Of a stretch of DNA of 64,000 nucleotides, positions 1 to 64,000 are shown in pieces. Each line of letters opens with the position of its first letter. Within the stretch, counting starts at the first letter, position 1. The DNA is from Sphingobacteriaceae bacterium (GTDB taxonomy: Bacteria > Bacteroidota > Bacteroidia > B-17B0 > Aurantibacillaceae), in the NCBI GenBank assembly GCA_023251725.1, contig JAHEYG010000006.1, positions 1-64,000 on the forward strand, given 5' to 3'. The position numbers and the translations under genes are program-made. Below the pieces are notes generated by a model. That model saw only the letters and a list, made by a program, of their open reading frames with translations, searched no databases and had not been told where the DNA came from.

Positions 1-657
1 TTTTTTCTCATTCAATTTTTCATTTATTTCCGCCAATTGCTTTTGCGCCATGTCTTTTCCCCAGTCAGGATAAATGGCTGAAGCGGGTTTAAATGTTTTA
101 AATTTTTCGACTGCAGTTTCGTAAATAGGTTTTGCTTTTTTTGCGCCGCCGCCAAACATTTCGGGAGTAAAATAAATGCCCTGCGCTTTTTGTAAATAAG
201 CGCGCGGATTTTTAGCATCCAATTTAATAGCTGCATCCTGATAATCGCCCGACAAACCGCCGTACTTTTGTCCGCGCAACATAGGGTTCACTCCTATTCG
301 TGCCGAAGCGCTCATTGATTTTAAAACAAATACTTCCGAATTATTTTTACTTAAAGAATCGGCATTGCGAATAAATCCATCGGCCTTATCGCACCAGGTA
401 TCTATATCGTCGCCTGCTTTTTCAAACGCTACCAAAACATAACACATGCCAGCGTAATAATTAGAAAGCCAGTCTTTTTTCTCGGCCAAAGCAATTCTTT
501 CAAATCCATTGGCAATTTTAACATAGTCGTCGGCCTTTTTTGCCGAATCAAATAAAGCGAGATTCTTTTTCATTGCATCTTCGTACTTTTTACTTTGCGC
601 AATACCCGAAAGCGTTATAACACTTAAACAGGCGGTAATCATCATTACTTTTTTCAT
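1..657 (-). CDS. Exported TPR-like protein, partial (paralogue of the gene at 2897-3538)
   Basis: The reading frame starts at ATG 657 and runs open through base 1, so the stop lies outside the window. The first 20 or so residues form a signal peptide ending near GIAQS. The rest is helical, with phrases such as NYYAGMCYV, NADSLSKNN and KTFKP that recur almost unchanged in the gene at 2897-3538, so the two are clear paralogues. TPR-like helical pairs are visible, but I do not recognise a named family. It starts 25 bases after the TonB-receptor stop and is probably the third gene of that operon. A periplasmic or outer-membrane accessory role for the receptor is inferred from context only. Confidence 0.8.
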   Translation of the reverse strand, partial: MKKVMMITACLSVITLSGIAQSKKYEDAMKKNLALFDSAKKADDYVKIANGFERIALAEKKDWLSNYYAGMCYVLVAFEKAGDDIDTWCDKADGFIRNADSLSKNNSEVFVLKSMSASARIGVNPMLRGQKYGGLSGDYQDAAIKLDAKNPRAYLQKAQGIYFTPEMFGGGAKKAKPIYETAVEKFKTFKPASAIYPDWGKDMAQKQLAEINEKLNEKK

Positions 658-682
658 ATTTTCATTTTTAATTTCTAATTTT

Positions 683-2878
683 TTAAGTGTTATTATTTAT
701 AATGTCTTTTGTTCTATCTACTCCAAAACTCAAAAATATCCCGAAGAAGAATGAACGCGGCGCCGGTAATCCAACTTCTTGTCTTCTTACTCCATCGTAA
801 GAATATTTATAACTAAACACCTGATCATTTCCAATTACATTGGTAACGCTAAACACAAAAACACAAAATGCTTTTCCAATCTGACGGATATAGCTCACAT
901 TTAAACCAAGCGTGTGATAATCGATGGTTCTGTCGCCCAAAAAAAACGGATTGTTGGGATTGTAATACGGACGGCCGCTCGCATAAATATAAGTTAAGCC
1001 GGTGGCAATTCCTTTTTTAAAAAACTTTTTAAAAACTAATGAAGCGGTGTGATTGGCTGCAAATGTGGGCTGAACATTTTCGGGATAATTGTTGAACTGA
1101 CGTTTTGTATCGAGATAAGAGTAAGAAATCCAATAATCAATATTTTTAAAAGTTTTTTTATCCCGCCAAAATAATTCGAAACCGGTTGCATAACCATTTC
1201 CGTTATTGATTGTATCAGGACTCAAAGGAAGACCGCTATAATACTGGGAATTAAGATAAGGAGTGTAAGAAGTTAAATTATTATATTTTTTATAAAACAC
1301 TTCTGCTCTAAAAGTAATGCTATCGGTTACGTATTGCCAGTTTAAAACATAATGCGTTGCTTTTTGAAATTGCTGTGAATGATCGTTCCACAAAAAATCG
1401 CGATCCGGTTTCTGATAAAAATCGCCCTGGGCGTACGACAATTGAGAATTTTTACTTAATTTAAATGCAACACTTCCTCTATAAGCAAAAACGCCTTTGC
1501 GTAACCATTGCGAATACTCGTAACGCTCACCCAAACGAAGTACTAAACGATTAAAAAAATAAATATCTGCTTCAGCGAAAGCGCTGGTGTAATTTTCAAA
1601 CATCGCTCTTTTATATTTATTGTAAGAACCCTGATCAGGAACGTATTGATGTTCGGCACCCATTCTAAAAATAGAGCTTCTGAAAATACTTCTGCTCAGC
1701 ATTGCTCTTCCTTGAAGCATTTCGTTTTGACCACTAATAGTATCCTTATTTATTTTTATATTGTCTTTATTATAGGAATAAGAGGCGCCGGCATTCAACA
1801 ACCATTTATTTCCTAATTTTTCTTTATAGGTAAGAATGCTGAAAATATTTAAATTATTTAAATCGAATAAATCTTTATAAACATTTACGCTATCAATGTT
1901 CTGGCGAAGCGTGGCCATATCGGAATAATTAAAGTAGGTATAAAATTTTAAAATTCCCGTTTCGGCAAAACGTTTTCTGAAATTAAATGAACCTCCAGCT
2001 AATTGCGCGCTGCGTTTCCAATCGAAACTTTGTTTAACCACTGAGTTGTACAGACCAACGTTAAAATAATTTACATCACCTCCATAACTAAATTTGCCTT
2101 TGCCGGCCAAGCGATTTGTGCCAAGTGTAATTCCCAGTGGAGAAATGCCAACACTGGAAGAACCGCGGTCGGGCAAATCAACACTTTCGAGTGCCAAAAC
2201 AGAAGATAAAGCCTGCCCGTATTGTGCTGAATAGCCGCCGGTACTAAAAACGGTTCCTTTAAATAAGAATGGAGAAAATCTTCCGCGCTGTGCAACATCC
2301 TGCGCGCCGTTATAAAACGGATTGTTTACGATCATGCCGTCAATTAATGTTTTGGTTTCGTTATTGGTTCCACCGCGTACAAAAAGACCTGAGCCCTCTC
2401 CTACTTGCTGCGCGCCGGGCAAAGTTTTTAACGCGCCAACTATGTCGCCTTGTCCGCCTGCCGTTGTAACAATATCTAACGGTTTCAAAACAGTAGCTTT
2501 TTTTTCGTCGCTGGCTTCTATCATTCCGGCTGAAATAGTTACCGCTTGCAATTCGACATCGGCGCCGAATAATAAAATATCTAATTTAATTTCTTTACCG
2601 GTTAAATGAATTTCCTGATCAAAATCAATGTACCCTAAAAGCGCGGCGTGCAAAATAAATTTTCCGGTATCGGCCGAAACAAAACTAAAATTTCCTTCTT
2701 TGTCGGAAGTAGCGCCGTCGTACGAATCTTTTATTAAAACATTTACTCCTGCTATGGGTAATTTTTTATTGGAGATTACCTTTCCGCTAACGGTAGTTTG
2801 TGCTTTTCCCATTGAGGAAAACAAACACAGCGTCAAAACTGTTTTAAGAAATAAATGATTATGTAATTTAAATTTCAT
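683..2878 (-). CDS. TonB-dependent outer-membrane receptor with carboxypeptidase-like N-terminal domain
   Basis: About 731 residues. After a signal peptide comes a carboxypeptidase-regulatory-like beta-sandwich (TVSGKVISNKKLPIAGVNV), then a plug domain (LPGAQQVGEGSGLFVRGG, TLIDGMIVNNP) and a long beta-barrel rich in aromatic alternation. It is shorter than SusC proteins and has no SusD partner beside it; such receptors import a ligand across the outer membrane using TonB energy, and the ligand is not predictable here. The start is chosen at ATG 2878, with GGAGAAG about 8-14 bases upstream; an in-frame TTG at 2896 would place that ribosome-binding site inside the gene. It sits between two paralogous exported proteins, probably in one operon. 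Confidence 0.88.
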   Translation of the reverse strand: MKFKLHNHLFLKTVLTLCLFSSMGKAQTTVSGKVISNKKLPIAGVNVLIKDSYDGATSDKEGNFSFVSADTGKFILHAALLGYIDFDQEIHLTGKEIKLDILLFGADVELQAVTISAGMIEASDEKKATVLKPLDIVTTAGGQGDIVGALKTLPGAQQVGEGSGLFVRGGTNNETKTLIDGMIVNNPFYNGAQDVAQRGRFSPFLFKGTVFSTGGYSAQYGQALSSVLALESVDLPDRGSSSVGISPLGITLGTNRLAGKGKFSYGGDVNYFNVGLYNSVVKQSFDWKRSAQLAGGSFNFRKRFAETGILKFYTYFNYSDMATLRQNIDSVNVYKDLFDLNNLNIFSILTYKEKLGNKWLLNAGASYSYNKDNIKINKDTISGQNEMLQGRAMLSRSIFRSSIFRMGAEHQYVPDQGSYNKYKRAMFENYTSAFAEADIYFFNRLVLRLGERYEYSQWLRKGVFAYRGSVAFKLSKNSQLSYAQGDFYQKPDRDFLWNDHSQQFQKATHYVLNWQYVTDSITFRAEVFYKKYNNLTSYTPYLNSQYYSGLPLSPDTINNGNGYATGFELFWRDKKTFKNIDYWISYSYLDTKRQFNNYPENVQPTFAANHTASLVFKKFFKKGIATGLTYIYASGRPYYNPNNPFFLGDRTIDYHTLGLNVSYIRQIGKAFCVFVFSVTNVIGNDQVFSYKYSYDGVRRQEVGLPAPRSFFFGIFLSFGVDRTKDIINNNT

Positions 2879-2896
2879 TTTAATTTTCTTCTCCAA

Positions 2897-3538
2897 TTAA
2901 TCTTCATTACATTTTTTAAGAAGATCGTCGCACATTTTTTTTCCCCAGTTAGGATGTATCTCCGACTGCGGTTTAAAAGTTTTGTAGAGTGCTGCTGCTT
3001 TTTCTAAATGCGGTTTTGCTTTTGCGGGCCCTCCGCCAAATGATTCGGGAGTGTAAAAAGTTCCCTGACCTTTGTTGGCAAACGGACGAGGATTAGTTGG
3101 ATCCAAAGTCATGGCAGTTTGCGAAAAATCGTAAGCCATTTTTCCGAAACCGAAACCCCGCGACATGGGATCAACCATAATTCGGGAGGTAGAACACATC
3201 GATTTTAAAACATATATCTCAGCATTATTTTTACTAAGAGAATCTGCTTTATCAATATATTTTTCTGCCTTATCAGCATAAGTATCAATTTCTCTTTCAT
3301 CTTTTTCGAAAGCAATAAAAACGTAGCAAAGTCCGGCGTAATAATTGGGTAACCATTCTTTTGTTTCTGTGGCGGCCATTTTTTCGAAACATTTTGCTGC
3401 GGCCACTAATTCCGGTCCTGTTTTTGCAGAATCAAAAAGTGTGATATACTTTTTCATGGAGGCGATATACTTTTTATTCTGTGAGAAACTAATTGCACTC
3501 ATAAAAATAAAAGCGGAGATTAAAGTTTTTGTTTTCAT
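2897..3538 (-). CDS. Exported TPR-like protein, first gene of the TonB-receptor operon
   Basis: About 213 residues, beginning with a typical signal peptide (KTLISAFIFMSAISFSQ). An in-frame ATG at 3556 would add six residues; I prefer 3538 because the promoter -7 box at 3567-3574 leaves almost no leader for 3556. The mature part is helical and TPR-like, with motifs NYYAGLCYVF and KADSLSKNNAEI shared with the partial gene at 1-657. No catalytic motif is visible. The stop is followed within 20 bases by the TonB receptor start, so the receptor and both paralogues look co-transcribed. The function is unknown; a periplasmic partner of the receptor is the simplest inference. Confidence 0.8.
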   Translation of the reverse strand: MKTKTLISAFIFMSAISFSQNKKYIASMKKYITLFDSAKTGPELVAAAKCFEKMAATETKEWLPNYYAGLCYVFIAFEKDEREIDTYADKAEKYIDKADSLSKNNAEIYVLKSMCSTSRIMVDPMSRGFGFGKMAYDFSQTAMTLDPTNPRPFANKGQGTFYTPESFGGGPAKAKPHLEKAAALYKTFKPQSEIHPNWGKKMCDDLLKKCNED

Positions 3539-3566
3539 ATTAAATATTGATTTCATAATTACATTA

Positions 3567-3598
3567 CAAACGTAAAGTAGTTTATATTATAAACCAAA
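3567..3598 (-). promoter_or_regulatory. Bacteroidota-type promoter of the TonB-receptor operon
   Basis: On the minus strand TTTG (3598-3595) lies 20 bases before TACGTTTG (3574-3567). This matches the -33 TTTG / -7 TAnnTTTG consensus known for the Bacteroidota primary sigma factor. It would start transcription about 20 bases before ATG 3538. Confidence 0.65.
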
Positions 3599-3639
3599 TA
3601 TTATTTTATAAGTTATTGATTATTAATATATTAAAATAT

Positions 3640-3679
3640 ATTTATTAAAACACAACAAATTTGTTGTGTTTTAATAAAT
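3640..3679. repeat. Perfect 40-bp palindrome without spacer
   Basis: Both 20-base arms match completely around a centre between 3659 and 3660 (core ACAACAAATTTGTTGT). It lies in the gap between the TonB operon and the DUF6932/XRE/ATPase module. A possible promoter (TTG at 3664-3666, then TACCTTTA at 3687-3694) overlaps the right arm, so the palindrome could be the operator of the XRE protein encoded downstream. A hairpin or cruciform role cannot be excluded. Symmetry is seen directly; function is inferred. Confidence 0.75.
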
Positions 3680-3742
3680 TTCGCCATACCTTTACTTCTA
3701 AAGACAAAGAATTGATAAATAATATGAAAACAAAAAGTAATA

Positions 3743-4177
3743 ATGATACCGAATTTTCAGGGGGACCTACTACCAATAGGGGAACACGAAACAACATTAG
3801 AAGAGTTTGAAAAAAAATTTGTTTACAATCCAAAACGACAGGAATTGTTTAGAGGTCTTAAAAAACTAATTGATGATTTGAAAGTAATAGGTTGTAAAGC
3901 GATTTGGATTGACGGCAGTTTTGTTACTAAAAAACAACTCCCAAAAGATATTGATATTTGCTGGGATAATGCCGGAATTGACTTTGGATTTGTTAAAGAG
4001 ATAATGCCTATTTTAATGAATGATTCACCCGCAAGATTGGCTCAACAAAACATATATAAAGCAGATATTTTTCCTGCTCACATTCCAGAGGTTTCATCAA
4101 AGAAATTTTTTAAAGACTTTTTTCAAATCGACAAAAACACAGGACAACAAAAAGGAATAATTAAAATTAATTTATAA
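3743..4177 (+). CDS. DUF6932 family protein (nucleotidyltransferase-like)
   Basis: 144 residues. The N-terminus MIPNF...LPIGEHETTLEEFEKKF is typical of DUF6932. The core holds WIDGSFVTKK followed by PKDIDICW, the GS-x(n)-DxD arrangement of the nucleotidyltransferase fold (DxD is D-I-D here), so two metal-binding acidic residues seem preserved. DUF6932 members are recurrent in accessory regions next to small regulators and are often treated as toxin-antitoxin-like. It is followed after 7 bases by an XRE protein and then an ATPase, forming a module. A different ATG at 3724 opens only a 28-codon frame in another register and is not the start. The substrate is unknown. Confidence 0.75.
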   Translation: MIPNFQGDLLPIGEHETTLEEFEKKFVYNPKRQELFRGLKKLIDDLKVIGCKAIWIDGSFVTKKQLPKDIDICWDNAGIDFGFVKEIMPILMNDSPARLAQQNIYKADIFPAHIPEVSSKKFFKDFFQIDKNTGQQKGIIKINL

Positions 4178-4184
4178 GAAAACA

Positions 4185-4715
4185 ATGATAAAGAATCAAA
4201 AACAGGTTAAAATAACGGAAGAAAAAATTAAAGAATTAATAAAAGGCAAAGAAGAGCTTGAAAAACAACGAGGTAAAATCAATAATGATAGCTTCGACCT
4301 TAGCCTGAATTCCTTTAATTCAATGATTTCAGACTTGGAAAGGCAGATGCAGAAATACAAGTCTCTTTGCGAAGGTAATTTCCACTGTTTTCAACCGGAA
4401 AGTTTAGAAGATATTTCTGAAATTCTTATCTCAGCAAGGCTTGCACAGAAAATTTCACAAAAAGAATTAGGGGAAAAAATTGGGGTTAAAGAGCAGCAGA
4501 TTCAACGATACGAAGCAACTGATTATGAAACTGCATCTTGGACTAGAATTATGAATATTGCAATAGTACTAGAATTAAGGTTTTACTTTAATAAAATAAT
4601 GCTTTATAATCTTTCGTGTGAAGAAGAATTTTTATATCCGCAAGATATAACAAGTGAATTAGCAGAAACGGCATCTATAAGGGTTAGAAACAGTCACTCA
4701 TTAATATTCGGATAA
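4185..4715 (+). CDS. XRE-family helix-turn-helix protein with N-terminal coiled coil
   Basis: 176 residues. Roughly the first 70 are a charged coiled coil (KITEEKIKELIKGKEELEKQ). A helix-turn-helix of Cro/CI type follows near residues 85-140 (ISARLAQKISQKELGEKIGV, then QQIQRYEATDY). The C-terminal 35 residues are less conserved in appearance. This layout, a coiled-coil oligomerisation arm plus XRE domain, is common among antitoxin-like regulators paired with nucleotidyltransferase-fold proteins. Its stop TAA is directly followed by the ATG of the ATPase gene. It probably represses its own operon, with the palindrome at 3640-3679 as the likeliest operator. This is inference; no binding data can be read from sequence. 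Confidence 0.8.
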   Translation: MIKNQKQVKITEEKIKELIKGKEELEKQRGKINNDSFDLSLNSFNSMISDLERQMQKYKSLCEGNFHCFQPESLEDISEILISARLAQKISQKELGEKIGVKEQQIQRYEATDYETASWTRIMNIAIVLELRFYFNKIMLYNLSCEEEFLYPQDITSELAETASIRVRNSHSLIFG

Positions 4716-6347
4716 ATGAAAACCATAACTTTTTATTCATACAAAGGGGGCGTAGGAAGATCTTTGGCATTAAGTAATATTGCTAAACGACTTTCAGAAT
4801 ATAACAAGAAAGTATGCGTACTAGATTTTGACTTGGAAGCTCCCGGGTTACAATTCAAATTTAATGGTTATTCAAGACCAGTCATACAAAAAGGAATTGT
4901 TGATTATATACATAATTTCTGCAATCATAGTTCACATACCGAAAAAATCAATGATTATGCAATTACTTTAAAACCAGCAAACCAAATATTTGAACCTATA
5001 AAGTTTATAGCTTCTGGGAATATAAACAACAATGAATACTGGAAAAAGTTATCTGAGATTAACTGGTTTGAAATGTTCTATTCAGAAAATGCTCAAGGAG
5101 TAAAATTCTTTCTTGATCTAAAAGCTAAAATTCAAAAAGAAATTGAACCTGATGTTTTATTGATAGATTCGCGAACTGGAATTACAGATATTTCCGGAGT
5201 TACGCTTAGGTTGCTTGCCGATGAAGTTATTGTTTTTGCAGCAAATAATGAGGAAAATATGTTTGGAAGTCAGAAAATAATTCAAAGTCTCTTAGACACA
5301 TCAAAGGCTTTATTCAATAAAGTGCCAAAAATCAATTTTGTTTTAACTCGAATACCATTTACAGACAAACCTGGAGACAAAGAAAAAGAATTTAAGTTGA
5401 TTCAAAATAGAAAAAATGAGTTGAAGAAAAACATTGGCTTAAACGATCTTGAAATTTCAGTTATACATTCAGATCGACGACTAGAAGAAAAAGAAAGTTT
5501 ACTAATTGGATATGAGTATCAAGAAAAAACCGCTTCTATTGAAAATGATTACTTGGTTCTTTTTGATAAAATTTCTAGTGAAATATTGAATGATGTTGAA
5601 AAAATAAAATTTAAAAACACGAAAATTGCAGAGAAAGAATTTCTTAAATCTCTTAATGAAGAAGACATCCCTAAAAAAATTCAATTTTTAAATCAAGCGA
5701 TTGAATTAGATCCAACAAAATATTCCTATTTCTGGGATAGAGGTCATGCTTATAGTATACTGGGAGAGTGGAAAAAAACACAGATTGATTATGACAAAGC
5801 GCTTGAACTTAACCCAAAGGATGCCTCATTACTTTTTAACAGAGGAATTGCAAGTTTTAATATTAATGAATTTGAAAAATCAATTGAATTTTACGAAAAG
5901 GCTTTGGAAATTGACTCTAATATGCCGCATGCATATCAAAACATTGCAGTTACCCTTACAAAACTTGAGAAAAGAGAACTAGCGTTGGAAACTCTAAATA
6001 ATGCCATAGATAATAAAAATTTAATTACAGGAAATCTTTATAATAGTAGGGCAGATTTACTCAGATATTTCGGGAAACTTGAGGAAGCTTCAAAAGATGT
6101 TTTTAAGGCGATTTCACTTGATCCAAATAATCCAATATTTTTTGGAACGTTGGCAGAAATTTATCTATCTAAAGGCAAAGAAGAGGAATTTTACTTAAAC
6201 CTTACTGTTGCACTTTCTAAAGGAATTACATCAAGAGAATTGCGTTCAGCGAAAGATATTTATTTCAAAATTCGGAATGAAGAAAGATTTATTAACTTAA
6301 TGAATATGTATCGTGTTGATCCCGACGAGATATTCAAGGAAGGCTAA
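4716..6347 (+). CDS. KGGVGR-variant ParA/MinD-like ATPase with C-terminal TPR repeats
   Basis: 543 residues. The deviant Walker A is KGGVGRS at residues 10-16: the signature lysine is kept but the usual P-loop lysine is arginine, the mark of the KGGVGR subgroup. A DFDLEAPGL switch motif and a LLIDSRTGI Walker B follow. From about residue 310 there are at least four TPR units (for example DRGHAYSILGEW...ALELNPKD), giving a protein-interaction tail. ATPases of this type occur in bacterial conflict or signalling loci. It is the last gene of the three-gene module. Its stop overlaps the uvrC stop by four bases on the opposite strand. No nuclease or other effector domain is visible inside the module. 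Confidence 0.85.
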   Translation: MKTITFYSYKGGVGRSLALSNIAKRLSEYNKKVCVLDFDLEAPGLQFKFNGYSRPVIQKGIVDYIHNFCNHSSHTEKINDYAITLKPANQIFEPIKFIASGNINNNEYWKKLSEINWFEMFYSENAQGVKFFLDLKAKIQKEIEPDVLLIDSRTGITDISGVTLRLLADEVIVFAANNEENMFGSQKIIQSLLDTSKALFNKVPKINFVLTRIPFTDKPGDKEKEFKLIQNRKNELKKNIGLNDLEISVIHSDRRLEEKESLLIGYEYQEKTASIENDYLVLFDKISSEILNDVEKIKFKNTKIAEKEFLKSLNEEDIPKKIQFLNQAIELDPTKYSYFWDRGHAYSILGEWKKTQIDYDKALELNPKDASLLFNRGIASFNINEFEKSIEFYEKALEIDSNMPHAYQNIAVTLTKLEKRELALETLNNAIDNKNLITGNLYNSRADLLRYFGKLEEASKDVFKAISLDPNNPIFFGTLAEIYLSKGKEEEFYLNLTVALSKGITSRELRSAKDIYFKIRNEERFINLMNMYRVDPDEIFKEG

Positions 6348-8152
6348 TTTTTCCTAAAAAACTCCCAAACTAATTTCGCTTTGGCAGGACCAATAGCTTT
6401 GGTTAATTCTTCGAGAGGCGTTTCTTTAATTTGTTTTACCGATTTAAATTCGGTCAGTAATTTTTGTGCGGTAATTTCGCTGATGCCTTTTATTTCGCTG
6501 AGTTCGCTTTTAAAAGTTTCGCGGCTTCTTTTACTACGGTGATGCGTAATTCCAAAACGATGCGCCTCATCGCGAATTTGCTGAATTACTTTTAAAGTTT
6601 CGCTGCGTTTATCTAAATACAAAGGAATAGAATCGCCGGGAAAATAAATTTCTTCTAAACGTTTTGCAATTCCAATAATCGTCACCTTTCCCATTAAACC
6701 TAATTTTTCTAAACTATTGATGGCGGCGCTAAGTTGGCCTTTGCCCCCATCAATCACAATTAATTGGGGTATTGGTAATTTTTCTTCGAGTACGCGGGTG
6801 TATCTTCTTAAAATAACTTCTTCCATGGTAGCAAAATCATCCGGACCAACAACTGTTTTAATATTAAAATGCCTGTATTCTTTTTTGGCCGGCTTTCCGT
6901 CGATGAACACGGGCATTGCGCTCACCGCAAATTCTCCCTGAATATTTGAATTATCGAAACCTTCAATTCTCCGCGGCTCTTCTTTCATTCGCAAATCTTT
7001 CATCATTTGCTGCATTATTCTTGCGGTATGCCTTTCGGGATCGGTTAATGCAATTTGTTTTTCGCGTTCACGCTTATGCTCTTTTGCATTACGGAAACAT
7101 AAATCTAAAAGGTTTTTTTTGTCGCCAATTTTTGGAACAACGTATTTTACGTCGGGGAAAATAAACTCCGGTTCAAACGGCAACAATATTTCTTTACTTT
7201 GCGAATTAAAACGCAAACGGATTTCATTCATCGCAAACACCAACATCTCTTCATCACTTTCCTCTAAATGTTTTTTTAGTTCAATAGTCTGCGCTTGAAT
7301 GATGGTGCCATTCATCACTTTAAAATAACTGACGTAACTTGCTTTTTCTTCACTCACAATAGCAAACACATCGGTATCGGTAATAGAAGGATGCACAATG
7401 GTAGATTTACTCTGGTAACGTTCTAATAAATCGACTTTACGTTTTAGTAATTCTGCTTCTTCAAATTGCATTTTTTCAGAAAACAAATTCATCTGCTTTT
7501 TCATATCACGAACCGCAAATTGAAAATCACCTTTTATGATTTGACGAATTTGTTTTATGTTATCATCATATTCCTCCACACTTTGTTTATCCTCGCAAGG
7601 CGCTTTACATTTGCCAATATGAAATTCTAAACACGCTCTGAATTTTTTCTTTTTTATGTTTGTATCCGATAAATCGTAAGTGCAATTTCTTAATGGGAAT
7701 AATTGATAAATTAAATCTAATAAAGCGTGCATAATTTGCACCGATGCATACGGACCATAATATTCCAAATCATTTCTTTTAGATTGCCTGGTATAAAATA
7801 ATCTTGGAAATCTTTCTTTTTTTATTGCTATCCATGGATACGTTTTATCGTCGCGTAACATAACATTGTAACGCGGCTTTAAATTTTTAATTAAATTATT
7901 TTCCAGTAACAGCGCATCCAGTTCGGTATTAACTTTTATGGTTTTAATGTCGTTTATTTTTTTTACGAGTATGCGCAATCGTGCGCTTAAATGTTCTTTA
8001 TTAAAATACGAACTAACTCGTTTTTTTAAATTTTTTGCTTTTCCAACGTACAACAAAGTATTTTCTTTATCATAATACTGATAAACCCCCGGCGTTTCGG
8101 GCAGCGATTTAATAATAGATTGAATATGTTCTGAGGAGTTTTCTGTCAACAC
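6344..8152 (-). CDS. uvrC: UvrABC excinuclease subunit C
   Basis: 602 residues, normal for UvrC. The GIY-YIG nuclease domain is N-terminal (GVY at 22-24, YVG at 35-37), followed by a UVR helical motif near residues 210-245 (KKQMNLFSEKMQFEEAELL), the RNase H-like 5' nuclease (EGFDNSNIQGEFAVSAMPVF, LIVIDGGKGQ) and a C-terminal helix-hairpin-helix (ISEITAQKLL). With UvrB it makes the two incisions in nucleotide-excision repair. It is alone on this strand after asnS, from which it is separated by a terminator hairpin. Its last four bases overlap the stop of the ATPase gene arriving from the other side, so the accessory module abuts it with no spacer. Confidence 0.97.
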   Translation of the reverse strand: MLTENSSEHIQSIIKSLPETPGVYQYYDKENTLLYVGKAKNLKKRVSSYFNKEHLSARLRILVKKINDIKTIKVNTELDALLLENNLIKNLKPRYNVMLRDDKTYPWIAIKKERFPRLFYTRQSKRNDLEYYGPYASVQIMHALLDLIYQLFPLRNCTYDLSDTNIKKKKFRACLEFHIGKCKAPCEDKQSVEEYDDNIKQIRQIIKGDFQFAVRDMKKQMNLFSEKMQFEEAELLKRKVDLLERYQSKSTIVHPSITDTDVFAIVSEEKASYVSYFKVMNGTIIQAQTIELKKHLEESDEEMLVFAMNEIRLRFNSQSKEILLPFEPEFIFPDVKYVVPKIGDKKNLLDLCFRNAKEHKREREKQIALTDPERHTARIMQQMMKDLRMKEEPRRIEGFDNSNIQGEFAVSAMPVFIDGKPAKKEYRHFNIKTVVGPDDFATMEEVILRRYTRVLEEKLPIPQLIVIDGGKGQLSAAINSLEKLGLMGKVTIIGIAKRLEEIYFPGDSIPLYLDKRSETLKVIQQIRDEAHRFGITHHRSKRSRETFKSELSEIKGISEITAQKLLTEFKSVKQIKETPLEELTKAIGPAKAKLVWEFFRKN

Positions 8153-8168
8153 TCAAATTTACAATAAA

Positions 8169-8192
8169 AAAGCCCCTAAATTTCGGGGCTTT
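8169..8192 (-). terminator. Intrinsic terminator between asnS and uvrC
   Basis: AAAGCCCC (8169-8176) pairs with GGGGCTTT (8185-8192) around an 8-base loop. On the minus strand it follows the asnS stop and is itself followed by a T-rich run. It is nearly symmetric and could also work on the plus strand. Confidence 0.8.
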
Positions 8193-8198
8193 AATTTT

Positions 8199-9632
8199 TT
8201 AAAACTCACAGGTCTTCGGCGCCCGCGGAAACGGAATTACATCTCTTATGTTTGTCATACCGGTAACAAACAAAACTAAGCGTTCAAATCCCAATCCAAA
8301 TCCGGCGTGTTCGCAGGTTCCGAAACGACGCGTATCTAAATACCAATACAATTCGTCGGCAGGAATATTCATTTCTTTCATTCGCGTTTCTAATTTTTCT
8401 AAACGCTCTTCACGCTGCGAACCCCCCACAATTTCGCCAATGCCAGGAAATAAAATATCCATTGCGCGAACCGTTTTTCCATCGTCATTTTGCCGCATGT
8501 AAAACGATTTTATTTGTTTCGGATAATCGGTTAAGATAACGGGCTTCTTAAAATGTTTTTCTACCAAATATCTTTCGTGCTCACTTTGCAAATCGGTTCC
8601 CCAGTCGTTTATCAAATATTGAAATTTCTTTTTCTTATTATGATTGCTGTCTTTTAAAATATTAATCGCTTCCGTGTAAGTACGACGTTCAAATTTATTA
8701 TCGGTACAAAATTTTAATTTCTCTATTAAATTCATTTCGCTGCGTTCGTTTTGCGGTTTCTGTTTTTCTTCATCGAGCAAACGCGTATTTAAAAATTCAA
8801 TATCTTCTTTGTTGTGCTCTAAAGCATAACTGATAACATATTGCAACAATTCCTCAGCCAAATCGGCATTGTCATTTAAATTATAAAACGCCATTTCGGG
8901 TTCTATCATCCAAAATTCAGCCAAGTGTCGAGTGGTGTTAGAATTTTCTGCTCTAAAAGTGGGACCAAAAGTATAAACATCTCCAAACGCCATCGCACCC
9001 AATTCGCCTTCGAGTTGTCCGCTGACCGTTAGATTGGTTGCTCTCCCGAAAAAATCATTTTTAAAATCAATTTCGCCTGAATCAGTTTTCGGAATATTTT
9101 TTAAATCGAAATTTGTCACCTTAAAAGTTTCTCCCGCTCCTTCCGCATCGCTTGCCGTAATAATTGGCGTATGCAAATAAACGAAACCTTTATCGTTAAA
9201 AAACTTATGAATAGAGTAAGCCAAATTATGGCGAATGCGAAATACAGCGCCAAAAGTATTTGTACGCATACGTAAATGTGCAATCTCCCGCAAAAATTCT
9301 AAACTGTGTTTTTTTGGCTGCAGCGGATATTTTTCTGCATCGCTGTCGCCCAAAATTTCTATTGTTGTTGCAGTTAATTCTACACTTTGTCCTTTTCCCT
9401 GCGACTCAATTAATTTTCCGGTTGCAGAAATTGCTGCGCCGGTTGTAATTCTTTTTAAAATAGTTTCATCAATTTTATTAAAATCAGCTACCACTTGTAA
9501 ATTATTATTGGTAGAACCGTCGTTTAACGCAATAAATTGGTTGTTGCGAAAAGTTCGCACCCATCCTTTTACCGTTAATTCTTTTTCCTGAGGCGCTAAG
9601 CCTAAAACTTCTTTAATTTTTACCCTCGACAT
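8199..9632 (-). CDS. asnS: Asparagine--tRNA ligase
   Basis: About 477 residues from ATG 9632; further in-frame upstream codons exist but [10 protein letters not shown] is the usual family N-terminus. An N-terminal OB-fold anticodon-binding domain ([20 protein letters not shown]) is followed by the class II catalytic core: motif 2 ([20 protein letters not shown]) and motif 3 ([13 protein letters not shown]). Class II asparaginyl enzymes carry a GG...ER signature, seen here as GGSQREERL. It charges tRNA-Asn. It is divergently transcribed from lepA, with a 160-base shared promoter region, and ends at the terminator at 8169-8192. Confidence 0.97.
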
Positions 9633-9760
9633 AATTAAAATATAAGAGCACAAAGGTGCAAATTTTTAAATTATCGGCGAAAAACTTGTTTTTTTACTTA
9701 TTTATCGGAATTTCACCTTCATCCCACTCTCAAAACTACCGTTTTTCACAGTTAAATGTC

Positions 9761-9768
9761 TATCTTTG
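9761..9768 (+). promoter_or_regulatory. Promoter -7 box for lepA
   Basis: TATCTTTG matches the Bacteroidota -7 consensus TAnnTTTG and lies 27 bases before the lepA ATG. A T-run near 9742 could serve as the -33 element. Confidence 0.55.
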
Positions 9769-9794
9769 CCACTTGTTTTGACTGAAAATTTTTT

Positions 9795-11585
9795 ATGAAG
9801 GAAATACGGAACTTTTGCATTATTGCCCACATCGACCACGGAAAAAGTACTTTGGCAGATCGCCTTTTAGAATATACGGGAACCATTTCGAAACGCGATA
9901 TGCAGGACCAGGTTTTGGATGATATGGATTTGGAGAAGGAGCGCGGCATTACAATTAAAAGTCACGCTATACAAATGGATTATAAATTTAATGACACAAA
10001 ATATGTTTTAAATTTAATTGATACGCCCGGTCACGTTGATTTTAGTTATGAAGTTTCGCGTTCTATCGCTGCTTGCGAAGGCGCACTTTTAATTGTTGAT
10101 GCGGCGCAGGGAATTCAAGCGCAAACCATTTCCAATTTATATTTAGCGCTTGAACATGATTTAACTATTATTCCCATTTTAAATAAAATTGATTTACCGA
10201 GTGCAGAACCGGAGTTGGTAAAAGATCAGATTGTAGATTTGTTAGGATGCAAGCGCGAAGAAATTATTTCTGCTTCCGGAAAAACAGGAGAAGGCGTAAT
10301 GGATATTTTAACAGCTGTTGTAGAAAGAATTCCTTCCCCGAAAGGAAGTGAGACCGAACCATTACAAGCTTTAATTTTTGATTCGGTTTTTAATTCCTTC
10401 CGCGGAATTATTGCTTATTACAGAATTTATAACGGTTCGATAAAAAAAGGCGACAAAGTAAAATTTGTAAATACGGGTATGCAATACAATGCCGACGAAA
10501 TTGGTGTACTCCGTTTAAAACAAGAACCTCGCGATAAAGTTATGACCGGTGATGTGGGATATATTATTTCGGGAATAAAAGAAGCGCGCGAAGTAAAAGT
10601 GGGAGATACCATTACTAACGTTGCCGACCCTTGCACTGATATTATAAAAGGTTTTGAAGATGTGAAACCAATGGTGTTCGCCGGAATTTATCCGGTAGAC
10701 ACAGAAGATTTTGAAGAGCTTCGCAAAAGCATGGAGAAATTACAATTGAATGATGCATCACTTACTTGGGAGCCGGAGTCATCTGCCGCTTTAGGTTTTG
10801 GTTTCCGCTGCGGATTTTTAGGAATGTTGCACATGGAAATTGTTCAGGAAAGATTGGAGCGGGAGTTTAACATGACCGTTATAACCACAGTTCCCAACGT
10901 ATCTTACATTGCTTATAAAACCGACGGTACAAATGTAATCGTAAATAATCCTAGTGATTTACCGGATCCTGGACGAATTGATTATATTGAAGAACCATAC
11001 ATAAAAGCAAATATTATTACTAAGTCGGAATTTATTGGCCCGGTAATGAGTTTGTGTATTGAAAAACGCGGACAAATTGTTGGTCAGAATTATTTAACGG
11101 CCGACCGGGTTGAACTAATTTTTGAAATGCCTTTGGGAGAAGTAGTGTTTGATTTTTTTGACAGATTAAAATCCATTTCAAAAGGTTACGCTTCTTTTGA
11201 TTACCATAAAACCGGAATGAAAGCAAGTGATTTAGTAAAACTTGATATTTTATTGAATGCAGAACCTGTGGATGCTTTATCGGCTTTAATTCACAGAAGC
11301 AACGCGCACAGTTTTGGAAAAAAGATTTGCGAAAAATTAAAAGAATTAATTCCGCGCCAGCAATTTGAAATTCCCATACAAGCTGCTATTGGTGCAAAAA
11401 TTATTGCACGCGAAACCATTCGTGCCATACGAAAAGATGTAACTGCAAAATGTTATGGTGGTGATATAAGCCGTAAGCGTAAATTACTGGAGAAACAAAA
11501 AGAAGGTAAGAAAAAAATGAAGCAGGTGGGCAGTGTAGAAATACCTCAAAGTGCCTTTATGGCCGTGTTAAAACTGAACGATTAA
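9795..11585 (+). CDS. lepA: Elongation factor 4 (LepA GTPase)
   Basis: 596 residues, the standard length. G-motifs are intact: AHIDHGKST (G1), RGITI (G2), DTPGHVDF (G3), NKIDLP (G4). EF-G-like domains II, III and V follow, and the C-terminus is the LepA-specific basic domain ([20 protein letters not shown]). It acts on the ribosome as a translational GTPase. It is transcribed away from asnS and followed after 28 bases by the PorT-like gene on the same strand, possibly by read-through. Confidence 0.97.
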
Positions 11586-11613
11586 ATCATACTAAAACAC
11601 GTTTTTAAACGTT

Positions 11614-12375
11614 ATGTACATAGTGAGATTTTTAAGCTTCATATTTCTTTTTAACTTTTGTGTGTTAAATGGTTTTTCTCAGCACAGCGATGGGATGAGC
11701 ACCAATTTACCCAACTTTTACAAAACACGAATTCATTTTGGATTTACCATCTCCGGAAATTTTACTGATTTCAGAATTCACACTGTAAAAAATTCCAGTT
11801 TCCCGGATACCGTTATTGACGCCACACGCTATCAAATAAAAAGCGTTTATACACAAGGCCAACCCGGTTTTGCATTAGGAATTGTAGCAGATTTACGTAT
11901 TCACGAATATTTAAGATTAAGATTTACTCCTAATATTAGTTTTGCCTCACGCTCGTTACAATATACTATGCAAAACAGCACACATGACAGTACGAAAGTT
12001 TTTACAAAAATTGTGGAGTCTACTTTTTTAATTTTTCCACTCGAATTAAAATTGCAGTCGAAACGCATGGGAAATTTTAGCGCTTATGTAATCGGTGGCG
12101 GCGGTTTGGCTTTAGATTTGGCATCGAACAAACGCACGTCGAGTGTTGGTGACGGTAATCAATTAGATGATGCAGTAAAAATTAAACGCGAAGATTATTT
12201 TTACAGCGCAGGCGGAGGGGTAGATTTTTATTTGCCGTTTTTTAAATTGGGATTGGAAATAAAAATTTTAAATGGGACCAATAATTTATTGTATAAAGAA
12301 AATAGTATTTTTACAAAAAGTGTAGATAAAGTAAACTCACAAATGGTGGTTTTCTCTATTACTTTTGAAGGTTAG
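11614..12375 (+). CDS. porT: PorT-like outer-membrane beta-barrel, probable type IX secretion component
   Basis: 253 residues with a signal peptide (SFIFLFNFCVLNGFSQ). The mature part is an eight-strand-type barrel of the OMP_b-brl_2 family. Its phrases match the PorT pattern: IHFGFTISGNFTDFRI near the start, GIVADLRIHEYLRLRFTPNI in the middle, and FPLELKLQSKRMGN later. PorT is needed for T9SS protein export in Porphyromonas and Flavobacterium. The presence of T9SS cargo elsewhere in the window fits. In flavobacteria porT often neighbours ubiE; here ubiE is 33 kb away. A generic porin-like protein is the alternative. Confidence 0.72.
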   Translation: MYIVRFLSFIFLFNFCVLNGFSQHSDGMSTNLPNFYKTRIHFGFTISGNFTDFRIHTVKNSSFPDTVIDATRYQIKSVYTQGQPGFALGIVADLRIHEYLRLRFTPNISFASRSLQYTMQNSTHDSTKVFTKIVESTFLIFPLELKLQSKRMGNFSAYVIGGGGLALDLASNKRTSSVGDGNQLDDAVKIKREDYFYSAGGGVDFYLPFFKLGLEIKILNGTNNLLYKENSIFTKSVDKVNSQMVVFSITFEG

Positions 12376-12380
12376 CCTCG

Positions 12381-12402
12381 TTATCCTGATAGCTATCGGG
12401 AC
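12381..12402. repeat. Interspersed palindromic repeat (copy 1)
   Basis: The core CCTGATAGCTATCGGGA is a near-perfect palindrome (one mismatch). A related copy, CCTGATAGCAATCGAGA, sits at 26855-26875, and both are preceded by CNTTATCC-like bases. The two copies lie in unrelated intergenic gaps, which suggests a dispersed REP-like element. Confidence 0.55.
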
Positions 12403-12430
12403 GGCTACAGTAAATCAAATAGCAAAATAA

Positions 12431-12451
12431 TTTGAAGGACAAAAACCTTCC
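12431..12451 (+). repeat. Leader stem-loop repeat (copy 1) before the MORN-repeat gene
   Basis: GAAGG and CCTTC pair around ACAAAAA. The 21-base element is identical to 13294-13314, and both end exactly six bases before an ATG that opens with ATGAAAAAAATAAT. Confidence 0.7.
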
Positions 12452-12457
12452 GGACGT

Positions 12458-13198
12458 ATGAAAAAAATAATACCAATCCAATTCAATTCTCCGAAAATCC
12501 TTCTCGGGAAATTAACCACAAAATGTGTTTTCATTTTTTTGATTTTTTTTATGGGATTTTTATTTTCATCCCGCTCACAAACCAATCCCAAAAATATAAA
12601 TAATTTTACCGATAAGAGCGGCTTAAGGCAAGGTAACTGGATTTTGTTTTGGAAAGACATGGATACTTTACACCGCTGCGGTTCTGACCATGAATGTTCG
12701 GCCGATAAGTTAGCTTCTAATTTTTTAAACTCAGGTTATAAATTAGAAACAAAGTTTATGGAATGCACTTACAAAAACGGGGTTATTGAAGGATTAGTAA
12801 TTCATTATTTTCCTAGTGGAAAAATAAAAAGCAAAAAGTTTTTTACAAATGGGAAAACGGATGGGATGTATCAATCGTTTTACGAGAGTGGCCAATTAAA
12901 AGAAACAGGTGTAATTAAAAATCATACTCAGGCGGGCATTAGTTCGATGTATTATGAGAATGGTAATTTAAAAGCAAGAGTTACTTTTAACGAAAATGGT
13001 AAAATTAACGGAAGTTATAATAATTATTATGAAAACGGAATGATTCAAAGTGTAATGTATTATTATGTGGGAAAAAGATCGGGCTACGGGCTTTCATTTG
13101 ATACTACCGGAAAATTAACCAACAAATATTATTATATAGATGGCGCGAAAGTGAATGATAGTTTGGAAAAGAAAAATGAATTGGATGTTATTCTTTGA
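12458..13198 (+). CDS. Exported MORN_2-repeat protein (YwqK-like)
   Basis: 246 residues. A long basic N-region and a hydrophobic stretch (CVFIFLIFFMGFLFSSRS) form the export signal. From about residue 100 come repeated MORN_2 units of the type YFPSGKIKSKKFFTNGKTDG, YESGQLKETGV and YENGNLKARVTF, which form beta-hairpins. Proteins like this are often labelled YwqK-family antitoxin, but without a toxin partner that label is not informative; a cell-surface or periplasmic role is more likely. Its leader carries the same 21-base hairpin as the next gene. It is followed by the FAD oxidoreductase on the same strand, 122 bases away. Confidence 0.75.
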   Translation: MKKIIPIQFNSPKILLGKLTTKCVFIFLIFFMGFLFSSRSQTNPKNINNFTDKSGLRQGNWILFWKDMDTLHRCGSDHECSADKLASNFLNSGYKLETKFMECTYKNGVIEGLVIHYFPSGKIKSKKFFTNGKTDGMYQSFYESGQLKETGVIKNHTQAGISSMYYENGNLKARVTFNENGKINGSYNNYYENGMIQSVMYYYVGKRSGYGLSFDTTGKLTNKYYYIDGAKVNDSLEKKNELDVIL

Positions 13199-13293
13199 AA
13201 TGTAGAGGATGAAAACAAAGCAATCACCAATAAAAATAAACTATTGATTTACGAAAGTAAACAAAAATGAATTCATAAATATTCAGAACAATT

Positions 13294-13314
13294 TTTGAAG
13301 GACAAAAACCTTCC
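13294..13314 (+). repeat. Leader stem-loop repeat (copy 2) before the FAD oxidoreductase
   Basis: It is identical over 21 bases to 12431-12451, with the same six-base distance to an ATG. The stem is GAAGG/CCTTC with loop ACAAAAA. Confidence 0.7.
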
Positions 13315-13320
13315 TCGATT

Positions 13321-14904
13321 ATGAAAAAAATAATTCAATTACAATTACCGCCCAATGTGGCATTTAACGAACAGCTTCTTAAAGAAGAAATTTCTGTTCA
13401 GCTTTCAGTAAAAACAAATGATCCGTTTTTTATTCGGCCGGTAAAACGAAGTATTGATGCACGCGGTAGAAGCATCAAAATAAATTTAACGGTGGAGGTT
13501 TATATAAATGAAACGCCCGAAGGTTTTAATTACAAACCTAATTACAAACTCACCACTCACCACTCACCTTTCACAACTATTATTGGTTCAGGTCCCGGAG
13601 GATTATTTGCGGCCTTGCGGTGTTTAGAAAATGGAATAAAACCGATTATTATTGAAAGAGGAAAAGATGTTCAAGCGCGGCGCAGAGATTTAGCCGCCAT
13701 TCATAAAGAGCAAATTGTAAATCCGGAAAGTAATTATTGTTTTGGCGAAGGCGGTGCCGGAACTTATAGCGATGGAAAACTTTACACCCGTTCGACAAAA
13801 CGCGGTGATGTAGAAAAAATATTAAAAACACTGGTATATCACGGTGCTTCCGAAGAAATTTTAATTGATGCGCATCCGCACATTGGCACCAATAAATTGC
13901 CGCAAATTATTTCAAAAATTCGTGAAACAGTTTTGAATTTCGGTGGCGAAATTTATTTTGAGCATAAATTAATTGATTTTACTTTACAGAATGAAAACAT
14001 AAAAGAAATTTCGGTTTTGGATTTAAAAACAAACGAAACAAAAATATTTCCCATTCAAAATCTTATTCTCGCCACCGGCCACAGCGCCCGCGATATTTAC
14101 GAATTGCTTTACAAAAAAAACATTCTGGTAGAAGGAAAACCATTTGCAATGGGTGTTCGTGTGGAGCATCCGCAATCATTAATTGATAAAATTCAATATC
14201 ACTGCGGTTCATTGGAAGAAGTGATAGAAAAAAGAAATTATTTACCGGCTTCGAGTTACAGTTTGGTGCAACAAGTTGCGGGCCGTGGGGTGTATTCTTT
14301 TTGTATGTGTCCGGGTGGTATCATTGCGCCTTGCGCTACCGCGCAGGAAGAAATTGTAACCAATGGATGGTCGCCAAGTAAACGTAATAATCCTTTTGCG
14401 AACAGCGGCATTGTAGTTGGATTTGATTTAAAAGATTTTGAACCTTTTAAATATTTTGGCGCACTTGCCGGATTAGAATTTCAAAAACAATTAGAACATA
14501 AAGCCTGGCAGCTCGGAGGAAAAACACAAACCGCCCCCGCACAACGACTTTTAGATTTTGTAAATAACAAATTTAGCTCTTCCCTACCCGATTGCTCTTA
14601 CCAACCCGGAATCAATTCTGTAAATATGAAAGAAGTTTTAGGAAAAATGATTGGTGATTCGCTGCAACAAGGGTTTAAAGCTTTTGGAAATAAAATGCGA
14701 GGTTATTTAACTAACGAAGCAGTAATTGTTGGTGTGGAGTCGCGCACTTCTACACCGGTTCGCATTCCGCGCGATAAAAATAGTTTGCAGCATCCCGAAA
14801 TAAAAAATTTATTTCCTTGCGGCGAGGGCGCCGGTTTTGCGGGAGGAATTGTGAGTGCAGCCATTGATGGGGAGAAATGTGCGGAGGCGATTTGTGTAAA
14901 ATAA
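13321..14904 (+). CDS. NAD(P)/FAD-dependent oxidoreductase (COG2509-like)
   Basis: 527 residues. A small N-terminal domain (about 1-75) precedes a Rossmann FAD-binding motif, IIGSGPGGLFAALRCLENG, and later GEGGAGTYSDGKLYTRS, MCPGGIIAPC and a C-terminal GEGAGFAGGIVSAAIDG, which closes the FAD site. This is the uncharacterised FAD-dependent dehydrogenase family; the substrate is unknown. Just before the Rossmann motif, bases 13548-13570 are a CACTCAC triplicate that encodes a TTHHSPFTT linker. This is unusual because such microsatellites normally lie between genes. It is convergent with the gene at 14912, only seven bases apart. Confidence 0.88.
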   Translation: MKKIIQLQLPPNVAFNEQLLKEEISVQLSVKTNDPFFIRPVKRSIDARGRSIKINLTVEVYINETPEGFNYKPNYKLTTHHSPFTTIIGSGPGGLFAALRCLENGIKPIIIERGKDVQARRRDLAAIHKEQIVNPESNYCFGEGGAGTYSDGKLYTRSTKRGDVEKILKTLVYHGASEEILIDAHPHIGTNKLPQIISKIRETVLNFGGEIYFEHKLIDFTLQNENIKEISVLDLKTNETKIFPIQNLILATGHSARDIYELLYKKNILVEGKPFAMGVRVEHPQSLIDKIQYHCGSLEEVIEKRNYLPASSYSLVQQVAGRGVYSFCMCPGGIIAPCATAQEEIVTNGWSPSKRNNPFANSGIVVGFDLKDFEPFKYFGALAGLEFQKQLEHKAWQLGGKTQTAPAQRLLDFVNNKFSSSLPDCSYQPGINSVNMKEVLGKMIGDSLQQGFKAFGNKMRGYLTNEAVIVGVESRTSTPVRIPRDKNSLQHPEIKNLFPCGEGAGFAGGIVSAAIDGEKCAEAICVK

Positions 14905-14911
14905 CTAAAAA

Positions 14912-15709
14912 TTACTTCTGCAACCGATCAATCGCCTTCCCAATTTGTTTTTCATTAGGCAATAAAGAATTTTGTATGCGTTTCGCATAATGAATACTGT
15001 CTAAAATTTCTTTTTGTTTGACCTCTATAATTTCTTTTTGCTCCAAAAGTTGTTTGTTAGCTTTCCGTCTTAACATATTACTTCGAATCACAAAAAATAT
15101 CATCACGGTAAAAGCCAAAACTATAACTATGAACCAGGCAATAGCTTTATCGCGGTCAGCTATCTCTGCGTTCTTAGAATCAATTTTAATTTGTGAAAAT
15201 TCTTTATCTTTCTGAAGAATTTCAATTTCCCGTTTTTTCTTTTCACTTTCCAGTCGGTATCCAAGGTCGGCGACTTTTGAAGCCAAATTATCTTTAGAAT
15301 CTTTTGAGGCATTATTTAATAAATCAGTCAGCACCTGTGTCTCCGCATTTTTTATTTCATATTCGATATTGGTTAGTGTTATCAGCACTGTAATTGCCGG
15401 AATATGGTAAAAATTAGTAATCAGCCAGTTTTTTGTTTCGCCATCTTCATCTATAGTTTCATCCGTATTTAAATTAATTCCAGCGGCTATAAAAGCACGT
15501 TTATCTTCTTCTGCAAATTTCAAAACCGAATCGCGGAAGGTTTCAATTATTTCTTGTAATTGAAGACCCGTAAAAATTCCATTTGAAGGTTTTACAGGAT
15601 TATCTCCAATTAAAAAACTTGTAGTAATTTTATTTTCTACTCTGTTCCATAATTCAGAGATCGACAAGGTATCAAAATTAACATCCCGGTCTTTGTCAAC
15701 CAAACTCAT
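14912..15709 (-). CDS. GldM-like periplasmic domain with TM and cytoplasmic coiled coil (start uncertain)
   Basis: 265 residues from ATG 15709, but the same frame stays open and coding-like up to 15856 (for example SGHLYKAFEQLNDKELNSYY), right behind the stop of the upstream GldL-like gene. No ATG, GTG or TTG occurs in those 49 codons. The N-terminal half resembles the GldM N-terminal domain (FYHIPAITVLITLTNIEYEI, then KNAETQVLTDLL). A coiled coil, one membrane helix (AIAWFIVIVLAFTVMIFFVI) and a cytoplasmic tail with DSIHYAKRIQNSLLP follow; this tail normally leads into SpoIIE-type phosphatases, but here the protein ends. It is probably a sensor-like relative of the gliding motor or T9SS; possibly a decaying gene. 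Confidence 0.65.
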   Translation of the reverse strand: MSLVDKDRDVNFDTLSISELWNRVENKITTSFLIGDNPVKPSNGIFTGLQLQEIIETFRDSVLKFAEEDKRAFIAAGINLNTDETIDEDGETKNWLITNFYHIPAITVLITLTNIEYEIKNAETQVLTDLLNNASKDSKDNLASKVADLGYRLESEKKKREIEILQKDKEFSQIKIDSKNAEIADRDKAIAWFIVIVLAFTVMIFFVIRSNMLRRKANKQLLEQKEIIEVKQKEILDSIHYAKRIQNSLLPNEKQIGKAIDRLQK

Positions 15710-15856
15710 TAATCTGATTTTTAATTCCCCTAAATATCTTTCAACTGAATCTGTATATAATTTTAAAATCTGCGATTTAGTATAATAACTATTTAATTCT
15801 TTATCATTTAATTGTTCAAATGCTTTATAAAGGTGCCCACTTTTATTCCTTATTTT

Positions 15857-16357
15857 TTAATAGGCCGTTTCTGCTTTAATACTACTCAGAACAATCGAAC
15901 CGGAACCTATATTTGTTTCAGAAGAACGCATCAGGTACATTTGCATACCCGAGATTAGAAAAATAAACAGAATTAAATTATTAAATTTAAACAACGATGA
16001 CTTCCCAAACCTGAACAATTTAATAAATGAAACCGGTATCAGAATAAAAAAAGTACTCCAGAACATTAAATTCCCTAACATTGTTCCGCCGGGCCATTTT
16101 TGAAACTTGAAGAGAATGTAAAATATATATAATAAAAATAAAACGAATTGGATGATAATAAAAACTTTTTCGCTTTTTTCTTTTACGGCACCGAAAAACC
16201 AAAGTGGTAAATAAAAAAAAATAAGTAAAAGTGGCGCGAGCATTAATAGCGCGGTTGAAAAAGGCCAATGCTGTATTTTGAAAAGGCATGCATTTAACTG
16301 AATTATTACAATTAACCAGCCGAAAATTAATATTGCCTTATTTGGTTTCTGATCCAA
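15857..16357 (-). CDS. GldL-like membrane protein, same frame as the GldM-like ORF downstream
   Basis: 166 residues opening with TTG (16357; another in-frame TTG at 16375; no ATG before the preceding stop). Two copies of the GldL-type motif are seen, LFKIQHWPF near residue 26 and LFKFQKWPGGTMLG near 85, each inside a pair of membrane helices, followed by another helix (NLILFIFLISGMQMYLM) and a short tail. In GldL the FKxxHWPG motif lies in the proton-channel helices of the T9SS/gliding motor. Its TAA (15857-15859) is the only thing separating it from the GldM-like frame. The two may be one split protein or two genes with unusual initiation. Confidence 0.62.
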   Translation of the reverse strand: MDQKPNKAILIFGWLIVIIQLNACLFKIQHWPFSTALLMLAPLLLIFFYLPLWFFGAVKEKSEKVFIIIQFVLFLLYIFYILFKFQKWPGGTMLGNLMFWSTFFILIPVSFIKLFRFGKSSLFKFNNLILFIFLISGMQMYLMRSSETNIGSGSIVLSSIKAETAY

Positions 16358-16417
16358 TAAAATTTTATTTTATGCAATTTACTAAAATAGATTTAATAAA
16401 CTGGAATTAAAATTGTA

Positions 16418-17347
16418 TTAGTAAAAATTTCCCGCGCCGCTAAATACGTTCCAATACAATCCGGGCTTTTTAATTTTCTGTCCTTCTCTATATAAATATG
16501 GATTTCCCCCTGAATCCAGCATTGGTATATGACAATTATTTCGCTTGTACCATTTTTTAGGAATGAGAATCATATCGTGAATAAAACGATTTTGTACAGC
16601 ATTTCTTATTTGTTCAGCATCAATACCTAAATTGGCTTGTAGTATTTGTCCCATGCCCGGCGCCGCTTTAAATTGCGCACTAAGTAATCCGTGAGAATAA
16701 TTTGTGTACACACCACCAGTGGTGTCGGAATAACAGTTGTAAGGAAAATTTTTATCATCCGTAATATTCTTTCCCATTTTACCGGTCCACATTGTGCAAT
16801 TTACAGCGAACTGATATTTATTTTTATACTGGTATTGTAACAACACCGCTGCCGTTCTGAAGCGATCTAAAACCGGACGCGCCAATAAATCGTTTTCGGA
16901 AATAAAACTAAAATCACCAAACTGAAAAGCAATAGTGCCGGTTTGTTGTTTTGTTTTGATGCGATTAAAATATAAATTATAAGAATAGCCGATGCTGTAT
17001 CTGTAACGCATTTGATTGGAAACAATACTTAAAAAAGGATTGTAATTTTTTTGCCTGGTGCCGTAACCAAAAACAATTCCGGCCGAAGCAACAATTTCGC
17101 CGTAATCTTTTTTCGGGCCTAAATTTTTAAGATTATAATAACATCTTAACTCCGAATTTACCTGAACAAAATTGTAAAAATAATATCCCTGCAAAGTAAA
17201 ACCCATTCGCTGAAACCGGTTTCCAAAAGCGCAAACGATGCCAACATTAAATCCCCAGTTGCTTTCACGAAATAATTGGGCCGCATTAGGCAAACTCATT
17301 CCTAACAAAATAAAAAAAATAATAATATGTTTTTTAATGCTTGGCAA
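16418..17347 (-). CDS. Exported outer-membrane beta-barrel-like protein
   Basis: 309 residues with a signal peptide (KKHIIIFFILLGMSLPNAAQ). The start is TTG 17347, overlapping aroK by 14 bases; no suitable ATG exists upstream of the signal. The mature part alternates aromatic and polar residues as in an outer-membrane barrel (WGFNVGIVCAFGNRFQRMGF, YYNLKNLGPKK, VFGYGTRQKNYNPFLS). Related sequences are sometimes tagged polymorphic toxin type 23, but I see no toxin catalytic core and do not assign that function. It is the last gene of the heme/aroK run. Confidence 0.7.
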   Translation of the reverse strand: MPSIKKHIIIFFILLGMSLPNAAQLFRESNWGFNVGIVCAFGNRFQRMGFTLQGYYFYNFVQVNSELRCYYNLKNLGPKKDYGEIVASAGIVFGYGTRQKNYNPFLSIVSNQMRYRYSIGYSYNLYFNRIKTKQQTGTIAFQFGDFSFISENDLLARPVLDRFRTAAVLLQYQYKNKYQFAVNCTMWTGKMGKNITDDKNFPYNCYSDTTGGVYTNYSHGLLSAQFKAAPGMGQILQANLGIDAEQIRNAVQNRFIHDMILIPKKWYKRNNCHIPMLDSGGNPYLYREGQKIKKPGLYWNVFSGAGNFY

Positions 17348-17864
17348 TAAACAAAGATACGGCTTCTTTTAGTTTATCAGTAGTAAGATCGATACCGTTA
17401 ATGGTGAGGTGTGCTTTATTATAAAATTGCTCTCTCTTTTCAAGTAATTTTTTTATATACTCTAAACTCTCCTCCGAATTTTTATTTTGCAACAACGGCC
17501 TTTGTGTTTTTGAATTTATTAACCGCTTATGCAAAGCTTCTGCGGGCATTTTTATATAAATGACTAAACCCGCATTCAAAATTTTATTTAAATTATTATT
17601 AAAACAAACTGTTCCGCCACCTAAAGAAATAACCAATTTTGAAGTTTGATTGTTGATTTTATTTAAATTATCGCTTTCTTTTTGCCGGAAATAATCCTCG
17701 CCCTTCTCCGCAAAAATTTCTTCCACGCTAATTCCTTCTTCTTTTGAAATATAAACATCCAAATCAATAAAAGTTCTCCTTAAAACTTTAGCTAGTTTTT
17801 TTCCATGAGTGCTTTTACCGCAGCCCATAAAGCCAATCAAAAATATTTTTTGGAATTTATCCAA
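17334..17864 (-). CDS. aroK: Shikimate kinase
   Basis: 176 residues. A P-loop GFMGCGKST is at residues 11-19, DLDVYI carries the shikimate-binding aspartate, and the LID and adenine regions are present (SLGGGTVCFN, KTQRPLL). It phosphorylates shikimate in the aromatic amino-acid pathway. It starts immediately after the hemB stop with no gap, so it is translated from the same message. Co-location with heme genes is seen in other Bacteroidota and probably has no pathway meaning. Confidence 0.94.
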   Translation of the reverse strand: MDKFQKIFLIGFMGCGKSTHGKKLAKVLRRTFIDLDVYISKEEGISVEEIFAEKGEDYFRQKESDNLNKINNQTSKLVISLGGGTVCFNNNLNKILNAGLVIYIKMPAEALHKRLINSKTQRPLLQNKNSEESLEYIKKLLEKREQFYNKAHLTINGIDLTTDKLKEAVSLFIAKH

Positions 17865-18839
17865 TTATTTTTTGTGATCAATTGCCCACTCCTTTGCAAA
17901 ATAAGTAAGAATTACAGAAGCACCGGCGCGTTTAATACTTAATAAAATTTCGTCGCGTACTTTTTTTCCATCAATCCATCCTTCCGCAGCCCCCGCCTTT
18001 ACCATCGCATATTCGCCGCTTACATTATAAGCCGCAATAGGAATACTAAAATTATCATTCAATGATTTTATAATATCCAAATAACTTAATGCCGGTTTCA
18101 CCATTAAAAAATCTGCACCTTCCGCAAAATCCAAATCCGCTTCCAATAATGCTTCCTTGCTATTAGCAGGATTCATTTGATACGTTTTTTTATCTCCAAA
18201 TTTTGGCGCACTTTCTAAAGCATCCCTAAACGGACCATAAAACGAACTCGCATATTTGGCGGTGTAACTCATTATAGAAACATTAGTAAAATTATTTTCA
18301 TCTAAAATTTCTCTAATGTATCCAACACGCCCATCCATCATATCGCTCGGACCAATAATATCAGCACCACATTCCGCCTGCGCCAGCGCCATGTTTCCTA
18401 ACACTTCTAAAGTTTCATCATTAATTATTTCTTTATTTTTTACAATGCCATCATGGCCGTCGCTGCTGTATGGATCCATGGCAACATCGGTCATGATAAC
18501 GGTCTCCGGGAAATGTTTTTTAACTTCCTTGAGGGTTTTTAAATATAAACCATTTTTATTTAAACTTTCCGTCGCTTTTTTATCTTTTAATTTTTCAGAA
18601 ATGTTGGGAAATAATACGAATGATTTAATTCCCAGTTTTATGCAGGCTTCCATTTCTCTTAATAAAAGATCACTGCTTAAGCGATTAATTCCGGGCATGG
18701 ACGCAATGTCTGATTTCTTATTTTTCCCATCAATTAAAAACATTGGAAATATAAAATCATTTACGCATACCGAATTTTCCTGAACAAGATCACGGATAAT
18801 TTGGTTCTTACGATTGCGGCGCGGACGATGAGTTATCAT
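17865..18839 (-). CDS. hemB: Delta-aminolevulinic acid dehydratase (porphobilinogen synthase), magnesium type
   Basis: 324 residues. The two Schiff-base lysines are K195 (SYTAKYASSFYGPF) and K248 (FLMVKPALSYLD). It condenses two 5-aminolevulinates to porphobilinogen. At the metal loop the sequence is DVAMDPYSSDGHDG, so the three zinc cysteines of zinc-type enzymes are absent and a magnesium-dependent enzyme is expected. Its start overlaps the DUF6962 stop by four bases (ATGA), and aroK follows directly. Confidence 0.96.
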   Translation of the reverse strand: MITHRPRRNRKNQIIRDLVQENSVCVNDFIFPMFLIDGKNKKSDIASMPGINRLSSDLLLREMEACIKLGIKSFVLFPNISEKLKDKKATESLNKNGLYLKTLKEVKKHFPETVIMTDVAMDPYSSDGHDGIVKNKEIINDETLEVLGNMALAQAECGADIIGPSDMMDGRVGYIREILDENNFTNVSIMSYTAKYASSFYGPFRDALESAPKFGDKKTYQMNPANSKEALLEADLDFAEGADFLMVKPALSYLDIIKSLNDNFSIPIAAYNVSGEYAMVKAGAAEGWIDGKKVRDEILLSIKRAGASVILTYFAKEWAIDHKK

Positions 18840-19537
18840 ACGATTGAGTTTTTATTTACGGTATTATTTGCTGAACGATTTTGTTCTGTAATTAATCCTT
18901 TATACATTAAAAATAACGACAAGGCAATAAATAAATGACTAATATCTTTATGGTTAAACCATTTTGATAAAGCCACTTTAAAAACTAAAATACTCACACC
19001 AACTATTGCGAACCCTACTCCCAAAATAATATTTTTGCTGAGTACAGATTTCGTTTTCGAATAATTAATTCCTTCGAGCGCGCTTACAATTAATACCAAA
19101 CCAAATGCTGTGTGAATTTCGACAATAGCAAAACTCTTGTAAATAATTAAAAGCACTAAGGCGGCAACAATTTCGAGAATGTTTAAAATAAATAATTTCG
19201 AAAAAAACCATTCGCCAATAGCTTCACGTGTATGAAACAAAACTGCAAATTGTGCAAACACAACTCCTGCAATAGCAACAATCCATCCCGGATATTTTGC
19301 ATTGGGCCCCAATGAATAAGCGAAGGCGTGACCTATGAGTCCGCCAATTAATGTTGAAATTCCGGTTAAAAGAAAAAAATAACGGTAGTACAAAATATAT
19401 TTTTTAGTGGTGTGAGATTTGGTTTTATAAAAAGCATAGATTCCGATAGCGGCCACAATTAAATCGGTAAAAACAGTGATGGGTTCATCCACACGCAAAC
19501 CAAAAATATCTATACTGGGATTATCGTAGGGACTCAT
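18836..19537 (-). CDS. DUF6962 polytopic membrane protein in the heme operon
   Basis: 233 residues with about seven hydrophobic helices (for example ITVFTDLIVAAIGIYAFY, WIVAIAGVVFAQFAVLF, IVAALVLLIIYKSFAIV). Polar and histidine residues near helix ends include GGLIGHAFAY and LFHTREAIGEW. The family is DUF6962, of unknown function. It lies 14 bases after hemCD and overlaps hemB by four bases, so it is translationally coupled to heme enzymes. A role in tetrapyrrole metabolism or metal handling is a reasonable but untested inference. Confidence 0.8.
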   Translation of the reverse strand: MSPYDNPSIDIFGLRVDEPITVFTDLIVAAIGIYAFYKTKSHTTKKYILYYRYFFLLTGISTLIGGLIGHAFAYSLGPNAKYPGWIVAIAGVVFAQFAVLFHTREAIGEWFFSKLFILNILEIVAALVLLIIYKSFAIVEIHTAFGLVLIVSALEGINYSKTKSVLSKNIILGVGFAIVGVSILVFKVALSKWFNHKDISHLFIALSLFLMYKGLITEQNRSANNTVNKNSIV

Positions 19538-19551
19538 TTTGTTTTTAAAAT

Positions 19552-21135
19552 TTAGCTAAGTTGCAAAATTGCCTGAAATAAACCTAAATCGTCGAAGGAA
19601 TTGGTAATGACAATTTGTTTTTCTAATACTTTTTTCTTTACTAATGCCTTTTGAGTGGCTTCGCCCATGGCCACTGCTTTTTGCGTTACACTGAATTTAT
19701 TCTTTTCAAAAAAAGCATCCACGTTACTCGGACTTGTAAAAACAATAATTTCTACATTCGAATCAATTTCAATACTATGTTTTAACGTAACATATACCGG
19801 CAAATTAATTACTTTGTCTTGTTTTATAATTTGGTGTTGTATGCTTTGTAAACTATCCTTGGCTATAGGAAATAGAACAGTAGCGTTTCCGGCGATGGAA
19901 CTAAATTGTTTACCAATTAGTTTTGTATCTGTACTTTGCCCAATGAATTCCGCTCTAAAACCAAAAGCTCTGAGCTCTTGCGCCGTGGCTTTTCCAACAC
20001 AACCAATTTTTACTTTTCCGATTTCGGGTTTCTGATTAAAAAAATATCTTACAGCGTGTTTGCTGCTAAAAAATATCCAATCACTTTTTGGCAAAAAACT
20101 CATTGGTATTTCTTTAAACTCAATTAAACTTTTTCCTTCTATTGGGAAGTTTAATTTTTTTAACGCTCTTGGTAAATAATCTTTTTCTCTTAAATTTTTT
20201 GTAATGAAAACTTTTTTGGGAGATATTTGTTTAATATGAGATGTAATTCTTTCGGCTAACTCATCTGTAAAAAAAGATTCGAAATACAATTGTTTAGGCT
20301 GCGCATTCCATGTATCGGCCACACTTACCCATGTTTTAAATTTTAAGCGGTCGTCTTTATCATGATCAGCTTCGCAATATGCTCCCAACGGTAAAGCGCA
20401 ACCCCCGTCAAATAAATTTAAAATTCGGCGCTCAACATTTATTTTAATTAAAATATCTAATTCACTTATTTTATCAATAATTGTTAAGAGCTCGTCGTTA
20501 GTTTCTTTAATTTGCCAGGCCAAAACACCTTGCGCCGGTGCCGGAACAAATTCGTAAGGTGATAATTTTTCGCAATGAAATTCGTCTAAATTAATTTCCA
20601 AACGTTCTACTCCGGCATTGGCTAATAAAATAGCGTCGTATTGTTTGTCGGCCAATTTTTTTATTCGGGTGGGAACATTACCTCGTAAATCTTTAATTTC
20701 AACATCGGGCCTAAAAGCAAGTAATTGCGATTTACGTCGCGCCGAGGAAGTTCCAACTATCGAATTTTCTTTCAGTGAAAATTTTTTACTTTCGTCAACA
20801 CAGTCTTTTCTGATAATTAAAAGTTCAGATGGGTCTTCACGCATTGAGACTCCGGCAATTATTAATCCATCGGGATTTGTTGTGTGAACATCTTTATGCG
20901 AATGAACCGCAATATCAATTGTTCCTGCTAATAATTCTTCTTCGAGTTCCTTTGTAAAAAAACCTTTGCCTTCTAATTTATCGAAGCTCGTATTCCATTC
21001 CTGAGATTTATCGCCGGTAGTTTGAATAATTTTTATTTCAACCTCGTAGCCCTTTTTCTCCAACAGGTTTTTTGTATAATTAGCCTGCCATAATGCTAAA
21101 TCGCTCCCGCGCGTACCAATTATAATTTTTTTCAT
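19552..21135 (-). CDS. hemC/hemD: Fused porphobilinogen deaminase and uroporphyrinogen-III synthase
   Basis: 527 residues, about 300 for each part. The HemC half begins IIGTRGSDLALWQANYT, contains GTSSARRKSQLLAFRPD and RGNVPTRIKKL, and carries the dipyrromethane-cofactor cysteine C246 in LFDGGCALPLGAY. From about residue 310 the HemD fold follows: KVFITKNLREKDYLPRAL, SDWIFFSSKHAVRYFF, VGKATAQELRAFGF and VFTSPSNVDAFFE. One chain would thus turn porphobilinogen into hydroxymethylbilane and then uroporphyrinogen III. The frame is continuous with no internal stop. It sits between hemA and DUF6962-hemB in one operon. Confidence 0.95.
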   Translation of the reverse strand: MKKIIIGTRGSDLALWQANYTKNLLEKKGYEVEIKIIQTTGDKSQEWNTSFDKLEGKGFFTKELEEELLAGTIDIAVHSHKDVHTTNPDGLIIAGVSMREDPSELLIIRKDCVDESKKFSLKENSIVGTSSARRKSQLLAFRPDVEIKDLRGNVPTRIKKLADKQYDAILLANAGVERLEINLDEFHCEKLSPYEFVPAPAQGVLAWQIKETNDELLTIIDKISELDILIKINVERRILNLFDGGCALPLGAYCEADHDKDDRLKFKTWVSVADTWNAQPKQLYFESFFTDELAERITSHIKQISPKKVFITKNLREKDYLPRALKKLNFPIEGKSLIEFKEIPMSFLPKSDWIFFSSKHAVRYFFNQKPEIGKVKIGCVGKATAQELRAFGFRAEFIGQSTDTKLIGKQFSSIAGNATVLFPIAKDSLQSIQHQIIKQDKVINLPVYVTLKHSIEIDSNVEIIVFTSPSNVDAFFEKNKFSVTQKAVAMGEATQKALVKKKVLEKQIVITNSFDDLGLFQAILQLS

Positions 21136-21177
21136 TTAAACAGGAAAATTGAAAAGGAAATTTGTATTAGAAATTTA

Positions 21178-21209
21178 CATTCTTAATTCTGCATTCTTAA
21201 TTCTTAATT
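21178..21209. repeat. Short-unit tandem repeat (ATTCTTA family)
   Basis: ATTCTTAATTCTGC is followed by ATTCTTAATTCTTAATT. The repeat covers the end of hemA, including its last codons and stop, and the gap before hemCD. Confidence 0.6.
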
Positions 21210-22435
21210 TCTTTCTTACTTATCAATGCTTCCTTTGCGGTTTTCATTGCAACAGCATTATATTTTTTCTCCACGTAGTTTAATACTTTGTCTAAAATTT
21301 CTTTGCTTTTATCGTCCAACGAATTAATTTCCTTAATAAAAACTTCGTTCACAGCAATTTCTTTAATGGCTTTCACTTGCTTCGGAATTTCTCCAAAAGC
21401 CAACTCTATTTTACGCTCTTTATGCAAATTTTTAAATTCGTGTAATTTATTTTGAATAATGTAATTACATTTCTCAATTTCAGCATGACGCAGTTCCAGA
21501 TTTTTTTCGGCCTGCGTTTTTAAAGAGTTAATATCAATGTAATGAATATTATTTTCTTTTAAAACATTTGCCTCCACATCGGCAGGTAATGCCAAATCAA
21601 TAATTACCTTTTTAGTTTTATCGTTTGCTAACATCTGATTATAAATAACTTCATTGATGATGGGCTCAGTTGAACCGGTACATGTTATTAAAACATCAAA
21701 GCCATTTTCGTATTTATTTAAATCAGATAATGAAAAGGATTGTCCTTGTAACTTGTCCATTAGTTTCTCCGCATTTTTTAAAGTGCGATTAAATACCGTA
21801 AAGTTGGCAAATTTATGTTTTAGCAAATAATTGGCCATTACTGTATTTGTTTCTCCGGCACCAATCATAATAATTCGGGCATCATTTTTTATTCCCAATT
21901 CGCGAAGCTGCCGATAGGCCAATGAAACTATTGAAACAGGATTTTTTGAAATATCTGTTTTAGTAAAAATATCTTTTGCGGTTTCGATGGTTTGCTTCAC
22001 TAATAATCTAATAAAATCGCCGGTTAATCCCAATAAATTACAAAACTCATAGGCCTTTCGTACCTGAGTAATAATTTCGCGTTCGCCAATTACCAATGAA
22101 TTTAAAGAAGAAGCTACTTCAAATACATGCTTTACCGCTTCATCATTTTCGAACACTTGAGTTTTTTCTGCCAATAAATTTATGGTGGCAGAATCTAAAT
22201 TCGAATTCACAAATTTTAATAATTGCCTTACAAGATTTTCTGTAACTTCAGTTTCTGAACAAATAAAAAATTCAACACGGTTACAGGTACTCAACAGCAT
22301 CAATTCTTCAAAATCAAAATTAATTTTGATGGCGCCCAATAGGGTCGACTGAAGTTCTTCGTTCAAATGCAATTTGCCGATTTGATCGAGCGACAAATTT
22401 TTGTGATTGATAGATATTATTTTAAAGGCTTTCAA
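21197..22435 (-). CDS. hemA: Glutamyl-tRNA reductase
   Basis: 412 residues. The catalytic cysteine is C51 in LLSTCNRVEFF, the NADPH-binding domain follows (IIMIGAGETNTVMANYLL), and the C-terminus is the dimerisation helix region. It makes glutamate-1-semialdehyde from glutamyl-tRNA, the first step of C5 heme synthesis. The start is TTG 22435; no in-frame ATG exists upstream, and KAFKIISINHKNLSL is the expected N-terminus. It is divergent from the phosphatase gene, with about 100 bases between. Confidence 0.95.
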   Translation of the reverse strand: MKAFKIISINHKNLSLDQIGKLHLNEELQSTLLGAIKINFDFEELMLLSTCNRVEFFICSETEVTENLVRQLLKFVNSNLDSATINLLAEKTQVFENDEAVKHVFEVASSLNSLVIGEREIITQVRKAYEFCNLLGLTGDFIRLLVKQTIETAKDIFTKTDISKNPVSIVSLAYRQLRELGIKNDARIIMIGAGETNTVMANYLLKHKFANFTVFNRTLKNAEKLMDKLQGQSFSLSDLNKYENGFDVLITCTGSTEPIINEVIYNQMLANDKTKKVIIDLALPADVEANVLKENNIHYIDINSLKTQAEKNLELRHAEIEKCNYIIQNKLHEFKNLHKERKIELAFGEIPKQVKAIKEIAVNEVFIKEINSLDDKSKEILDKVLNYVEKKYNAVAMKTAKEALISKKEIKN

Positions 22436-22538
22436 GCGGCAGTAAATATCAATAAAATTAGTCTTTTTATTGTCATAATAATGTCATATTTTATTCTAAA
22501 TGAACCCTTGGGCTTTAAATTTTTAGTAATTTGGTCCA

Positions 22539-24755
22539 ATGAATTCAAGGCCATTAAGAATCCCAATTCTTATTATAAACATTCTTCTTTTTTCAGGTTT
22601 ATTTTCTCAAAATAATACTTACGAAAAAGAATTCAAAGCAAACGAAATCCTTTTTTATAAATCCATTAATAAAGGTCTTACCGATTCTTCACTTCAATTT
22701 CTTAAAAGGTGCGAAAGAATTTCCGAATCTCAATCCGACAGCAATCTTATACACTCCGTTTATTTGCAAAAAGCAAGTTATTACAAATTAAAAGACGATT
22801 ATGTAAACGTTTCAAAATTTGTAAGACCCGCGCTTGGGTATTTTGAAAGAAATAATCAAGTCGAAAATCTTTTGGAAGCGGCCGATGACTTAACCAGTTA
22901 TTATTTTGCCAATTCAATTTACGATTCTTCTATTTTTATTTGCGAAAAATATATTCCTATTGCTATTAAAAGTAAAAACAACAAATCGATTTCGCTTTTA
23001 CTTTATATCAAAGGTAAATGTCTTAGTTTTCAAGGGCGACTTAACGAGGCAACTGTTGTTTTAAGGGAGGGTTTAAAGTTTTCGAAAGAAACTCATAATG
23101 AAATAAATATTGTACAATGCTTACTGGCGCTTTCGGCGGTTTACCTTGAGGTGAATGCTAAGTTCGCCTTGAGTCAACTGAATGAAGCTAAAAAATTTAT
23201 TGACAAAGTTGGCAACGACCAAAAATATGCTTTTTATACTTCCTTTGGAAACACGTATCGAAATTTAGGTAATTACGATTCGGCCCTATATTTCTACACT
23301 AAAATTCTTCCTATAATAAATAAAGAGAACAACAAAACTGCTTATGGCGCCACCATTGGCAATATTGGGAATGTGTATGCAGATATGGGTCGTTATGCAG
23401 AAGCTTTGGCCAAACAATTTGAATCGATCGAATATTTTAAAATGTCGAGCGATTCGCTGGATATCGAAATCGCCTATGGAAGCATTGCCGATGTTTATTT
23501 GCAAAAAAAAGATTATAAGCAAGCGCTTAATTATTTGAAAAAAGCAACAGCCATGTCGCAACGTTTAGGTTTTGTTGAAGAACTTATTTACAATTATACA
23601 GGACTGTTTCAGTGCTATGAAAATCTTGGGAATTATAAAGAAGCTTTTGAATCGTACAAACTTTATCATAAGTACAATGATAGTATTCGAAATACTGAAA
23701 CCGCGAAAAAATTAACTGAACAGGAATTAAATTACCGATTCGATGAACGAAAAAAAGAAGATGCAATTGTTCAAAAAAGCAAAGACGAAATGTCGCAACA
23801 ACAATTGAAGCATCAAAAACTGATCAGCTATATTTCTTTTGGTGGAGGCATAATTTTACTTTCATTCCTATTTATTACAATGCGAAACAGTAATATCAGA
23901 AAAAAAATAAATCAGCAATTAGAAATAAGTCATTTCGAAATTAAAACCCAAAAAAATATTATTGAAACCAAAAACCGCGAAATTACCGATAGCATTACTT
24001 ATGCGTCGCGATTACAGCAAGGTATTTTGCCGGATGCCGATGAGGTAAAGGAACTTTTACCTGGAAGTTTTATATTTTACCGGCCGCGTGATATTGTAAG
24101 CGGAGATTTTTATTGGGTTAGAAAATTAAGCGGAAGTGCAAAAGTGGGAACCAAAGGTGTTGTTGGAATTGTAATTGCCGATTGCACCGGTCATGGAGTG
24201 CCGGGCGCTTTTATGAGTTTTATAGGAAGTACAATTTTAAATCAAACCATTGGAAATAAAAAAGTGCAAAGTCCGGGCGATGCCCTCGAATATTTAAATG
24301 AACAATTGCCCAATACACTTCAAAGCAAAACAAAAACCGGACAAATTAACGACGGCATGGAAGCCGGAATTTGTGTATTGAATAAACCTGAAAATAAATT
24401 ATTTTTTTCGGGCGCCAATTTAAATCTCATTCACATAAGAAACGGAATTGTAAAAGAAATTAAAGGCGACAAACATCCTATCGGATTAAATATTGAACTT
24501 CAGAAAACTTTTACAACACATGAAATTTCTTTAGAAAAAAACGATTGTGTATATATGTTTTCGGATGGTTATCCTGATCAGTTTGGCGGAGCAAAAGGAA
24601 AAAAATTCAAATATAAAAACCTGGTTAATTTATTAGTGGAAAACAGTTCGCTTAACGCGGATGAACAATTAAAATTGGTTTCTTCAAATTTCGATAGTTG
24701 GAAAGGAAAACTTGAACAATTGGATGATGTGCTAATGTTTGGAATTAAGATTTAA
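22539..24755 (+). CDS. TPR sensor with SpoIIE-type PP2C phosphatase domain
   Basis: 738 residues. A signal sequence is followed by periplasmic TPR units to about residue 390 (NTYRNLGNYDSALYFYTKIL, NIGNVYADMGRYAEAL), a membrane helix (ISFGGGIILLSFLFITM), a coiled coil ending in the DSITYASRLQQGILP linker, and a C-terminal PPM/SpoIIE domain with the metal-binding motifs SGDFYW, DCTGHGVPGAFMS and FSDGYPDQFGG. It is predicted to be a serine/threonine phosphatase that senses a periplasmic cue and acts in the cytoplasm, perhaps on an anti-sigma-antagonist-like partner. No partner is adjacent. Confidence 0.92.
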   Translation: MNSRPLRIPILIINILLFSGLFSQNNTYEKEFKANEILFYKSINKGLTDSSLQFLKRCERISESQSDSNLIHSVYLQKASYYKLKDDYVNVSKFVRPALGYFERNNQVENLLEAADDLTSYYFANSIYDSSIFICEKYIPIAIKSKNNKSISLLLYIKGKCLSFQGRLNEATVVLREGLKFSKETHNEINIVQCLLALSAVYLEVNAKFALSQLNEAKKFIDKVGNDQKYAFYTSFGNTYRNLGNYDSALYFYTKILPIINKENNKTAYGATIGNIGNVYADMGRYAEALAKQFESIEYFKMSSDSLDIEIAYGSIADVYLQKKDYKQALNYLKKATAMSQRLGFVEELIYNYTGLFQCYENLGNYKEAFESYKLYHKYNDSIRNTETAKKLTEQELNYRFDERKKEDAIVQKSKDEMSQQQLKHQKLISYISFGGGIILLSFLFITMRNSNIRKKINQQLEISHFEIKTQKNIIETKNREITDSITYASRLQQGILPDADEVKELLPGSFIFYRPRDIVSGDFYWVRKLSGSAKVGTKGVVGIVIADCTGHGVPGAFMSFIGSTILNQTIGNKKVQSPGDALEYLNEQLPNTLQSKTKTGQINDGMEAGICVLNKPENKLFFSGANLNLIHIRNGIVKEIKGDKHPIGLNIELQKTFTTHEISLEKNDCVYMFSDGYPDQFGGAKGKKFKYKNLVNLLVENSSLNADEQLKLVSSNFDSWKGKLEQLDDVLMFGIKI

Positions 24756-24816
24756 AAAAAACCTTCCCTTTATCATTTAATGTTTCTTGTTTAATGTTTT
24801 TTATTATTTTTAAAAT

Positions 24817-24829
24817 AGGAATCGTTCCT
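24817..24829 (-). terminator. Possible short terminator after fabH
   Basis: On the minus strand AGGAA-CGA-TTCCT is followed by ATTTT, just after the fabH stop. The stem is only five pairs, so the call is weak. Confidence 0.35.
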
Positions 24830-24831
24830 GG

Positions 24832-25824
24832 TTATTTGGAATCGTACGACCATTTCAACCAAATCGATCCCCAGGTAAATCCACCGCCAAATGCCGACAA
24901 AATAAGATTATCACCTTTTTTTATTTGCTTTTCGTAATCCCATAACAAAAGGGGCAAGGTGCCGGCCGTTGTGTTACCGTAACGCTCAATGTTCATCATT
25001 ACTTTATCAGGACCAATACCCATTCGTTCGGCGGTAGCTTCAATAATACGTTTGTTGGCCTGATGCGGCACCAACCATTTTATATCATTAGCTGTTAATT
25101 TATTTTTCGTCATAATACTTGTAGTTACTTCTGCCATTGCATATACAGCATGTTTAAATACTGCCTGTCCTTCTTGATATACATAGTGCATTTTATTATT
25201 TACAGTATCGTGCGAAGCCGGATGTAAAGAACCGCCGGCCGGCATGTTTAAATGTTTCCCGCCATTTCCATCTGAGTGTAAAACAAAATCCTGCATTCCT
25301 AAACCATCTTCCGATGGCTCCAATAAAACAGCCCCCGCGCCATCTCCAAAAATTACACAAGTTGCTCGGTCGGTAAAATCCAAAATCCGACTCATCATAT
25401 CTGCTCCAACAATAACCACTTTTTTATGTCGGCCTGTTTCTATAAACTGTGCCCCTGTTGCGAGACCGTAGATAAACCCCGAACAGGCCGCAGTTAAATC
25501 AAATCCCCAGGCATTTTTAGCTCCTACTTTAGCGCAAATTAAATTAGAAGTAGAAGGAAAACTCATGTCGGGAGTAACAGTACCACAAATTAATAAATCA
25601 ATTTCTTCTGGAGAAATGTGGCGCTTTTTGCATAATAATTTTACAGCCTCAGCACCCATATCGGAAGTGGCTTTTGTTGGATCGAGTTCAATTCTCCGTT
25701 CCTTTATTCCGGTGCGGCTGGTAATCCATTCATCGTTGGTATCTACAAATTTTTCCAAATCGGTATTCGTCATCACGTTCTCCGGAACATATCCGGCAAC
25801 TGCTGTTATAGCGGCTCTAATCAT
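24832..25824 (-). CDS. fabH: 3-oxoacyl-ACP synthase III
   Basis: 330 residues. The catalytic triad is visible as C114 in TAACSGFIYG, His in VPHQANKRIIEA and Asn in RYGNTTAGTLP. It starts fatty-acid synthesis by condensing acetyl-CoA with malonyl-ACP. Its ATG overlaps the plsX stop by one base, giving the classic plsX-fabH pair. Domain order and length are normal. Confidence 0.96.
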   Translation of the reverse strand: MIRAAITAVAGYVPENVMTNTDLEKFVDTNDEWITSRTGIKERRIELDPTKATSDMGAEAVKLLCKKRHISPEEIDLLICGTVTPDMSFPSTSNLICAKVGAKNAWGFDLTAACSGFIYGLATGAQFIETGRHKKVVIVGADMMSRILDFTDRATCVIFGDGAGAVLLEPSEDGLGMQDFVLHSDGNGGKHLNMPAGGSLHPASHDTVNNKMHYVYQEGQAVFKHAVYAMAEVTTSIMTKNKLTANDIKWLVPHQANKRIIEATAERMGIGPDKVMMNIERYGNTTAGTLPLLLWDYEKQIKKGDNLILSAFGGGFTWGSIWLKWSYDSK

Positions 25825-26762
25825 TATTGAAAAACTTGTTTTATTTTATCGTTTAATTTTGCTTCTACAATATCTTTTGCCAAAACTAACATATTTTTAA
25901 ACGCCATCGGACTTGAAATGCCATGGCAGATTAACACATTAGAATTAATTCCAAGAATGGGAGTGCCACCGTATAATTCGTAATTAAATCTATCAAAATA
26001 TTCGTCGCTGCGTTTGCGTTTTTTAATGGCGGTATAAAATGCTTCTGCGGTTTTTAAAATTACATTTCCGGTAAATCCTTCGCACACTATTACATCCGCT
26101 TTATCACTAAAAATATCCCTGCCTTCTATGTTTCCTACAAAATTAAAATCTTTACTGTCTTTCATTAAATTGTAAGCGGCTTGCGAAACTAAATTTCCTT
26201 TCTCTGCTTCTTCTCCAATATTTAACAAACCCACTTTCGGATCTTTAATTTTATAAACTTCATTGGCGTAAATCGAACCCAGTATTCCAAATTGATACAA
26301 TACATCGGGTTTGCAATCGGCATTTGTTCCCACATCCAACACAATTCCAAAACCGCCATTTTGTTTTGGTAAAACTGAAGTGATGCAAGGCCGAATTACA
26401 CCGGGAACAGATTTTACCGAAAACATAGAACCCACTAACATAGCACCCGTGTTACCTGCACTTCCAAAAGCCTGAAGCTGATCTTCTTTTAAAAGCCTAA
26501 AACCAATGGCAATGCTACTGTTTGGTTTTTGTGCCAATGCTCGTGTAGGATGAGCACCCATTTCTAAAATTTCGGTGGTATGAATAAATTCGAAACGATT
26601 TAAATCTGCTTTGTTTTTTTTAAGAATGGCTTTAGCTTTTTCTTCATCGCCAATAAGAACCAATGTTACATCCGCAGGAAGAACTTTAATGGCCATTGCT
26701 GCGCCTTCCACGCAATTTTGAGGGGCAAAATCTCCTCCCATAATATCAAATCCGATTTTCAT
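25824..26762 (-). CDS. plsX: Phosphate acyltransferase PlsX
   Basis: 312 residues beginning MKIGFDIMGGDFAP, the family signature. Further conserved phrases are GSAGNTGAMLVGS and CEGFTGNVILKTAEA. It makes acyl-phosphate from acyl-ACP for phospholipid synthesis. It is coupled to fabH. A terminator and a 190-base gap separate it from rpmF, so in this genome it likely has its own promoter as well. Confidence 0.96.
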   Translation of the reverse strand: MKIGFDIMGGDFAPQNCVEGAAMAIKVLPADVTLVLIGDEEKAKAILKKNKADLNRFEFIHTTEILEMGAHPTRALAQKPNSSIAIGFRLLKEDQLQAFGSAGNTGAMLVGSMFSVKSVPGVIRPCITSVLPKQNGGFGIVLDVGTNADCKPDVLYQFGILGSIYANEVYKIKDPKVGLLNIGEEAEKGNLVSQAAYNLMKDSKDFNFVGNIEGRDIFSDKADVIVCEGFTGNVILKTAEAFYTAIKKRKRSDEYFDRFNYELYGGTPILGINSNVLICHGISSPMAFKNMLVLAKDIVEAKLNDKIKQVFQ

Positions 26763-26854
26763 GTTTTGTGTACAAATTTGAAAGGGCTAAAAAAGCAATT
26801 TCAGAGCAATTTAACAACATTTTATTCGGCAATTTATGAACCTAGTTATCCCTC

Positions 26855-26875
26855 TTATCCTGATAGCAATCGAGA
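26855..26875. repeat. Interspersed palindromic repeat (copy 2)
   Basis: It contains CCTGATAGCAATCGAGA, a diverged copy of the palindrome at 12381-12402, here between plsX and rpmF. Confidence 0.5.
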
Positions 26876-26914
26876 TTCCCAATAAGAAAGGAAACAAAAA
26901 TTAAAAATAAAAAA

Positions 26915-26937
26915 GCCCCGACGTTTATTGCCGGGGC
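26915..26937 (-). terminator. Intrinsic terminator after rpmF
   Basis: On the minus strand GCCCCG pairs with CGGGGC and is followed by a T-rich run (TTTTTTATTTTT). It lies about 20 bases after the rpmF stop. Confidence 0.8.
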
Positions 26938-26956
26938 CGTAAAATTCTTAATATTA

Positions 26957-27145
26957 TTAAGCTGTAGTTTTTTCCATTACCACTTTTCCTTTGTAGTACA
27001 ATTTGCCTTCGAACCAATGCGCGCGGTGCATCAAATGTGCTTCGCCGGTAGTGGTATCTTTTGCAATGGTCATGTGTGGTGCTTTATACGTTGCGCGGCG
27101 TGAGTTACGACGCGAACGCGACAGTTTTCGTTTTGGATTTGGCAT
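26957..27145 (-). CDS. rpmF: 50S ribosomal protein L32
   Basis: 62 residues, beginning [18 protein letters not shown] and continuing with [15 protein letters not shown]. This is the L32p family without zinc cysteines, as in other Bacteroidota. It is 12 bases behind the DUF177 gene, in the conserved yceD-rpmF order, and ends at a terminator. Confidence 0.96.
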
Positions 27146-27157
27146 GGCTTCTAATTT

Positions 27158-27673
27158 TTAATTTTTGTTATACTTTAATTTATTTAATTTTTCCCATATT
27201 GGGTTTGGCTCTTCTTCGGCCAGGTTTTCGTTTAGTTTACTTAGCGTTTCCTCGTCGCATTTAAATTTTTTATCTATTTCACAAGGTACGCGGCGAAATG
27301 GTAAAGCTAAAACAATATATTCATATAAATAATGAGACACATCGGCCTGACCCTCGCCTTCATTCATGATTAAAAAAAGGTCGTTGCTGTCATCAGGATT
27401 TCCGCTTTTTATCACCAGTTTATCTTCGGCTTCTATCGGGAAATCGTAATTAATTAAACAACGGTCGCAAGGCAATTCAACAGTACCTTTAATGTTAAAC
27501 TCCATTTGCATTAGGTTATTTTGCTTCAATAAAACCACACGGGCTTTTAAATCGGCTTTTTGTATCTCAGAATCTTCAAACTGCTCAAAGAACTTATCCT
27601 TTATATCGAACTCAAATTCGTGAGTTCCTACAGGCAAACCGGCAAATTTAACTATGTATTGCTTTTTGCCCAT
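27158..27673 (-). CDS. yceD: DUF177 family protein (YceD-like)
   Basis: 171 residues. The DUF177 core has VELPCDRCL and a further cysteine pair in the VPCEIDKKFKC stretch. The protein is linked in many bacteria with 23S rRNA maturation or accumulation and is nearly always upstream of rpmF, as here. The enzyme role is not known. Confidence 0.88.
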   Translation of the reverse strand: MGKKQYIVKFAGLPVGTHEFEFDIKDKFFEQFEDSEIQKADLKARVVLLKQNNLMQMEFNIKGTVELPCDRCLINYDFPIEAEDKLVIKSGNPDDSNDLFLIMNEGEGQADVSHYLYEYIVLALPFRRVPCEIDKKFKCDEETLSKLNENLAEEEPNPIWEKLNKLKYNKN

Positions 27674-27757
27674 GTTTGTTGCAAAAGGGAGGCAAATGTA
27701 ACAATAATTTGGTATTTGGCAAATAAAAATGAGGCTTTTTATATTGGGAAAACTGAT

Positions 27758-28114
27758 TTAAAGCGAATTAAATTCTTCCTTTATTTTTTTGGGAAGAGCT
27801 TCGGCAATAAGATCATAACTATCATCAATCCATTCTTTATACAATTTTTTACTTACCGAGCCATCACAAATAACCGTATTCCAATGTTTTTTGTTCATGT
27901 GAAATCCGGGTTGAATACAGGCATATTTTTCTCTTAGTTCTACCGCCTTTTCGGGATCGCATTTTACATTGAAACTCACCGGCTGGGATTCTATTCCCAC
28001 AATTAAAAAAACTTTTCCCATTAATTTAAATACCAAAGTTTCTTCATCAAACGGAAAAGTTTCTTCTACTCCTTTTTTTGCAATACAGTGATGACGAAGC
28101 TCCTCAATGTTCAT
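27758..28114 (-). CDS. MmcQ/YjbR family protein
   Basis: 118 residues with the YjbR fold phrases KKGVEETFPFD, FKLMGKVFLIV and MNKKHWNTVICDGSVS. Such proteins have a double-wing DNA-binding-like fold of unknown role. Its ATG overlaps the stop of the SprB-like gene by four bases (ATGA) with that gene downstream on the same strand... so on the minus strand it follows the large secreted-protein gene directly. Confidence 0.85.
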   Translation of the reverse strand: MNIEELRHHCIAKKGVEETFPFDEETLVFKLMGKVFLIVGIESQPVSFNVKCDPEKAVELREKYACIQPGFHMNKKHWNTVICDGSVSKKLYKEWIDDSYDLIAEALPKKIKEEFNSL

Positions 28115-30627
28115 CGAATTAAATTTATGTGGCCAACATATTCGTATTCCTTCCCAAAATAATCTTTAGCCCAGGCTTTGTAAATATAAGTGTCTTGCTG
28201 GCAAGTAACACCGTTTAATTTACCATCCCAACCTTTATATAAATCGTTAGAAGTAAAAATTATTTGTCCGCCCCAACGCGTAAAAATCTGAATTTTAAAT
28301 TCCTTAACAATGGTTCCTATGGCTAAATAAATATCATTAACGTTATCATCGTTTGGTGTAAAGGTATTAGGAAAATAAAGTGTCATCAAATCCTTCACAA
28401 AAAAATTATATCTGAAATTAATTTTACAACCATTATCGCTAATTAAATAATACGTAATAAAATAATTTCCAAAATCACTTAAGTTTAAAACACTGGTAGT
28501 GTCGCGTAAAATATTTCCTGTAAAAAGCAGGCCATAATCTAAATTCCATAAACTGGTAGGATGAACAGTCACTTCAAAATTTTCTCCCGCCACAGGCTGC
28601 CGCGGATTTATTTCAACACTTCCATTAAATAAATCATCAATGTTGGTAATGGTAATTACATCCGTATTAGTACATCCAGGCGCATCTTTAACCTGTACCG
28701 TGTAAGTTCCGGCTCCTAAGCCAGTAGCCGTTTGAGTAGTTTGGCCGTTACTCCATGTATAACTTAGAGGCGCAGTACCTCCCAAAACCACAGCCGTGAT
28801 AGAACCTTTATTAAGGTTACACCGATCGTTAATTACATTTTCCTGAATGGGTAAATACGTAAAATTAAAAATGGTATAAATTTTTGAAGACGGACAATTA
28901 TTGGCATCGGTAATATTAACGGTATAATTTCCGGCCGCAATATTATTAATGCTTTGAGTGGTTTGTGCGCCCGACCACAAAAATACATAAGGCGAAGTGC
29001 CGCCGATTAAACTATTAATAATAATAGCGCCGTTACTTTGGTTGCAGGTTGCATGCACTAAACTATCGTTAAAAAAAATGGTGGGAATAAAATTATTGAC
29101 AGTTACACTGGCCGTTTTTACGCAACCCACATTATCGGTAACGCTCACCGAATAATTTCCAGGGATTAAACCGCTTGCAATACTGGTTGTTTGAATGGGA
29201 ATGGTGTTCCAAATAAAAGTGTAAGGCGTAAATCCACCGCTCGCATTTGAATTAATTGTTCCGGTAGGATTATTACATAATGCATCTGTAGCAATTGGAG
29301 CAAGCGTTAGTGTAGTGGTAGCGAAAATTTTTACTGTATCTCTTTTTAAACAACCTGACGCATCGGTTATTGTGCAAACGTAATTTCCTAAGCTTAGTCC
29401 GTTTGCAAAAGCAGTAGTTTGAATAGGACCTGTATTCCACGAATAAATAAATGGAGAATTTCCTCCAATGGGAGTTACCGTTGCAGAACCATTAACATCT
29501 TGGGGACATTTAATATTGGTAACAGAATTAGTAAAAGTAAATCCAGCGTTGTGCGGAATAACAGCAGTAACGGTGCGCGTAAAAGGACAAGGGTTCGAAA
29601 AAGTAACCACACAACTATAATTACCCGGCGCTAAATTAGTGGCTACCGAAGTAGTTTGAGCCGAAGGTATCCACAAATAAGAAATGGCCCCGGTGTAATT
29701 ACTTACGCTCACGGTGGCTGTACCATTATTTAAATCGCACAAGGCCGCTGTTGTATTACTTGAAGTAATAGGAATTTGTGCATTGGCACAACTTATTCCT
29801 TTATATTCGAGAAACACGCCTGAATCATAATCGCAGTCGCCCGCATCGGCAATAGCTAATTTAAGATGGTAAGTAAAACAGGGTGTAACATTTACTGAAG
29901 CCGTTAAGGGAGTTGTAAATGCATCGTATTGAACAGTGGTACCACTAGTATTATTCACATAATAGGCACAGTTATTACATGGCCCGGCGTTAGTGGCGCC
30001 ATTATTAATATTATTTATAGCAACCGGGGTTAGATTAGGCAAACGAGCAATGTTATAACCTGAATAATTGCCGCCCAATGGATTAGGGCCAGTAATAAAA
30101 AAACCAAAGGCGTCGTTATATACGCTGCCAACAAACTCGGGATATTCTTCCGATCCAAAAACATATTTTATCTGCAATACATTGCAAATTGGTTTAATAT
30201 CAAACTCCAAAACACATCCGTCGTAAGTGGCCTTTGGTTCGATTCCCATAATTTGCGGGTCAAAAAAATTAGCATTGTTATTAAAACAATCTCCATAATT
30301 AGCTTTATTATTAGGCCCGGTTGCTCCCGTTACTTTGCCGGTGCTTAAAATAATACCATTATTGAGGCCTATATTGGAGCCGTTTGAAATAAAAAGTCCG
30401 CTCGCCCTGGTATCGCAATTTAAAACCGCATTGGTAATGGTAACATTGGTTCCAACAATTGTATTTACAAGAGTGGTAGCATTAGCATTAGTTGAAACCT
30501 GCAATTGAGCTTTTGCTAGAAAGCTGTAAAAACTAAAAAATAAAAGATATTTAAAGGTGGTTTTCAATTCTATATCAAATATATTTAAAAGAAATGGGGG
30601 TAATTTTATATTAATCTCTTTTAACAA
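28111..30627 (-). CDS. T9SS type-B cargo protein with choice-of-anchor L and SprB repeats
   Basis: 838 residues. It consists of a signal peptide (KYLLFFSFYSFLAKAQ), a choice-of-anchor L domain (VLQIKYVFGSEEYPEFVGS), then about five SprB-type repeats of about 80 residues with the phrase GNYxVxITDxxGC, and a type-B sorting domain at the end (LYFPNTFTPNDDNVNDIY, FTRWGGQIIF, WDGKLNGV). It is expected on the cell surface as an adhesin-like protein after T9SS export. ATG 30627 leaves an odd 20-residue stretch before the signal; an in-frame TTG at 30567 would give a standard signal peptide and may be the true start. On the minus strand its stop side meets the MmcQ start at 28112-28114 in an ATGA overlap. 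Confidence 0.9.
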   Translation of the reverse strand: MLKEINIKLPPFLLNIFDIELKTTFKYLLFFSFYSFLAKAQLQVSTNANATTLVNTIVGTNVTITNAVLNCDTRASGLFISNGSNIGLNNGIILSTGKVTGATGPNNKANYGDCFNNNANFFDPQIMGIEPKATYDGCVLEFDIKPICNVLQIKYVFGSEEYPEFVGSVYNDAFGFFITGPNPLGGNYSGYNIARLPNLTPVAINNINNGATNAGPCNNCAYYVNNTSGTTVQYDAFTTPLTASVNVTPCFTYHLKLAIADAGDCDYDSGVFLEYKGISCANAQIPITSSNTTAALCDLNNGTATVSVSNYTGAISYLWIPSAQTTSVATNLAPGNYSCVVTFSNPCPFTRTVTAVIPHNAGFTFTNSVTNIKCPQDVNGSATVTPIGGNSPFIYSWNTGPIQTTAFANGLSLGNYVCTITDASGCLKRDTVKIFATTTLTLAPIATDALCNNPTGTINSNASGGFTPYTFIWNTIPIQTTSIASGLIPGNYSVSVTDNVGCVKTASVTVNNFIPTIFFNDSLVHATCNQSNGAIIINSLIGGTSPYVFLWSGAQTTQSINNIAAGNYTVNITDANNCPSSKIYTIFNFTYLPIQENVINDRCNLNKGSITAVVLGGTAPLSYTWSNGQTTQTATGLGAGTYTVQVKDAPGCTNTDVITITNIDDLFNGSVEINPRQPVAGENFEVTVHPTSLWNLDYGLLFTGNILRDTTSVLNLSDFGNYFITYYLISDNGCKINFRYNFFVKDLMTLYFPNTFTPNDDNVNDIYLAIGTIVKEFKIQIFTRWGGQIIFTSNDLYKGWDGKLNGVTCQQDTYIYKAWAKDYFGKEYEYVGHINLIR

Positions 30628-30788
30628 ATTTCGTCAATAAATTCCACATTAAAGAACCACTTGTTGTAAAAATCCGACCACTTATTAAGTGAAGCCTTAC
30701 CGCCCTGTAATTTTGACAATATTTGCTATGTTAGGGCGTTAATTACAGGATTAATATTTTAAAACTTTTACAATTAAAACTTATTTAT

Positions 30789-30796
30789 TAAGTTTG
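30789..30796 (+). promoter_or_regulatory. Promoter -7 box of the Ton operon
   Basis: TAAGTTTG matches TAnnTTTG and lies 43 bases before the exbB ATG. The 211-base gap also holds the start region of the divergent SprB-like gene; nothing else is obvious in it. Confidence 0.55.
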
Positions 30797-30838
30797 GCAA
30801 TCAATAAAAATTAATAATAACTTATAATACATAAATCT

Positions 30839-31630
30839 ATGAGCAAGAACAAAACATCAGCCGGTTTTCCTTTGGTAGTTTCGGCATTAGCAATTGTAAT
30901 TTGCATTTGCATTGGAATTTTTATTTATAAAATGGTATTAGGTGCCCCAAGTAATTTTGATGCAGAAGGCCATCCTCACAATATTTTAGGAACCATGTAT
31001 AAGGGAGGGTTTATTGTGCCTATTCTATTGGGATTTTTATTTACCGTAATTACGTTTGCAGTTGAGCGTTTTATGACTATTCAAAAAGCCAACGGAAAAG
31101 GAAATACGGATAAGTTTGTTTCCAAAATAAAATCATTAATTGCCGAGAAAGATTTTGAAGGGGCAAAAACAGCCTGCGATACGCAAAAAGGTTCTTTGGC
31201 CAATGTAGTTCATGAAGGAATTTCTAAATACCAGTTTGTGCAAAATGATTCTTCAATGGATAAAGAGGCAAAAGTTCACGCTATTCAAAAATCATTGGAA
31301 GAAGCCACAGCGTTAGAATTGCCTATGTTATCTAAAAACATGGTGGTTATTTCAACCATGGCCTCTATTGGTACTTTAGCAGGACTAATAGGAACGGTTG
31401 TGGGTATGATTCGTGCCTTTGCAGCTTTAGCAAACGCGGGTGCACCTGATACTGCTGCTTTAGCCACCGGTATTTCTGAGGCACTTGTAAATACCCTAGT
31501 GGGAATTTTAACTTCTGCTTTTGCCATTATATTTTATAATTTGTTCAGTAACCGTATTGACCAGATTACATACGCGATGGACGAAGCCGGATTCTCAATT
31601 ATTCAGGAATTTCAGTCGAGCGGAAAATAA
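30839..31630 (+). CDS. exbB: MotA/TolQ/ExbB proton channel protein
   Basis: 263 residues with three membrane helices: near residues 10-30 (VVSALAIVICICIGIFIYKM), 60-80 (IVPILLGFLFTVITFAVERF) and a conserved C-terminal pair (STMASIGTLAGLIGTVVGMI, LVNTLVGILTSAFAIIFYN). It forms the stator channel that energises TonB with the two ExbD proteins. It is the first gene of a four-gene operon in the order known for Bacteroidota. Confidence 0.94.
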   Translation: MSKNKTSAGFPLVVSALAIVICICIGIFIYKMVLGAPSNFDAEGHPHNILGTMYKGGFIVPILLGFLFTVITFAVERFMTIQKANGKGNTDKFVSKIKSLIAEKDFEGAKTACDTQKGSLANVVHEGISKYQFVQNDSSMDKEAKVHAIQKSLEEATALELPMLSKNMVVISTMASIGTLAGLIGTVVGMIRAFAALANAGAPDTAALATGISEALVNTLVGILTSAFAIIFYNLFSNRIDQITYAMDEAGFSIIQEFQSSGK

Positions 31631-31687
31631 TTCCGATTTTTTTATGGAATTTTAATCAAGTATTCATCTTAATATAAAATTAATAAA

Positions 31688-32368
31688 ATGTCAAGAAAAC
31701 CATCAAAAGGAGGAGCACCGGCGCTGGATATGACACCCATGGTGGATTTGGCTTTCCTGCTTGTTACCTTTTTTATGTTGACAGCTGCTTTTCGAATGGC
31801 AGAACCTGTAGTGGTAGATCCTCCCTCGTCAATAGGCCAGGTAATGTTACCCGATAATCACATTATGATTAGTATTGATGATAAAGGCCGTGTGTTTTTT
31901 GGAATCAGCAATTCAACCGCTAAAATGGCAGCCTTAGTAAAAATGAGTGAAAAATATAAAGTGCCTTTCACCGAAAAACAGATCAAAAAATTTAGCGGAC
32001 TGGCCAGTTTTGGTATTGATATTAAAGATTTACCAAGATATATTGATGCTACCGAAAGTGAGCGCAATAAATTTCAGCCGCAAAAAGGTGTACCATTAGA
32101 TTCGCTAAACAATCAATTAAAAGACTGGATTTCTAATGGTGGTTCGGAAGCTGTAAGAGCTTATATGGAAGCCAAACAAAAAGCAGAAGCGGCCGGTCAG
32201 GAATTAAAAGCCGAGAAACCCCGTTATGCTATTAAATGCGATGCAAAAACAAAATATATGTTAGTAAAAGATGCCATAAAAACTTTTACCGATTTAAAAA
32301 TTTTTCAATTTAACTTGATTACATCATTGGAAGGTGGCGGCACTGTTTTAGAGGCCAGTAAAAAATAA
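31688..32368 (+). CDS. exbD: ExbD/TolR-family protein, long form
   Basis: 226 residues. One membrane helix near residues 15-35, DMTPMVDLAFLLVTFFML, with the proton-relay aspartate in VDLAF. The periplasmic part is longer than in enterobacterial ExbD (about 140 residues) because of an insert around residues 80-180 (charged, with EAKQKAEAAGQELKAEK). It pairs with ExbB in the Ton motor. It is followed after 46 bases by a second exbD. Confidence 0.93.
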   Translation: MSRKPSKGGAPALDMTPMVDLAFLLVTFFMLTAAFRMAEPVVVDPPSSIGQVMLPDNHIMISIDDKGRVFFGISNSTAKMAALVKMSEKYKVPFTEKQIKKFSGLASFGIDIKDLPRYIDATESERNKFQPQKGVPLDSLNNQLKDWISNGGSEAVRAYMEAKQKAEAAGQELKAEKPRYAIKCDAKTKYMLVKDAIKTFTDLKIFQFNLITSLEGGGTVLEASKK

Positions 32369-32414
32369 TTTTATGTATCCCGTGACTTAATATTACGGCT
32401 AAAAATTTAAAAAT

Positions 32415-33041
32415 ATGTCAGAAATAGCAGATAGTGGTGGTGGCGAAAAAGGTGGTAAAAAACGCGCCAAGAAGCAGTCAACCCGTATTGATATGACTCC
32501 TATGGTTGACTTGGCGTTTTTGTTATTAACATTTTTCGTTTTAACCTCAACATTCAGTAAACCAAAATCAATGGAATTAACTTTTCCGGTTCCTCCTAAC
32601 CCACTTGATCCGCCTCCACCGGCCATCAAAAATGGTATCACTTTTTTATTAACCAAAGACGATAAGATTTTTTATTACGAAGGAGAATATAAAGCGAAAG
32701 ACCAGCCCGAAGCAACAGTTGTAAAAGAATTAAATTACTCGCAGGAAAGTTTACATAAATATTTGGCCGACAAAAATAAAAGATTGCAGGATGAGATAAA
32801 AAATTTGGAAGCAAAATTACAAGCCAAACAAATTCCGGATACAACTTACAAACGTTTAGTAAGAAATGCAAAAGCAGATAAAAGTTCGCCCACTTTTTTA
32901 ATTAAAACTGATGATCAAGCCACTTATAAAAATGTAATTGATTTGATTGATGAGTTAAATATTAATTTAGTTGGAAAATATGTTGTAGTTGATATTTTGA
33001 AGAGTGAGTTAGATTTAGTTCACGAAAAAACAGGAGGTTAA
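32415..33041 (+). CDS. exbD: ExbD/TolR-family protein, second copy
   Basis: 208 residues. The N-terminal tail is basic (GGKKRAKKQSTR), the membrane helix is DMTPMVDLAFLLLTFFVLTS with the conserved aspartate, and the periplasmic domain is proline-rich at first (PVPPNPLDPPPP). It differs clearly from the first ExbD, so the motor may be heteromeric. One base separates its stop from tonB. Confidence 0.93.
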   Translation: MSEIADSGGGEKGGKKRAKKQSTRIDMTPMVDLAFLLLTFFVLTSTFSKPKSMELTFPVPPNPLDPPPPAIKNGITFLLTKDDKIFYYEGEYKAKDQPEATVVKELNYSQESLHKYLADKNKRLQDEIKNLEAKLQAKQIPDTTYKRLVRNAKADKSSPTFLIKTDDQATYKNVIDLIDELNINLVGKYVVVDILKSELDLVHEKTGG

Positions 33042-33042
33042 T

Positions 33043-33834
33043 ATGTTACAGAATTGGAATAACTTAACTTTAGACGCCCGCAACGAATTGGTTTTTGAAG
33101 GAAGAAACCAGGCTTACGGCGCCTTTGAATTACGCAAAGAATATAATAAGCGTGTCACTTTTATTATTGGAGGCATGATTGTATTCAGCGTATTATTATT
33201 TGGATTAAAAGTTTTTATTGATAATAAACCCAGTGGAGTAGACAATTCGCAAGACATGAGTAATATTGTTGTGGATTTAACACCACCGCCTCCACAAGAA
33301 GAGCAGCCACCACCACCGCCGCCGCCACCGCCACCATTAGTGGAGATGGTAAAATTTGTGCCGCCGGTTATTAAAGACGATGCGGTTGAAGAGGAACCTC
33401 AAAAATTACAGGAAGAAGTGAAGGACGTTAACGTTGGCGTAAAAGATCAGGAAGGCGAAAAAGATTTGCCGGTTGTTCCTACTGAAGAAACCGGTCCGGC
33501 AGAAAAAGCAAGCGAAATTTTTACAGTTGTTGAAGAGATGCCAGAATTTCCGGGAGGAAATTTGGAGATGATGAAATATATTCAAAAAAATATTCAATAC
33601 CCTGCAATGGCACGAGAAGCCGGAATCAGTGGTAAATGTTTTTTGAAATTTGTTGTAAATGGCGATGGAACCATTAGTGATGGCACCATTTTAAAAGGCG
33701 TACCGGGTTGCCCCGATTGCGATAAAGAAGCCATGCGTGTTGTAAAGTCAATGCCAAAATGGAAAGCAGGTAAACAAAACGGACGAGCAGTTCCGGTTTA
33801 TTTTAACTTACCAATTAATTTCACTATTAAATAA
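33043..33834 (+). CDS. tonB: TonB energy transducer
   Basis: 263 residues: one N-terminal membrane helix (VTFIIGGMIVFSVLLFGLKV), a proline-rich spacer near residues 80-105 that spans the periplasm, an acidic stretch, and a TonB C-terminal domain (EFPGGNLEMMKYIQKNIQYP, then KCFLKFVVNGDGTI). The pair CPDCDKEA in the C-terminal domain adds two cysteines close together. It drives TonB-dependent receptors such as the one at 683-2878. It ends at a strong terminator. Confidence 0.95.
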   Translation: MLQNWNNLTLDARNELVFEGRNQAYGAFELRKEYNKRVTFIIGGMIVFSVLLFGLKVFIDNKPSGVDNSQDMSNIVVDLTPPPPQEEQPPPPPPPPPPLVEMVKFVPPVIKDDAVEEEPQKLQEEVKDVNVGVKDQEGEKDLPVVPTEETGPAEKASEIFTVVEEMPEFPGGNLEMMKYIQKNIQYPAMAREAGISGKCFLKFVVNGDGTISDGTILKGVPGCPDCDKEAMRVVKSMPKWKAGKQNGRAVPVYFNLPINFTIK

Positions 33835-33853
33835 TAATTTAAAAAATCTATAA

Positions 33854-33888
33854 AAAAAAGCCGTTACTTAATTTGTAACGGCTTTTTT
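33854..33888. terminator. Strong intrinsic terminator after tonB
   Basis: A 14-base stem, AAAAAAGCCGTTAC (33854-33867) with GTAACGGCTTTTTT (33875-33888), and a 7-base loop, starts 19 bases after the tonB stop. It is symmetric and could act in both directions. Confidence 0.88.
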
Positions 33889-33910
33889 ATTGAATGGATT
33901 TTATTTTTTT

Positions 33911-34071
33911 ATACCATCAGCTCATATAAAATAGACTGAAAAAACGACGTTATTTTTTATTTAGGCGATGAAAAAAATTGTTGCATAGCCAAAGCTATGG
34001 AACCGTTTTTTGAGGAAGCATAAATGAAAAAGAACAAGTTTATTGGGCTATTTTATATGAGCTGATGGTAT
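33911..34071. mobile_element. 161-bp hairpin element with 24-bp perfect terminal inverted repeats (MITE-like)
   Basis: ATACCATCAGCTCATATAAA plus ATAG (33911-33934) is the exact complement of 34048-34071. The inside is an imperfect long palindrome centred on CATAGC-CCAA-GCTATG-like sequence (33984-33999), so the whole element can fold into one hairpin. The outer bases are TA, compatible with a TA target duplication, but this cannot be told apart from the repeat itself. It lies between the tonB terminator and a T9SS gene whose stop codon uses the last base of the right arm. No ORF is inside. Confidence 0.7.
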
Positions 34072-35300
34072 TAGTTCACAATTAATTTTCCTTTGCTCAT
34101 TACAGTTTTATTATTTAAAATATTGTAATAATAAAGTCCTTTGCTAAAATTGCTGAGGTTTAAATTGGCTTTACCATTTTTCATTTCAAACACGGCCACT
34201 TCCCTTCCTAAAACATCATTTAATTTTACTTCGCAATTGTTTTCAAAAATTAAATCGCTCGATTCAATTGTTGCAAAATTAGTAACGGGGTTCGGATATA
34301 CTTTACTTTCAATTACTACTAATGAATTTTCTTTTATTCCGATAGTAGTTTCACTAATTGGCTTTCTCATTAAAACGCCATTTTTATCTGAAGCAATAAT
34401 ATAATTAGCGGTTACAGTAATATGATTTATTAGATAGGTTCCTGCTGTTTTAATTAAACCTGTATTATCTTTTATCCAGGTACCTAATGCCCCGTTACTG
34501 GTGCTATAAACAAAACCCGAATCACAAGCCACCAAAATGGTATTGTTATTCATTACATAAATATCGTTTATATTAACACTATTTGCTCCATTGCCAATAT
34601 TGTAAACGCCCGCCCAAGTTAATCCACCATCAATTGAACGACATACTTTTCCGCCTTGTGTGCCGCAAAATAAGGCAGAAGGGGTAGCACCTAAACAGGT
34701 AATATATCTGTCGAATGTTAAAGTGGTTGGCGTACCGGGCGCAGGTAAAAAACTTGTTCCTGCATTGGTTGATTTTAATAATCCGTATGCAGTAGTGCCG
34801 GCCCACATAGCGCCGTTCATATTATGAATAGAGGTAACAATGGTACCGCCATTGCTTGACCTTAATGCCCAGGTACTACCATTTAATTCATGAATCTTAA
34901 AACCTAAACCACTTAATGGCGATGTTGATGCAAAAACAGTTCCCCCAATAGAGGCCATAGATTTAATATAATCATTAACACCAATACTTCCTGCGGTTAA
35001 GGCCGTCCAGTTATTTCCGGTGTTCGATTGATAACTCGTATTGTTCTTGAAGGTACATAAAGTGCCTCCGTTATAAGTTCCGAAATTCACTCCACCAGCG
35101 GGGCTTCCTGTATTGGAAGAAGCAAAAGTTGTGCCCTCATTGCTAGATACGTCTAATTGAGGCCCATAAACTGCAGAAGATAAAAGATTACCGAAAGCAG
35201 AATAACAATCTATTCCTGTTAAAGTAATTGGTGTAGATTGCCATTGCGAAAATGCACTGAGTGTAATCAACGATAAAATTGAAAGTAAAAGTTTTTTCAT
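34071..35300 (-). CDS. T9SS type-A cargo protein, beta-propeller-like
   Basis: 409 residues with a signal peptide (KKLLLSILSLITLSAFSQ). The middle contains repeated BNR/sialidase-like blades (for example GGKVCRSIDGGLTWAGV, GFVYSTSNGALGTW). The last 80 residues are a type-A sorting domain (VYPNPVTNFATIES, LSNFSKGLYYYNI). It is exported through T9SS and probably surface-attached or released. It lies opposite to the Ton genes and separates tonB from its usual downstream neighbours. A -7 box TATTTTTG is seen on the minus strand at 35330-35323. Confidence 0.85.
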   Translation of the reverse strand: MKKLLLSILSLITLSAFSQWQSTPITLTGIDCYSAFGNLLSSAVYGPQLDVSSNEGTTFASSNTGSPAGGVNFGTYNGGTLCTFKNNTSYQSNTGNNWTALTAGSIGVNDYIKSMASIGGTVFASTSPLSGLGFKIHELNGSTWALRSSNGGTIVTSIHNMNGAMWAGTTAYGLLKSTNAGTSFLPAPGTPTTLTFDRYITCLGATPSALFCGTQGGKVCRSIDGGLTWAGVYNIGNGANSVNINDIYVMNNNTILVACDSGFVYSTSNGALGTWIKDNTGLIKTAGTYLINHITVTANYIIASDKNGVLMRKPISETTIGIKENSLVVIESKVYPNPVTNFATIESSDLIFENNCEVKLNDVLGREVAVFEMKNGKANLNLSNFSKGLYYYNILNNKTVMSKGKLIVN

Positions 35301-35393
35301 GATATTTAATTTAGGGTATAAACAAAAATAAGATAATTTTTTAATAAAAATAGGATTATCTTATCTAATTTTATAAAATCAAACCGTTCGACT

Positions 35394-35600
35394 TTGGGAA
35401 ATAAAATAACTTTAGTATTAGGTGCAATGGTAGTAGCTCTTATTTTGGTGATGGGAATTGGTTTACTTTTTACAACTATTCTAATTGAAAAAATTCCAAA
35501 ACCCAACCGTACTTATTTGGGATTTGTTTTTATCATTTATGCTTCCTTTAGAGCGTACAGAATATTTAAATCTTTTAAGGATTCTATAAACAATGATTAA
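35394..35600 (+). CDS. Small membrane protein upstream of the PstS-like gene
   Basis: 68 residues from TTG 35394, or 57 from ATG 35427; the start is uncertain. Two hydrophobic helices are seen (LGAMVVALILVMGIGLLFTT and YLGFVFIIYASFRAYRIF) linked by EKIPKPNR. It overlaps the next gene by eight bases, which implies translational coupling. Small two-helix proteins in this position occur in related gene clusters. The function is unknown. Confidence 0.6.
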   Translation: MGNKITLVLGAMVVALILVMGIGLLFTTILIEKIPKPNRTYLGFVFIIYASFRAYRIFKSFKDSINND

Positions 35601-36531
35601 ATTCAAAATTATTTTAATTTTTATTTCAGGATTACTCTTTTTTTTTGGGTGTGATAATTATTGCAAAAATGACTATGAGAATAATTCACCCACTTCCGGA
35701 AAATTAAAATTGTATTGTAACGAAGGAATTCAACTGCATATAAAAAATCAGGTTTACACATTTTGCTCTCTATATCCCCATTCGGTAATTGAAAGTATTT
35801 CGCTTACCGAAAGTGAATCAGTGGAGGCTTTATTAAAAGACAGCTGCAAAGCCATTATCATTAATCGTTTATTAAGTGAGAATGAAAAAAAAAGGTTCGA
35901 GCAAAAAAATCTTTTTCCAAAATATTCTCCCATAGCAAAAACAGGCGTGGCTTTAATTACCAATCGTTTTTCCGCCATCAGTAAACTAACTCTTGAACAA
36001 ATTAAACAATTGCTGAACGGCGAATTAATTTTAAAAGACTCTTTAAATAAAACTTTTATTCCTACAGCAATAATCGATAATAAAAATTCTTCGGTGTCGC
36101 ATTATCTGCTCGATAGTTTTCTTCAGGCAAAATCATTCGGACCAAAATGTTTTGCCTTAAACAACAGTTTAGATTTAATAAAAGAAATAAGTGAAGTTCC
36201 CAATCAAATTGGTTTTATAGATTTTGCCTGGCTGAGCGACCGAGATGATGAGTTATTTAAAATGTATGAGGGAAAAATTAAATTTATTGCTATTGGTAAA
36301 ACAGATAACGCATTTTACGAACCCAACCAAAGCTCCTTTAAAACCGGTGAATATCCATTTACCAGAACTATTTATTTTTTAAGAAGAAGCGATGATTTTA
36401 CTTTGGCTAAAGGATTTGAAGCTTACATTGCAGGGCCAAAAGGTCAGCTTACTTTTTTAAAACAAGGTCTATTACCATACCGTCAGGCCGAACGGATTAT
36501 TGAAATTAAAATGGAACCCTTGCCTCAATAA
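35593..36531 (+). CDS. PstS-like periplasmic substrate-binding lipoprotein
   Basis: 312 residues. The lipobox is LLFFFGC at residues 14-20. The rest resembles PstS-like periplasmic binding proteins: VALITNRFSAISKLTLEQIK, a hinge around QIGFIDFAWLSDRDD and a C-terminal YIAGPKGQLTFLKQGLLPY. In Bacteroidota a PstS-like gene often follows exbB-exbD-exbD-tonB, as it does here apart from the inserted T9SS gene. Phosphate or another anion may be the ligand; a role as adaptor of the Ton system is equally possible. Confidence 0.8.
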   Translation: MIKFKIILIFISGLLFFFGCDNYCKNDYENNSPTSGKLKLYCNEGIQLHIKNQVYTFCSLYPHSVIESISLTESESVEALLKDSCKAIIINRLLSENEKKRFEQKNLFPKYSPIAKTGVALITNRFSAISKLTLEQIKQLLNGELILKDSLNKTFIPTAIIDNKNSSVSHYLLDSFLQAKSFGPKCFALNNSLDLIKEISEVPNQIGFIDFAWLSDRDDELFKMYEGKIKFIAIGKTDNAFYEPNQSSFKTGEYPFTRTIYFLRRSDDFTLAKGFEAYIAGPKGQLTFLKQGLLPYRQAERIIEIKMEPLPQ

Positions 36532-36631
36532 AATTCTTAAAAAAAGCCAAAACAATTTTCTTTTAAATAATGGTTCCGTATATTGTATGTGCAATTATTA
36601 TATTAATTTTGAGCAGCAATTTTAAAGAACT

Positions 36632-38323
36632 ATGAAAACTCAATTAGCGATATTTTTTTTAGTGTTGGCTTATTTAATGAAGTCGCAAACATTACAGCAA
36701 GCCATTATTAAAACCGATAACGAACGATACGATGCAGCGGTTTCTGATTTTGTGAGCCTACTTAGCCGAGAGCCCAGTAAGGGAGAAAATTATTTTTACT
36801 TCGGTGAAAATTATTTTAATAAAGGTGATTTAGATAGTGCAAACATTCAATATCAAAAAGGCACTGAAGTAAATGCGACTAATCCACTAAATTATGTTGG
36901 CCTTGGGAAAGTTTTATTATACAAAGGTAAAGAGGCCGATGCTAAAACACAATTTTACAAAGCTGCCACTTTAGGAGCCGGTAAACATGGTGATGCGATG
37001 CGTAAAACAGCTGAAGCTTATATTAATGCGCCCACCAAAAATTTAGATGAGGCCATGACTTTAATTAATAATGCTATTAAACTTGATGCTAAAAATTCAG
37101 AGAATTATATTTTATTGGGAGATGCTTTGCTTGAAAAAAATCCTACAGATGGAGGACCATCGGTAAAGCAATATCAAAAAGCGAGTGAGCTTAATTCAAA
37201 ATCGCCCATCGGACTTTTACGACAAGGAAAACTGTATGGTCGCGGGCGAAATTACCAATTGGCATTAGACCTTTACAAAAAAGCCATTGAATTGGATCCG
37301 ACTTTTGCGCCGGCTTATCGTGAGATTGCTGAAATTTATTTTTTAGCAGGGCAAAATGCTAAATCCATTGACAACTGGAAAAAATATTTGGAATTAAATA
37401 ATAGTAATCACGCGCGTTACCGTTATATGAATGCTTTGTTTAATAACAAACAATATACCGACGCTATTAACGAAGGCGAAAGTTTAAAGAAAAACGGTTA
37501 TAATAATTTTACCACTGAGCGTTTACTGGGCTGGAGTTATGGTGAGATGGGAAATAAAAATGATACAACGGCTTATTCAAAAGGACTAAGATCCATGAAT
37601 CAGTTTTTTGATATGGTAAAGAGCATGCCGAATTTTAAATTTTATCCCGGCGATTATAAATACAAAGGTGTTTTACTTGCTAAGATGGGAAAAGATTCTT
37701 TAGGTGTAATTGAAATTGAGAAAGCAATTGCATTGGATGCAGCCGGGAATTGCGAATTGTGGAGTGAGGTGGCGAAAATTTGGATGAAATCAAAAAGTTA
37801 CATTAAAGCCATAGGAGCCTTAGAGAAAAAATCAACTTGTGCAAAAGGATTAACCGGCGAAGATAATTTTATGTTTGGTCGCGCTTATTATAACGCGGCA
37901 GGTGCAAAACAAAGAGAAGCAGCTTTAATAAAAGAGGCAAAGGCAAAACAGGCTAAAGAAGCGGAATCTGTTCCCTTATTTATTAATTCTGATTCTTGCT
38001 TTTCGAAACTCACGCAGATGAGTCCGAATTTTCCGGCAGGATATTTTTGGAGAGGCAGAGTTAATTCGTATTTAGATCCTACCAGCGAAAAAGGATTAGC
38101 GAAACCATTTTACGAAAAAGCACTAAGTATTGTAAAACCGGAAGAAAAAACAAGTACCTATAAAAAAGAAACCATTGAATCGTTGGAATATTTAGGTTAC
38201 TTCTTTGTATTGACAAAAGATAAAGAAAAAGCGGATGCCTTATTTAACGAACTAAAAACTCTCGATCCTAATAACGAAAAGCAAAAAAATTATTTCGCTC
38301 CTCCAAAACCAAAAGGAAAGTAA
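36632..38323 (+). CDS. Exported TPR protein of the Ton cluster
   Basis: 563 residues with a short signal peptide (LAIFFLVLAYLMKSQ). About ten TPR units are visible (for example YFYFGENYFNKGDLDSANIQ, LALDLYKKAIELDPTFAPAY). A coiled insert near residue 430 has the phrase KEAKAKQAKEAE. TPR proteins close the exbB-tonB-pstS cluster in many Bacteroidota. It is expected in the periplasm as a scaffold. There is a 100-base gap after the PstS-like gene. Confidence 0.85.
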   Translation: MKTQLAIFFLVLAYLMKSQTLQQAIIKTDNERYDAAVSDFVSLLSREPSKGENYFYFGENYFNKGDLDSANIQYQKGTEVNATNPLNYVGLGKVLLYKGKEADAKTQFYKAATLGAGKHGDAMRKTAEAYINAPTKNLDEAMTLINNAIKLDAKNSENYILLGDALLEKNPTDGGPSVKQYQKASELNSKSPIGLLRQGKLYGRGRNYQLALDLYKKAIELDPTFAPAYREIAEIYFLAGQNAKSIDNWKKYLELNNSNHARYRYMNALFNNKQYTDAINEGESLKKNGYNNFTTERLLGWSYGEMGNKNDTTAYSKGLRSMNQFFDMVKSMPNFKFYPGDYKYKGVLLAKMGKDSLGVIEIEKAIALDAAGNCELWSEVAKIWMKSKSYIKAIGALEKKSTCAKGLTGEDNFMFGRAYYNAAGAKQREAALIKEAKAKQAKEAESVPLFINSDSCFSKLTQMSPNFPAGYFWRGRVNSYLDPTSEKGLAKPFYEKALSIVKPEEKTSTYKKETIESLEYLGYFFVLTKDKEKADALFNELKTLDPNNEKQKNYFAPPKPKGK

Positions 38324-38329
38324 AAAAGA

Positions 38330-38367
38330 TTTACAATTGAACTAAAAAATAAATTGTCAATTGTAAA
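38330..38367. terminator. Inverted repeat between convergent TPR and M1 genes, possible terminator
   Basis: TTTACAATTGA (38330-38340) pairs with TCAATTGTAAA (38357-38367) across a 16-base loop. A third half-copy (AATTGTAAATTTTA) follows. The stem is AT-rich, so termination strength is doubtful. Confidence 0.45.
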
Positions 38368-38384
38368 TAACAAAATTGTAAATT

Positions 38385-41060
38385 TTACTTGACCGTATTA
38401 TAAATTTCCTCCAATTTAGTTTTTGTATTACCGGCTATTTTTATTTCACTTATTAAAGATCCAACATTTGCATTTGCTTTTTGTTTAGCTTCTAAATTGC
38501 TTTTTAATTTATTTTCTCTTTCTTCCCATTCATCTATTAAACTATTTTTAAATATTTTTAATGCTGTATATTTTACAAATTTATTATCTGACTTTGCCAT
38601 TTTACTTAATTCATCGGCCCCCGCCAATGCCGTTTCCGGTTTAACACAACGCTTTAAAAATTTTCCATACAAACTTCCGTATCCCAATAATTCAAAACCA
38701 CTGAATTTACTTTTTGCTTTATTAAAAAATTCCAAGTTTTCATCTGTGCCGTTTGAAGCGTAAATATCGGCTATGGCCAATACTATTTTTTTACCTCCGT
38801 CATTCTCAAGTCCCTTTGCTTTTTGCATTGCTAAAACAGGATTTGTTTTTGTTACAGCAGCTAAGGCCTCCCCAACAATGGCATACGACTGTTCGTTCAA
38901 AGCTTTTTCGTATAGCGCATCTAACTCGGGTCCTTTAAAATGAGCCGCCAGAGCTTCAATGGCCGACGCTCTTACTTTTGTATTTGCATCATTATTGGCA
39001 ATATTCATTAATAAAATTTTCAAATCATCTTCGCTGCCTTTTGCTTCTTCACTTAAAACATAAATTGCATCCGTACGCATGTTACGCCATTTATCGTTTT
39101 GAGCAATTTGTTTTACCAATTCATAAATATCTTTTTCGCCCAAATGTTTTTTAAAATATTCAAGGGCCTCATCTCTGTCATTCCACAAACCTGCATTTTT
39201 GTATTGAAAAATATATTCTTCTTTTGTTTTTTCGTATCTAACGGTGGCCAACAACTGACGCTCACCGTCAAAATTTACCAATTCGGGTTTTGATGAAACG
39301 TTAAAAGTGAAAGTTTGGGAAGCTTCATCGATACAAATTCTTTGACGCTCTTTTTTTCCACCGGCATAAATATCAATGTAAACGGGTAATTTATACAATG
39401 GAGCTTCTGTAAAATCCTGAGTTTGTTTTATATTTAATTTTAAAATCTTATCCGTTTCATTGTAAAATTTAGAAATTTCTAAATTAGGATGCCCCTTATT
39501 TAAAAACCACTCATTAAAAAACCAATTTAAATCTTCACCGGTTGTTTCTTCAAAAGCCAAACGCAAATGGTGAATTTCGGCGCTTTTAAATTTTCGGGTT
39601 TCCAAATACAATTTTAAGGAAGCAAAAAAAGCATCATCACCAACATATTTTCTCAACATGTGCAGTACTTGTCCGCCTTTATTATAACTAAAAGCATCAA
39701 ACATATCTTCGCGGTGATAATATTCGAAACGTACTAGATTAACTTCTTTTTCGCCCGACTGCATCATATAACCACCGCGTGAAGAAGCGTGATGTTCATC
39801 GGCAGCATCTCTCCCATTTTTATATTCTTCCCACAAATATTCGCCATAGGTTGCAAACGATTCGTTCAATGGTAAATTACTCCAGCTTTCGGCGGTTGCT
39901 AAATCGCCAAACCACTGGTGAAATAATTCATGACAAATTACCCCATCACCTTTTTTACCATCAATCATTTCGCGAGGTGTTTGGTAAATCATAAAATCGC
40001 CATGCAAAGTGGCACTGGTATTTTCCATGGCACCGCTCACATAATCGCGCACAACAATTTGTGCATATTTAGGCCAAGCATACGGAACGCCCAATTTTGT
40101 AGAATAAAATTCAATCATTTCTTTTGTGTTCCCAAAAATATCTTTCGCGTAAGGGGCAAATTCTTTTTCTACATAATAACTAATTTCTTTTCCATTCCAT
40201 GGGGTGTCAGTAATTTTTACAAATTCACCAATTCCCATCATTAATAAATAAGTAGAATGCGGCAAATCCATATGCCAGTGGTCCATTCTCGTTCCTTCAT
40301 CAATGTATTTCGACTCCGTTAGCAAACCGTTAGATAGTGTAGAATATTTATTTTCGACTGTAATATAAATATCATCTGTCATTTTTTCGTTCGGACTATC
40401 AACAGTAGGAAACCAAGCTGAATTACTTTGAGTTTCGCCTTGTGTCCATATCTGCGGCATTTTGTTGGGATCTTCGCCCCTCGGGTTTATAAAATATAAA
40501 CCTTTGTCGCTGCTGATAGCGTTACTGCCGCCTTTTTTAAGTTCGTTGGGCTTGGCGATGTATTCGATGGTAACATAATAATTTTCTTTAGAAGTAAATT
40601 CTCTTCCTAAACTAATTTTTAAAGAATCGTTTTCATACTTATAAGTACAAGGAATTTCTTTTAATGTTTCAAGAGTTTCATCCAGTTTTTTTCCTTTTGC
40701 AGAAACTGTTTTAGTTGTGAGTACCACTTCAGAAAGTTTTACACTTTTTATTTCCATTCCTCTTGCATCAAGGTAAAGCATTTTTGTGGGATAGCAATAA
40801 GGTTTTAAATGTAACTCCGCTTTCCCGATCATTTGAGATTTTTGCCAGTCGAAACTTACCCAAAGATTGGTATGAATAATATCATTGGTTAATGGATTGC
40901 TTCCCCTGTAAATTTCTTTTTCGGGTGTTTTATTAGCAACAACTTTTATCGTATCTAAATTTATAGCGGGTTCAGAAATTTTTGTTGTTTTTTTTGAAGT
41001 AGAACAAGAAAAAATTAAACTGGAGGATAAAATGGCGAACGAAAATAATCTGAAATTCAT
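38385..41060 (-). CDS. M1 family zinc aminopeptidase, lipoprotein, with C-terminal HEAT-like domain
   Basis: 891 residues. The lipobox LIFSC is at about residue 19. The substrate-anchoring GAMEN motif (SGAMENTSATLHGD) and zinc motif HELFHQW with the downstream glutamate (LNESFATYGEYLW) are near residues 340-400. The C-terminal third has HEAT-like helical pairs (TKVRASAIEALAAHF). It removes N-terminal residues from peptides, probably in the periplasm or on the outer membrane. It faces the Ton cluster convergently. Confidence 0.93.
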   Translation of the reverse strand: MNFRLFSFAILSSSLIFSCSTSKKTTKISEPAINLDTIKVVANKTPEKEIYRGSNPLTNDIIHTNLWVSFDWQKSQMIGKAELHLKPYCYPTKMLYLDARGMEIKSVKLSEVVLTTKTVSAKGKKLDETLETLKEIPCTYKYENDSLKISLGREFTSKENYYVTIEYIAKPNELKKGGSNAISSDKGLYFINPRGEDPNKMPQIWTQGETQSNSAWFPTVDSPNEKMTDDIYITVENKYSTLSNGLLTESKYIDEGTRMDHWHMDLPHSTYLLMMGIGEFVKITDTPWNGKEISYYVEKEFAPYAKDIFGNTKEMIEFYSTKLGVPYAWPKYAQIVVRDYVSGAMENTSATLHGDFMIYQTPREMIDGKKGDGVICHELFHQWFGDLATAESWSNLPLNESFATYGEYLWEEYKNGRDAADEHHASSRGGYMMQSGEKEVNLVRFEYYHREDMFDAFSYNKGGQVLHMLRKYVGDDAFFASLKLYLETRKFKSAEIHHLRLAFEETTGEDLNWFFNEWFLNKGHPNLEISKFYNETDKILKLNIKQTQDFTEAPLYKLPVYIDIYAGGKKERQRICIDEASQTFTFNVSSKPELVNFDGERQLLATVRYEKTKEEYIFQYKNAGLWNDRDEALEYFKKHLGEKDIYELVKQIAQNDKWRNMRTDAIYVLSEEAKGSEDDLKILLMNIANNDANTKVRASAIEALAAHFKGPELDALYEKALNEQSYAIVGEALAAVTKTNPVLAMQKAKGLENDGGKKIVLAIADIYASNGTDENLEFFNKAKSKFSGFELLGYGSLYGKFLKRCVKPETALAGADELSKMAKSDNKFVKYTALKIFKNSLIDEWEERENKLKSNLEAKQKANANVGSLISEIKIAGNTKTKLEEIYNTVK

Positions 41061-41233
41061 ACGGCGGATGTTTATTAAATTTTATACAAGATAGTGCTTT
41101 AATAATTATTAAAAATAACCCAAATTGGGTGAAATACGATTGGAATAATATGCAGTACTTTGTAATGTTTATTCATGTTAAAAGAATCCTCATTTTAATA
41201 GCTGCAATTACTTAGAGTAGGGAGTCTTAATTT

Positions 41234-42295
41234 TTAGTCTTTTACCCGATTCATTTTTAAAGTCTTTAGCATCCAAGTAGGGACCGGCTTCTCCGGCGAA
41301 CGTTTTCTCAAATCTAAATACCATCCGAATTTTTTTAATATTGGAATTTTTTTTGTCTCTACAAATTCAATTAGCGTTCCATCCGGATCTTCAATGTAAG
41401 TAAAATGTCCGGCCGCTTCTCCCATTTCAAAACCTGAACCACCATCAACTGTAAATGGATGCCCGGCTTTCTCACAGGTTTCTTTTAATGCTTTCATATT
41501 TCTGATATCAAAACACAAATGAATAAATCCTAAATCGCCCCAAAAGCGATTTTCAAAAATTTTTCTTGGGGTGTAATTTTGCGCTTCAATTAATTCAATA
41601 TAACTCGAACCAAATAATTGCGCAAAACTTGCCGTACGCTTTTTTGAATGCGTTAGTAAAACACGTTTGTATTTTTTATTTCCGCCGGGCAAGTTTTTAA
41701 AATCTTCAAACTCGCCTTCTTTTTCATAAATAATATTATCGTATCCTAAAATATCTCCATAAAACTTTTTCGAAATATTTATATCAGAAACGCCAATCGT
41801 AATTCCAACCGGGCCACCTGTAGTTTTTAATCCTTTGCCAAACCAATCTTTTCCTTCAACAATCTCAAAAATATTTCCATAAAGATCTTTCACAAAAAAA
41901 TGTTTTTCATTATTAGGACCGTCAATTATTTCCGTTAAAAAAATTATATTTTTTGCTTTTAAAAAATCGTACGTCGCTTTTACATTTTCACTTTTTATTT
42001 TGGTGATAAAAAGTCCTAGATCGCCGAGCTGAGGTTCAAAATTACTAGCTTGCGGTGTTCTACTTGTATATTGCCAAATTTCGAAACCGCCACCGCCTTT
42101 TAAATTGATGGCTAATATTGCGTGCCGTTTATGCGGTTTCCCGCCCGTGTAAGGCAGCATTAAATTAGCTTCGGCGGCTTCCTCAAAAATAGGAATATCC
42201 ATCCCAAAATGCTCACGATACCATTTAAATGCTTCGTGCACATTGGCAACTCCAATGCCAACCTGTTGTATGCCTGCAATAAAATAATTACTCAT
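41234..42295 (-). CDS. Two-domain VOC family protein (HPPD/glyoxalase-like)
   Basis: About 353 residues from ATG 42295. Two vicinal-oxygen-chelate domains follow each other, one near 5-140 (GIQQVGIGVANVHEAFKWYR, FEIWQYTSRTP) and one near 170-310 (VGITIGVSDINISKKFYGDI, FTYIEDPDGTLIEFVETK). Metal-ligand candidates include H in GFIHLCFDI and E in LIEFVE. The length and two-domain form resemble 4-hydroxyphenylpyruvate dioxygenase, but I cannot confirm the substrate. It precedes the M1 gene by 173 bases; that gap contains a short palindrome, ACCCAA-A-TTGGGT, and nothing else clear. Confidence 0.8.
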   Translation of the reverse strand: MSNYFIAGIQQVGIGVANVHEAFKWYREHFGMDIPIFEEAAEANLMLPYTGGKPHKRHAILAINLKGGGGFEIWQYTSRTPQASNFEPQLGDLGLFITKIKSENVKATYDFLKAKNIIFLTEIIDGPNNEKHFFVKDLYGNIFEIVEGKDWFGKGLKTTGGPVGITIGVSDINISKKFYGDILGYDNIIYEKEGEFEDFKNLPGGNKKYKRVLLTHSKKRTASFAQLFGSSYIELIEAQNYTPRKIFENRFWGDLGFIHLCFDIRNMKALKETCEKAGHPFTVDGGSGFEMGEAAGHFTYIEDPDGTLIEFVETKKIPILKKFGWYLDLRKRSPEKPVPTWMLKTLKMNRVKD

Positions 42296-42437
42296 TTCGA
42301 GTGACAAATATAGCCACTAATTTCGCCAATTTTCACTAATAATTTCACGAAAATCGGTAATTAAAAGTATTAAATAATATTGCCGTTTATCTGTGAAAAT
42401 CAATGGCTAATTCTTACTTTTAAACAAAATTTCTATT

Positions 42438-43625
42438 ATGTACGGAGCCTTTCAAAAACATTTGCAAAACCAATTGAGCGAAATTGAAGTAAACGGTTTA
42501 TTTAAACGCGAACGAATTATTACAACACCGCAAGGTGCAGTTGTAAAAGTTAATGGTAAAGAAGTAATTATTTTTTGTGCCAATAATTATTTGGGATTAT
42601 CTTCTCACCAAGCAGTTATTGACGGTGCTAAGAGAGCGTTAGACAGTCACGGTTACGGAATGAGCAGTGTTCGCTTTATTTGCGGTACTCAGGATATTCA
42701 TAAAACTTTAGAAGAAAAAATCGCCAAATTTTTGGGACAAGAAGATACTATTTTGTACGCCGCGTGCTTTGATGCAAATGGTGGTGTGTTCGAATCTTTA
42801 TTCGGCGAAGAGGATGCAATTATTTCGGATGAATTAAATCACGCTTCTATTATTGACGGTGTACGTTTATGCAAAGCGCAGCGCTACCGCTATAAAAATT
42901 GCGACATGGCCGATTTGGAAGAGCAATTAAAAAAAGCACAACAGCAGCGTTACAGAATTGTTGTTACGGATGGTGTTTTTAGTATGGATGGTTTTGTTGC
43001 GCCGTTAGATAAAATTTGTGATTTAGCGGATAAATATAATGCCATGGTGATGGTAGACGAAAGTCACGCCAGCGGTTTCATTGGGAAAACAGGGCGCGGA
43101 ACAATAGAATTAAAAAATGTAATGCATCGGGTAGATATTATTACAGGAACTTTAGGAAAAGCTTTGGGCGGCGCTATGGGCGGATTTACAACCGGTAAAA
43201 AAGAAATTATAGAACTATTAAGACAACGGTCTCGTCCTTACCTCTTCTCCAATTCATTGGCTCCAAATATTGTTGGGGCTTCTATCGCCGTGTTTGATTT
43301 ATTAAGCAAAACCACAGAGTTGCGCGATAAATTAGAATGGAATATTAACTATTTTAAAAAAGGAATTAAGCAAGTTGGCCTGGAAATAAAAGACGGCGAT
43401 TCTGCCATTGTTCCGGTAATGTTATACGATGCAAAGTTATCTCAAACATTTGCCGATAAATTATTACAGGAAGGAATTTATGTAATTGGATTCTTTTTTC
43501 CTGTGGTGGCAAAAGGGCAAGCGCGCATTCGTGTACAACTATCGGCGGCACACGAAAAAGAACATTTAGATAAAGCCATTGCAGCATTTGCAAAAGTGGG
43601 AAAAGAATTAGGAGTGATTAAATAA
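42438..43625 (+). CDS. kbl: Glycine C-acetyltransferase (2-amino-3-ketobutyrate CoA ligase)
   Basis: 395 residues of the alpha-oxoamine synthase family. The PLP lysine lies in IITGTLGKALGGAMGG; HGYGMSSVRFICGTQDIHK, DELNHASIIDGVRL and MVMVDESHASGFIG line the active site. It cleaves 2-amino-3-ketobutyrate from threonine degradation into glycine and acetyl-CoA. No tdh is adjacent. The start context MYGAFQKHLQ is typical. It is 19 bases ahead of kdsA. Confidence 0.93.
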   Translation: MYGAFQKHLQNQLSEIEVNGLFKRERIITTPQGAVVKVNGKEVIIFCANNYLGLSSHQAVIDGAKRALDSHGYGMSSVRFICGTQDIHKTLEEKIAKFLGQEDTILYAACFDANGGVFESLFGEEDAIISDELNHASIIDGVRLCKAQRYRYKNCDMADLEEQLKKAQQQRYRIVVTDGVFSMDGFVAPLDKICDLADKYNAMVMVDESHASGFIGKTGRGTIELKNVMHRVDIITGTLGKALGGAMGGFTTGKKEIIELLRQRSRPYLFSNSLAPNIVGASIAVFDLLSKTTELRDKLEWNINYFKKGIKQVGLEIKDGDSAIVPVMLYDAKLSQTFADKLLQEGIYVIGFFFPVVAKGQARIRVQLSAAHEKEHLDKAIAAFAKVGKELGVIK

Positions 43626-43644
43626 TTTAATTGTAAATTTAAAC

Positions 43645-44469
43645 ATGACAAAAAAAATTGTAAAAGTCGGAAATATTGAGTGCGGAAGTAAGGAATTGTT
43701 TTTGATTTCGGGGCCTTGTGTTATTGAAGAAGAAAGCATTATGATGAAAACTGCTGAAAAATTAAAAGAAGTTTCTGAGAAATTAAAAATAAAAATAATT
43801 TACAAATCGTCTTTCCAAAAAGATAATCGCAGCAGTTTAAAATATTATGATGGTCCGGGTTTAGCAAAAGGTGTTGCTCTCCTTGCAAAAGTAAAAGCGC
43901 AATTTGGTTTTCCTCTTCTTACCGACATTCATTACCCCGATCAGGCCGCCGCCGCGGGAGAAGTTTGTGATGTATTGCAAATTCCTGCTTATTTATGTAT
44001 GCAATCTACTTTATTAGTGGCGGCTGCTAAAACAGGAAAAGTAATTAATATTAAGCACGGTCAGTTTTTAGCGCCCGACAATATGAAACACCCTGTGCAA
44101 AAATGTGTGGAGAGTGGCAACGATAAAATTATTTTAACCGAGCGCGGATATACATTTGGATATAACGATTTGATTGTTGACCCAAGAAGTTTTTATCATT
44201 TAAATAATATTGGTTATCCTGTTGTGTTTGATATTACGCATTGCGTTCGTAAATATGGCATACCAAGTTCGGATGCGAAAGGCGGCGCACGCGAATTTTT
44301 ACCCGTGCTTTCAAGAGCAGGAGTTGCTAGCGGTGTGGATGGTGTTTTTATTGAAACACATCCCGATCCGGCAAAAGCATTGTGCGATGCGGCTTCTCAA
44401 TTATGTGTTTATGATTTAGAAGAATTTTTGAAGCCTTTAATTGAGATACATAATTTGGTTCAAAAATAA
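43645..44469 (+). CDS. kdsA: 3-deoxy-8-phosphooctulonate synthase
   Basis: 274 residues with the KDO8P synthase motifs GPCVIEEESIMM, KSSFQKDNRSS, LTDIHYPDQA, and DITHCVRKYG. It condenses arabinose-5-phosphate with PEP for lipopolysaccharide KDO. The GPCV..CD..H pattern and C in CVRKYG do not by themselves settle metal dependence. It is followed with no gap by a small membrane protein gene. Confidence 0.95.
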   Translation: MTKKIVKVGNIECGSKELFLISGPCVIEEESIMMKTAEKLKEVSEKLKIKIIYKSSFQKDNRSSLKYYDGPGLAKGVALLAKVKAQFGFPLLTDIHYPDQAAAAGEVCDVLQIPAYLCMQSTLLVAAAKTGKVINIKHGQFLAPDNMKHPVQKCVESGNDKIILTERGYTFGYNDLIVDPRSFYHLNNIGYPVVFDITHCVRKYGIPSSDAKGGAREFLPVLSRAGVASGVDGVFIETHPDPAKALCDAASQLCVYDLEEFLKPLIEIHNLVQK

Positions 44470-44886
44470 ATGGAAAAGAAAAAAATAAAATCAATAGCAT
44501 ATACTTTAACTGGCGCGATTGTTGGTTACTTACTTGTAAACCAGTTTTTATTTACTAAATCATTTGATGAACAAATGATGAAAATTGCCAGTGAATTCAA
44601 TAAACATTGTCCAATTATGGTCGACAAAGAAACTAGGATTGATAATGCAGTTGCATTACCAGAGAATACTTTTCAATATAATTATACTTTAATAAATTTA
44701 GTAAGAAGTGAGATAGACACAAGTTTGTTTAGTGCTTCTATTAAACAGAATATTCTAAACACAATTAAAACAAATCCAGACTTAAAACCATTTCGTGATA
44801 ATAATGCGAAGATGGCTTATAACTATAAAGACAAAAACGGAATTTTTATTTACAAATTTGTCTTTGGACCAAAAGATTACAAATAG
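44470..44886 (+). CDS. Small membrane-anchored protein coupled to kdsA
   Basis: 138 residues. An N-terminal anchor (SIAYTLTGAIVGYLLVNQFLF) is followed by a soluble domain with NKHCPIMVDKETRID and a final GIFIYKFVFGPKDY. The pattern of a cysteine-proline near a VD-x-x-TR-x-D phrase recurs in small uncharacterised membrane proteins of many phyla. Its ATG comes directly after the kdsA TAA. The function is not known. Confidence 0.7.
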   Translation: MEKKKIKSIAYTLTGAIVGYLLVNQFLFTKSFDEQMMKIASEFNKHCPIMVDKETRIDNAVALPENTFQYNYTLINLVRSEIDTSLFSASIKQNILNTIKTNPDLKPFRDNNAKMAYNYKDKNGIFIYKFVFGPKDYK

Positions 44887-44918
44887 CTAAAAGTAGTTAG
44901 GTGCAAATCGGCAATCTG

Positions 44919-44978
44919 CCCCCCCTTCCCCCCGCCAGCGGGGGATAATCACTTTAACCGTTCGCTGCGCTCACTACA
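44919..44978 (+). repeat. GC-rich hairpin repeat R1
   Basis: TCCCCCCGCCAGCGGGGGA forms a hairpin preceded by a C-run (CCCCCCCCT) and followed by an ATAATCAC segment and TTCGCTGCGCTCA. It is a direct copy of R3 at 45483-45540, outside the DUF559 gene on its left. Confidence 0.8.
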
Positions 44979-45056
44979 TTTCCAAAACCAAATTATTTTT
45001 TCTTTTGCTATAAAATGTAGCAAGGTTTTTGTTTACCATGATGTAATTTTGAAACG

Positions 45057-45091
45057 TTATCCCCCGCCGGCGGGGGAGCAAGGGGGCGGAA
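45057..45091 (-). repeat. GC-rich hairpin repeat R2, inverted, at the start of the DUF559 gene
   Basis: TCCCCCGCC (45060-45068) and GGCGGGGGA (45069-45077) form a perfect palindrome. After GCA comes AGGGGGCGG (45081-45089), the exact mirror image of the purine arm. It is an inverted copy of R1 and R3. The DUF559 ATG is four bases after it. Confidence 0.85.
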
Positions 45092-45093
45092 AA

Positions 45094-45540
45094 ATGCAAG
45101 CAACAAGAAAAAACTTTTTACTTTACAATAAAGTTCTAAGACCATACGCACTCAAAAACAGAAATTCCATGACAAAAGCAGAGGCCTGTTTATGGAAGCA
45201 TGCTTTGCGCGCACGAAAAATTAATGGACAAAGATTTAGCCGGCAGCGTCCAGTTATGAGTTACATTTCTGATTTTATGTGTAAAAAATTAAAATTAATT
45301 ATTGAAGTTGACGGCATCACACATCAATTTGAACCGGTAATAAAAAATGATATTATCAGGCAGAAAAATCTTGAAGCAGCAGGATTTACGGTGATAAGAT
45401 TTACTGATGATGAAGTGCTGGGTGAAATTGGAGAAGTAATTGAAAAGATTATTTTGGTTGTTGAGGGGTTGGAGAAAACCACCCCCCTTCCCCCCGCTGG
45501 CGGGGGACAATCACGGGAGGCCATTCGCTGCGCTCATTAG
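45094..45540 (+). CDS. DUF559 endonuclease-like protein between GC-rich repeats
   Basis: 148 residues from ATG 45094; a TTG at 45049 would translate the repeat and is rejected. The Vsr/PD-(D/E)xK-like core is clear: MTKAEACLW with the first acidic residue, FSRQRPVMSYISDF and LIIEVDGITH with the D...E-x-D metal site. The domain ends near IILVVEGLEK; the last 20 residues (TTPLPPAGGGQSREAIRCAH) are simply R3 translated to the first stop. DUF559 proteins are small nucleases of unknown biological role. Its strand, GC-rich borders and position as a lone gene between kdsA's small partner and ubiE suggest an inserted unit. Confidence 0.85.
   Translation: MQATRKNFLLYNKVLRPYALKNRNSMTKAEACLWKHALRARKINGQRFSRQRPVMSYISDFMCKKLKLIIEVDGITHQFEPVIKNDIIRQKNLEAAGFTVIRFTDDEVLGEIGEVIEKIILVVEGLEKTTPLPPAGGGQSREAIRCAH
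45483..45540 (+). repeat. GC-rich hairpin repeat R3 at the end of the DUF559 gene
   Basis: It is a direct copy of R1: CCCCCTTCCCCCCGCTGGCG then GGGGGACAATCAC and TTCGCTGCGCTCA. It encodes the C-terminal tail and stop of the DUF559 gene. Together with inverted R2 it brackets the gene. Confidence 0.85.
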
Positions 45541-45545
45541 TTCGC

Positions 45546-46271
45546 TCACTGCTTTTTTGCTTCATACATCGCTGAAATCCCAAAACTAAGAGATTTAAAA
45601 TTAGAATTTTTGTAGCCGCAATTATTTAAAATTTCTACAAATTTTTCGTTATCGGGAAAAGCTTTTACGCTTTCGGGTAGATATGAATAGGCACGACTGT
45701 CTTTCGAAAAAAGTTTTCCTATGGTTGGAGTTACAAAAGAAAAATAAAAAGTGTAAAATTGTTTTACAGGAAATTTTCGGGGGTAGGAAAATTCTAATAT
45801 TACCAAACTCCCGCCGGGTTTTAAAATGCGGAATAAATTTTTTAATCCTTTTTCCAAGTTTTCAAAATTACGAACACCGAATCCTACAACTATGGCATCA
45901 AAACTATTATCAACGAAATCAATTGTTTCGGCATCACCTTGTTTTAATTCTATTAAATTATCGAGTTTTAGTTTTTTTAATTTCTCTCTCCCAAATTGCA
46001 TCATCCCTTCCGAAATATCTATCCCAATAATTTTTTGAGGTTTTAATTTGGCGCATTCAATGGCAAAATCCGCTGTTCCCGTAGCGACATCTAAAATTTG
46101 TTTTGGCTGCAATGAAATTAATTTGGCAACACACTTTTTTCTCCAGCCTTTATGAATTCCCAATGATAAAAGTCCGTTCAAAAAATCGTAACGAAAAGCG
46201 ATGTTGTCGAACATCTTGGCAACTTGTTCTTTTTTTGAATCGGTATTGTTGTATGGAGTTACATTGGGCAT
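45546..46271 (-). CDS. ubiE: Demethylmenaquinone methyltransferase (UbiE/MenG)
   Basis: 241 residues. The SAM-binding motif ILDVATGTADFAIECA, FDAIVVGFGVRNFENLEKGL and ILKPGGSLVILEFSYP are all of UbiE type. It methylates demethylmenaquinone in the last step of menaquinone synthesis. It is convergent with the DUF559 unit, with only five bases between stops, so the inserted unit reaches right up to it. Confidence 0.95.
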   Translation of the reverse strand: MPNVTPYNNTDSKKEQVAKMFDNIAFRYDFLNGLLSLGIHKGWRKKCVAKLISLQPKQILDVATGTADFAIECAKLKPQKIIGIDISEGMMQFGREKLKKLKLDNLIELKQGDAETIDFVDNSFDAIVVGFGVRNFENLEKGLKNLFRILKPGGSLVILEFSYPRKFPVKQFYTFYFSFVTPTIGKLFSKDSRAYSYLPESVKAFPDNEKFVEILNNCGYKNSNFKSLSFGISAMYEAKKQ

Positions 46272-46285
46272 ATAAAAAAATCAAA

Positions 46286-46314
46286 ACAGAGATAAGGAGA
46301 TACAGAGGACACAG
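46286..46314. repeat. CAGAG-type interspersed sequence (short copy)
   Basis: ACAGAGATAAGGAGATACAG followed by AGGACACAG. It resembles the left arm of the inverted repeat at 62875-62945. Confidence 0.45.
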
Positions 46315-46334
46315 ACGTTTAATTTTGGTTGTTT

Positions 46335-47351
46335 CTATCTAACAAAATCCAACGCTAATGCTTCTTCCAACAATTTTTCTTTGCTGATGGGAATTACGCC
46401 TACTTCTTCACAAACAATTCCTCCGGCTAAATTAGCAAGAGACGCCGTTAAAACCGGGTTACACTCTAACGCCCTGCACAGTGCGGCAACGCTAATTACC
46501 GTATCTCCCGCACCCGAAACATCCGAAATATTTCTAATGTGTGCTTCAATATGTTCTTTCACGCTTCTTGAATTAGTAATAATTCCTTTATCGGCTAATG
46601 TCACCAGCGCAGTTTCAAAATTTTGTTTTACTCTAAAACTACTGATGGCTCTTTGCAACTCTTCAATATCTTCACCATCCACATCTAATTTTAATCCTTC
46701 GCGTAATTCTTTTAAATTGGGTTTAAATAAAGTCACACCTTTGTAAGCATTAAAATTTCTTTTTTTAGGATCAACACAAGTGGGAATGCCTTTGCTCTTT
46801 GCCAGCTCCACTACTTTACTTATTAATTTAGATGTAATTAATCCTTTATTATAATCTTCAAAAATAATTACATCAATTTTATCGTGATGCAAAATGTAAG
46901 AAATTAAATTTGATAAATTTTGTGTTTCATCAGTGGTTACTTCATCTTCTGTTTCTTCATCCACACGAACTACTTGATAATTATTTCCTATGACACGCGT
47001 TTTTACGGTGGTAACGCGGTCGCGTGATTTTAAAATTCCTTTCTGACTTAATTTTTGCAAACGCAATAATTCTAAAAAAGCCTGACCTTCGTGATCAACA
47101 CCAATAACCGAACATAAAATAGGATTCGCGCCTAAAGCCTGAACATTTAATGCCACGTTGGCCGCTCCGCCTAAGCGGCGTTCTTTTTTACTAACCGTAA
47201 CAATTGGTACCGGCGCTTCGGGAGAAATACGACTTACTTTTCCCCACAAATAACTATCTACCATTACATCACCAATAATTAATACGTTTAAATTATTGAA
47301 GGAGCGAAAAATTTCACGAACGTGTTCTTTTTTTATGGAAAATTTTTTCAT
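46335..47351 (-). CDS. rfaE1: D-glycero-beta-D-manno-heptose-7-phosphate kinase
   Basis: 338 residues of the PfkB family: NVLIIGDVMVDSYLWGKVSR, RRLGGAANVALNVQALGA and the catalytic SDVSGAGDTVISVAA. It corresponds to the kinase half of HldE; no cytidylyltransferase half follows, so the two functions are separate here. It works in ADP-heptose synthesis for lipopolysaccharide. It is three bases downstream of the aminotransferase on the same strand. Confidence 0.92.
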   Translation of the reverse strand: MKKFSIKKEHVREIFRSFNNLNVLIIGDVMVDSYLWGKVSRISPEAPVPIVTVSKKERRLGGAANVALNVQALGANPILCSVIGVDHEGQAFLELLRLQKLSQKGILKSRDRVTTVKTRVIGNNYQVVRVDEETEDEVTTDETQNLSNLISYILHHDKIDVIIFEDYNKGLITSKLISKVVELAKSKGIPTCVDPKKRNFNAYKGVTLFKPNLKELREGLKLDVDGEDIEELQRAISSFRVKQNFETALVTLADKGIITNSRSVKEHIEAHIRNISDVSGAGDTVISVAALCRALECNPVLTASLANLAGGIVCEEVGVIPISKEKLLEEALALDFVR

Positions 47352-47353
47352 TC

Positions 47354-48550
47354 TTATTTCAACTTTTCTAATGCATCCTTCATTCTTTTCAAAGCTTCAC
47401 GTAAATTATCTTCGTTAGTGGCGTAAGAAAAACGAATATAATTATCATCACCAAATGCCGCACCCGGAACTAAAGCTACATGGGCAACGTCTAATAAATA
47501 CATCGACATGTCAGTTCCGTTTTTAATTGTAAAACCGTTATATGATTTCCCAAAATAATAACTTATCTCCGGAAAAAAATAAAAAGCGCCTTCGGGTAAA
47601 TTAGTTTTAAACCCGGGAATTTGTTTTATTAATTCATACACCAAATCGCGGCGTTTTAAAAACGCATCGCGCATGGGTTTAATATATTTATCGTAATCTA
47701 ATTCCATTGCTGTATGCATGGCTTTTTGAGTGATGCTCGAAGTAGCGGAGGTAAATTGTCCCTGCATTTTATCGCAGGCTTGCGCTAACCATTTTGGTCC
47801 TGCTAAAATTCCGCCGCGCCATCCGGTCATTGCGTATGCTTTTGAAACGCCATTGATAGTTGCAACGCGTTCTTTCATTCCTGTAAATTGTGCCAGACTT
47901 TGGTGCCCTCCAACATAATTAATATGTTCGTAAATTTCATCGCTAATAACATAAAGGTCTTCATGACTTAAAACTACATCTGAAATTTCTTTTAATTCTT
48001 GTTTACTGTAAACCGAACCTGTGGGATTGCACGGCGTACTAAAAATTATAACTCGTGTTTTTGGTGTGATGCTTTTTTCTAATTGTGCTGCTGTAATTTT
48101 AAAATTAGTTTCGAGGGTTGTATTAATAATTATTGGTTTTGCGCCGGCTAATTTTAAAAGTTCGAGATAACTCACCCAATACGGAGAAGGCACAATTACT
48201 TCATCGCCTTCATTCACCAAACATAAAACAGCGTTTGAAATACTTTGTTTGGCGCCTGTAGAAACAACAATTTCTTCAGCTGTATAATCTAAATTATTAT
48301 CGCGTTTAAATTTTTTGCAGATAGCTTCGCGCAATTCTACATAGCCCGAAACGTGTGTGTAATATGAAAAATTATCGTCGATTGCTTTTTTTGCGGCGTC
48401 TTTAATTATTTGCGGAGTTGTAAAATCAGGTTCTCCCAAACTTAAACTTATTATATCAATGCCCGAAGCCTTTAACTCGCGACTCTTCCTTGCCATCGCA
48501 ATAGTTTGCGATTCAGAAATGTCTTTTACTCTTTGTGATAAGTATGGCAT
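47354..48550 (-). CDS. Class I/II aminotransferase, aspartate-type
   Basis: 398 residues. The PLP lysine is in TINGVSKAYAMTGWRGG, the substrate arginine in YIRFSYATNEDNLREAL, and SLGEPDFTTPQIIKDAA marks the I-gamma aspartate aminotransferase group. It probably transfers the amino group between aspartate or other amino acids and 2-oxoglutarate. It is linked to rfaE1 by a three-base gap, with no pathway link evident. Confidence 0.9.
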   Translation of the reverse strand: MPYLSQRVKDISESQTIAMARKSRELKASGIDIISLSLGEPDFTTPQIIKDAAKKAIDDNFSYYTHVSGYVELREAICKKFKRDNNLDYTAEEIVVSTGAKQSISNAVLCLVNEGDEVIVPSPYWVSYLELLKLAGAKPIIINTTLETNFKITAAQLEKSITPKTRVIIFSTPCNPTGSVYSKQELKEISDVVLSHEDLYVISDEIYEHINYVGGHQSLAQFTGMKERVATINGVSKAYAMTGWRGGILAGPKWLAQACDKMQGQFTSATSSITQKAMHTAMELDYDKYIKPMRDAFLKRRDLVYELIKQIPGFKTNLPEGAFYFFPEISYYFGKSYNGFTIKNGTDMSMYLLDVAHVALVPGAAFGDDNYIRFSYATNEDNLREALKRMKDALEKLK

Positions 48551-48684
48551 ACGATAATTTTAGTGACAAATCTAAATAAATTTTCAAATGAAAGCCTTAA
48601 AATACATAATATTTAGAAATAGGCAAGAATTAAAAACCGAAATCTAAAAACAGAATTCGGTCTTAAAACGAATTACGAAAATTA

Positions 48685-49506
48685 TTATTGTGTGATAATT
48701 AAGCGTTGGCTCGAAGGTTTATCGTTTAATGATAATTTAACAAAATAAACTCCTTTTGAAATGTCGGAAGGAATGGATGCATTAAGAAGGTGATAACCAT
48801 TGCTTTGTTTTTCATTGGCAATTTCAGCAATTTCTTTCCCATGAATATCAACCAATAATACTTTTACGTTTCCTTCCTCCAATAAATTATACTGAATTTT
48901 AAAATCGGAAATAATAGGATTAGGAAAAACATTTATTCCCGAAAAATCGGATGAAATTTTTTCCTTTACTCCAGCCGTTAAGTCTGGAGTTAATGCTAAA
49001 TTAGAAGCGCTAGGTGTATCGCCACCTGTACCCCCTGTACCATTAATGGCATTTCCTGCAGCATAAATGGTGACATTTCCACTCGAAGGAGCCACCCAAA
49101 CAAATTGAAAGCTTGCGGCTCCGGCGCCCGATTTCGGACCGGTTTGAGTGGCGTTTTTACGAACCGTATTTACCAATTGTACACCCGGCAAAGCAAGCGT
49201 CATATTTCCGGCATTGGTATTTGAAACATTTAAAATCTCAGCATCGAAACCAAAAAGGTTAAATGAGTTATTAATAACTGTAATATCAATAGTATAAGTT
49301 TGTGAGGGTATAAATTGATTACTAATAAAAGCCGGTAAAGCCGAAATACTAACTGAAGTAATTCCTGCACCCCCACCATGACAACTGCATCCCGATTCGC
49401 CAGGCGAAGCAGAATGGTTTACGATGCCGCCGCTGCTCTTAATATAAGCCGATGTACCAATGATAAAAGTGGTAAATAACAAGGTAAAATGTATAATTTT
49501 CTTCAT
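48685..49506 (-). CDS. T9SS type-A cargo protein with choice-of-anchor V domain
   Basis: 273 residues. A signal peptide is followed by NHSASPGESGCSCHGGG, a cysteine/histidine motif of the choice-of-anchor V family. It is CxCH here, not a CxxCH heme-c site. A Reeler-like beta domain follows, and then a type-A sorting domain (INVFPNPIISDFKIQY, SDISKGVYFVKLSL). It is expected to be exported by T9SS. Nothing else is in its 134-base downstream gap. Confidence 0.85.
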   Translation of the reverse strand: MKKIIHFTLLFTTFIIGTSAYIKSSGGIVNHSASPGESGCSCHGGGAGITSVSISALPAFISNQFIPSQTYTIDITVINNSFNLFGFDAEILNVSNTNAGNMTLALPGVQLVNTVRKNATQTGPKSGAGAASFQFVWVAPSSGNVTIYAAGNAINGTGGTGGDTPSASNLALTPDLTAGVKEKISSDFSGINVFPNPIISDFKIQYNLLEEGNVKVLLVDIHGKEIAEIANEKQSNGYHLLNASIPSDISKGVYFVKLSLNDKPSSQRLIITQ

Positions 49507-49587
49507 TTTAAATTAATTATGTGTTATAACATACAATTTTACGTCAATTATTCCTACCCACAAAAATAATAACAATTATAAAAGGCT

Positions 49588-49595
49588 TAAATTTG
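49588..49595 (+). promoter_or_regulatory. Promoter -7 box just before the ATG of the barrel gene
   Basis: TAAATTTG fits TAnnTTTG and ends seven bases before ATG 49603, which would give a leaderless or nearly leaderless transcript. Confidence 0.45.
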
Positions 49596-49602
49596 TAATC
49601 CT

Positions 49603-50319
49603 ATGCTAAGATACATAATTCCTATTATACTTTTTTCGCTTTTGTTTTTTATTTCTAAAGCACAGCAAACCCCAACGGTTACTCCAAAAGGCTACAAAGG
49701 CAAATCTGTTTTTGATATTAAAAATTATAAAGGCGATCCGCGCGACCGATTAATTTTTGAAGTCAATCACACCGGTTGGTTAGGCACTTCAGATAAAATT
49801 AAAATGGACTGGAAATGTATTGGATTTAATTTGGCATTTATGTTTGATAAACCAATTGGCGCCTCCAATTTCAGTTTCGGTTTTGGTTTGGGAGTTTGTT
49901 GGCACAATTATAGTTCTAATGCCGATATCATTTACAAACTCGATTCAACTAATAATACTACCCGAACACTAATTCAACCAAAAACAATTCCGTATTTAGA
50001 TAATCGTTATAGCGAAACAAGTATTGAGGTTCCTTTAGAAATAAGAATCAGAACCAAAAGCGCCACCATGTTTAAAGTTCATTTTGGAGCTAAGTTCGGT
50101 TATGTTTTTACAGATTACAAAAGAACCGATGATGCCGATGGTGAAATACAGCGATACAATATTAAAAATGTTAATACGTTCAGGTTTGGTTTAAGTTTTA
50201 GAATCGGCTTAGAATCTATTTGTTTAACCGGCTGTTATTATTTGAGCGAAGTATTTACGTCTAACGGTCCCAAAGGAATTGCACCGTATTCCATTGGCAT
50301 TGCCATCATCCCCTATTAA
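49603..50319 (+). CDS. Exported outer-membrane beta-barrel protein
   Basis: 238 residues with a signal peptide (IIPIILFSLLFFISKAQQ). The mature chain alternates in barrel fashion (NFSFGFGLGVCWHNYSSNAD, FKVHFGAKFGYVFTDYKR, FRFGLSFRIGLESICLTGCY). It ends in YSIGIAIIPY, an aromatic C-terminus typical of barrels. No closer family is recognised. It is followed by a membrane protein gene after 26 bases on the same strand. Confidence 0.75.
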   Translation: MLRYIIPIILFSLLFFISKAQQTPTVTPKGYKGKSVFDIKNYKGDPRDRLIFEVNHTGWLGTSDKIKMDWKCIGFNLAFMFDKPIGASNFSFGFGLGVCWHNYSSNADIIYKLDSTNNTTRTLIQPKTIPYLDNRYSETSIEVPLEIRIRTKSATMFKVHFGAKFGYVFTDYKRTDDADGEIQRYNIKNVNTFRFGLSFRIGLESICLTGCYYLSEVFTSNGPKGIAPYSIGIAIIPY

Positions 50320-50345
50320 AAGACCAGTAACAAGTTTCTCTAATT

Positions 50346-51074
50346 ATGTTTAAAAAAATAAATATTACTTCTGAATTAATAAAAGAGCGGCGTAAAATTT
50401 TTAAGGCAGAAGATTTTATTTTGGATGAAGTGAAAAGTATTTTGAATTCGAATTTATTGAAAGAAGCAAACATTTTAGAGAACCTTAAATTTTACAAAAA
50501 GACTTTTGAATTACTCGACGAAGAATCTTTAGATCGGAATTTTATTTTCAGACCCGAAGAAATAAAAACCATTTGCATAAAATACAGATTGCGTTTTTTA
50601 GACTCCCAGTTTTACAAAGGCGAAATTCCCTACGAATCGGTTTTAAAAATAAAAGATTTAAATACCAAACATCATAAAGACCTTAAAGGTTTTAAAGTGT
50701 TAGCCACGAAAGAAAACTTTTCGCAGAAAGAAAAAAATAATAGTCCGGCCCTATTGTTTTCGAAAACATTAACAGGAAATTATTATTTGGTTCATACCTG
50801 GGGCTCAGAATTTAAATGGTACCGAAAATTATTTCTTTTTCCAATTCGCACTTTTGAAACTTTATTTTTAAGTATTGCATTTTTAACTTTGCTGATTGAT
50901 TTAACCTTACCGGTTCGCTGGATTACACTTGATCATTCGGCGCCCTATTGGTGTGGTTATCGAATTGCCACCTATTTTCATTTATTGATTTTTATCAGCG
51001 GCTTTACAGTTTACTTTACATTCGCCTTTAATAAGAATTTTTCGAAAAGCGAATGGAATAATGATGGGACTTAG
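50346..51074 (+). CDS. Membrane protein of unknown function
   Basis: 242 residues. The first 150 are soluble, charged and helical (KERRKIFKAEDFILDEVKSI). Two membrane helices follow (TFETLFLSIAFLTLLIDLTL and FHLLIFISGFTVYFTFAF). SKTLTGNYYLVHTWGSEFKW lies between soluble and membrane parts. I recognise no family. It follows the barrel gene closely and may be co-expressed with it. Confidence 0.6.
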   Translation: MFKKINITSELIKERRKIFKAEDFILDEVKSILNSNLLKEANILENLKFYKKTFELLDEESLDRNFIFRPEEIKTICIKYRLRFLDSQFYKGEIPYESVLKIKDLNTKHHKDLKGFKVLATKENFSQKEKNNSPALLFSKTLTGNYYLVHTWGSEFKWYRKLFLFPIRTFETLFLSIAFLTLLIDLTLPVRWITLDHSAPYWCGYRIATYFHLLIFISGFTVYFTFAFNKNFSKSEWNNDGT

Positions 51075-51086
51075 ATAAATATTTAC

Positions 51087-51094
51087 TATATTTG
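51087..51094 (+). promoter_or_regulatory. Promoter -7 box of the T9SS gene at 51119
   Basis: TATATTTG matches the consensus and lies 24 bases before the ATG. Confidence 0.55.
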
Positions 51095-51118
51095 ATTTAA
51101 CCAATAAATACTTATTGC

Positions 51119-52144
51119 ATGAAAAAACTTTTACTTCTGTTTTTTATAATAAGTTTAGATTCTAATTCACAAGCGCCTTATTATAAACTTTTAGCCAACA
51201 ACGTAACCGATTGGTATATATTCAATGCCATGATTCCAATAAGTTACTCTCCTAAACCAGGCCTTGCAATTTTAAATGCTCCGCCGGTTAATTGGGGAAA
51301 ATATACTGCTAAAACCGACACCCAAATAAATACTCTATTATTCATTAAAAATTATAAAAAGTTTTTTTATTCTAACAGCCATGTTGGTTATATAAGAGAA
51401 GATACTGTTTCAAGAAAAGTTTACTTTTTAGATAAAACTTCTTTTGTGGAGGATTTGCTGTATGATTTTTCTTTGAATGTGGGAGATAGTGTTTATTATT
51501 CTTTTCCTCAGCCCTCAGGTACTTTTCCATATGGTTATTATAAAGTTAAATCAATTACTAATGTTACCACTGTAATTGGTGTAAGAAAACTTTTCAATTT
51601 AAAGAAAACAGGAACTCCAACAAGCGACACTCTTAAATACATTGAAAGTATTGGCAGTATTATTCACCCGGTTTATTTGTATGATTCTAATTACTGGCCG
51701 GGACAATTTTTATGGGCGGCCACGTGCAAATACCCTTATTATTTAGGATTGGCTTGTAAATGGTCGGATAATTTAAAATATTTTCAAAGCTGTACTTACA
51801 CTGCTGCGCTTTTTAATCCTTGCATTTTTAAATTAGATTCTTGCAATTATTGGAATACCTGTAGTAACGTTAAAGAGAATAATATTGTAAGAAATTTAAA
51901 TATTTCTCCTAATCCTTCTTCATACGAAACGATTTTAAAAATAGATTTGCTTTCCGAAATAAATACCACAATTGAAATTTATGATATTAGTGGGAGAAAA
52001 GTAAAAACAATTATTAACGAAAAATTACTTGCCGGCGAAAATTCAATAAAAATTGATTTAACTGATTTTCAAAACGGATACTATTTTGTTAGGATAAAAA
52101 GTAAGGAATTCGAGCTCAATTCTCCGGTTATAATTTCGCGCTAA
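51119..52144 (+). CDS. T9SS type-A cargo protein
   Basis: 341 residues with a signal peptide (KLLLLFFIISLDSNSQ). The middle is an unassigned beta-rich domain (NVGDSVYYSFPQPSGTFPYG) with several cysteines in its last third. A C-terminal type-A sorting domain follows (LNISPNPSSYETILKIDLL, EIYDISGRKVKTI, DFQNGYYFVRI). It is exported by T9SS; the ligand or enzyme activity is unknown. Its stop overlaps that of DUF2480 by four bases on the opposite strand. Confidence 0.82.
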   Translation: MKKLLLLFFIISLDSNSQAPYYKLLANNVTDWYIFNAMIPISYSPKPGLAILNAPPVNWGKYTAKTDTQINTLLFIKNYKKFFYSNSHVGYIREDTVSRKVYFLDKTSFVEDLLYDFSLNVGDSVYYSFPQPSGTFPYGYYKVKSITNVTTVIGVRKLFNLKKTGTPTSDTLKYIESIGSIIHPVYLYDSNYWPGQFLWAATCKYPYYLGLACKWSDNLKYFQSCTYTAALFNPCIFKLDSCNYWNTCSNVKENNIVRNLNISPNPSSYETILKIDLLSEINTTIEIYDISGRKVKTIINEKLLAGENSIKIDLTDFQNGYYFVRIKSKEFELNSPVIISR

Positions 52145-52659
52145 TCTTTTTTAGCCTTGTACAAAGGCACCGTACTGCAAGGCTCACCATACATGATGCT
52201 TTTTACAATCGGCCGTAAAGCATTACTCAATTTTAAATATGCATTTATTGGGACCGTTTTTTTACTGCAGCCTTTTATTACAATTCGTGCATCCTTGTAT
52301 TGAGAAAAATCAATTTTATTAATAGCTTCCTCAAATAAAATAATTTCTAATTCTTGCAAATTTCCAAAAACAATTTTTTTTGCGAAAGGCCCTAAGTGCA
52401 AACTCAATAACATGTAAGCCCAGGTGGGAACAATGGCTTCAGAAGAACAAATTATTCCTACAAATTTATTTTTGTATTTGCTCCAGTCTTCATTCTTAAT
52501 AAACTCTCTAAAATCTTTTTCCTTTAAAATTAATTCCTGAAACAATAGTGGTTTTATATCAAATAAAATTCGTTCGCCTTCCGGATAAAATGTTTCCAAA
52601 TCAATTGTTACCAATCCGCTACCTGCAACTTTATTTATTATTTCATTATTATCTTCCAT
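52141..52659 (-). CDS. DUF2480 family protein, end of suf operon
   Basis: About 172 residues from ATG 52659. DUF2480 phrases are GLVTIDLETFYPEGERILFD, ICSSEAIVPTWAYMLL, and IKSIMYGEPCSTVPLYK with a conserved cysteine. In Bacteroidota this family lies at the end of suf operons and has no known function; a role in Fe-S assembly is plausible. A GC-rich hairpin separates it from the DUF59 gene. Confidence 0.85.
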   Translation of the reverse strand: MEDNNEIINKVAGSGLVTIDLETFYPEGERILFDIKPLLFQELILKEKDFREFIKNEDWSKYKNKFVGIICSSEAIVPTWAYMLLSLHLGPFAKKIVFGNLQELEIILFEEAINKIDFSQYKDARIVIKGCSKKTVPINAYLKLSNALRPIVKSIMYGEPCSTVPLYKAKKD

Positions 52660-52687
52660 TCTCTTTATAAAAAAACTGCCTCTCAAG

Positions 52688-52717
52688 TCCTCCCCCTCGG
52701 GGAGGATTTAGGAGGGG
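52688..52717. repeat. GC-rich hairpin with mirror arm between DUF59 and DUF2480 genes
   Basis: TCCTCCCC (52688-52695), CTC, GGGGAGGA (52699-52706), TTT, AGGAGGGG (52710-52717). The first two arms pair; the third is the exact mirror of the second. This is the same architecture as R2 at the DUF559 gene, with a different sequence. Confidence 0.85.
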
Positions 52718-52718
52718 A

Positions 52719-53048
52719 TTACATAAACCCCAATTCCAACTGAGCCACTTCACTCATCATTTCTTTTGTCCATGTTGGTTCAAAAGTTAATTTTAATTCT
52801 ACTGATTTAATTCCCTGCAATAATCTTAATTTATTTTCAACTTCGGCCGGTAAACTTTCGGCCACAGGGCAATTTGGCGAAGTTAAAGTCATAACTACTT
52901 TTAATTCACTTTCATCATTTAAATCCAATTCAAATATCAAACCCAGTTCCCAAACATCCACAGGAATTTCAGGATCGAAGCAGGTTTTAATCTCTTCGAT
53001 AACCCGGTTCATTAGTTCGGTATTTTTTGTAATTATTATTGCTGCCAT
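52719..53048 (-). CDS. DUF59/MIP18-like Fe-S assembly protein
   Basis: 109 residues of the DUF59 family: EIKTCFDPEIPVDVWELGLI, MTLTSPNCPVAESLPAEV and FEPTWTKEMMSEVAQLELG. The conserved cysteine is in TSPNCPVAE. SufT-like proteins of this kind help Fe-S maturation. It is three bases after sufE. Confidence 0.9.
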   Translation of the reverse strand: MAAIIITKNTELMNRVIEEIKTCFDPEIPVDVWELGLIFELDLNDESELKVVMTLTSPNCPVAESLPAEVENKLRLLQGIKSVELKLTFEPTWTKEMMSEVAQLELGFM

Positions 53049-53051
53049 CTT

Positions 53052-53471
53052 TTATTTCGCTCTATAAGCCAGTGCGTCTAATTTCATTTGTTTTATCATA
53101 CTCACTAATCCGTTTGCTCTTGTGGGTGATAAATGTTCTTTTAATCCTATCTTATTTATAAAATTTAATTCCGTCTTTAAAATATCTTCCGGTTTCTGTT
53201 CTGATAAAACTCGTATCATTAGAGCTGCCATCCCTTTTGTAATTATGGCATCGCTATCGGCGGTAAAAATAACTTTTCCATCTTTCAGTTCCGAATGCAT
53301 CCACACTTTACTCTGACAACCTTTTATTAATCTATCTTCTGTTTTAAATTTTTCTTCGATCAAAGGTAACGATTTTCCTAACTCAATTAAATGTTCGTAC
53401 TTTCCTTCCCAGTCGTCACCAAAAATTTCAAATTCTTCAATTATTTCATTTTCTGTTTCCGCAATACTCAT
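53052..53471 (-). CDS. sufE: SufE sulfur acceptor
   Basis: 139 residues. The sulfur-accepting cysteine is C52 in LIKGCQSKVWM. It takes persulfide sulfur from SufS and passes it to the SufBCD scaffold. Its ATG overlaps the sufS stop by four bases (ATGA). Confidence 0.94.
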   Translation of the reverse strand: MSIAETENEIIEEFEIFGDDWEGKYEHLIELGKSLPLIEEKFKTEDRLIKGCQSKVWMHSELKDGKVIFTADSDAIITKGMAALMIRVLSEQKPEDILKTELNFINKIGLKEHLSPTRANGLVSMIKQMKLDALAYRAK

Positions 53472-54673
53472 AGCAACATCTTAATACTTTTTTTCAATGC
53501 GTCAATAAAAATATCAATTTCTCCAATGGTATTGTACATGGCAAATGAAGCCCGCACCGTACCCGGGATTTTATAATGATCCATTAAGGGCTGTGTGCAA
53601 TGATGTCCGGTTCTTACAGCAATACCGTATTTATCCAATAAAGTTCCAACATCAAACGGATGCGCGCCTTTTACGTTGAACGAAATTACTGCCGCTTTGC
53701 CTAAATGATTCGCATAAATTTCAACTTCGGGTATATCGTTTAGTTTTTTGGTGGCGTATTCTAAAAGTTCCTGTTCATGCTTTGAAATATTTTCTATTCC
53801 AATTGCCTTCACATAATTTATTGCGGCAGCAAATGCAATTACACCTTCTATGTTCGGTGTGCCTGCTTCAAATCGCATGGGACCACTAACATATTCTGTT
53901 TTTTCGAAACTAACGGTCTTTATGGTGCCCCCACCCGCTTTTGTATTATGCAATTCGTTCATCCGATTTGTTTTGACCCATAAAACTCCAACACCGGTAG
54001 GACCATAAACTTTATGCGCACTAAAAACAAAAAAATCGGCATCCAGTTCTTTTACATTAACTTTTTGGTGGGGAACAGATTGCGCCCCATCAATTAAAAC
54101 AGGAATATTATTTTGTTTAGCCAGCTTAATTATTTCTTTTACATCATTAATTACTCCGAGCGTATTAGAGATATGAGTTACCGCTATTAAAGAAGTTTTT
54201 TCAGTTATTAAATCTTTTAGTTTTTCTAATTGTAATGTTCCATCCTCATTAATAGGAATTACTTTTAGTTTTCCATTATTTTTTTCGCACCACAATTGCC
54301 ACGGTAATATATTAGAGTGATGTTCCATTTCTGAAACAATAATTTCACCTCCTTGCTTAAATGGAAAACCGCTTGCTACAATATTTATTCCGTCGGTTGT
54401 TCCTGACGTAAAAACAATTTCGTTCTCATCGGCGCCGATAAATTCAGCAATAGTCTTTCTTGATTCTTCAAATAAAATGGTGGCTTCGCGGCTTAAAGTG
54501 TGAACACCACGGTGGATGTTAGCATTTTGCTCCGAATAATATTTTACAATAGAATTTATTACTTGTTTCGGTTTTTGAGTGGTGGCGCCGTTATCGAAAT
54601 AAATCAAAGGCTTACCATTTACAGTTTTTGTAAGAATGGGAAAATCACTTCTTATATCGTTAATGTTATACAC
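53468..54673 (-). CDS. sufS: Cysteine desulfurase SufS
   Basis: 401 residues. The PLP lysine is in FVFSAHKVYGPTGVGVLWV and the active cysteine near residue 357 is in AVRTGHHCTQPLMDHY, in the type II (SufS) context. It removes sulfur from cysteine. It is five bases after sufD and overlaps sufE. Confidence 0.95.
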   Translation of the reverse strand: MYNINDIRSDFPILTKTVNGKPLIYFDNGATTQKPKQVINSIVKYYSEQNANIHRGVHTLSREATILFEESRKTIAEFIGADENEIVFTSGTTDGINIVASGFPFKQGGEIIVSEMEHHSNILPWQLWCEKNNGKLKVIPINEDGTLQLEKLKDLITEKTSLIAVTHISNTLGVINDVKEIIKLAKQNNIPVLIDGAQSVPHQKVNVKELDADFFVFSAHKVYGPTGVGVLWVKTNRMNELHNTKAGGGTIKTVSFEKTEYVSGPMRFEAGTPNIEGVIAFAAAINYVKAIGIENISKHEQELLEYATKKLNDIPEVEIYANHLGKAAVISFNVKGAHPFDVGTLLDKYGIAVRTGHHCTQPLMDHYKIPGTVRASFAMYNTIGEIDIFIDALKKSIKMLL

Positions 54674-54678
54674 AAATT

Positions 54679-55962
54679 CTAGAGCGCTTTTTCGAATAAG
54701 GAAATTACTTTTTCTTTAAAACTTTCTACTTCTATTTTATCAAATAATTCCTGTGCAAAAGCTTGCAACAATAATTTTCTTGCATTCTCATCGCCAATAC
54801 CACGCGCTTTTAAATAAAACAATGCATCCTCATCAATTTTACCCGTAGATGTTCCGTGCGAACATTTTACATCGTCGGCATAAATTTCTAATTGTGGTTT
54901 TGTATTTATCGTTGCATCATCACTCAATAAAATATTTTTACTGCTTTGATAAGCGTTTGTTTTTTGCGCGTCTTTTCTAACATAAATTTTTCCATTAAAA
55001 ATACCGGTCGATTTATCTTTTGCAATTCCCTTATACAATTCGTTACTCTGGCAATTTGGTTTTTGATGGTCGACTAAAGTATGATTATCAAATAACTGAG
55101 TTCCGTTTGTTATAAACAATCCATTCAAATGCGTTTCGCACAAATCTTCCGCTAAAACCACATTTAAATTATTGCGGATTAGAGAACCTCCGAATGAAAA
55201 TGTGTTGGTTTCGTAATTAGCATAACGTTTTACCGAAACCTGAGTGGTATTAACCTGAAAACAATTTTCGTCTTCGTTTTGTAAACGGTAAGATTTTATT
55301 TTTGCATTTTCTCCAATAAAAACTTCACTTAAATTATTTGAAAAATATTTTGCAGAATTTTTATCGGAAACAAAACTTTCAATGATGGTAGCTTCCGAAT
55401 TTTTTTCGCAAACGATTAATTGGCGTGGATTCACCACCGAGTTTTCGCACGCCGAAGAAATATTTATAATATGGATTGGTGTTGTAAGAATAGATTTAAT
55501 AAGAATAAATAAACCCGAACAACTAAAAGCAGTGTTCAAAGCGATAAAGGCATCCAAATTTACATCAGCATATTTGGTGATATGTTTTGAAATAATTGTT
55601 TTATCCGCCTCCGCCAAATTTGAAATAACAAGTTCAATTGATGCGTCTGATAATTCTTTTTTGTACTCGCCGTTTACAACAATAATGTTTACACACTCTT
55701 TTAATTTATGCGCATCAGCGTTTGAAACCGAATTTAATTTATTGGTAAGCGTTTTGAATTCTTTACGAAAAACCGATTCAATATTGCAGTATTTATAATC
55801 TTCGTTTTTATTATTGGGAATTCCTTTTTCTTCGACATAACGAATGGCATTTACAATTGCTTCATCAGGTATAAAAGAAATTTTACCCGAATGCTTTTGC
55901 AATTGGTCAATTAAATTTTGAGTCACCCAACTTTTATTTTCCACCGGCATTGTCATTGTCAA
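54679..55962 (-). CDS. sufD: Fe-S scaffold protein SufD
   Basis: 427 residues. A helical N-terminal domain is followed by a right-handed beta-helix; [20 protein letters not shown] and [22 protein letters not shown] are typical SufB/D motifs, the latter holding the conserved histidine. It forms the SufBC2D complex. Its start overlaps the sufC stop by four bases. Confidence 0.94.
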
Positions 55963-56741
55963 ATTTTAACGGCTGGCGGTGAACTTGTTGAACCGTCGAA
56001 TTGCTTTTTAATTTCGTCGTAACCTTTTGCTTCTAATTCTAAAGCCAGTTCTTTGCCGCCCGATTTTACAATTTTGCCATTATATAAAATATGAACAAAA
56101 TCAGGAATTATATAATCCAGCAAACGTTGATAGTGAGTAATTAATATTGTGGCGTTTTCTTTCGACTTTAATTTATTTACTCCGCTAGCTACAATTTTCA
56201 AAGCATCAATATCCAAACCGCTATCGGTTTCATCTAAAATAGCCAGCTTTGGTTCTAACACCGCCATTTGAAAAATTTCATTACGTTTTTTTTCACCTCC
56301 GCTAAATCCTTCGTTCACACTTCTATTGGCCAATTTTCCATCTAGCTCAACAAGCTTTTGTTTTTCCTTTATTAAAGCTAAAAAATCCTTTGCGGGAATT
56401 TCTTCTTTGCCCCTATAAGTTCTGATTTCGTTTAAAGCGGTGCGTAAAAAATTAATATTACTTACGCCCGGAATTTCAACAGGATATTGAAAGGCCAAAA
56501 ATATTCCTTCGCGCGCTCTTACTTCGGGAGAAAGTTCCAGTAAATTTTTTCCGTTAAAGATTACTTCACCTTCGGTAACTTCATAATCTTCTTTTCCGGC
56601 CAATACCGCCGATAATGTACTCTTACCCGAACCGTTAGGTCCCATGATTGCGTGAATTTCTCCGGCTTTAATTTCTAAGTTAATTCCGGTCAAAATTTCT
56701 TTTCCTTCAATCGATGCGTGCAAATTTTTTATTGATAACAT
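55959..56741 (-). CDS. sufC: Fe-S assembly ATPase SufC
   Basis: 260 residues of an ABC ATPase: Walker [17 protein letters not shown], the signature [14 protein letters not shown], Walker [20 protein letters not shown]. It powers the SufB/SufD scaffold. It is translationally coupled to sufD. A 70-base spacer of short repeats separates it from sufB. Confidence 0.96.
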
Positions 56742-56760
56742 ATACTTTTCTTTTTTTACA

Positions 56761-56806
56761 ACTAAGGCTTAGTGTTTCTTTGTGTTCTTAGTGTCTCAGT
56801 GGTTAA
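56761..56806. repeat. CTTAGTGT short-unit repeats between sufB and sufC
   Basis: GCTTAGTGTTTCTTTGTGTT and then CTTAGTGTCTCAGTGGTTAA: the unit CTTAGTGT occurs twice, CTTTGTGTT between them. Sequences of this wording are common between genes of Bacteroidota. Confidence 0.5.
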
Positions 56807-56810
56807 TTTT

Positions 56811-58268
56811 TTATCCTACACTTCCCTCCAATGAAATCGCCAGTAACTTCTGTGCTTCAACCGCAAATTCCATTGGTAATTTATTTAATACTTCTTTGCA
56901 ATATCCGTTTACAATTAAACCAATTGCTTTTTCATTATCAATTCCTCGTTGCTTACAATAAAATAGCTGATCTTCACCAATCTTGCTTGTTGTTGCTTCG
57001 TGTTCAACTACAGCACTCTTATCTTTTATTTCGATATACGGATAAGTATGCGCACCACATTTATCTCCCATCAACAAACTATCGCACTGCGAAAAATTTC
57101 TTGCATTACTTGCACCTTTTCTAATTTGTACCAAACCTCTATAACTATTATTGCTGAATCCAGCCGAAATTCCTTTCGAAATAATTGTTGAACGCGTATT
57201 TTTCCCAATATGAATCATTTTTGTTCCGGTATCTGCCTGCTGATAATTATTAGTGACTGCTACCGAATAAAATTCTCCAACCGAATTATTTCCTTTTAAA
57301 ATTACTGAAGGATATTTCCAAGTTACCGCGGAACCGGTTTCAACCTGCGTCCAGCTAATTTTTGAATTATCTTCTAAACAAATACCGCGCTTGGTTACAA
57401 AATTATAAATGCCGCCCTTACCATCTTTATCACCCGGATACCAATTTTGTACCGTGCTATATTTTACCTCAGCATTTTTATGCGCAATAATTTCTACCAC
57501 CGCTGCATGCAATTGATTTTCGTCGCGCTGCGGTGCGGTGCATCCTTCTAAATAACTTACGTACGAATCTTCTTCGGCAACAATTAATGTTCTTTCAAAC
57601 TGACCCGTTCCACTCGCATTAATTCTAAAATAAGTTGAAAGTTCCATCGGACAACGAACGCCTTTAGGAATAAAACAAAAAGATCCATCACTAAAAACAG
57701 CAGCGTTCAATGCCGCATAAAAATTATCAGTATAAGGGACAACCATTCCCATATATTTTTTTATTAATTCGGGATGTTCCTGAACGGCTTCGCTGAACGA
57801 ACAAAAAATTACGCCTTTCTCGGCGAGTGTTTCTTTAAAAGTTGTTTTTACAGAAACGCTGTCGAACACAACATCCACCGCAATGGTGCTTTGCACACCG
57901 CTTAAACGTTTTTGTTCTTCCAATGAAATTCCTAATTTTTCGAATGTTTTTAAAAGTTCGGGGTCCACTTCATCTAAACTTTTTAATTCGGGTTTTGCTT
58001 TTGGCGCCGAATAATAAATAATGTTTTTAAAATTTGGTTTGGTATAATTAACATGCGCCCAATGCGGTTCAGCTTCATTTAAATTGGTCCAGTGACGAAA
58101 TGCTTTTAATCTGTATTCTAAAAGCCATTCGGGTTCGTTTTTCTTTTTCGAAATAAAACGCACAATATCTTCACTTAAACCTTTTGGTGCTTCATCAGTT
58201 TCAATATTGGTAACAAAGCCAAATTGATATTCGTTATTAATATGTTCTTGTAGTATTTCGTTTAACAT
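56811..58268 (-). CDS. sufB: Fe-S scaffold protein SufB
   Basis: 485 residues. RVVVPYT-like ligand region [55 protein letters not shown] and the C-terminal [14 protein letters not shown] with a conserved cysteine. It is the core scaffold for cluster building. Its ATG is one base downstream of the nucleotidyltransferase gene stop, so that gene is tightly coupled to the suf operon. Confidence 0.95.
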
Positions 58269-58269
58269 T

Positions 58270-58740
58270 TTATAATCGGTATAATTTCTTTAATGTATCA
58301 GCGTCCTCATTATCTTTCGGTCGTTTTGATTTTTCTTTTTCAGCAATTAAATGATTTAAATGCAAAACATTTATTTCAACATTTTCAGATAGCTTATGTT
58401 TTTTAGATATTTTATAACACTCCTCAAAATCTTTCTGTTTAAAAGATTGCAAATCGGCCATTAAATCCAAATAAACACCGTTATCCAAAAGTATTTCTGC
58501 AAAACCGGCTATTAAGGGATAAGTTAAAAAAGCCTCACAACCTTCAATTTGTTTTTCTTTTAAAGCATTAACTAAATTTTGACGGTTTGGTTTTGATTCG
58601 TCTAACCACAAATCCAAATCAGCAGTTGCCCTGATAAAACCATGATGATTAACAGCAAAGCCACCCACCAAAATATATCTTACAGAATGTTTATTTAAAA
58701 GATCAAAGAACGAAATATAACTTTCTTCAAATAAATCCAT
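58270..58740 (-). CDS. DUF6036-like nucleotidyltransferase inside the suf operon
   Basis: 156 residues. The nucleotidyltransferase motif is [20 protein letters not shown], with GG and D-x-D, followed by [20 protein letters not shown] with the third acidic residue. Such MNT-fold proteins are known in toxin-antitoxin and abortive-infection pairs. It is preceded after five bases by a 62-residue protein. Both lie between sufA and sufB, in the same direction, and are transcribed with them. Confidence 0.8.
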
Positions 58741-58745
58741 TATTT

Positions 58746-58934
58746 TTATTTTACGATTAACAAAATTCCCTTTGGGGTTTTATTTTTTAATTCTTTACTT
58801 TTAAATTTCTGCGACATTTTCATTAATTCGAACATTTTTTTAACTCTTTGTTCCGGAGTTAATGAAAAATTTTCCCGAAGACGTCTTTCTTCTATCGAAG
58901 TCAAATCAGATTCTTTATGAAAAATAATTTTCAT
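58746..58934 (-). CDS. Small basic protein, partner of the nucleotidyltransferase
   Basis: 62 residues, MKIIFHKESDLTSIEERRLR, then SLTPEQRVKKMFELMKMSQ and a lysine-rich tail. The TPEQR-x(n)-MF phrase is recurrent in short proteins placed upstream of nucleotidyltransferases in Bacteroidota, so the pair may be a two-gene unit. Its ATG follows the sufA stop by five bases. Confidence 0.7.
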   Translation of the reverse strand: MKIIFHKESDLTSIEERRLRENFSLTPEQRVKKMFELMKMSQKFKSKELKNKTPKGILLIVK

Positions 58935-58939
58935 CTATT

Positions 58940-59266
58940 CTAAACTGAAAAACTTTCACCGCATCCGCAAGTTCTGTTTGCATTTGGATTAATGAATGTA
59001 AATCCTTTCCCGTTTATGCCGCCCGAATAATCTAATTCGGTTCCAACGAGGTACAAAAAACTTTTTCGGTCAACCACAATTTTTATGCCTTTATCTTCAA
59101 AAGTCTGATCGCCATCTTTCATCTCATGATCGAAAGTGAGATTGTACATTAGACCTGAGCAGCCGCCACCATCTACACCCACTCGTATAAATGTGTTAGC
59201 CGGACGATTCTCATTTTTTATTAATTGAATCGCGTGTTCTTTTGCGTTTTCTGAAACCGTTATCAT
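58940..59266 (-). CDS. sufA: HesB/IscA-type Fe-S carrier (SufA-like)
   Basis: 108 residues with the three conserved cysteines C36 (GVDGGGCSGLMY), C100 and C102 (NRTCGCGESFSV). It carries or delivers Fe-S clusters. It is the first gene of the suf operon. The upstream gap to the ArsR gene is 203 bases and holds a promoter for each side. Confidence 0.93.
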   Translation of the reverse strand: MITVSENAKEHAIQLIKNENRPANTFIRVGVDGGGCSGLMYNLTFDHEMKDGDQTFEDKGIKIVVDRKSFLYLVGTELDYSGGINGKGFTFINPNANRTCGCGESFSV

Positions 59267-59426
59267 TTTATAAGTATTTGATTATTAAATATTTAAAGCT
59301 TAATCTTAATTAGACCAATTCTAAATCATATACAAATATACCACATTTAGGGTATTTGTGCAAGAGCTATTTTCATAAAAAAACAGAAGGAAAAACCGGA
59401 AAATTTGGAGAATAAAAAATAAGATT

Positions 59427-59449
59427 TATATTTGTAACCGAATGGTTAC
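59427..59449 (+). promoter_or_regulatory. ArsR operon promoter with overlapping operator
   Basis: The -7 box TATATTTG (59427-59434) touches a palindrome GTAACC-GAAT-GGTTAC (59434-59449), placed 20 bases before the arsR ATG. A dyad at this place is the expected site for autorepression by an ArsR-type regulator. The symmetry is seen; binding is inferred. Confidence 0.7.
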
Positions 59450-59469
59450 GCATTTATTTTAATACAAAA

Positions 59470-59817
59470 ATGAGAAGAGACGTTTTTCAGGCTATTTCAG
59501 ATCCTACACGCCGTCAAATTATTAATCTGGTAACGCATCAATCGCTTAATTTAAATGCGGTGGCAGAAAATTTTAAGGTGAGTCGCCCCGCCATTTCGAA
59601 ACATATAAAAATTTTAACTGAGTGCGGACTAATAATTATAAAGCAACAAGGAAGAGACCGTTATTGCGAAGCCCAACTCGAAAAATTAAATGAAGTTTCG
59701 GATTGGGTGGAGCAATACAAAAAGTTTTGGAACACAAAACTGGATGCGTTAGAAAACTATTTAGATAAATTACAAAAAAAATCGAAAACTAAAAAACTTA
59801 AAAAGAAAAAATCATGA
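59470..59817 (+). CDS. ArsR-family regulator of the SRPBCC/DoxX operon
   Basis: 115 residues with a winged helix: ISDPTRRQIINLV, then the recognition region LNAVAENFKVSRPAISKHIK. No metal-binding cysteines are present, so it belongs to the non-metal subgroup often placed in front of SRPBCC proteins. It overlaps the next gene by four bases. Confidence 0.93.
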   Translation: MRRDVFQAISDPTRRQIINLVTHQSLNLNAVAENFKVSRPAISKHIKILTECGLIIIKQQGRDRYCEAQLEKLNEVSDWVEQYKKFWNTKLDALENYLDKLQKKSKTKKLKKKKS

Positions 59818-60299
59818 AAACAATTTTCACAAAAGATCTTGCTAATAAAAAAATGTTTATTACAAGAGAATTTTCGGCGCCGCTTGAGCAAGTTTGGCAA
59901 GCATGGACCGACCCAAAAATATTAGAGCAATGGTTTGCGCCTAAACCCTGGAAAGCAAAAACAAAAACCATGAACTTTAAAGATGGAGGAACCTGGTTGT
60001 ATTGTATGGAAGGTCCGGCCGGAGAAAAGCATTGGGGAATTGCCGCTTTCAAAAATATAATTTCGTTTAAAAGTTATGAGAGCTTAGATTCATTTTGTGA
60101 TGAGAACGGAAAAATAAATCAGGAATTTCCGACCACGCAATGGAAAAATTCTTTTTCGGAAACGGCCAATGGAACTTTAGTAGAAATTGAAATGACATTT
60201 TCGAATTTAGAGGCATTACAAAAAATGCTTGAGATGGGCTTTGAAACCGGATTTACGATGGCGCACGGTAATTTGGATGAAATTTTTAATACAAAATAA
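59814..60299 (+). CDS. SRPBCC (AHSA1-type) protein
   Basis: 161 residues: REFSAPLEQVWQAWTDPKIL, EQWFAPKPWK, and FETGFTMAHGNLDEIF, all typical of the activator-of-Hsp90-like SRPBCC family. It binds a hydrophobic ligand in a helix-grip fold; the ligand is unknown. It is coupled to arsR by an ATGA overlap. Confidence 0.9.
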   Translation: MKTIFTKDLANKKMFITREFSAPLEQVWQAWTDPKILEQWFAPKPWKAKTKTMNFKDGGTWLYCMEGPAGEKHWGIAAFKNIISFKSYESLDSFCDENGKINQEFPTTQWKNSFSETANGTLVEIEMTFSNLEALQKMLEMGFETGFTMAHGNLDEIFNTK

Positions 60300-60309
60300 A
60301 AATGCGATT

Positions 60310-60684
60310 ATGAAAAAGACAAAAACATTTTACTGGATTACAACTATTTTATTTGTGGGAATGATGCTGTTCTCGTCGATACCCGATATTTTTTGTATTC
60401 CAGCCGCAGTTGATTTTATGACTAACCTGGGCTACCCGGTTTATTTACTTCCGTTTATAGGAGTGGCTAAATTGCTGGGAGTAATTGCCATTTTAATTCC
60501 GGGATTTCCAAAAATAAAAGAATGGGCCTACGCGGGCTTAATGTTTGATTTAATTGGCGCTATTTATTCTGTTGCTTCTGTAGGAGGAATTGCCAATGCA
60601 GTACCCATATTTTTATTTGTTGCACTGGGATTCGGTTCTTACTTTTTTTATCATAAAAAATTAAAAGAATCAATTTCTAATTAA
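60310..60684 (+). CDS. DoxX-like membrane protein
   Basis: 124 residues from ATG 60310. Four membrane helices are seen (FYWITTILFVGMMLFSSI, VYLLPFIGVAKLLGVIAIL, YAGLMFDLIGAIYSVASVG, AVPIFLFVALGFGSYFFY). DoxX proteins of this size often follow ArsR and SRPBCC genes. An upstream in-frame ATG inside the previous gene is not used. It is followed by another SRPBCC gene after one base. Confidence 0.85.
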   Translation: MKKTKTFYWITTILFVGMMLFSSIPDIFCIPAAVDFMTNLGYPVYLLPFIGVAKLLGVIAILIPGFPKIKEWAYAGLMFDLIGAIYSVASVGGIANAVPIFLFVALGFGSYFFYHKKLKESISN

Positions 60685-60685
60685 T

Positions 60686-61120
60686 ATGAAAAACGAACCA
60701 TTCATTATTGAGCGAATTTATAATGCGCCGATTGCAAAAGTTTGGAAAGCCATTTCGGATAAAAACGAAATGAAAAAATGGTATTTCGATTTGGTTGAGT
60801 TTAAAACAGAAGTTGGATTTGAATTTCAGTTTTACGGAGGAAAAGAACCTGACAAACCCTATTTACATCTTTGCAAAATAACGGAAGTTGTTCCCGGCAA
60901 AAAACTAAGCTATAGCTGGAGGTATAATGGTTATGAAGGAAATTCATTTGTAACATTTGAATTGTTTGAAGAAGGCGAAAAAACAAAATTAAAATTATCA
61001 CACGCCGGTTTAGAAACTTTCCCAATAAACAATCCTGATTTTAAAAAAGAAAATTTTGTTGTCGGATGGACACATATTTTAGGAACTTCACTAAACGATT
61101 TTTTAGAAAAAAATAATTAA
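60686..61120 (+). CDS. SRPBCC protein, second
   Basis: 144 residues: IERIYNAPIAKVWKAISDKN, MKKWYFDLVEFKTEVGFEFQ, and VVGWTHILGTSLNDFLEK. It is a helix-grip protein related to AHSA1, last of the ArsR operon. Its stop is followed at once by a terminator. Confidence 0.9.
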   Translation: MKNEPFIIERIYNAPIAKVWKAISDKNEMKKWYFDLVEFKTEVGFEFQFYGGKEPDKPYLHLCKITEVVPGKKLSYSWRYNGYEGNSFVTFELFEEGEKTKLKLSHAGLETFPINNPDFKKENFVVGWTHILGTSLNDFLEKNN

Positions 61121-61122
61121 AA

Positions 61123-61150
61123 AAAGTCTCAGATAAAATTCAGAGACTTT
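61123..61150. terminator. Bidirectional terminator
   Basis: AAAGTCTC (61123-61130) and GAGACTTT (61143-61150) pair with a 12-base loop, between the convergent SRPBCC and DUF4199 genes. Confidence 0.75.
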
Positions 61151-61157
61151 AAAATTA

Positions 61158-61667
61158 TTAATCTTCCTTTTTTGTTTTTCGTTTTAAAATGAGCGAAGAT
61201 ATAAATGCAACCGGAATCGTAACAGAAGTTGGTTCCAAAATTGTAATCGCGGCATTTAAGAATGGATTATGTTTATAAGAATCCCAAAAAGCTCTGCTTT
61301 TATCCATTTCCTCCGGCGAAGCTCCCGTTGCTTTTAATTTATCCATTTCCATAACAAAATATTTATCCATCATATCATGCATAAAATTAAAATAGACAAT
61401 CTCCCACACAATTACATACATTAAGGCACCCACCAGTGTAATTAATAATCCAACCCTAAGAGCTTTTCCAAAACTTATAGTACCACTGTTATAATTTTCG
61501 CGATAGCTTCTTATTCCTACAAAAATAAAAATGGATGATAAAATAATGGTGGTCCATCCTAATACCAACGAATTTTTTAAATCGGCACTAATTAGTGGCG
61601 CTATTACAAACATCAAAACGGGGATTGCGCCGCATAGAACGCCAAAGGTTAATACAACTTTTTTCAT
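61158..61667 (-). CDS. DUF4199 membrane protein
   Basis: 169 residues, four membrane helices: GVLCGAIPVLMFVIAPLI, LGWTTIILSSIFIFVGIRSY, VGLLITLVGALMYVIVWEI, and a C-terminal one. GTISFGKALRVG is the DUF4199 signature. The function is not known; it is a frequent Bacteroidota inner-membrane protein. It lies downstream of the LuxR-type gene. Confidence 0.85.
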   Translation of the reverse strand: MKKVVLTFGVLCGAIPVLMFVIAPLISADLKNSLVLGWTTIILSSIFIFVGIRSYRENYNSGTISFGKALRVGLLITLVGALMYVIVWEIVYFNFMHDMMDKYFVMEMDKLKATGASPEEMDKSRAFWDSYKHNPFLNAAITILEPTSVTIPVAFISSLILKRKTKKED

Positions 61668-61796
61668 AATTTTTAGTTTTTAAATTAATTTTTTTTTGAT
61701 TTATTCAACAAAACTATATCAAGTATCTTCTTCAAATGTCATGCTTTAGTATGATTTTGAATATAACATCTTAATTATCATACCAAAGTTTTAAAA

Positions 61797-62243
61797 TTAT
61801 GGCAGTAAACCTAATTTTTTTGCTTCCTGCACCGCTTGCGTTCTCCGCTGCACATTTAATTTCTCAAATAATTTTGAAGAATGCGTTTTAATCGTATTGA
61901 GCGAAACAAATAATTTATCCGCCGTTTCCTGGTTACTTAAACCCTGCGCCATCAACATCAACACCTCATGTTCGCGTTTACTGATGTTTAACAGCTTTAA
62001 ATTATTTTCGTTCAAAGTAAATTCGGCCGGATCCTGAACAATTACTTCTTTAACAACCACAACTTCTTTTTTCTTTACAAATTTTAATCCCGCCCAAATG
62101 CCGAGCACCGTAAATAATAAAGCAATTAATCCCCCGTAAATTTCAATTGAATGATCAATAACTATTAATTTATACTCAGCCAGTTTCAATCCTGCTACCA
62201 GTAAACCCAATACCGCACCGTATATCAAAATGTTTTTCTTCAC
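61797..62243 (-). CDS. Membrane-anchored LuxR-type HTH regulator without receiver domain
   Basis: 148 residues from GTG 62243. Two N-terminal membrane helices (ILIYGAVLGLLVAGLKLAEY, IYGGLIALLFTVLGIWAGL) are followed by a linker and a LuxR C-terminal helix-turn-helix (SKREHEVLMLMAQGLSNQET, FVSLNTIKTHSSKLFEKLNV). There is no phosphoacceptor domain, so regulation may come from the membrane part. DUF4199 is downstream on the same strand, 130 bases away; an inverted repeat lies between. Confidence 0.85.
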   Translation of the reverse strand: MKKNILIYGAVLGLLVAGLKLAEYKLIVIDHSIEIYGGLIALLFTVLGIWAGLKFVKKKEVVVVKEVIVQDPAEFTLNENNLKLLNISKREHEVLMLMAQGLSNQETADKLFVSLNTIKTHSSKLFEKLNVQRRTQAVQEAKKLGLLP

Positions 62244-62296
62244 ACATCAAATTTATAAAATTCTTCAATCGCTTTTTATTTTATCTTCGTGCAATA

Positions 62297-62872
62297 ATGC
62301 TAGCCATACAAAATACTTTAATATCGGAAGATTTGCTCCAAAAAAAATTTGTGTGCGACCTCAATGCCTGTAAAGGCGAGTGTTGTGTGGCAGGCGATAG
62401 CGGCGCGCCCCTCGATAAAGATGAACTTCCCATTATAGAAAGCGTTTTCGAAAAGGTAAAACCGTACATGACTAAAAAAGGAATTAAGTCGGTCGAAAAA
62501 AACGGTACTTGGGTAAAAGACAGCGACGGCGATTTCACTACAACATTAGTAAGCGACGGCGCCGAATGTGCCTTTGTTTTTTTTGATGAGAAAAAAATTG
62601 CAATGTGTGCTATTGAACAAGCGTTCAACGAGGGAAAAATAAAATGGAAAAAACCCATCTCCTGTCATTTATACCCGGTACGAATTACAAAACACAAAAG
62701 TTACGACGCTGTTAATTACAGTAAGTGGGATATTTGCAAACCCGCCTGCGAATGCGGTGCAAAATTAAATGTACCCGTTTTTCAATTCTTAAAAGAACCA
62801 CTCATAAGAAAATATGGTAAAGAATGGTTTTCGGAATTATTGAAAGCTTATAAGTTGAGTAAAGTTTTATAA
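62297..62872 (+). CDS. DUF3109 family protein
   Basis: 191 residues with a cysteine-rich metal-site pattern: CDLNACKGECCVAGDSG near residue 20, MCAIE, ISCHLYPVRI and CKPACECGAKL. The pattern resembles YkgJ-type Fe-S or zinc-cluster proteins. It is present in most Bacteroidota as a single-copy gene with no known function. It ends in front of an inverted repeat. Confidence 0.88.
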   Translation: MLAIQNTLISEDLLQKKFVCDLNACKGECCVAGDSGAPLDKDELPIIESVFEKVKPYMTKKGIKSVEKNGTWVKDSDGDFTTTLVSDGAECAFVFFDEKKIAMCAIEQAFNEGKIKWKKPISCHLYPVRITKHKSYDAVNYSKWDICKPACECGAKLNVPVFQFLKEPLIRKYGKEWFSELLKAYKLSKVL

Positions 62873-62874
62873 CC

Positions 62875-62945
62875 AACACAGAGATACGGAGACCACAGTG
62901 TTCACTTAGACCTCTGTGCAAACTGTTTCTCTGTAACTCTGTGTT
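62875..62945. repeat. Interspersed inverted repeat between convergent genes
   Basis: AACACAGAGATACGGAGA (62875-62892) pairs with TCTCTGTAACTCTGTGTT (62928-62945), 16 of 18. It lies between the stops of DUF3109 and DUF4349 and may act as a terminator. Confidence 0.6.
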
Positions 62946-62952
62946 GAATTTT

Positions 62953-63819
62953 TTATGCAGAATGATTTTTACGTTTTCTGCTTCTACGAATTAATTTCAC
63001 AATCAAATACCAAATCAATCCACTGATTAACCATAACGGCCATAATTGAAACACAATTATAATAAACCATAAAAATCCGGTGCCGCCATCTTTTAAAGCG
63101 CTTCCTAATTTTCCTCCGAAATTAAATCCAACCGGTTTATTAGAGTAATAACGTATTGTAAGTGTACAAAACGAAACCTGATTGCTTAAATATTTTAATC
63201 GCCCTTGGGTTGATTCAATTTCTTCTCTTATAACATTTAATTCTTTTTCAATTTTTAAAACATCTTCCATCGCTCCGGCTTTAGATAAAAGTTCGCGGTA
63301 TTTGGTTTCTAATTCTTTTTTTGTTTTCAATCGCGCCTCCACATCAATAAATTGCTCGGTCACATCTTCAATGTCAATTCGCTTCGAATCAATTTCTTCG
63401 GCACCTTTTGCAATCAACTCAATTAATTTATCAAAATTTTCGGCGGGAATTCTAACTACCAATTCTTCAGAGGGATTTTCGCGGTAATCAAAAGCATTTT
63501 CTTTGGCGATATAACCTTTTAAAGAACTCAAAGCCGCTTTTATATTAGTACGCGTTTCAACAATATTTTTTGTTTGAAAAGAAATTTCGCCCGTCCTAAT
63601 TAATTTGCGTTCAATATTACTTGCAGCCGGTTCGGCATTTCCTTTCCCACCGGTTTCACCGTCCTTTTCTTGTTTGGCGCCCAATGGCGGTGGTGGCGGG
63701 GCCGGAAAATTAATTCCGCTATTCTTAAAATCCATTGCCTCCGACTTTTTCTCCATTCCACTACAGGAAAAAAGAATAAAAGCGATTCCGGTAAATAAAA
63801 CAAGTTTGTGAGTTTTCAT
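62953..63819 (-). CDS. DUF4349 lipoprotein
   Basis: 288 residues. Lipobox ILFSC, then a low-complexity PAPPPPPLGAK stretch, the DUF4349 domain (RKLIRTGEISFQTKNIVETR, RIPAENFDKLIELI), a coiled coil (KTKKELETKYRELLSKAGAM), and a C-terminal membrane helix (FLWFIIIVFQLWPLWLISGL). This resembles stress- or quorum-linked envelope proteins of the family; the function is unknown. Confidence 0.87.
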   Translation of the reverse strand: MKTHKLVLFTGIAFILFSCSGMEKKSEAMDFKNSGINFPAPPPPPLGAKQEKDGETGGKGNAEPAASNIERKLIRTGEISFQTKNIVETRTNIKAALSSLKGYIAKENAFDYRENPSEELVVRIPAENFDKLIELIAKGAEEIDSKRIDIEDVTEQFIDVEARLKTKKELETKYRELLSKAGAMEDVLKIEKELNVIREEIESTQGRLKYLSNQVSFCTLTIRYYSNKPVGFNFGGKLGSALKDGGTGFLWFIIIVFQLWPLWLISGLIWYLIVKLIRRSRKRKNHSA

Positions 63820-63909
63820 AAATGGCGTTTTTAATTATAAATAAATTTAGTGTTTTATATTGAGATGCAATACATAAATTTTTTCCATAAATTGATTTAA
63901 ACTTCCGCG

Positions 63910-64000
63910 AAACTCCGCGCCCTAATCTGCGTGCCTCAGCGAGAAACCATGGGGTGCACGTTTCTCGCAGATTTACGCGGATTTAAAAAACGCAGAGTTT
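63910..64000. repeat. Large interspersed inverted repeat at the window edge
   Basis: GCGAGAAAC (63939-63947) pairs exactly with GTTTCTCGC (63960-63968); AAACTCCGCG (63910-63919) pairs 9 of 10 with CGCAGAGTTT (63991-64000). The middle arms match partly. It may continue past the edge. No gene is seen from 63820 to 64000. Confidence 0.6.

Follow-up and report, generated by a model that had tools for sequence, protein, structure and literature searches.

E. coli has been known to carry BoxC/PIT repeats since the 1990s. In 2015 the survey of BoxC, PIT and TM repeats by Holder et al. covered 262 genomes, recorded 3610 copies of one repeat type and detected no linked mobility gene (PMC4666352). Mobility-conferring genes were never found near BoxC/PIT repeats in that work, and the flanking genes followed no pattern. 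For the TM-ECO repeats of this class, triplex folding in solution was demonstrated (PMC4666352). In general, a purine-motif third strand obeys the rule that A is placed on an A-T pair and T on a C interruption. Rickettsia palindromic elements (RPE) are a known case of palindromes that sit in frame within protein-coding genes. DUF559 is a widespread protein family of unknown role. A Caulobacter DUF559 protein induces SOS when the ScmA methylase is absent (PMC12907096), and the recombination hotspots of Legionella include DUF559 segments (PMC12308824). Both reports are compatible with an active nuclease; for the enzyme described here there is no biochemistry. The open-access literature searched contained no link between DUF559 and triplex repeats, preprints being outside the search, and a report that is unpublished or behind a subscription may still exist. 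The spread of BoxC/PIT repeats was also left without explanation in the literature searched, and we suggest DUF559 as the putative agent.

The window, meaning the whole analysed stretch of 64,000 nucleotides from a Sphingobacteriaceae bacterium, contains three GC-rich hairpins of 16 bp each (CCCCCGCYRGCGGGGG) at 44929-44944 (R1), 45061-45076 (R2) and 45491-45506 (R3), as found by reading the window and by a repeat search. All three lie within 580 bp around a DUF559 frame. With up to three mismatches allowed, 0.10 hairpins of this type are expected in the window by chance, and no shuffle gave three. At one mismatch or fewer they are the sole copies in the 3.1-Mb source assembly, which is about 75% complete. 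Each consists of a hairpin with a G-rich tail on one side only, whose sequence mirrors that of the stem's G-strand. R1 (44915-44976, minus strand) carries its C-rich tail to the left and reads CCCCCGC-TG-GCGGGGG-GAA-GGGGGGG on the minus strand. In R2 (45057-45090, plus strand) the hairpin, here counted as 45060-45077, is followed by the mirror tail AGGGGGCGG, giving TCCCCCGCC/GGCGGGGGA-GCA-AGGGGGCGG with eight of nine mirror triads. R3 (45479-45539, minus strand) begins with the C-rich tail CCACCCCCCTTC ahead of its hairpin and reads CCCCCGC-CA-GCGGGGG-GAAG-GGGGGTG on the minus strand, where all seven mirror triads are formed. R1 and R3 are direct repeats over about 57 bp, including the flank AATCAC..TTCGCTGCGCTCA, and R2 is inverted relative to both; the tails of R2 and R3 are both directed toward the gene. 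The core of R2, CGCCGGCG at 45064-45073, also matches YGCCGGCR, the methylation motif of Caulobacter ScmA (PMC12907096), which may be a coincidence. Elsewhere the window holds one further tailed hairpin rich in GC, TCCTCCCCCTCGGGGAGGATTTAGGAGGGGA, at 52688-52719 in an intergenic position with no adjoining DUF559 gene; it is a lone triplex-type repeat with an arm type other than that of R1-R3.

The DUF559 gene (45094-45540, plus strand) codes for 148 residues of a PD-(D/E)xK nuclease resembling Vsr and homing endonucleases. It matches PF04480/DUF559 with E 4e-31 and 107 bits at a cut-off of 20.6; apart from a weak MTES_1575 match, Pfam reports nothing else in the unit, of which DUF559 is the sole gene. 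DDE, HUH, serine and tyrosine transposases are absent as judged by Pfam and the gene content of the unit. The ATG at 45094 follows R2 and its tail, which end at 45090, by four bases. The frame runs through the R3 hairpin (...PLPPAGGGQ...) to a stop 34 bp beyond it and 6 bp ahead of the stop of the convergent ubiE. Conserved residues are E30, D60, E71, D73, H77 and D86, the first five of which are kept at 99-100% among 90 proteins. With dN/dS values of 0.07-0.17 between DUF559 copies, the nuclease is under purifying selection. An AlphaFold model (pLDDT 84.8) found the Neisseria DUF559 structure 3hrl as its top PDB match (E 2.5e-8), followed by the homing endonuclease I-Bth0305I (3r3p, E 3e-3), with Vsr lower in the list. 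Between kdsA and the unit, a 138-aa frame at 44470-44886 gave no Pfam match and is missing from the same gap in the relative G005.

A first-pass annotation had described a DUF559 gene bracketed by three GC-rich hairpins, with R2 inverted to the direct copies R1 and R3 and the gene starting four bases after R2. These parts held in the window reading, the repeat search and Pfam, whereas an end of the frame inside R3 was not confirmed. Its comparison with REP palindromes needs correction, the repeats being of the BoxC/PIT triplex kind. Membership of the REP/RAYT system was rejected, as the unit contains no HUH domain and the palindrome ends of R1-R3 bear no GTAG or CGTC tag.

R1-R3 share the architecture of the BoxC/PIT intrastrand-triplex repeats, namely a C-stem, a loop, a G-stem, a short loop and a G-rich mirroring third block; that the window repeats fold into a triplex is inferred. 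They fall outside the TM-ECO subfamily. The arms CCCCCGC do not fit its pattern CCCTCNCCC N3-6 GGGNGAGGG N3 GGGNGAGGG, which is present in exact form (CCCCTCGCCCCTCTGGGGAGAGGGTTAGGGTGAGGGG) beside ycjD, the DUF559 gene of E. coli. Among the distinct copies of all fetched loci, 54 of 56 stems of the type GAGGGGG have GGGGGAGG as their tail, A going with A, and 114 of 117 GCGGGGG stems have GGGGGTGG, C going with T. Because copies share descent, these counts do not represent independent events. In the nine copies whose stem is mismatched and whose G-strand has an A or a C, it is the G-strand that the tail tracks. At the sequence level this is the pattern that a purine-motif third strand obeys. 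A perfect mirror of nine triads is formed by the Neisseria copy CTCTCTCCC-TGT-GGGAGAGAG-CTA-GAGAGAGGG.

DUF559 and triplex-type repeats are tightly associated, both physically and at the level of genomes. Eighty close DUF559 relatives, collected by protein similarity only, span Bacteroidota, Planctomycetota, Deltaproteobacteria, Ignavibacteria, KSB1 and others. A GC hairpin was found inside -300/+250 bp of the gene in 78 of them, and on both sides in 49. Hairpin density amounts to 2.44 per kb near DUF559 compared to 0.184 per kb farther off in the same loci (13x), and to 0.028 per kb at the ubiE loci of relatives used as a control. The tail of the nearest hairpin points toward the gene in a ratio of 40:6 upstream and 41:8 downstream. 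More distant DUF559 genes, read by eye in ten plasmid-collection records (among them Neisseria, E. coli, Sinorhizobium, Shinella, Azospirillum and three cyanobacteria), were accompanied by hairpin-plus-tail repeats of their own sequence in all ten cases; E. coli ycjD, Neisseria, rhizobia and cyanobacteria each have lineage-specific versions. The repeat type tracks the DUF559 tree, requiring 40 changes compared to a mean of 65.5 and a minimum of 57 in 200 shuffles.

At the genome level, 396 Bacteroidia genomes were sampled, 192 with and 204 without DUF559. The CCCTCTCC-type repeat occurs in 70 of the former and 14 of the latter (Fisher p 2e-13 by genome, 2e-6 by genus), with 771 of 809 copies in DUF559-bearing genomes and 38 in those without. 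For the CCCCC-type repeat the figures are 21/192 versus 2/204 (Fisher p 1e-5 by genome), with 76 of 87 copies in DUF559-bearing genomes and 11 in the others. Neither tested type is present in 114 of the 192 DUF559-bearing genomes, where other types were not counted, and 16 of the 204 genomes without DUF559 carry one of the two. A reversed-motif control gave zero matches in every genome so checked. In E. coli, 37 sampled ycjD-bearing genomes have 16-31 repeat places and 22 genomes lacking the gene have 2-22 (median 6), a comparison confounded by phylogroup.

Units of this kind also occur inside conserved genes. The strongest DUF559 match of the window genome lies within a leucyl-tRNA synthetase of 1191 aa (L295 92-3667, contig 132), which keeps its editing, catalytic and anticodon domains according to Pfam. 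The unit sits in the editing domain with both hairpins in frame: ...GTSLTFS-LIPGPSPREKGEE...DUF559...SSPLLGRGVGGEA-EISVFTTRPDT... Further downstream, the same leuS contains one gene-less repeat copy in frame (PPINSPLLGRGVGGEAENSY; peptide SPLLGRGVGGEA). Altogether 15 in-frame units of hairpin, DUF559 and hairpin were found in leuS, metH, hutU and hsdR: nine genomes share the same leuS site, one uses another leuS site, methionine synthase is the host in three, and urocanase and HsdR in one each. The hosts at L295, L117, L120, L121, L122, L126 and L132 are confirmed by Pfam, the remainder were read from the sequence. A hairpin is present on both sides in 15/15, with the tails outward; stand-alone units have them inward. 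In the protein tree the in-frame units form one clade. Within the genus of the window, the leuS insert is found in three of eight genomes (G000, the window genome, G001 and G006), and the other five show no DUF559 frame as long as this leuS. DUF559 frames of 1100-1400 aa had been considered as helicase fusions; those read turned out to be in-frame inserts in LeuRS, MetH, urocanase and HsdR.

The mobility of the joint DUF559-repeat unit is supported by independent lines of evidence; the enzyme that moves it and the movement of the window copy itself are inferred. The unit has discrete ends, since the similarity of loci in different surroundings ceases at TGTCCCCC... and ...GGGGGACA, and Splendidivirga harbors two copies in one contig that are 89.6% alike. 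In Pedobacter cryophilus, about 1060 bp comprising DUF559 and five repeats stand between flanks that are separated by only 15-18 bp in four sister genomes, which are empty sites of the unit. Brocadiales units are bounded by 18-bp outer inverted repeats (CATRCGTGTTAAGTTAAG), with target duplications of 10 bp; in five separate insertions the duplications are identical in 10, 10, 10, 9 and 8 of 10 positions, compared to a mean of 4 for mismatched pairs. When the Brocadiales flanks are rejoined, the site before insertion is in most of the five cases itself a repeat of the triplex type, e.g. CCTCTCTTGGGAGGGG-ATTTA-GGGGTGGG, and the unit therefore inserts into its own repeat class. The repeat is clear at L172, L223 and L235; the site at L242 lacks the C-stem and has two G-blocks around a loop, and that at L227 is a hairpin with tail, struck on its C-side. 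Gene-less Brocadiales copies of 359 bp retain a remnant of the DUF559 3' end. At L083, 3556-3816, we also noticed an unrelated repeated element of 260 bp, 81-91% alike in many Brocadiaceae genomes.

Target duplications and outer repeats were seen in Brocadiales only. The window copy has neither, and no target duplication was found for either G080 copy or for L049, L065 and L042. Outer inverted repeats were rejected as a general feature, with only 4/41 loci above the 99% level of mismatched pairs, two of which are matches between further hairpin repeats. In G005, the nearest relative with kdsA beside ubiE, the two genes are 75 bp apart; this is not an exact empty site for the window copy, because the neighboring 138-aa gene is absent as well. 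In E. coli, sapF-fabI had to be discarded as a clean empty site, as strains lacking ycjD carry the eefRABCD operon there, and the TM-ECO presence/absence sites adk-hemH, hrpB-mrcB and tauD-hemB showed no clean junctions or duplications. In E. coli alleles that lack a repeat, the intergenic region is a replaced one and offers no clean empty site. As a separate observation, E. coli hrpB-mrcB (L289) holds a TM-ECO pair 18 bp apart with tails inward, the geometry of the DUF559 unit minus the gene, and in one O111:H11 strain a deletion fuses the two hairpins.

The first-pass annotation had proposed DUF559 as the partner that moves or maintains the palindromes, and had named as refutation homologues rarely flanked by repeats, repeats equally abundant without the gene, or no empty site in sister strains. 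None of these was met, as shown by the hairpins of the 80 relatives and the ten plasmid-collection records, by the genome counts for both repeat types, and by the Pedobacter empty sites together with the Brocadiales target duplications. The association is supported; an active role of the nuclease remains an inference.

We propose to read the locus as a single copy of a minimal mobile unit, a lone nuclease gene of the Vsr/homing-endonuclease fold between two BoxC/PIT-type repeats, whose G-rich tail could fold back as a purine triplex strand. The DUF559 nuclease would recognise repeats of its own type and cut both strands with a stagger where stem and tail meet; filling the break with a copy of the unit would then leave about 10 bp duplicated. 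The single repeats, hairpin pairs and internally deleted copies that are dispersed over the genome would be its non-autonomous remains. With moderate confidence, and without biochemistry, we favor such a nuclease-driven mobile-repeat system, REP/RAYT- or homing-like in operation and unrelated to RAYT. The homing-endonuclease fold and the insertion into the unit's own repeats help the inference that the nuclease drives the movement. Three points are inferred: DUF559 as the cutting enzyme, the folded triplex as the signal it reads, and past movement of the window copy by the same route. A bolder reading, which could be right or wrong with equal ease, takes the lone nuclease as the sole mobility enzyme of bacterium-wide mini-elements with triplex repeats as ends and targets; it would explain the spread of BoxC/PIT repeats and would have the elements enter essential genes in frame.

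In the main rival reading the units are passengers: they ride in MITE-like elements whose outer inverted repeats are recognised by an ordinary DDE transposase acting in trans, and DUF559 is selected for another role. In its favor, the 18-bp outer repeats and 10-bp duplications of Brocadiales are typical of DDE elements, and in the Legionella study DUF559 adjoins a transposase in a thrice-repeated segment (PMC12308824). We nevertheless consider it unlikely: in 800 kb of G114 (about 21% of the genome) all seven outer-repeat-like sites lie in or beside hairpin/DUF559 units and none belongs to a transposase gene, the hairpin-gene link persists without outer repeats in most lineages including the window, and insertion into the unit's own repeat kind is expected of a self-targeting nuclease.

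Even less probable is a housekeeping role, in which DUF559 would be a repair or restriction (VSP-like) enzyme resolving hairpins or triplexes, the repeats being tolerated and the gene merely kept alongside. SOS induction by the Caulobacter protein, VsrA, without its cytosine methylase (PMC12907096) and the scarcity of repeats in genomes without DUF559 speak for it, but it leaves unexplained the bracketing in fixed geometry, the repeat type that tracks the protein tree, the insertion into repeats, the gene-less derivatives and the in-frame units in leuS, metH, hutU and hsdR. The reading of the hairpins as terminators, as mRNA stabilisers of neighboring genes or as chance GC-rich palindromes can draw on inverted repeats located between the convergent DUF559 and ubiE, yet it is practically ruled out. 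No T-run follows the hairpins, the chance expectation in the window is low (0.10) and the reversed-pattern controls were zero in every genome so checked; repeats within the reading frames of leuS and other genes already contradict it, and earlier tests of E. coli PIT elements detected neither terminator nor promoter activity (reported in PMC4666352).

The link between DUF559 and BoxC/PIT repeats gives each a testable function, and with ycjD present in E. coli K-12 it can be tested in a laboratory strain. A PD-(D/E)xK enzyme acting alone would possibly represent a new class of transposition enzyme, and the repeats are a tangible example in which a DNA triplex may act as the recognition signal. 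The in-frame LeuRS copies illustrate a route by which repeat-coded peptides reach essential proteins.

Compared to known systems, the unit resembles REP/REPIN-RAYT (TnpA-REP) in its single nuclease gene flanked by short palindromes that are also dispersed genome-wide, and in having a mobile non-autonomous form made of inverted pairs without the gene. RAYT is an HUH tyrosine transposase, however, to which the PD-(D/E)xK nuclease is unrelated, and instead of the GTAG tag of REPs the DUF559-linked repeats have a mirror-symmetric G-rich tail and, where seen, 10-bp target duplications. With BoxC/PIT/TM-ECO (PMC4666352) they share the order of C-stem, loop, G-stem, loop and G-rich tail, the repeat beside ycjD fitting TM-ECO; the published work detected no mobility gene alongside them, whereas here DUF559 is linked, across numerous phyla and a variety of arm sequences. 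I-Bth0305I, of the EDxHD/Vsr-like homing endonucleases, has the closest fold of known function. Such enzymes are likewise encoded by selfish nuclease genes and show site-specific occupancy, as does the DUF559 unit at one leuS site in nine genomes. The unit differs in lying outside any intron or intein, in being bracketed by hairpins and in targeting a repeat family, not one conserved gene site, cleavage of the target being inferred. Unlike in RPE, the nuclease gene travels within the in-frame insert. Similar to MITEs and insertion sequences with a DDE transposase, the unit in Brocadiales has inverted ends, target duplications and internally deleted derivatives such as the 359-bp gene-less copies, but its sole gene codes for a PD-(D/E)xK nuclease of 120-150 residues.
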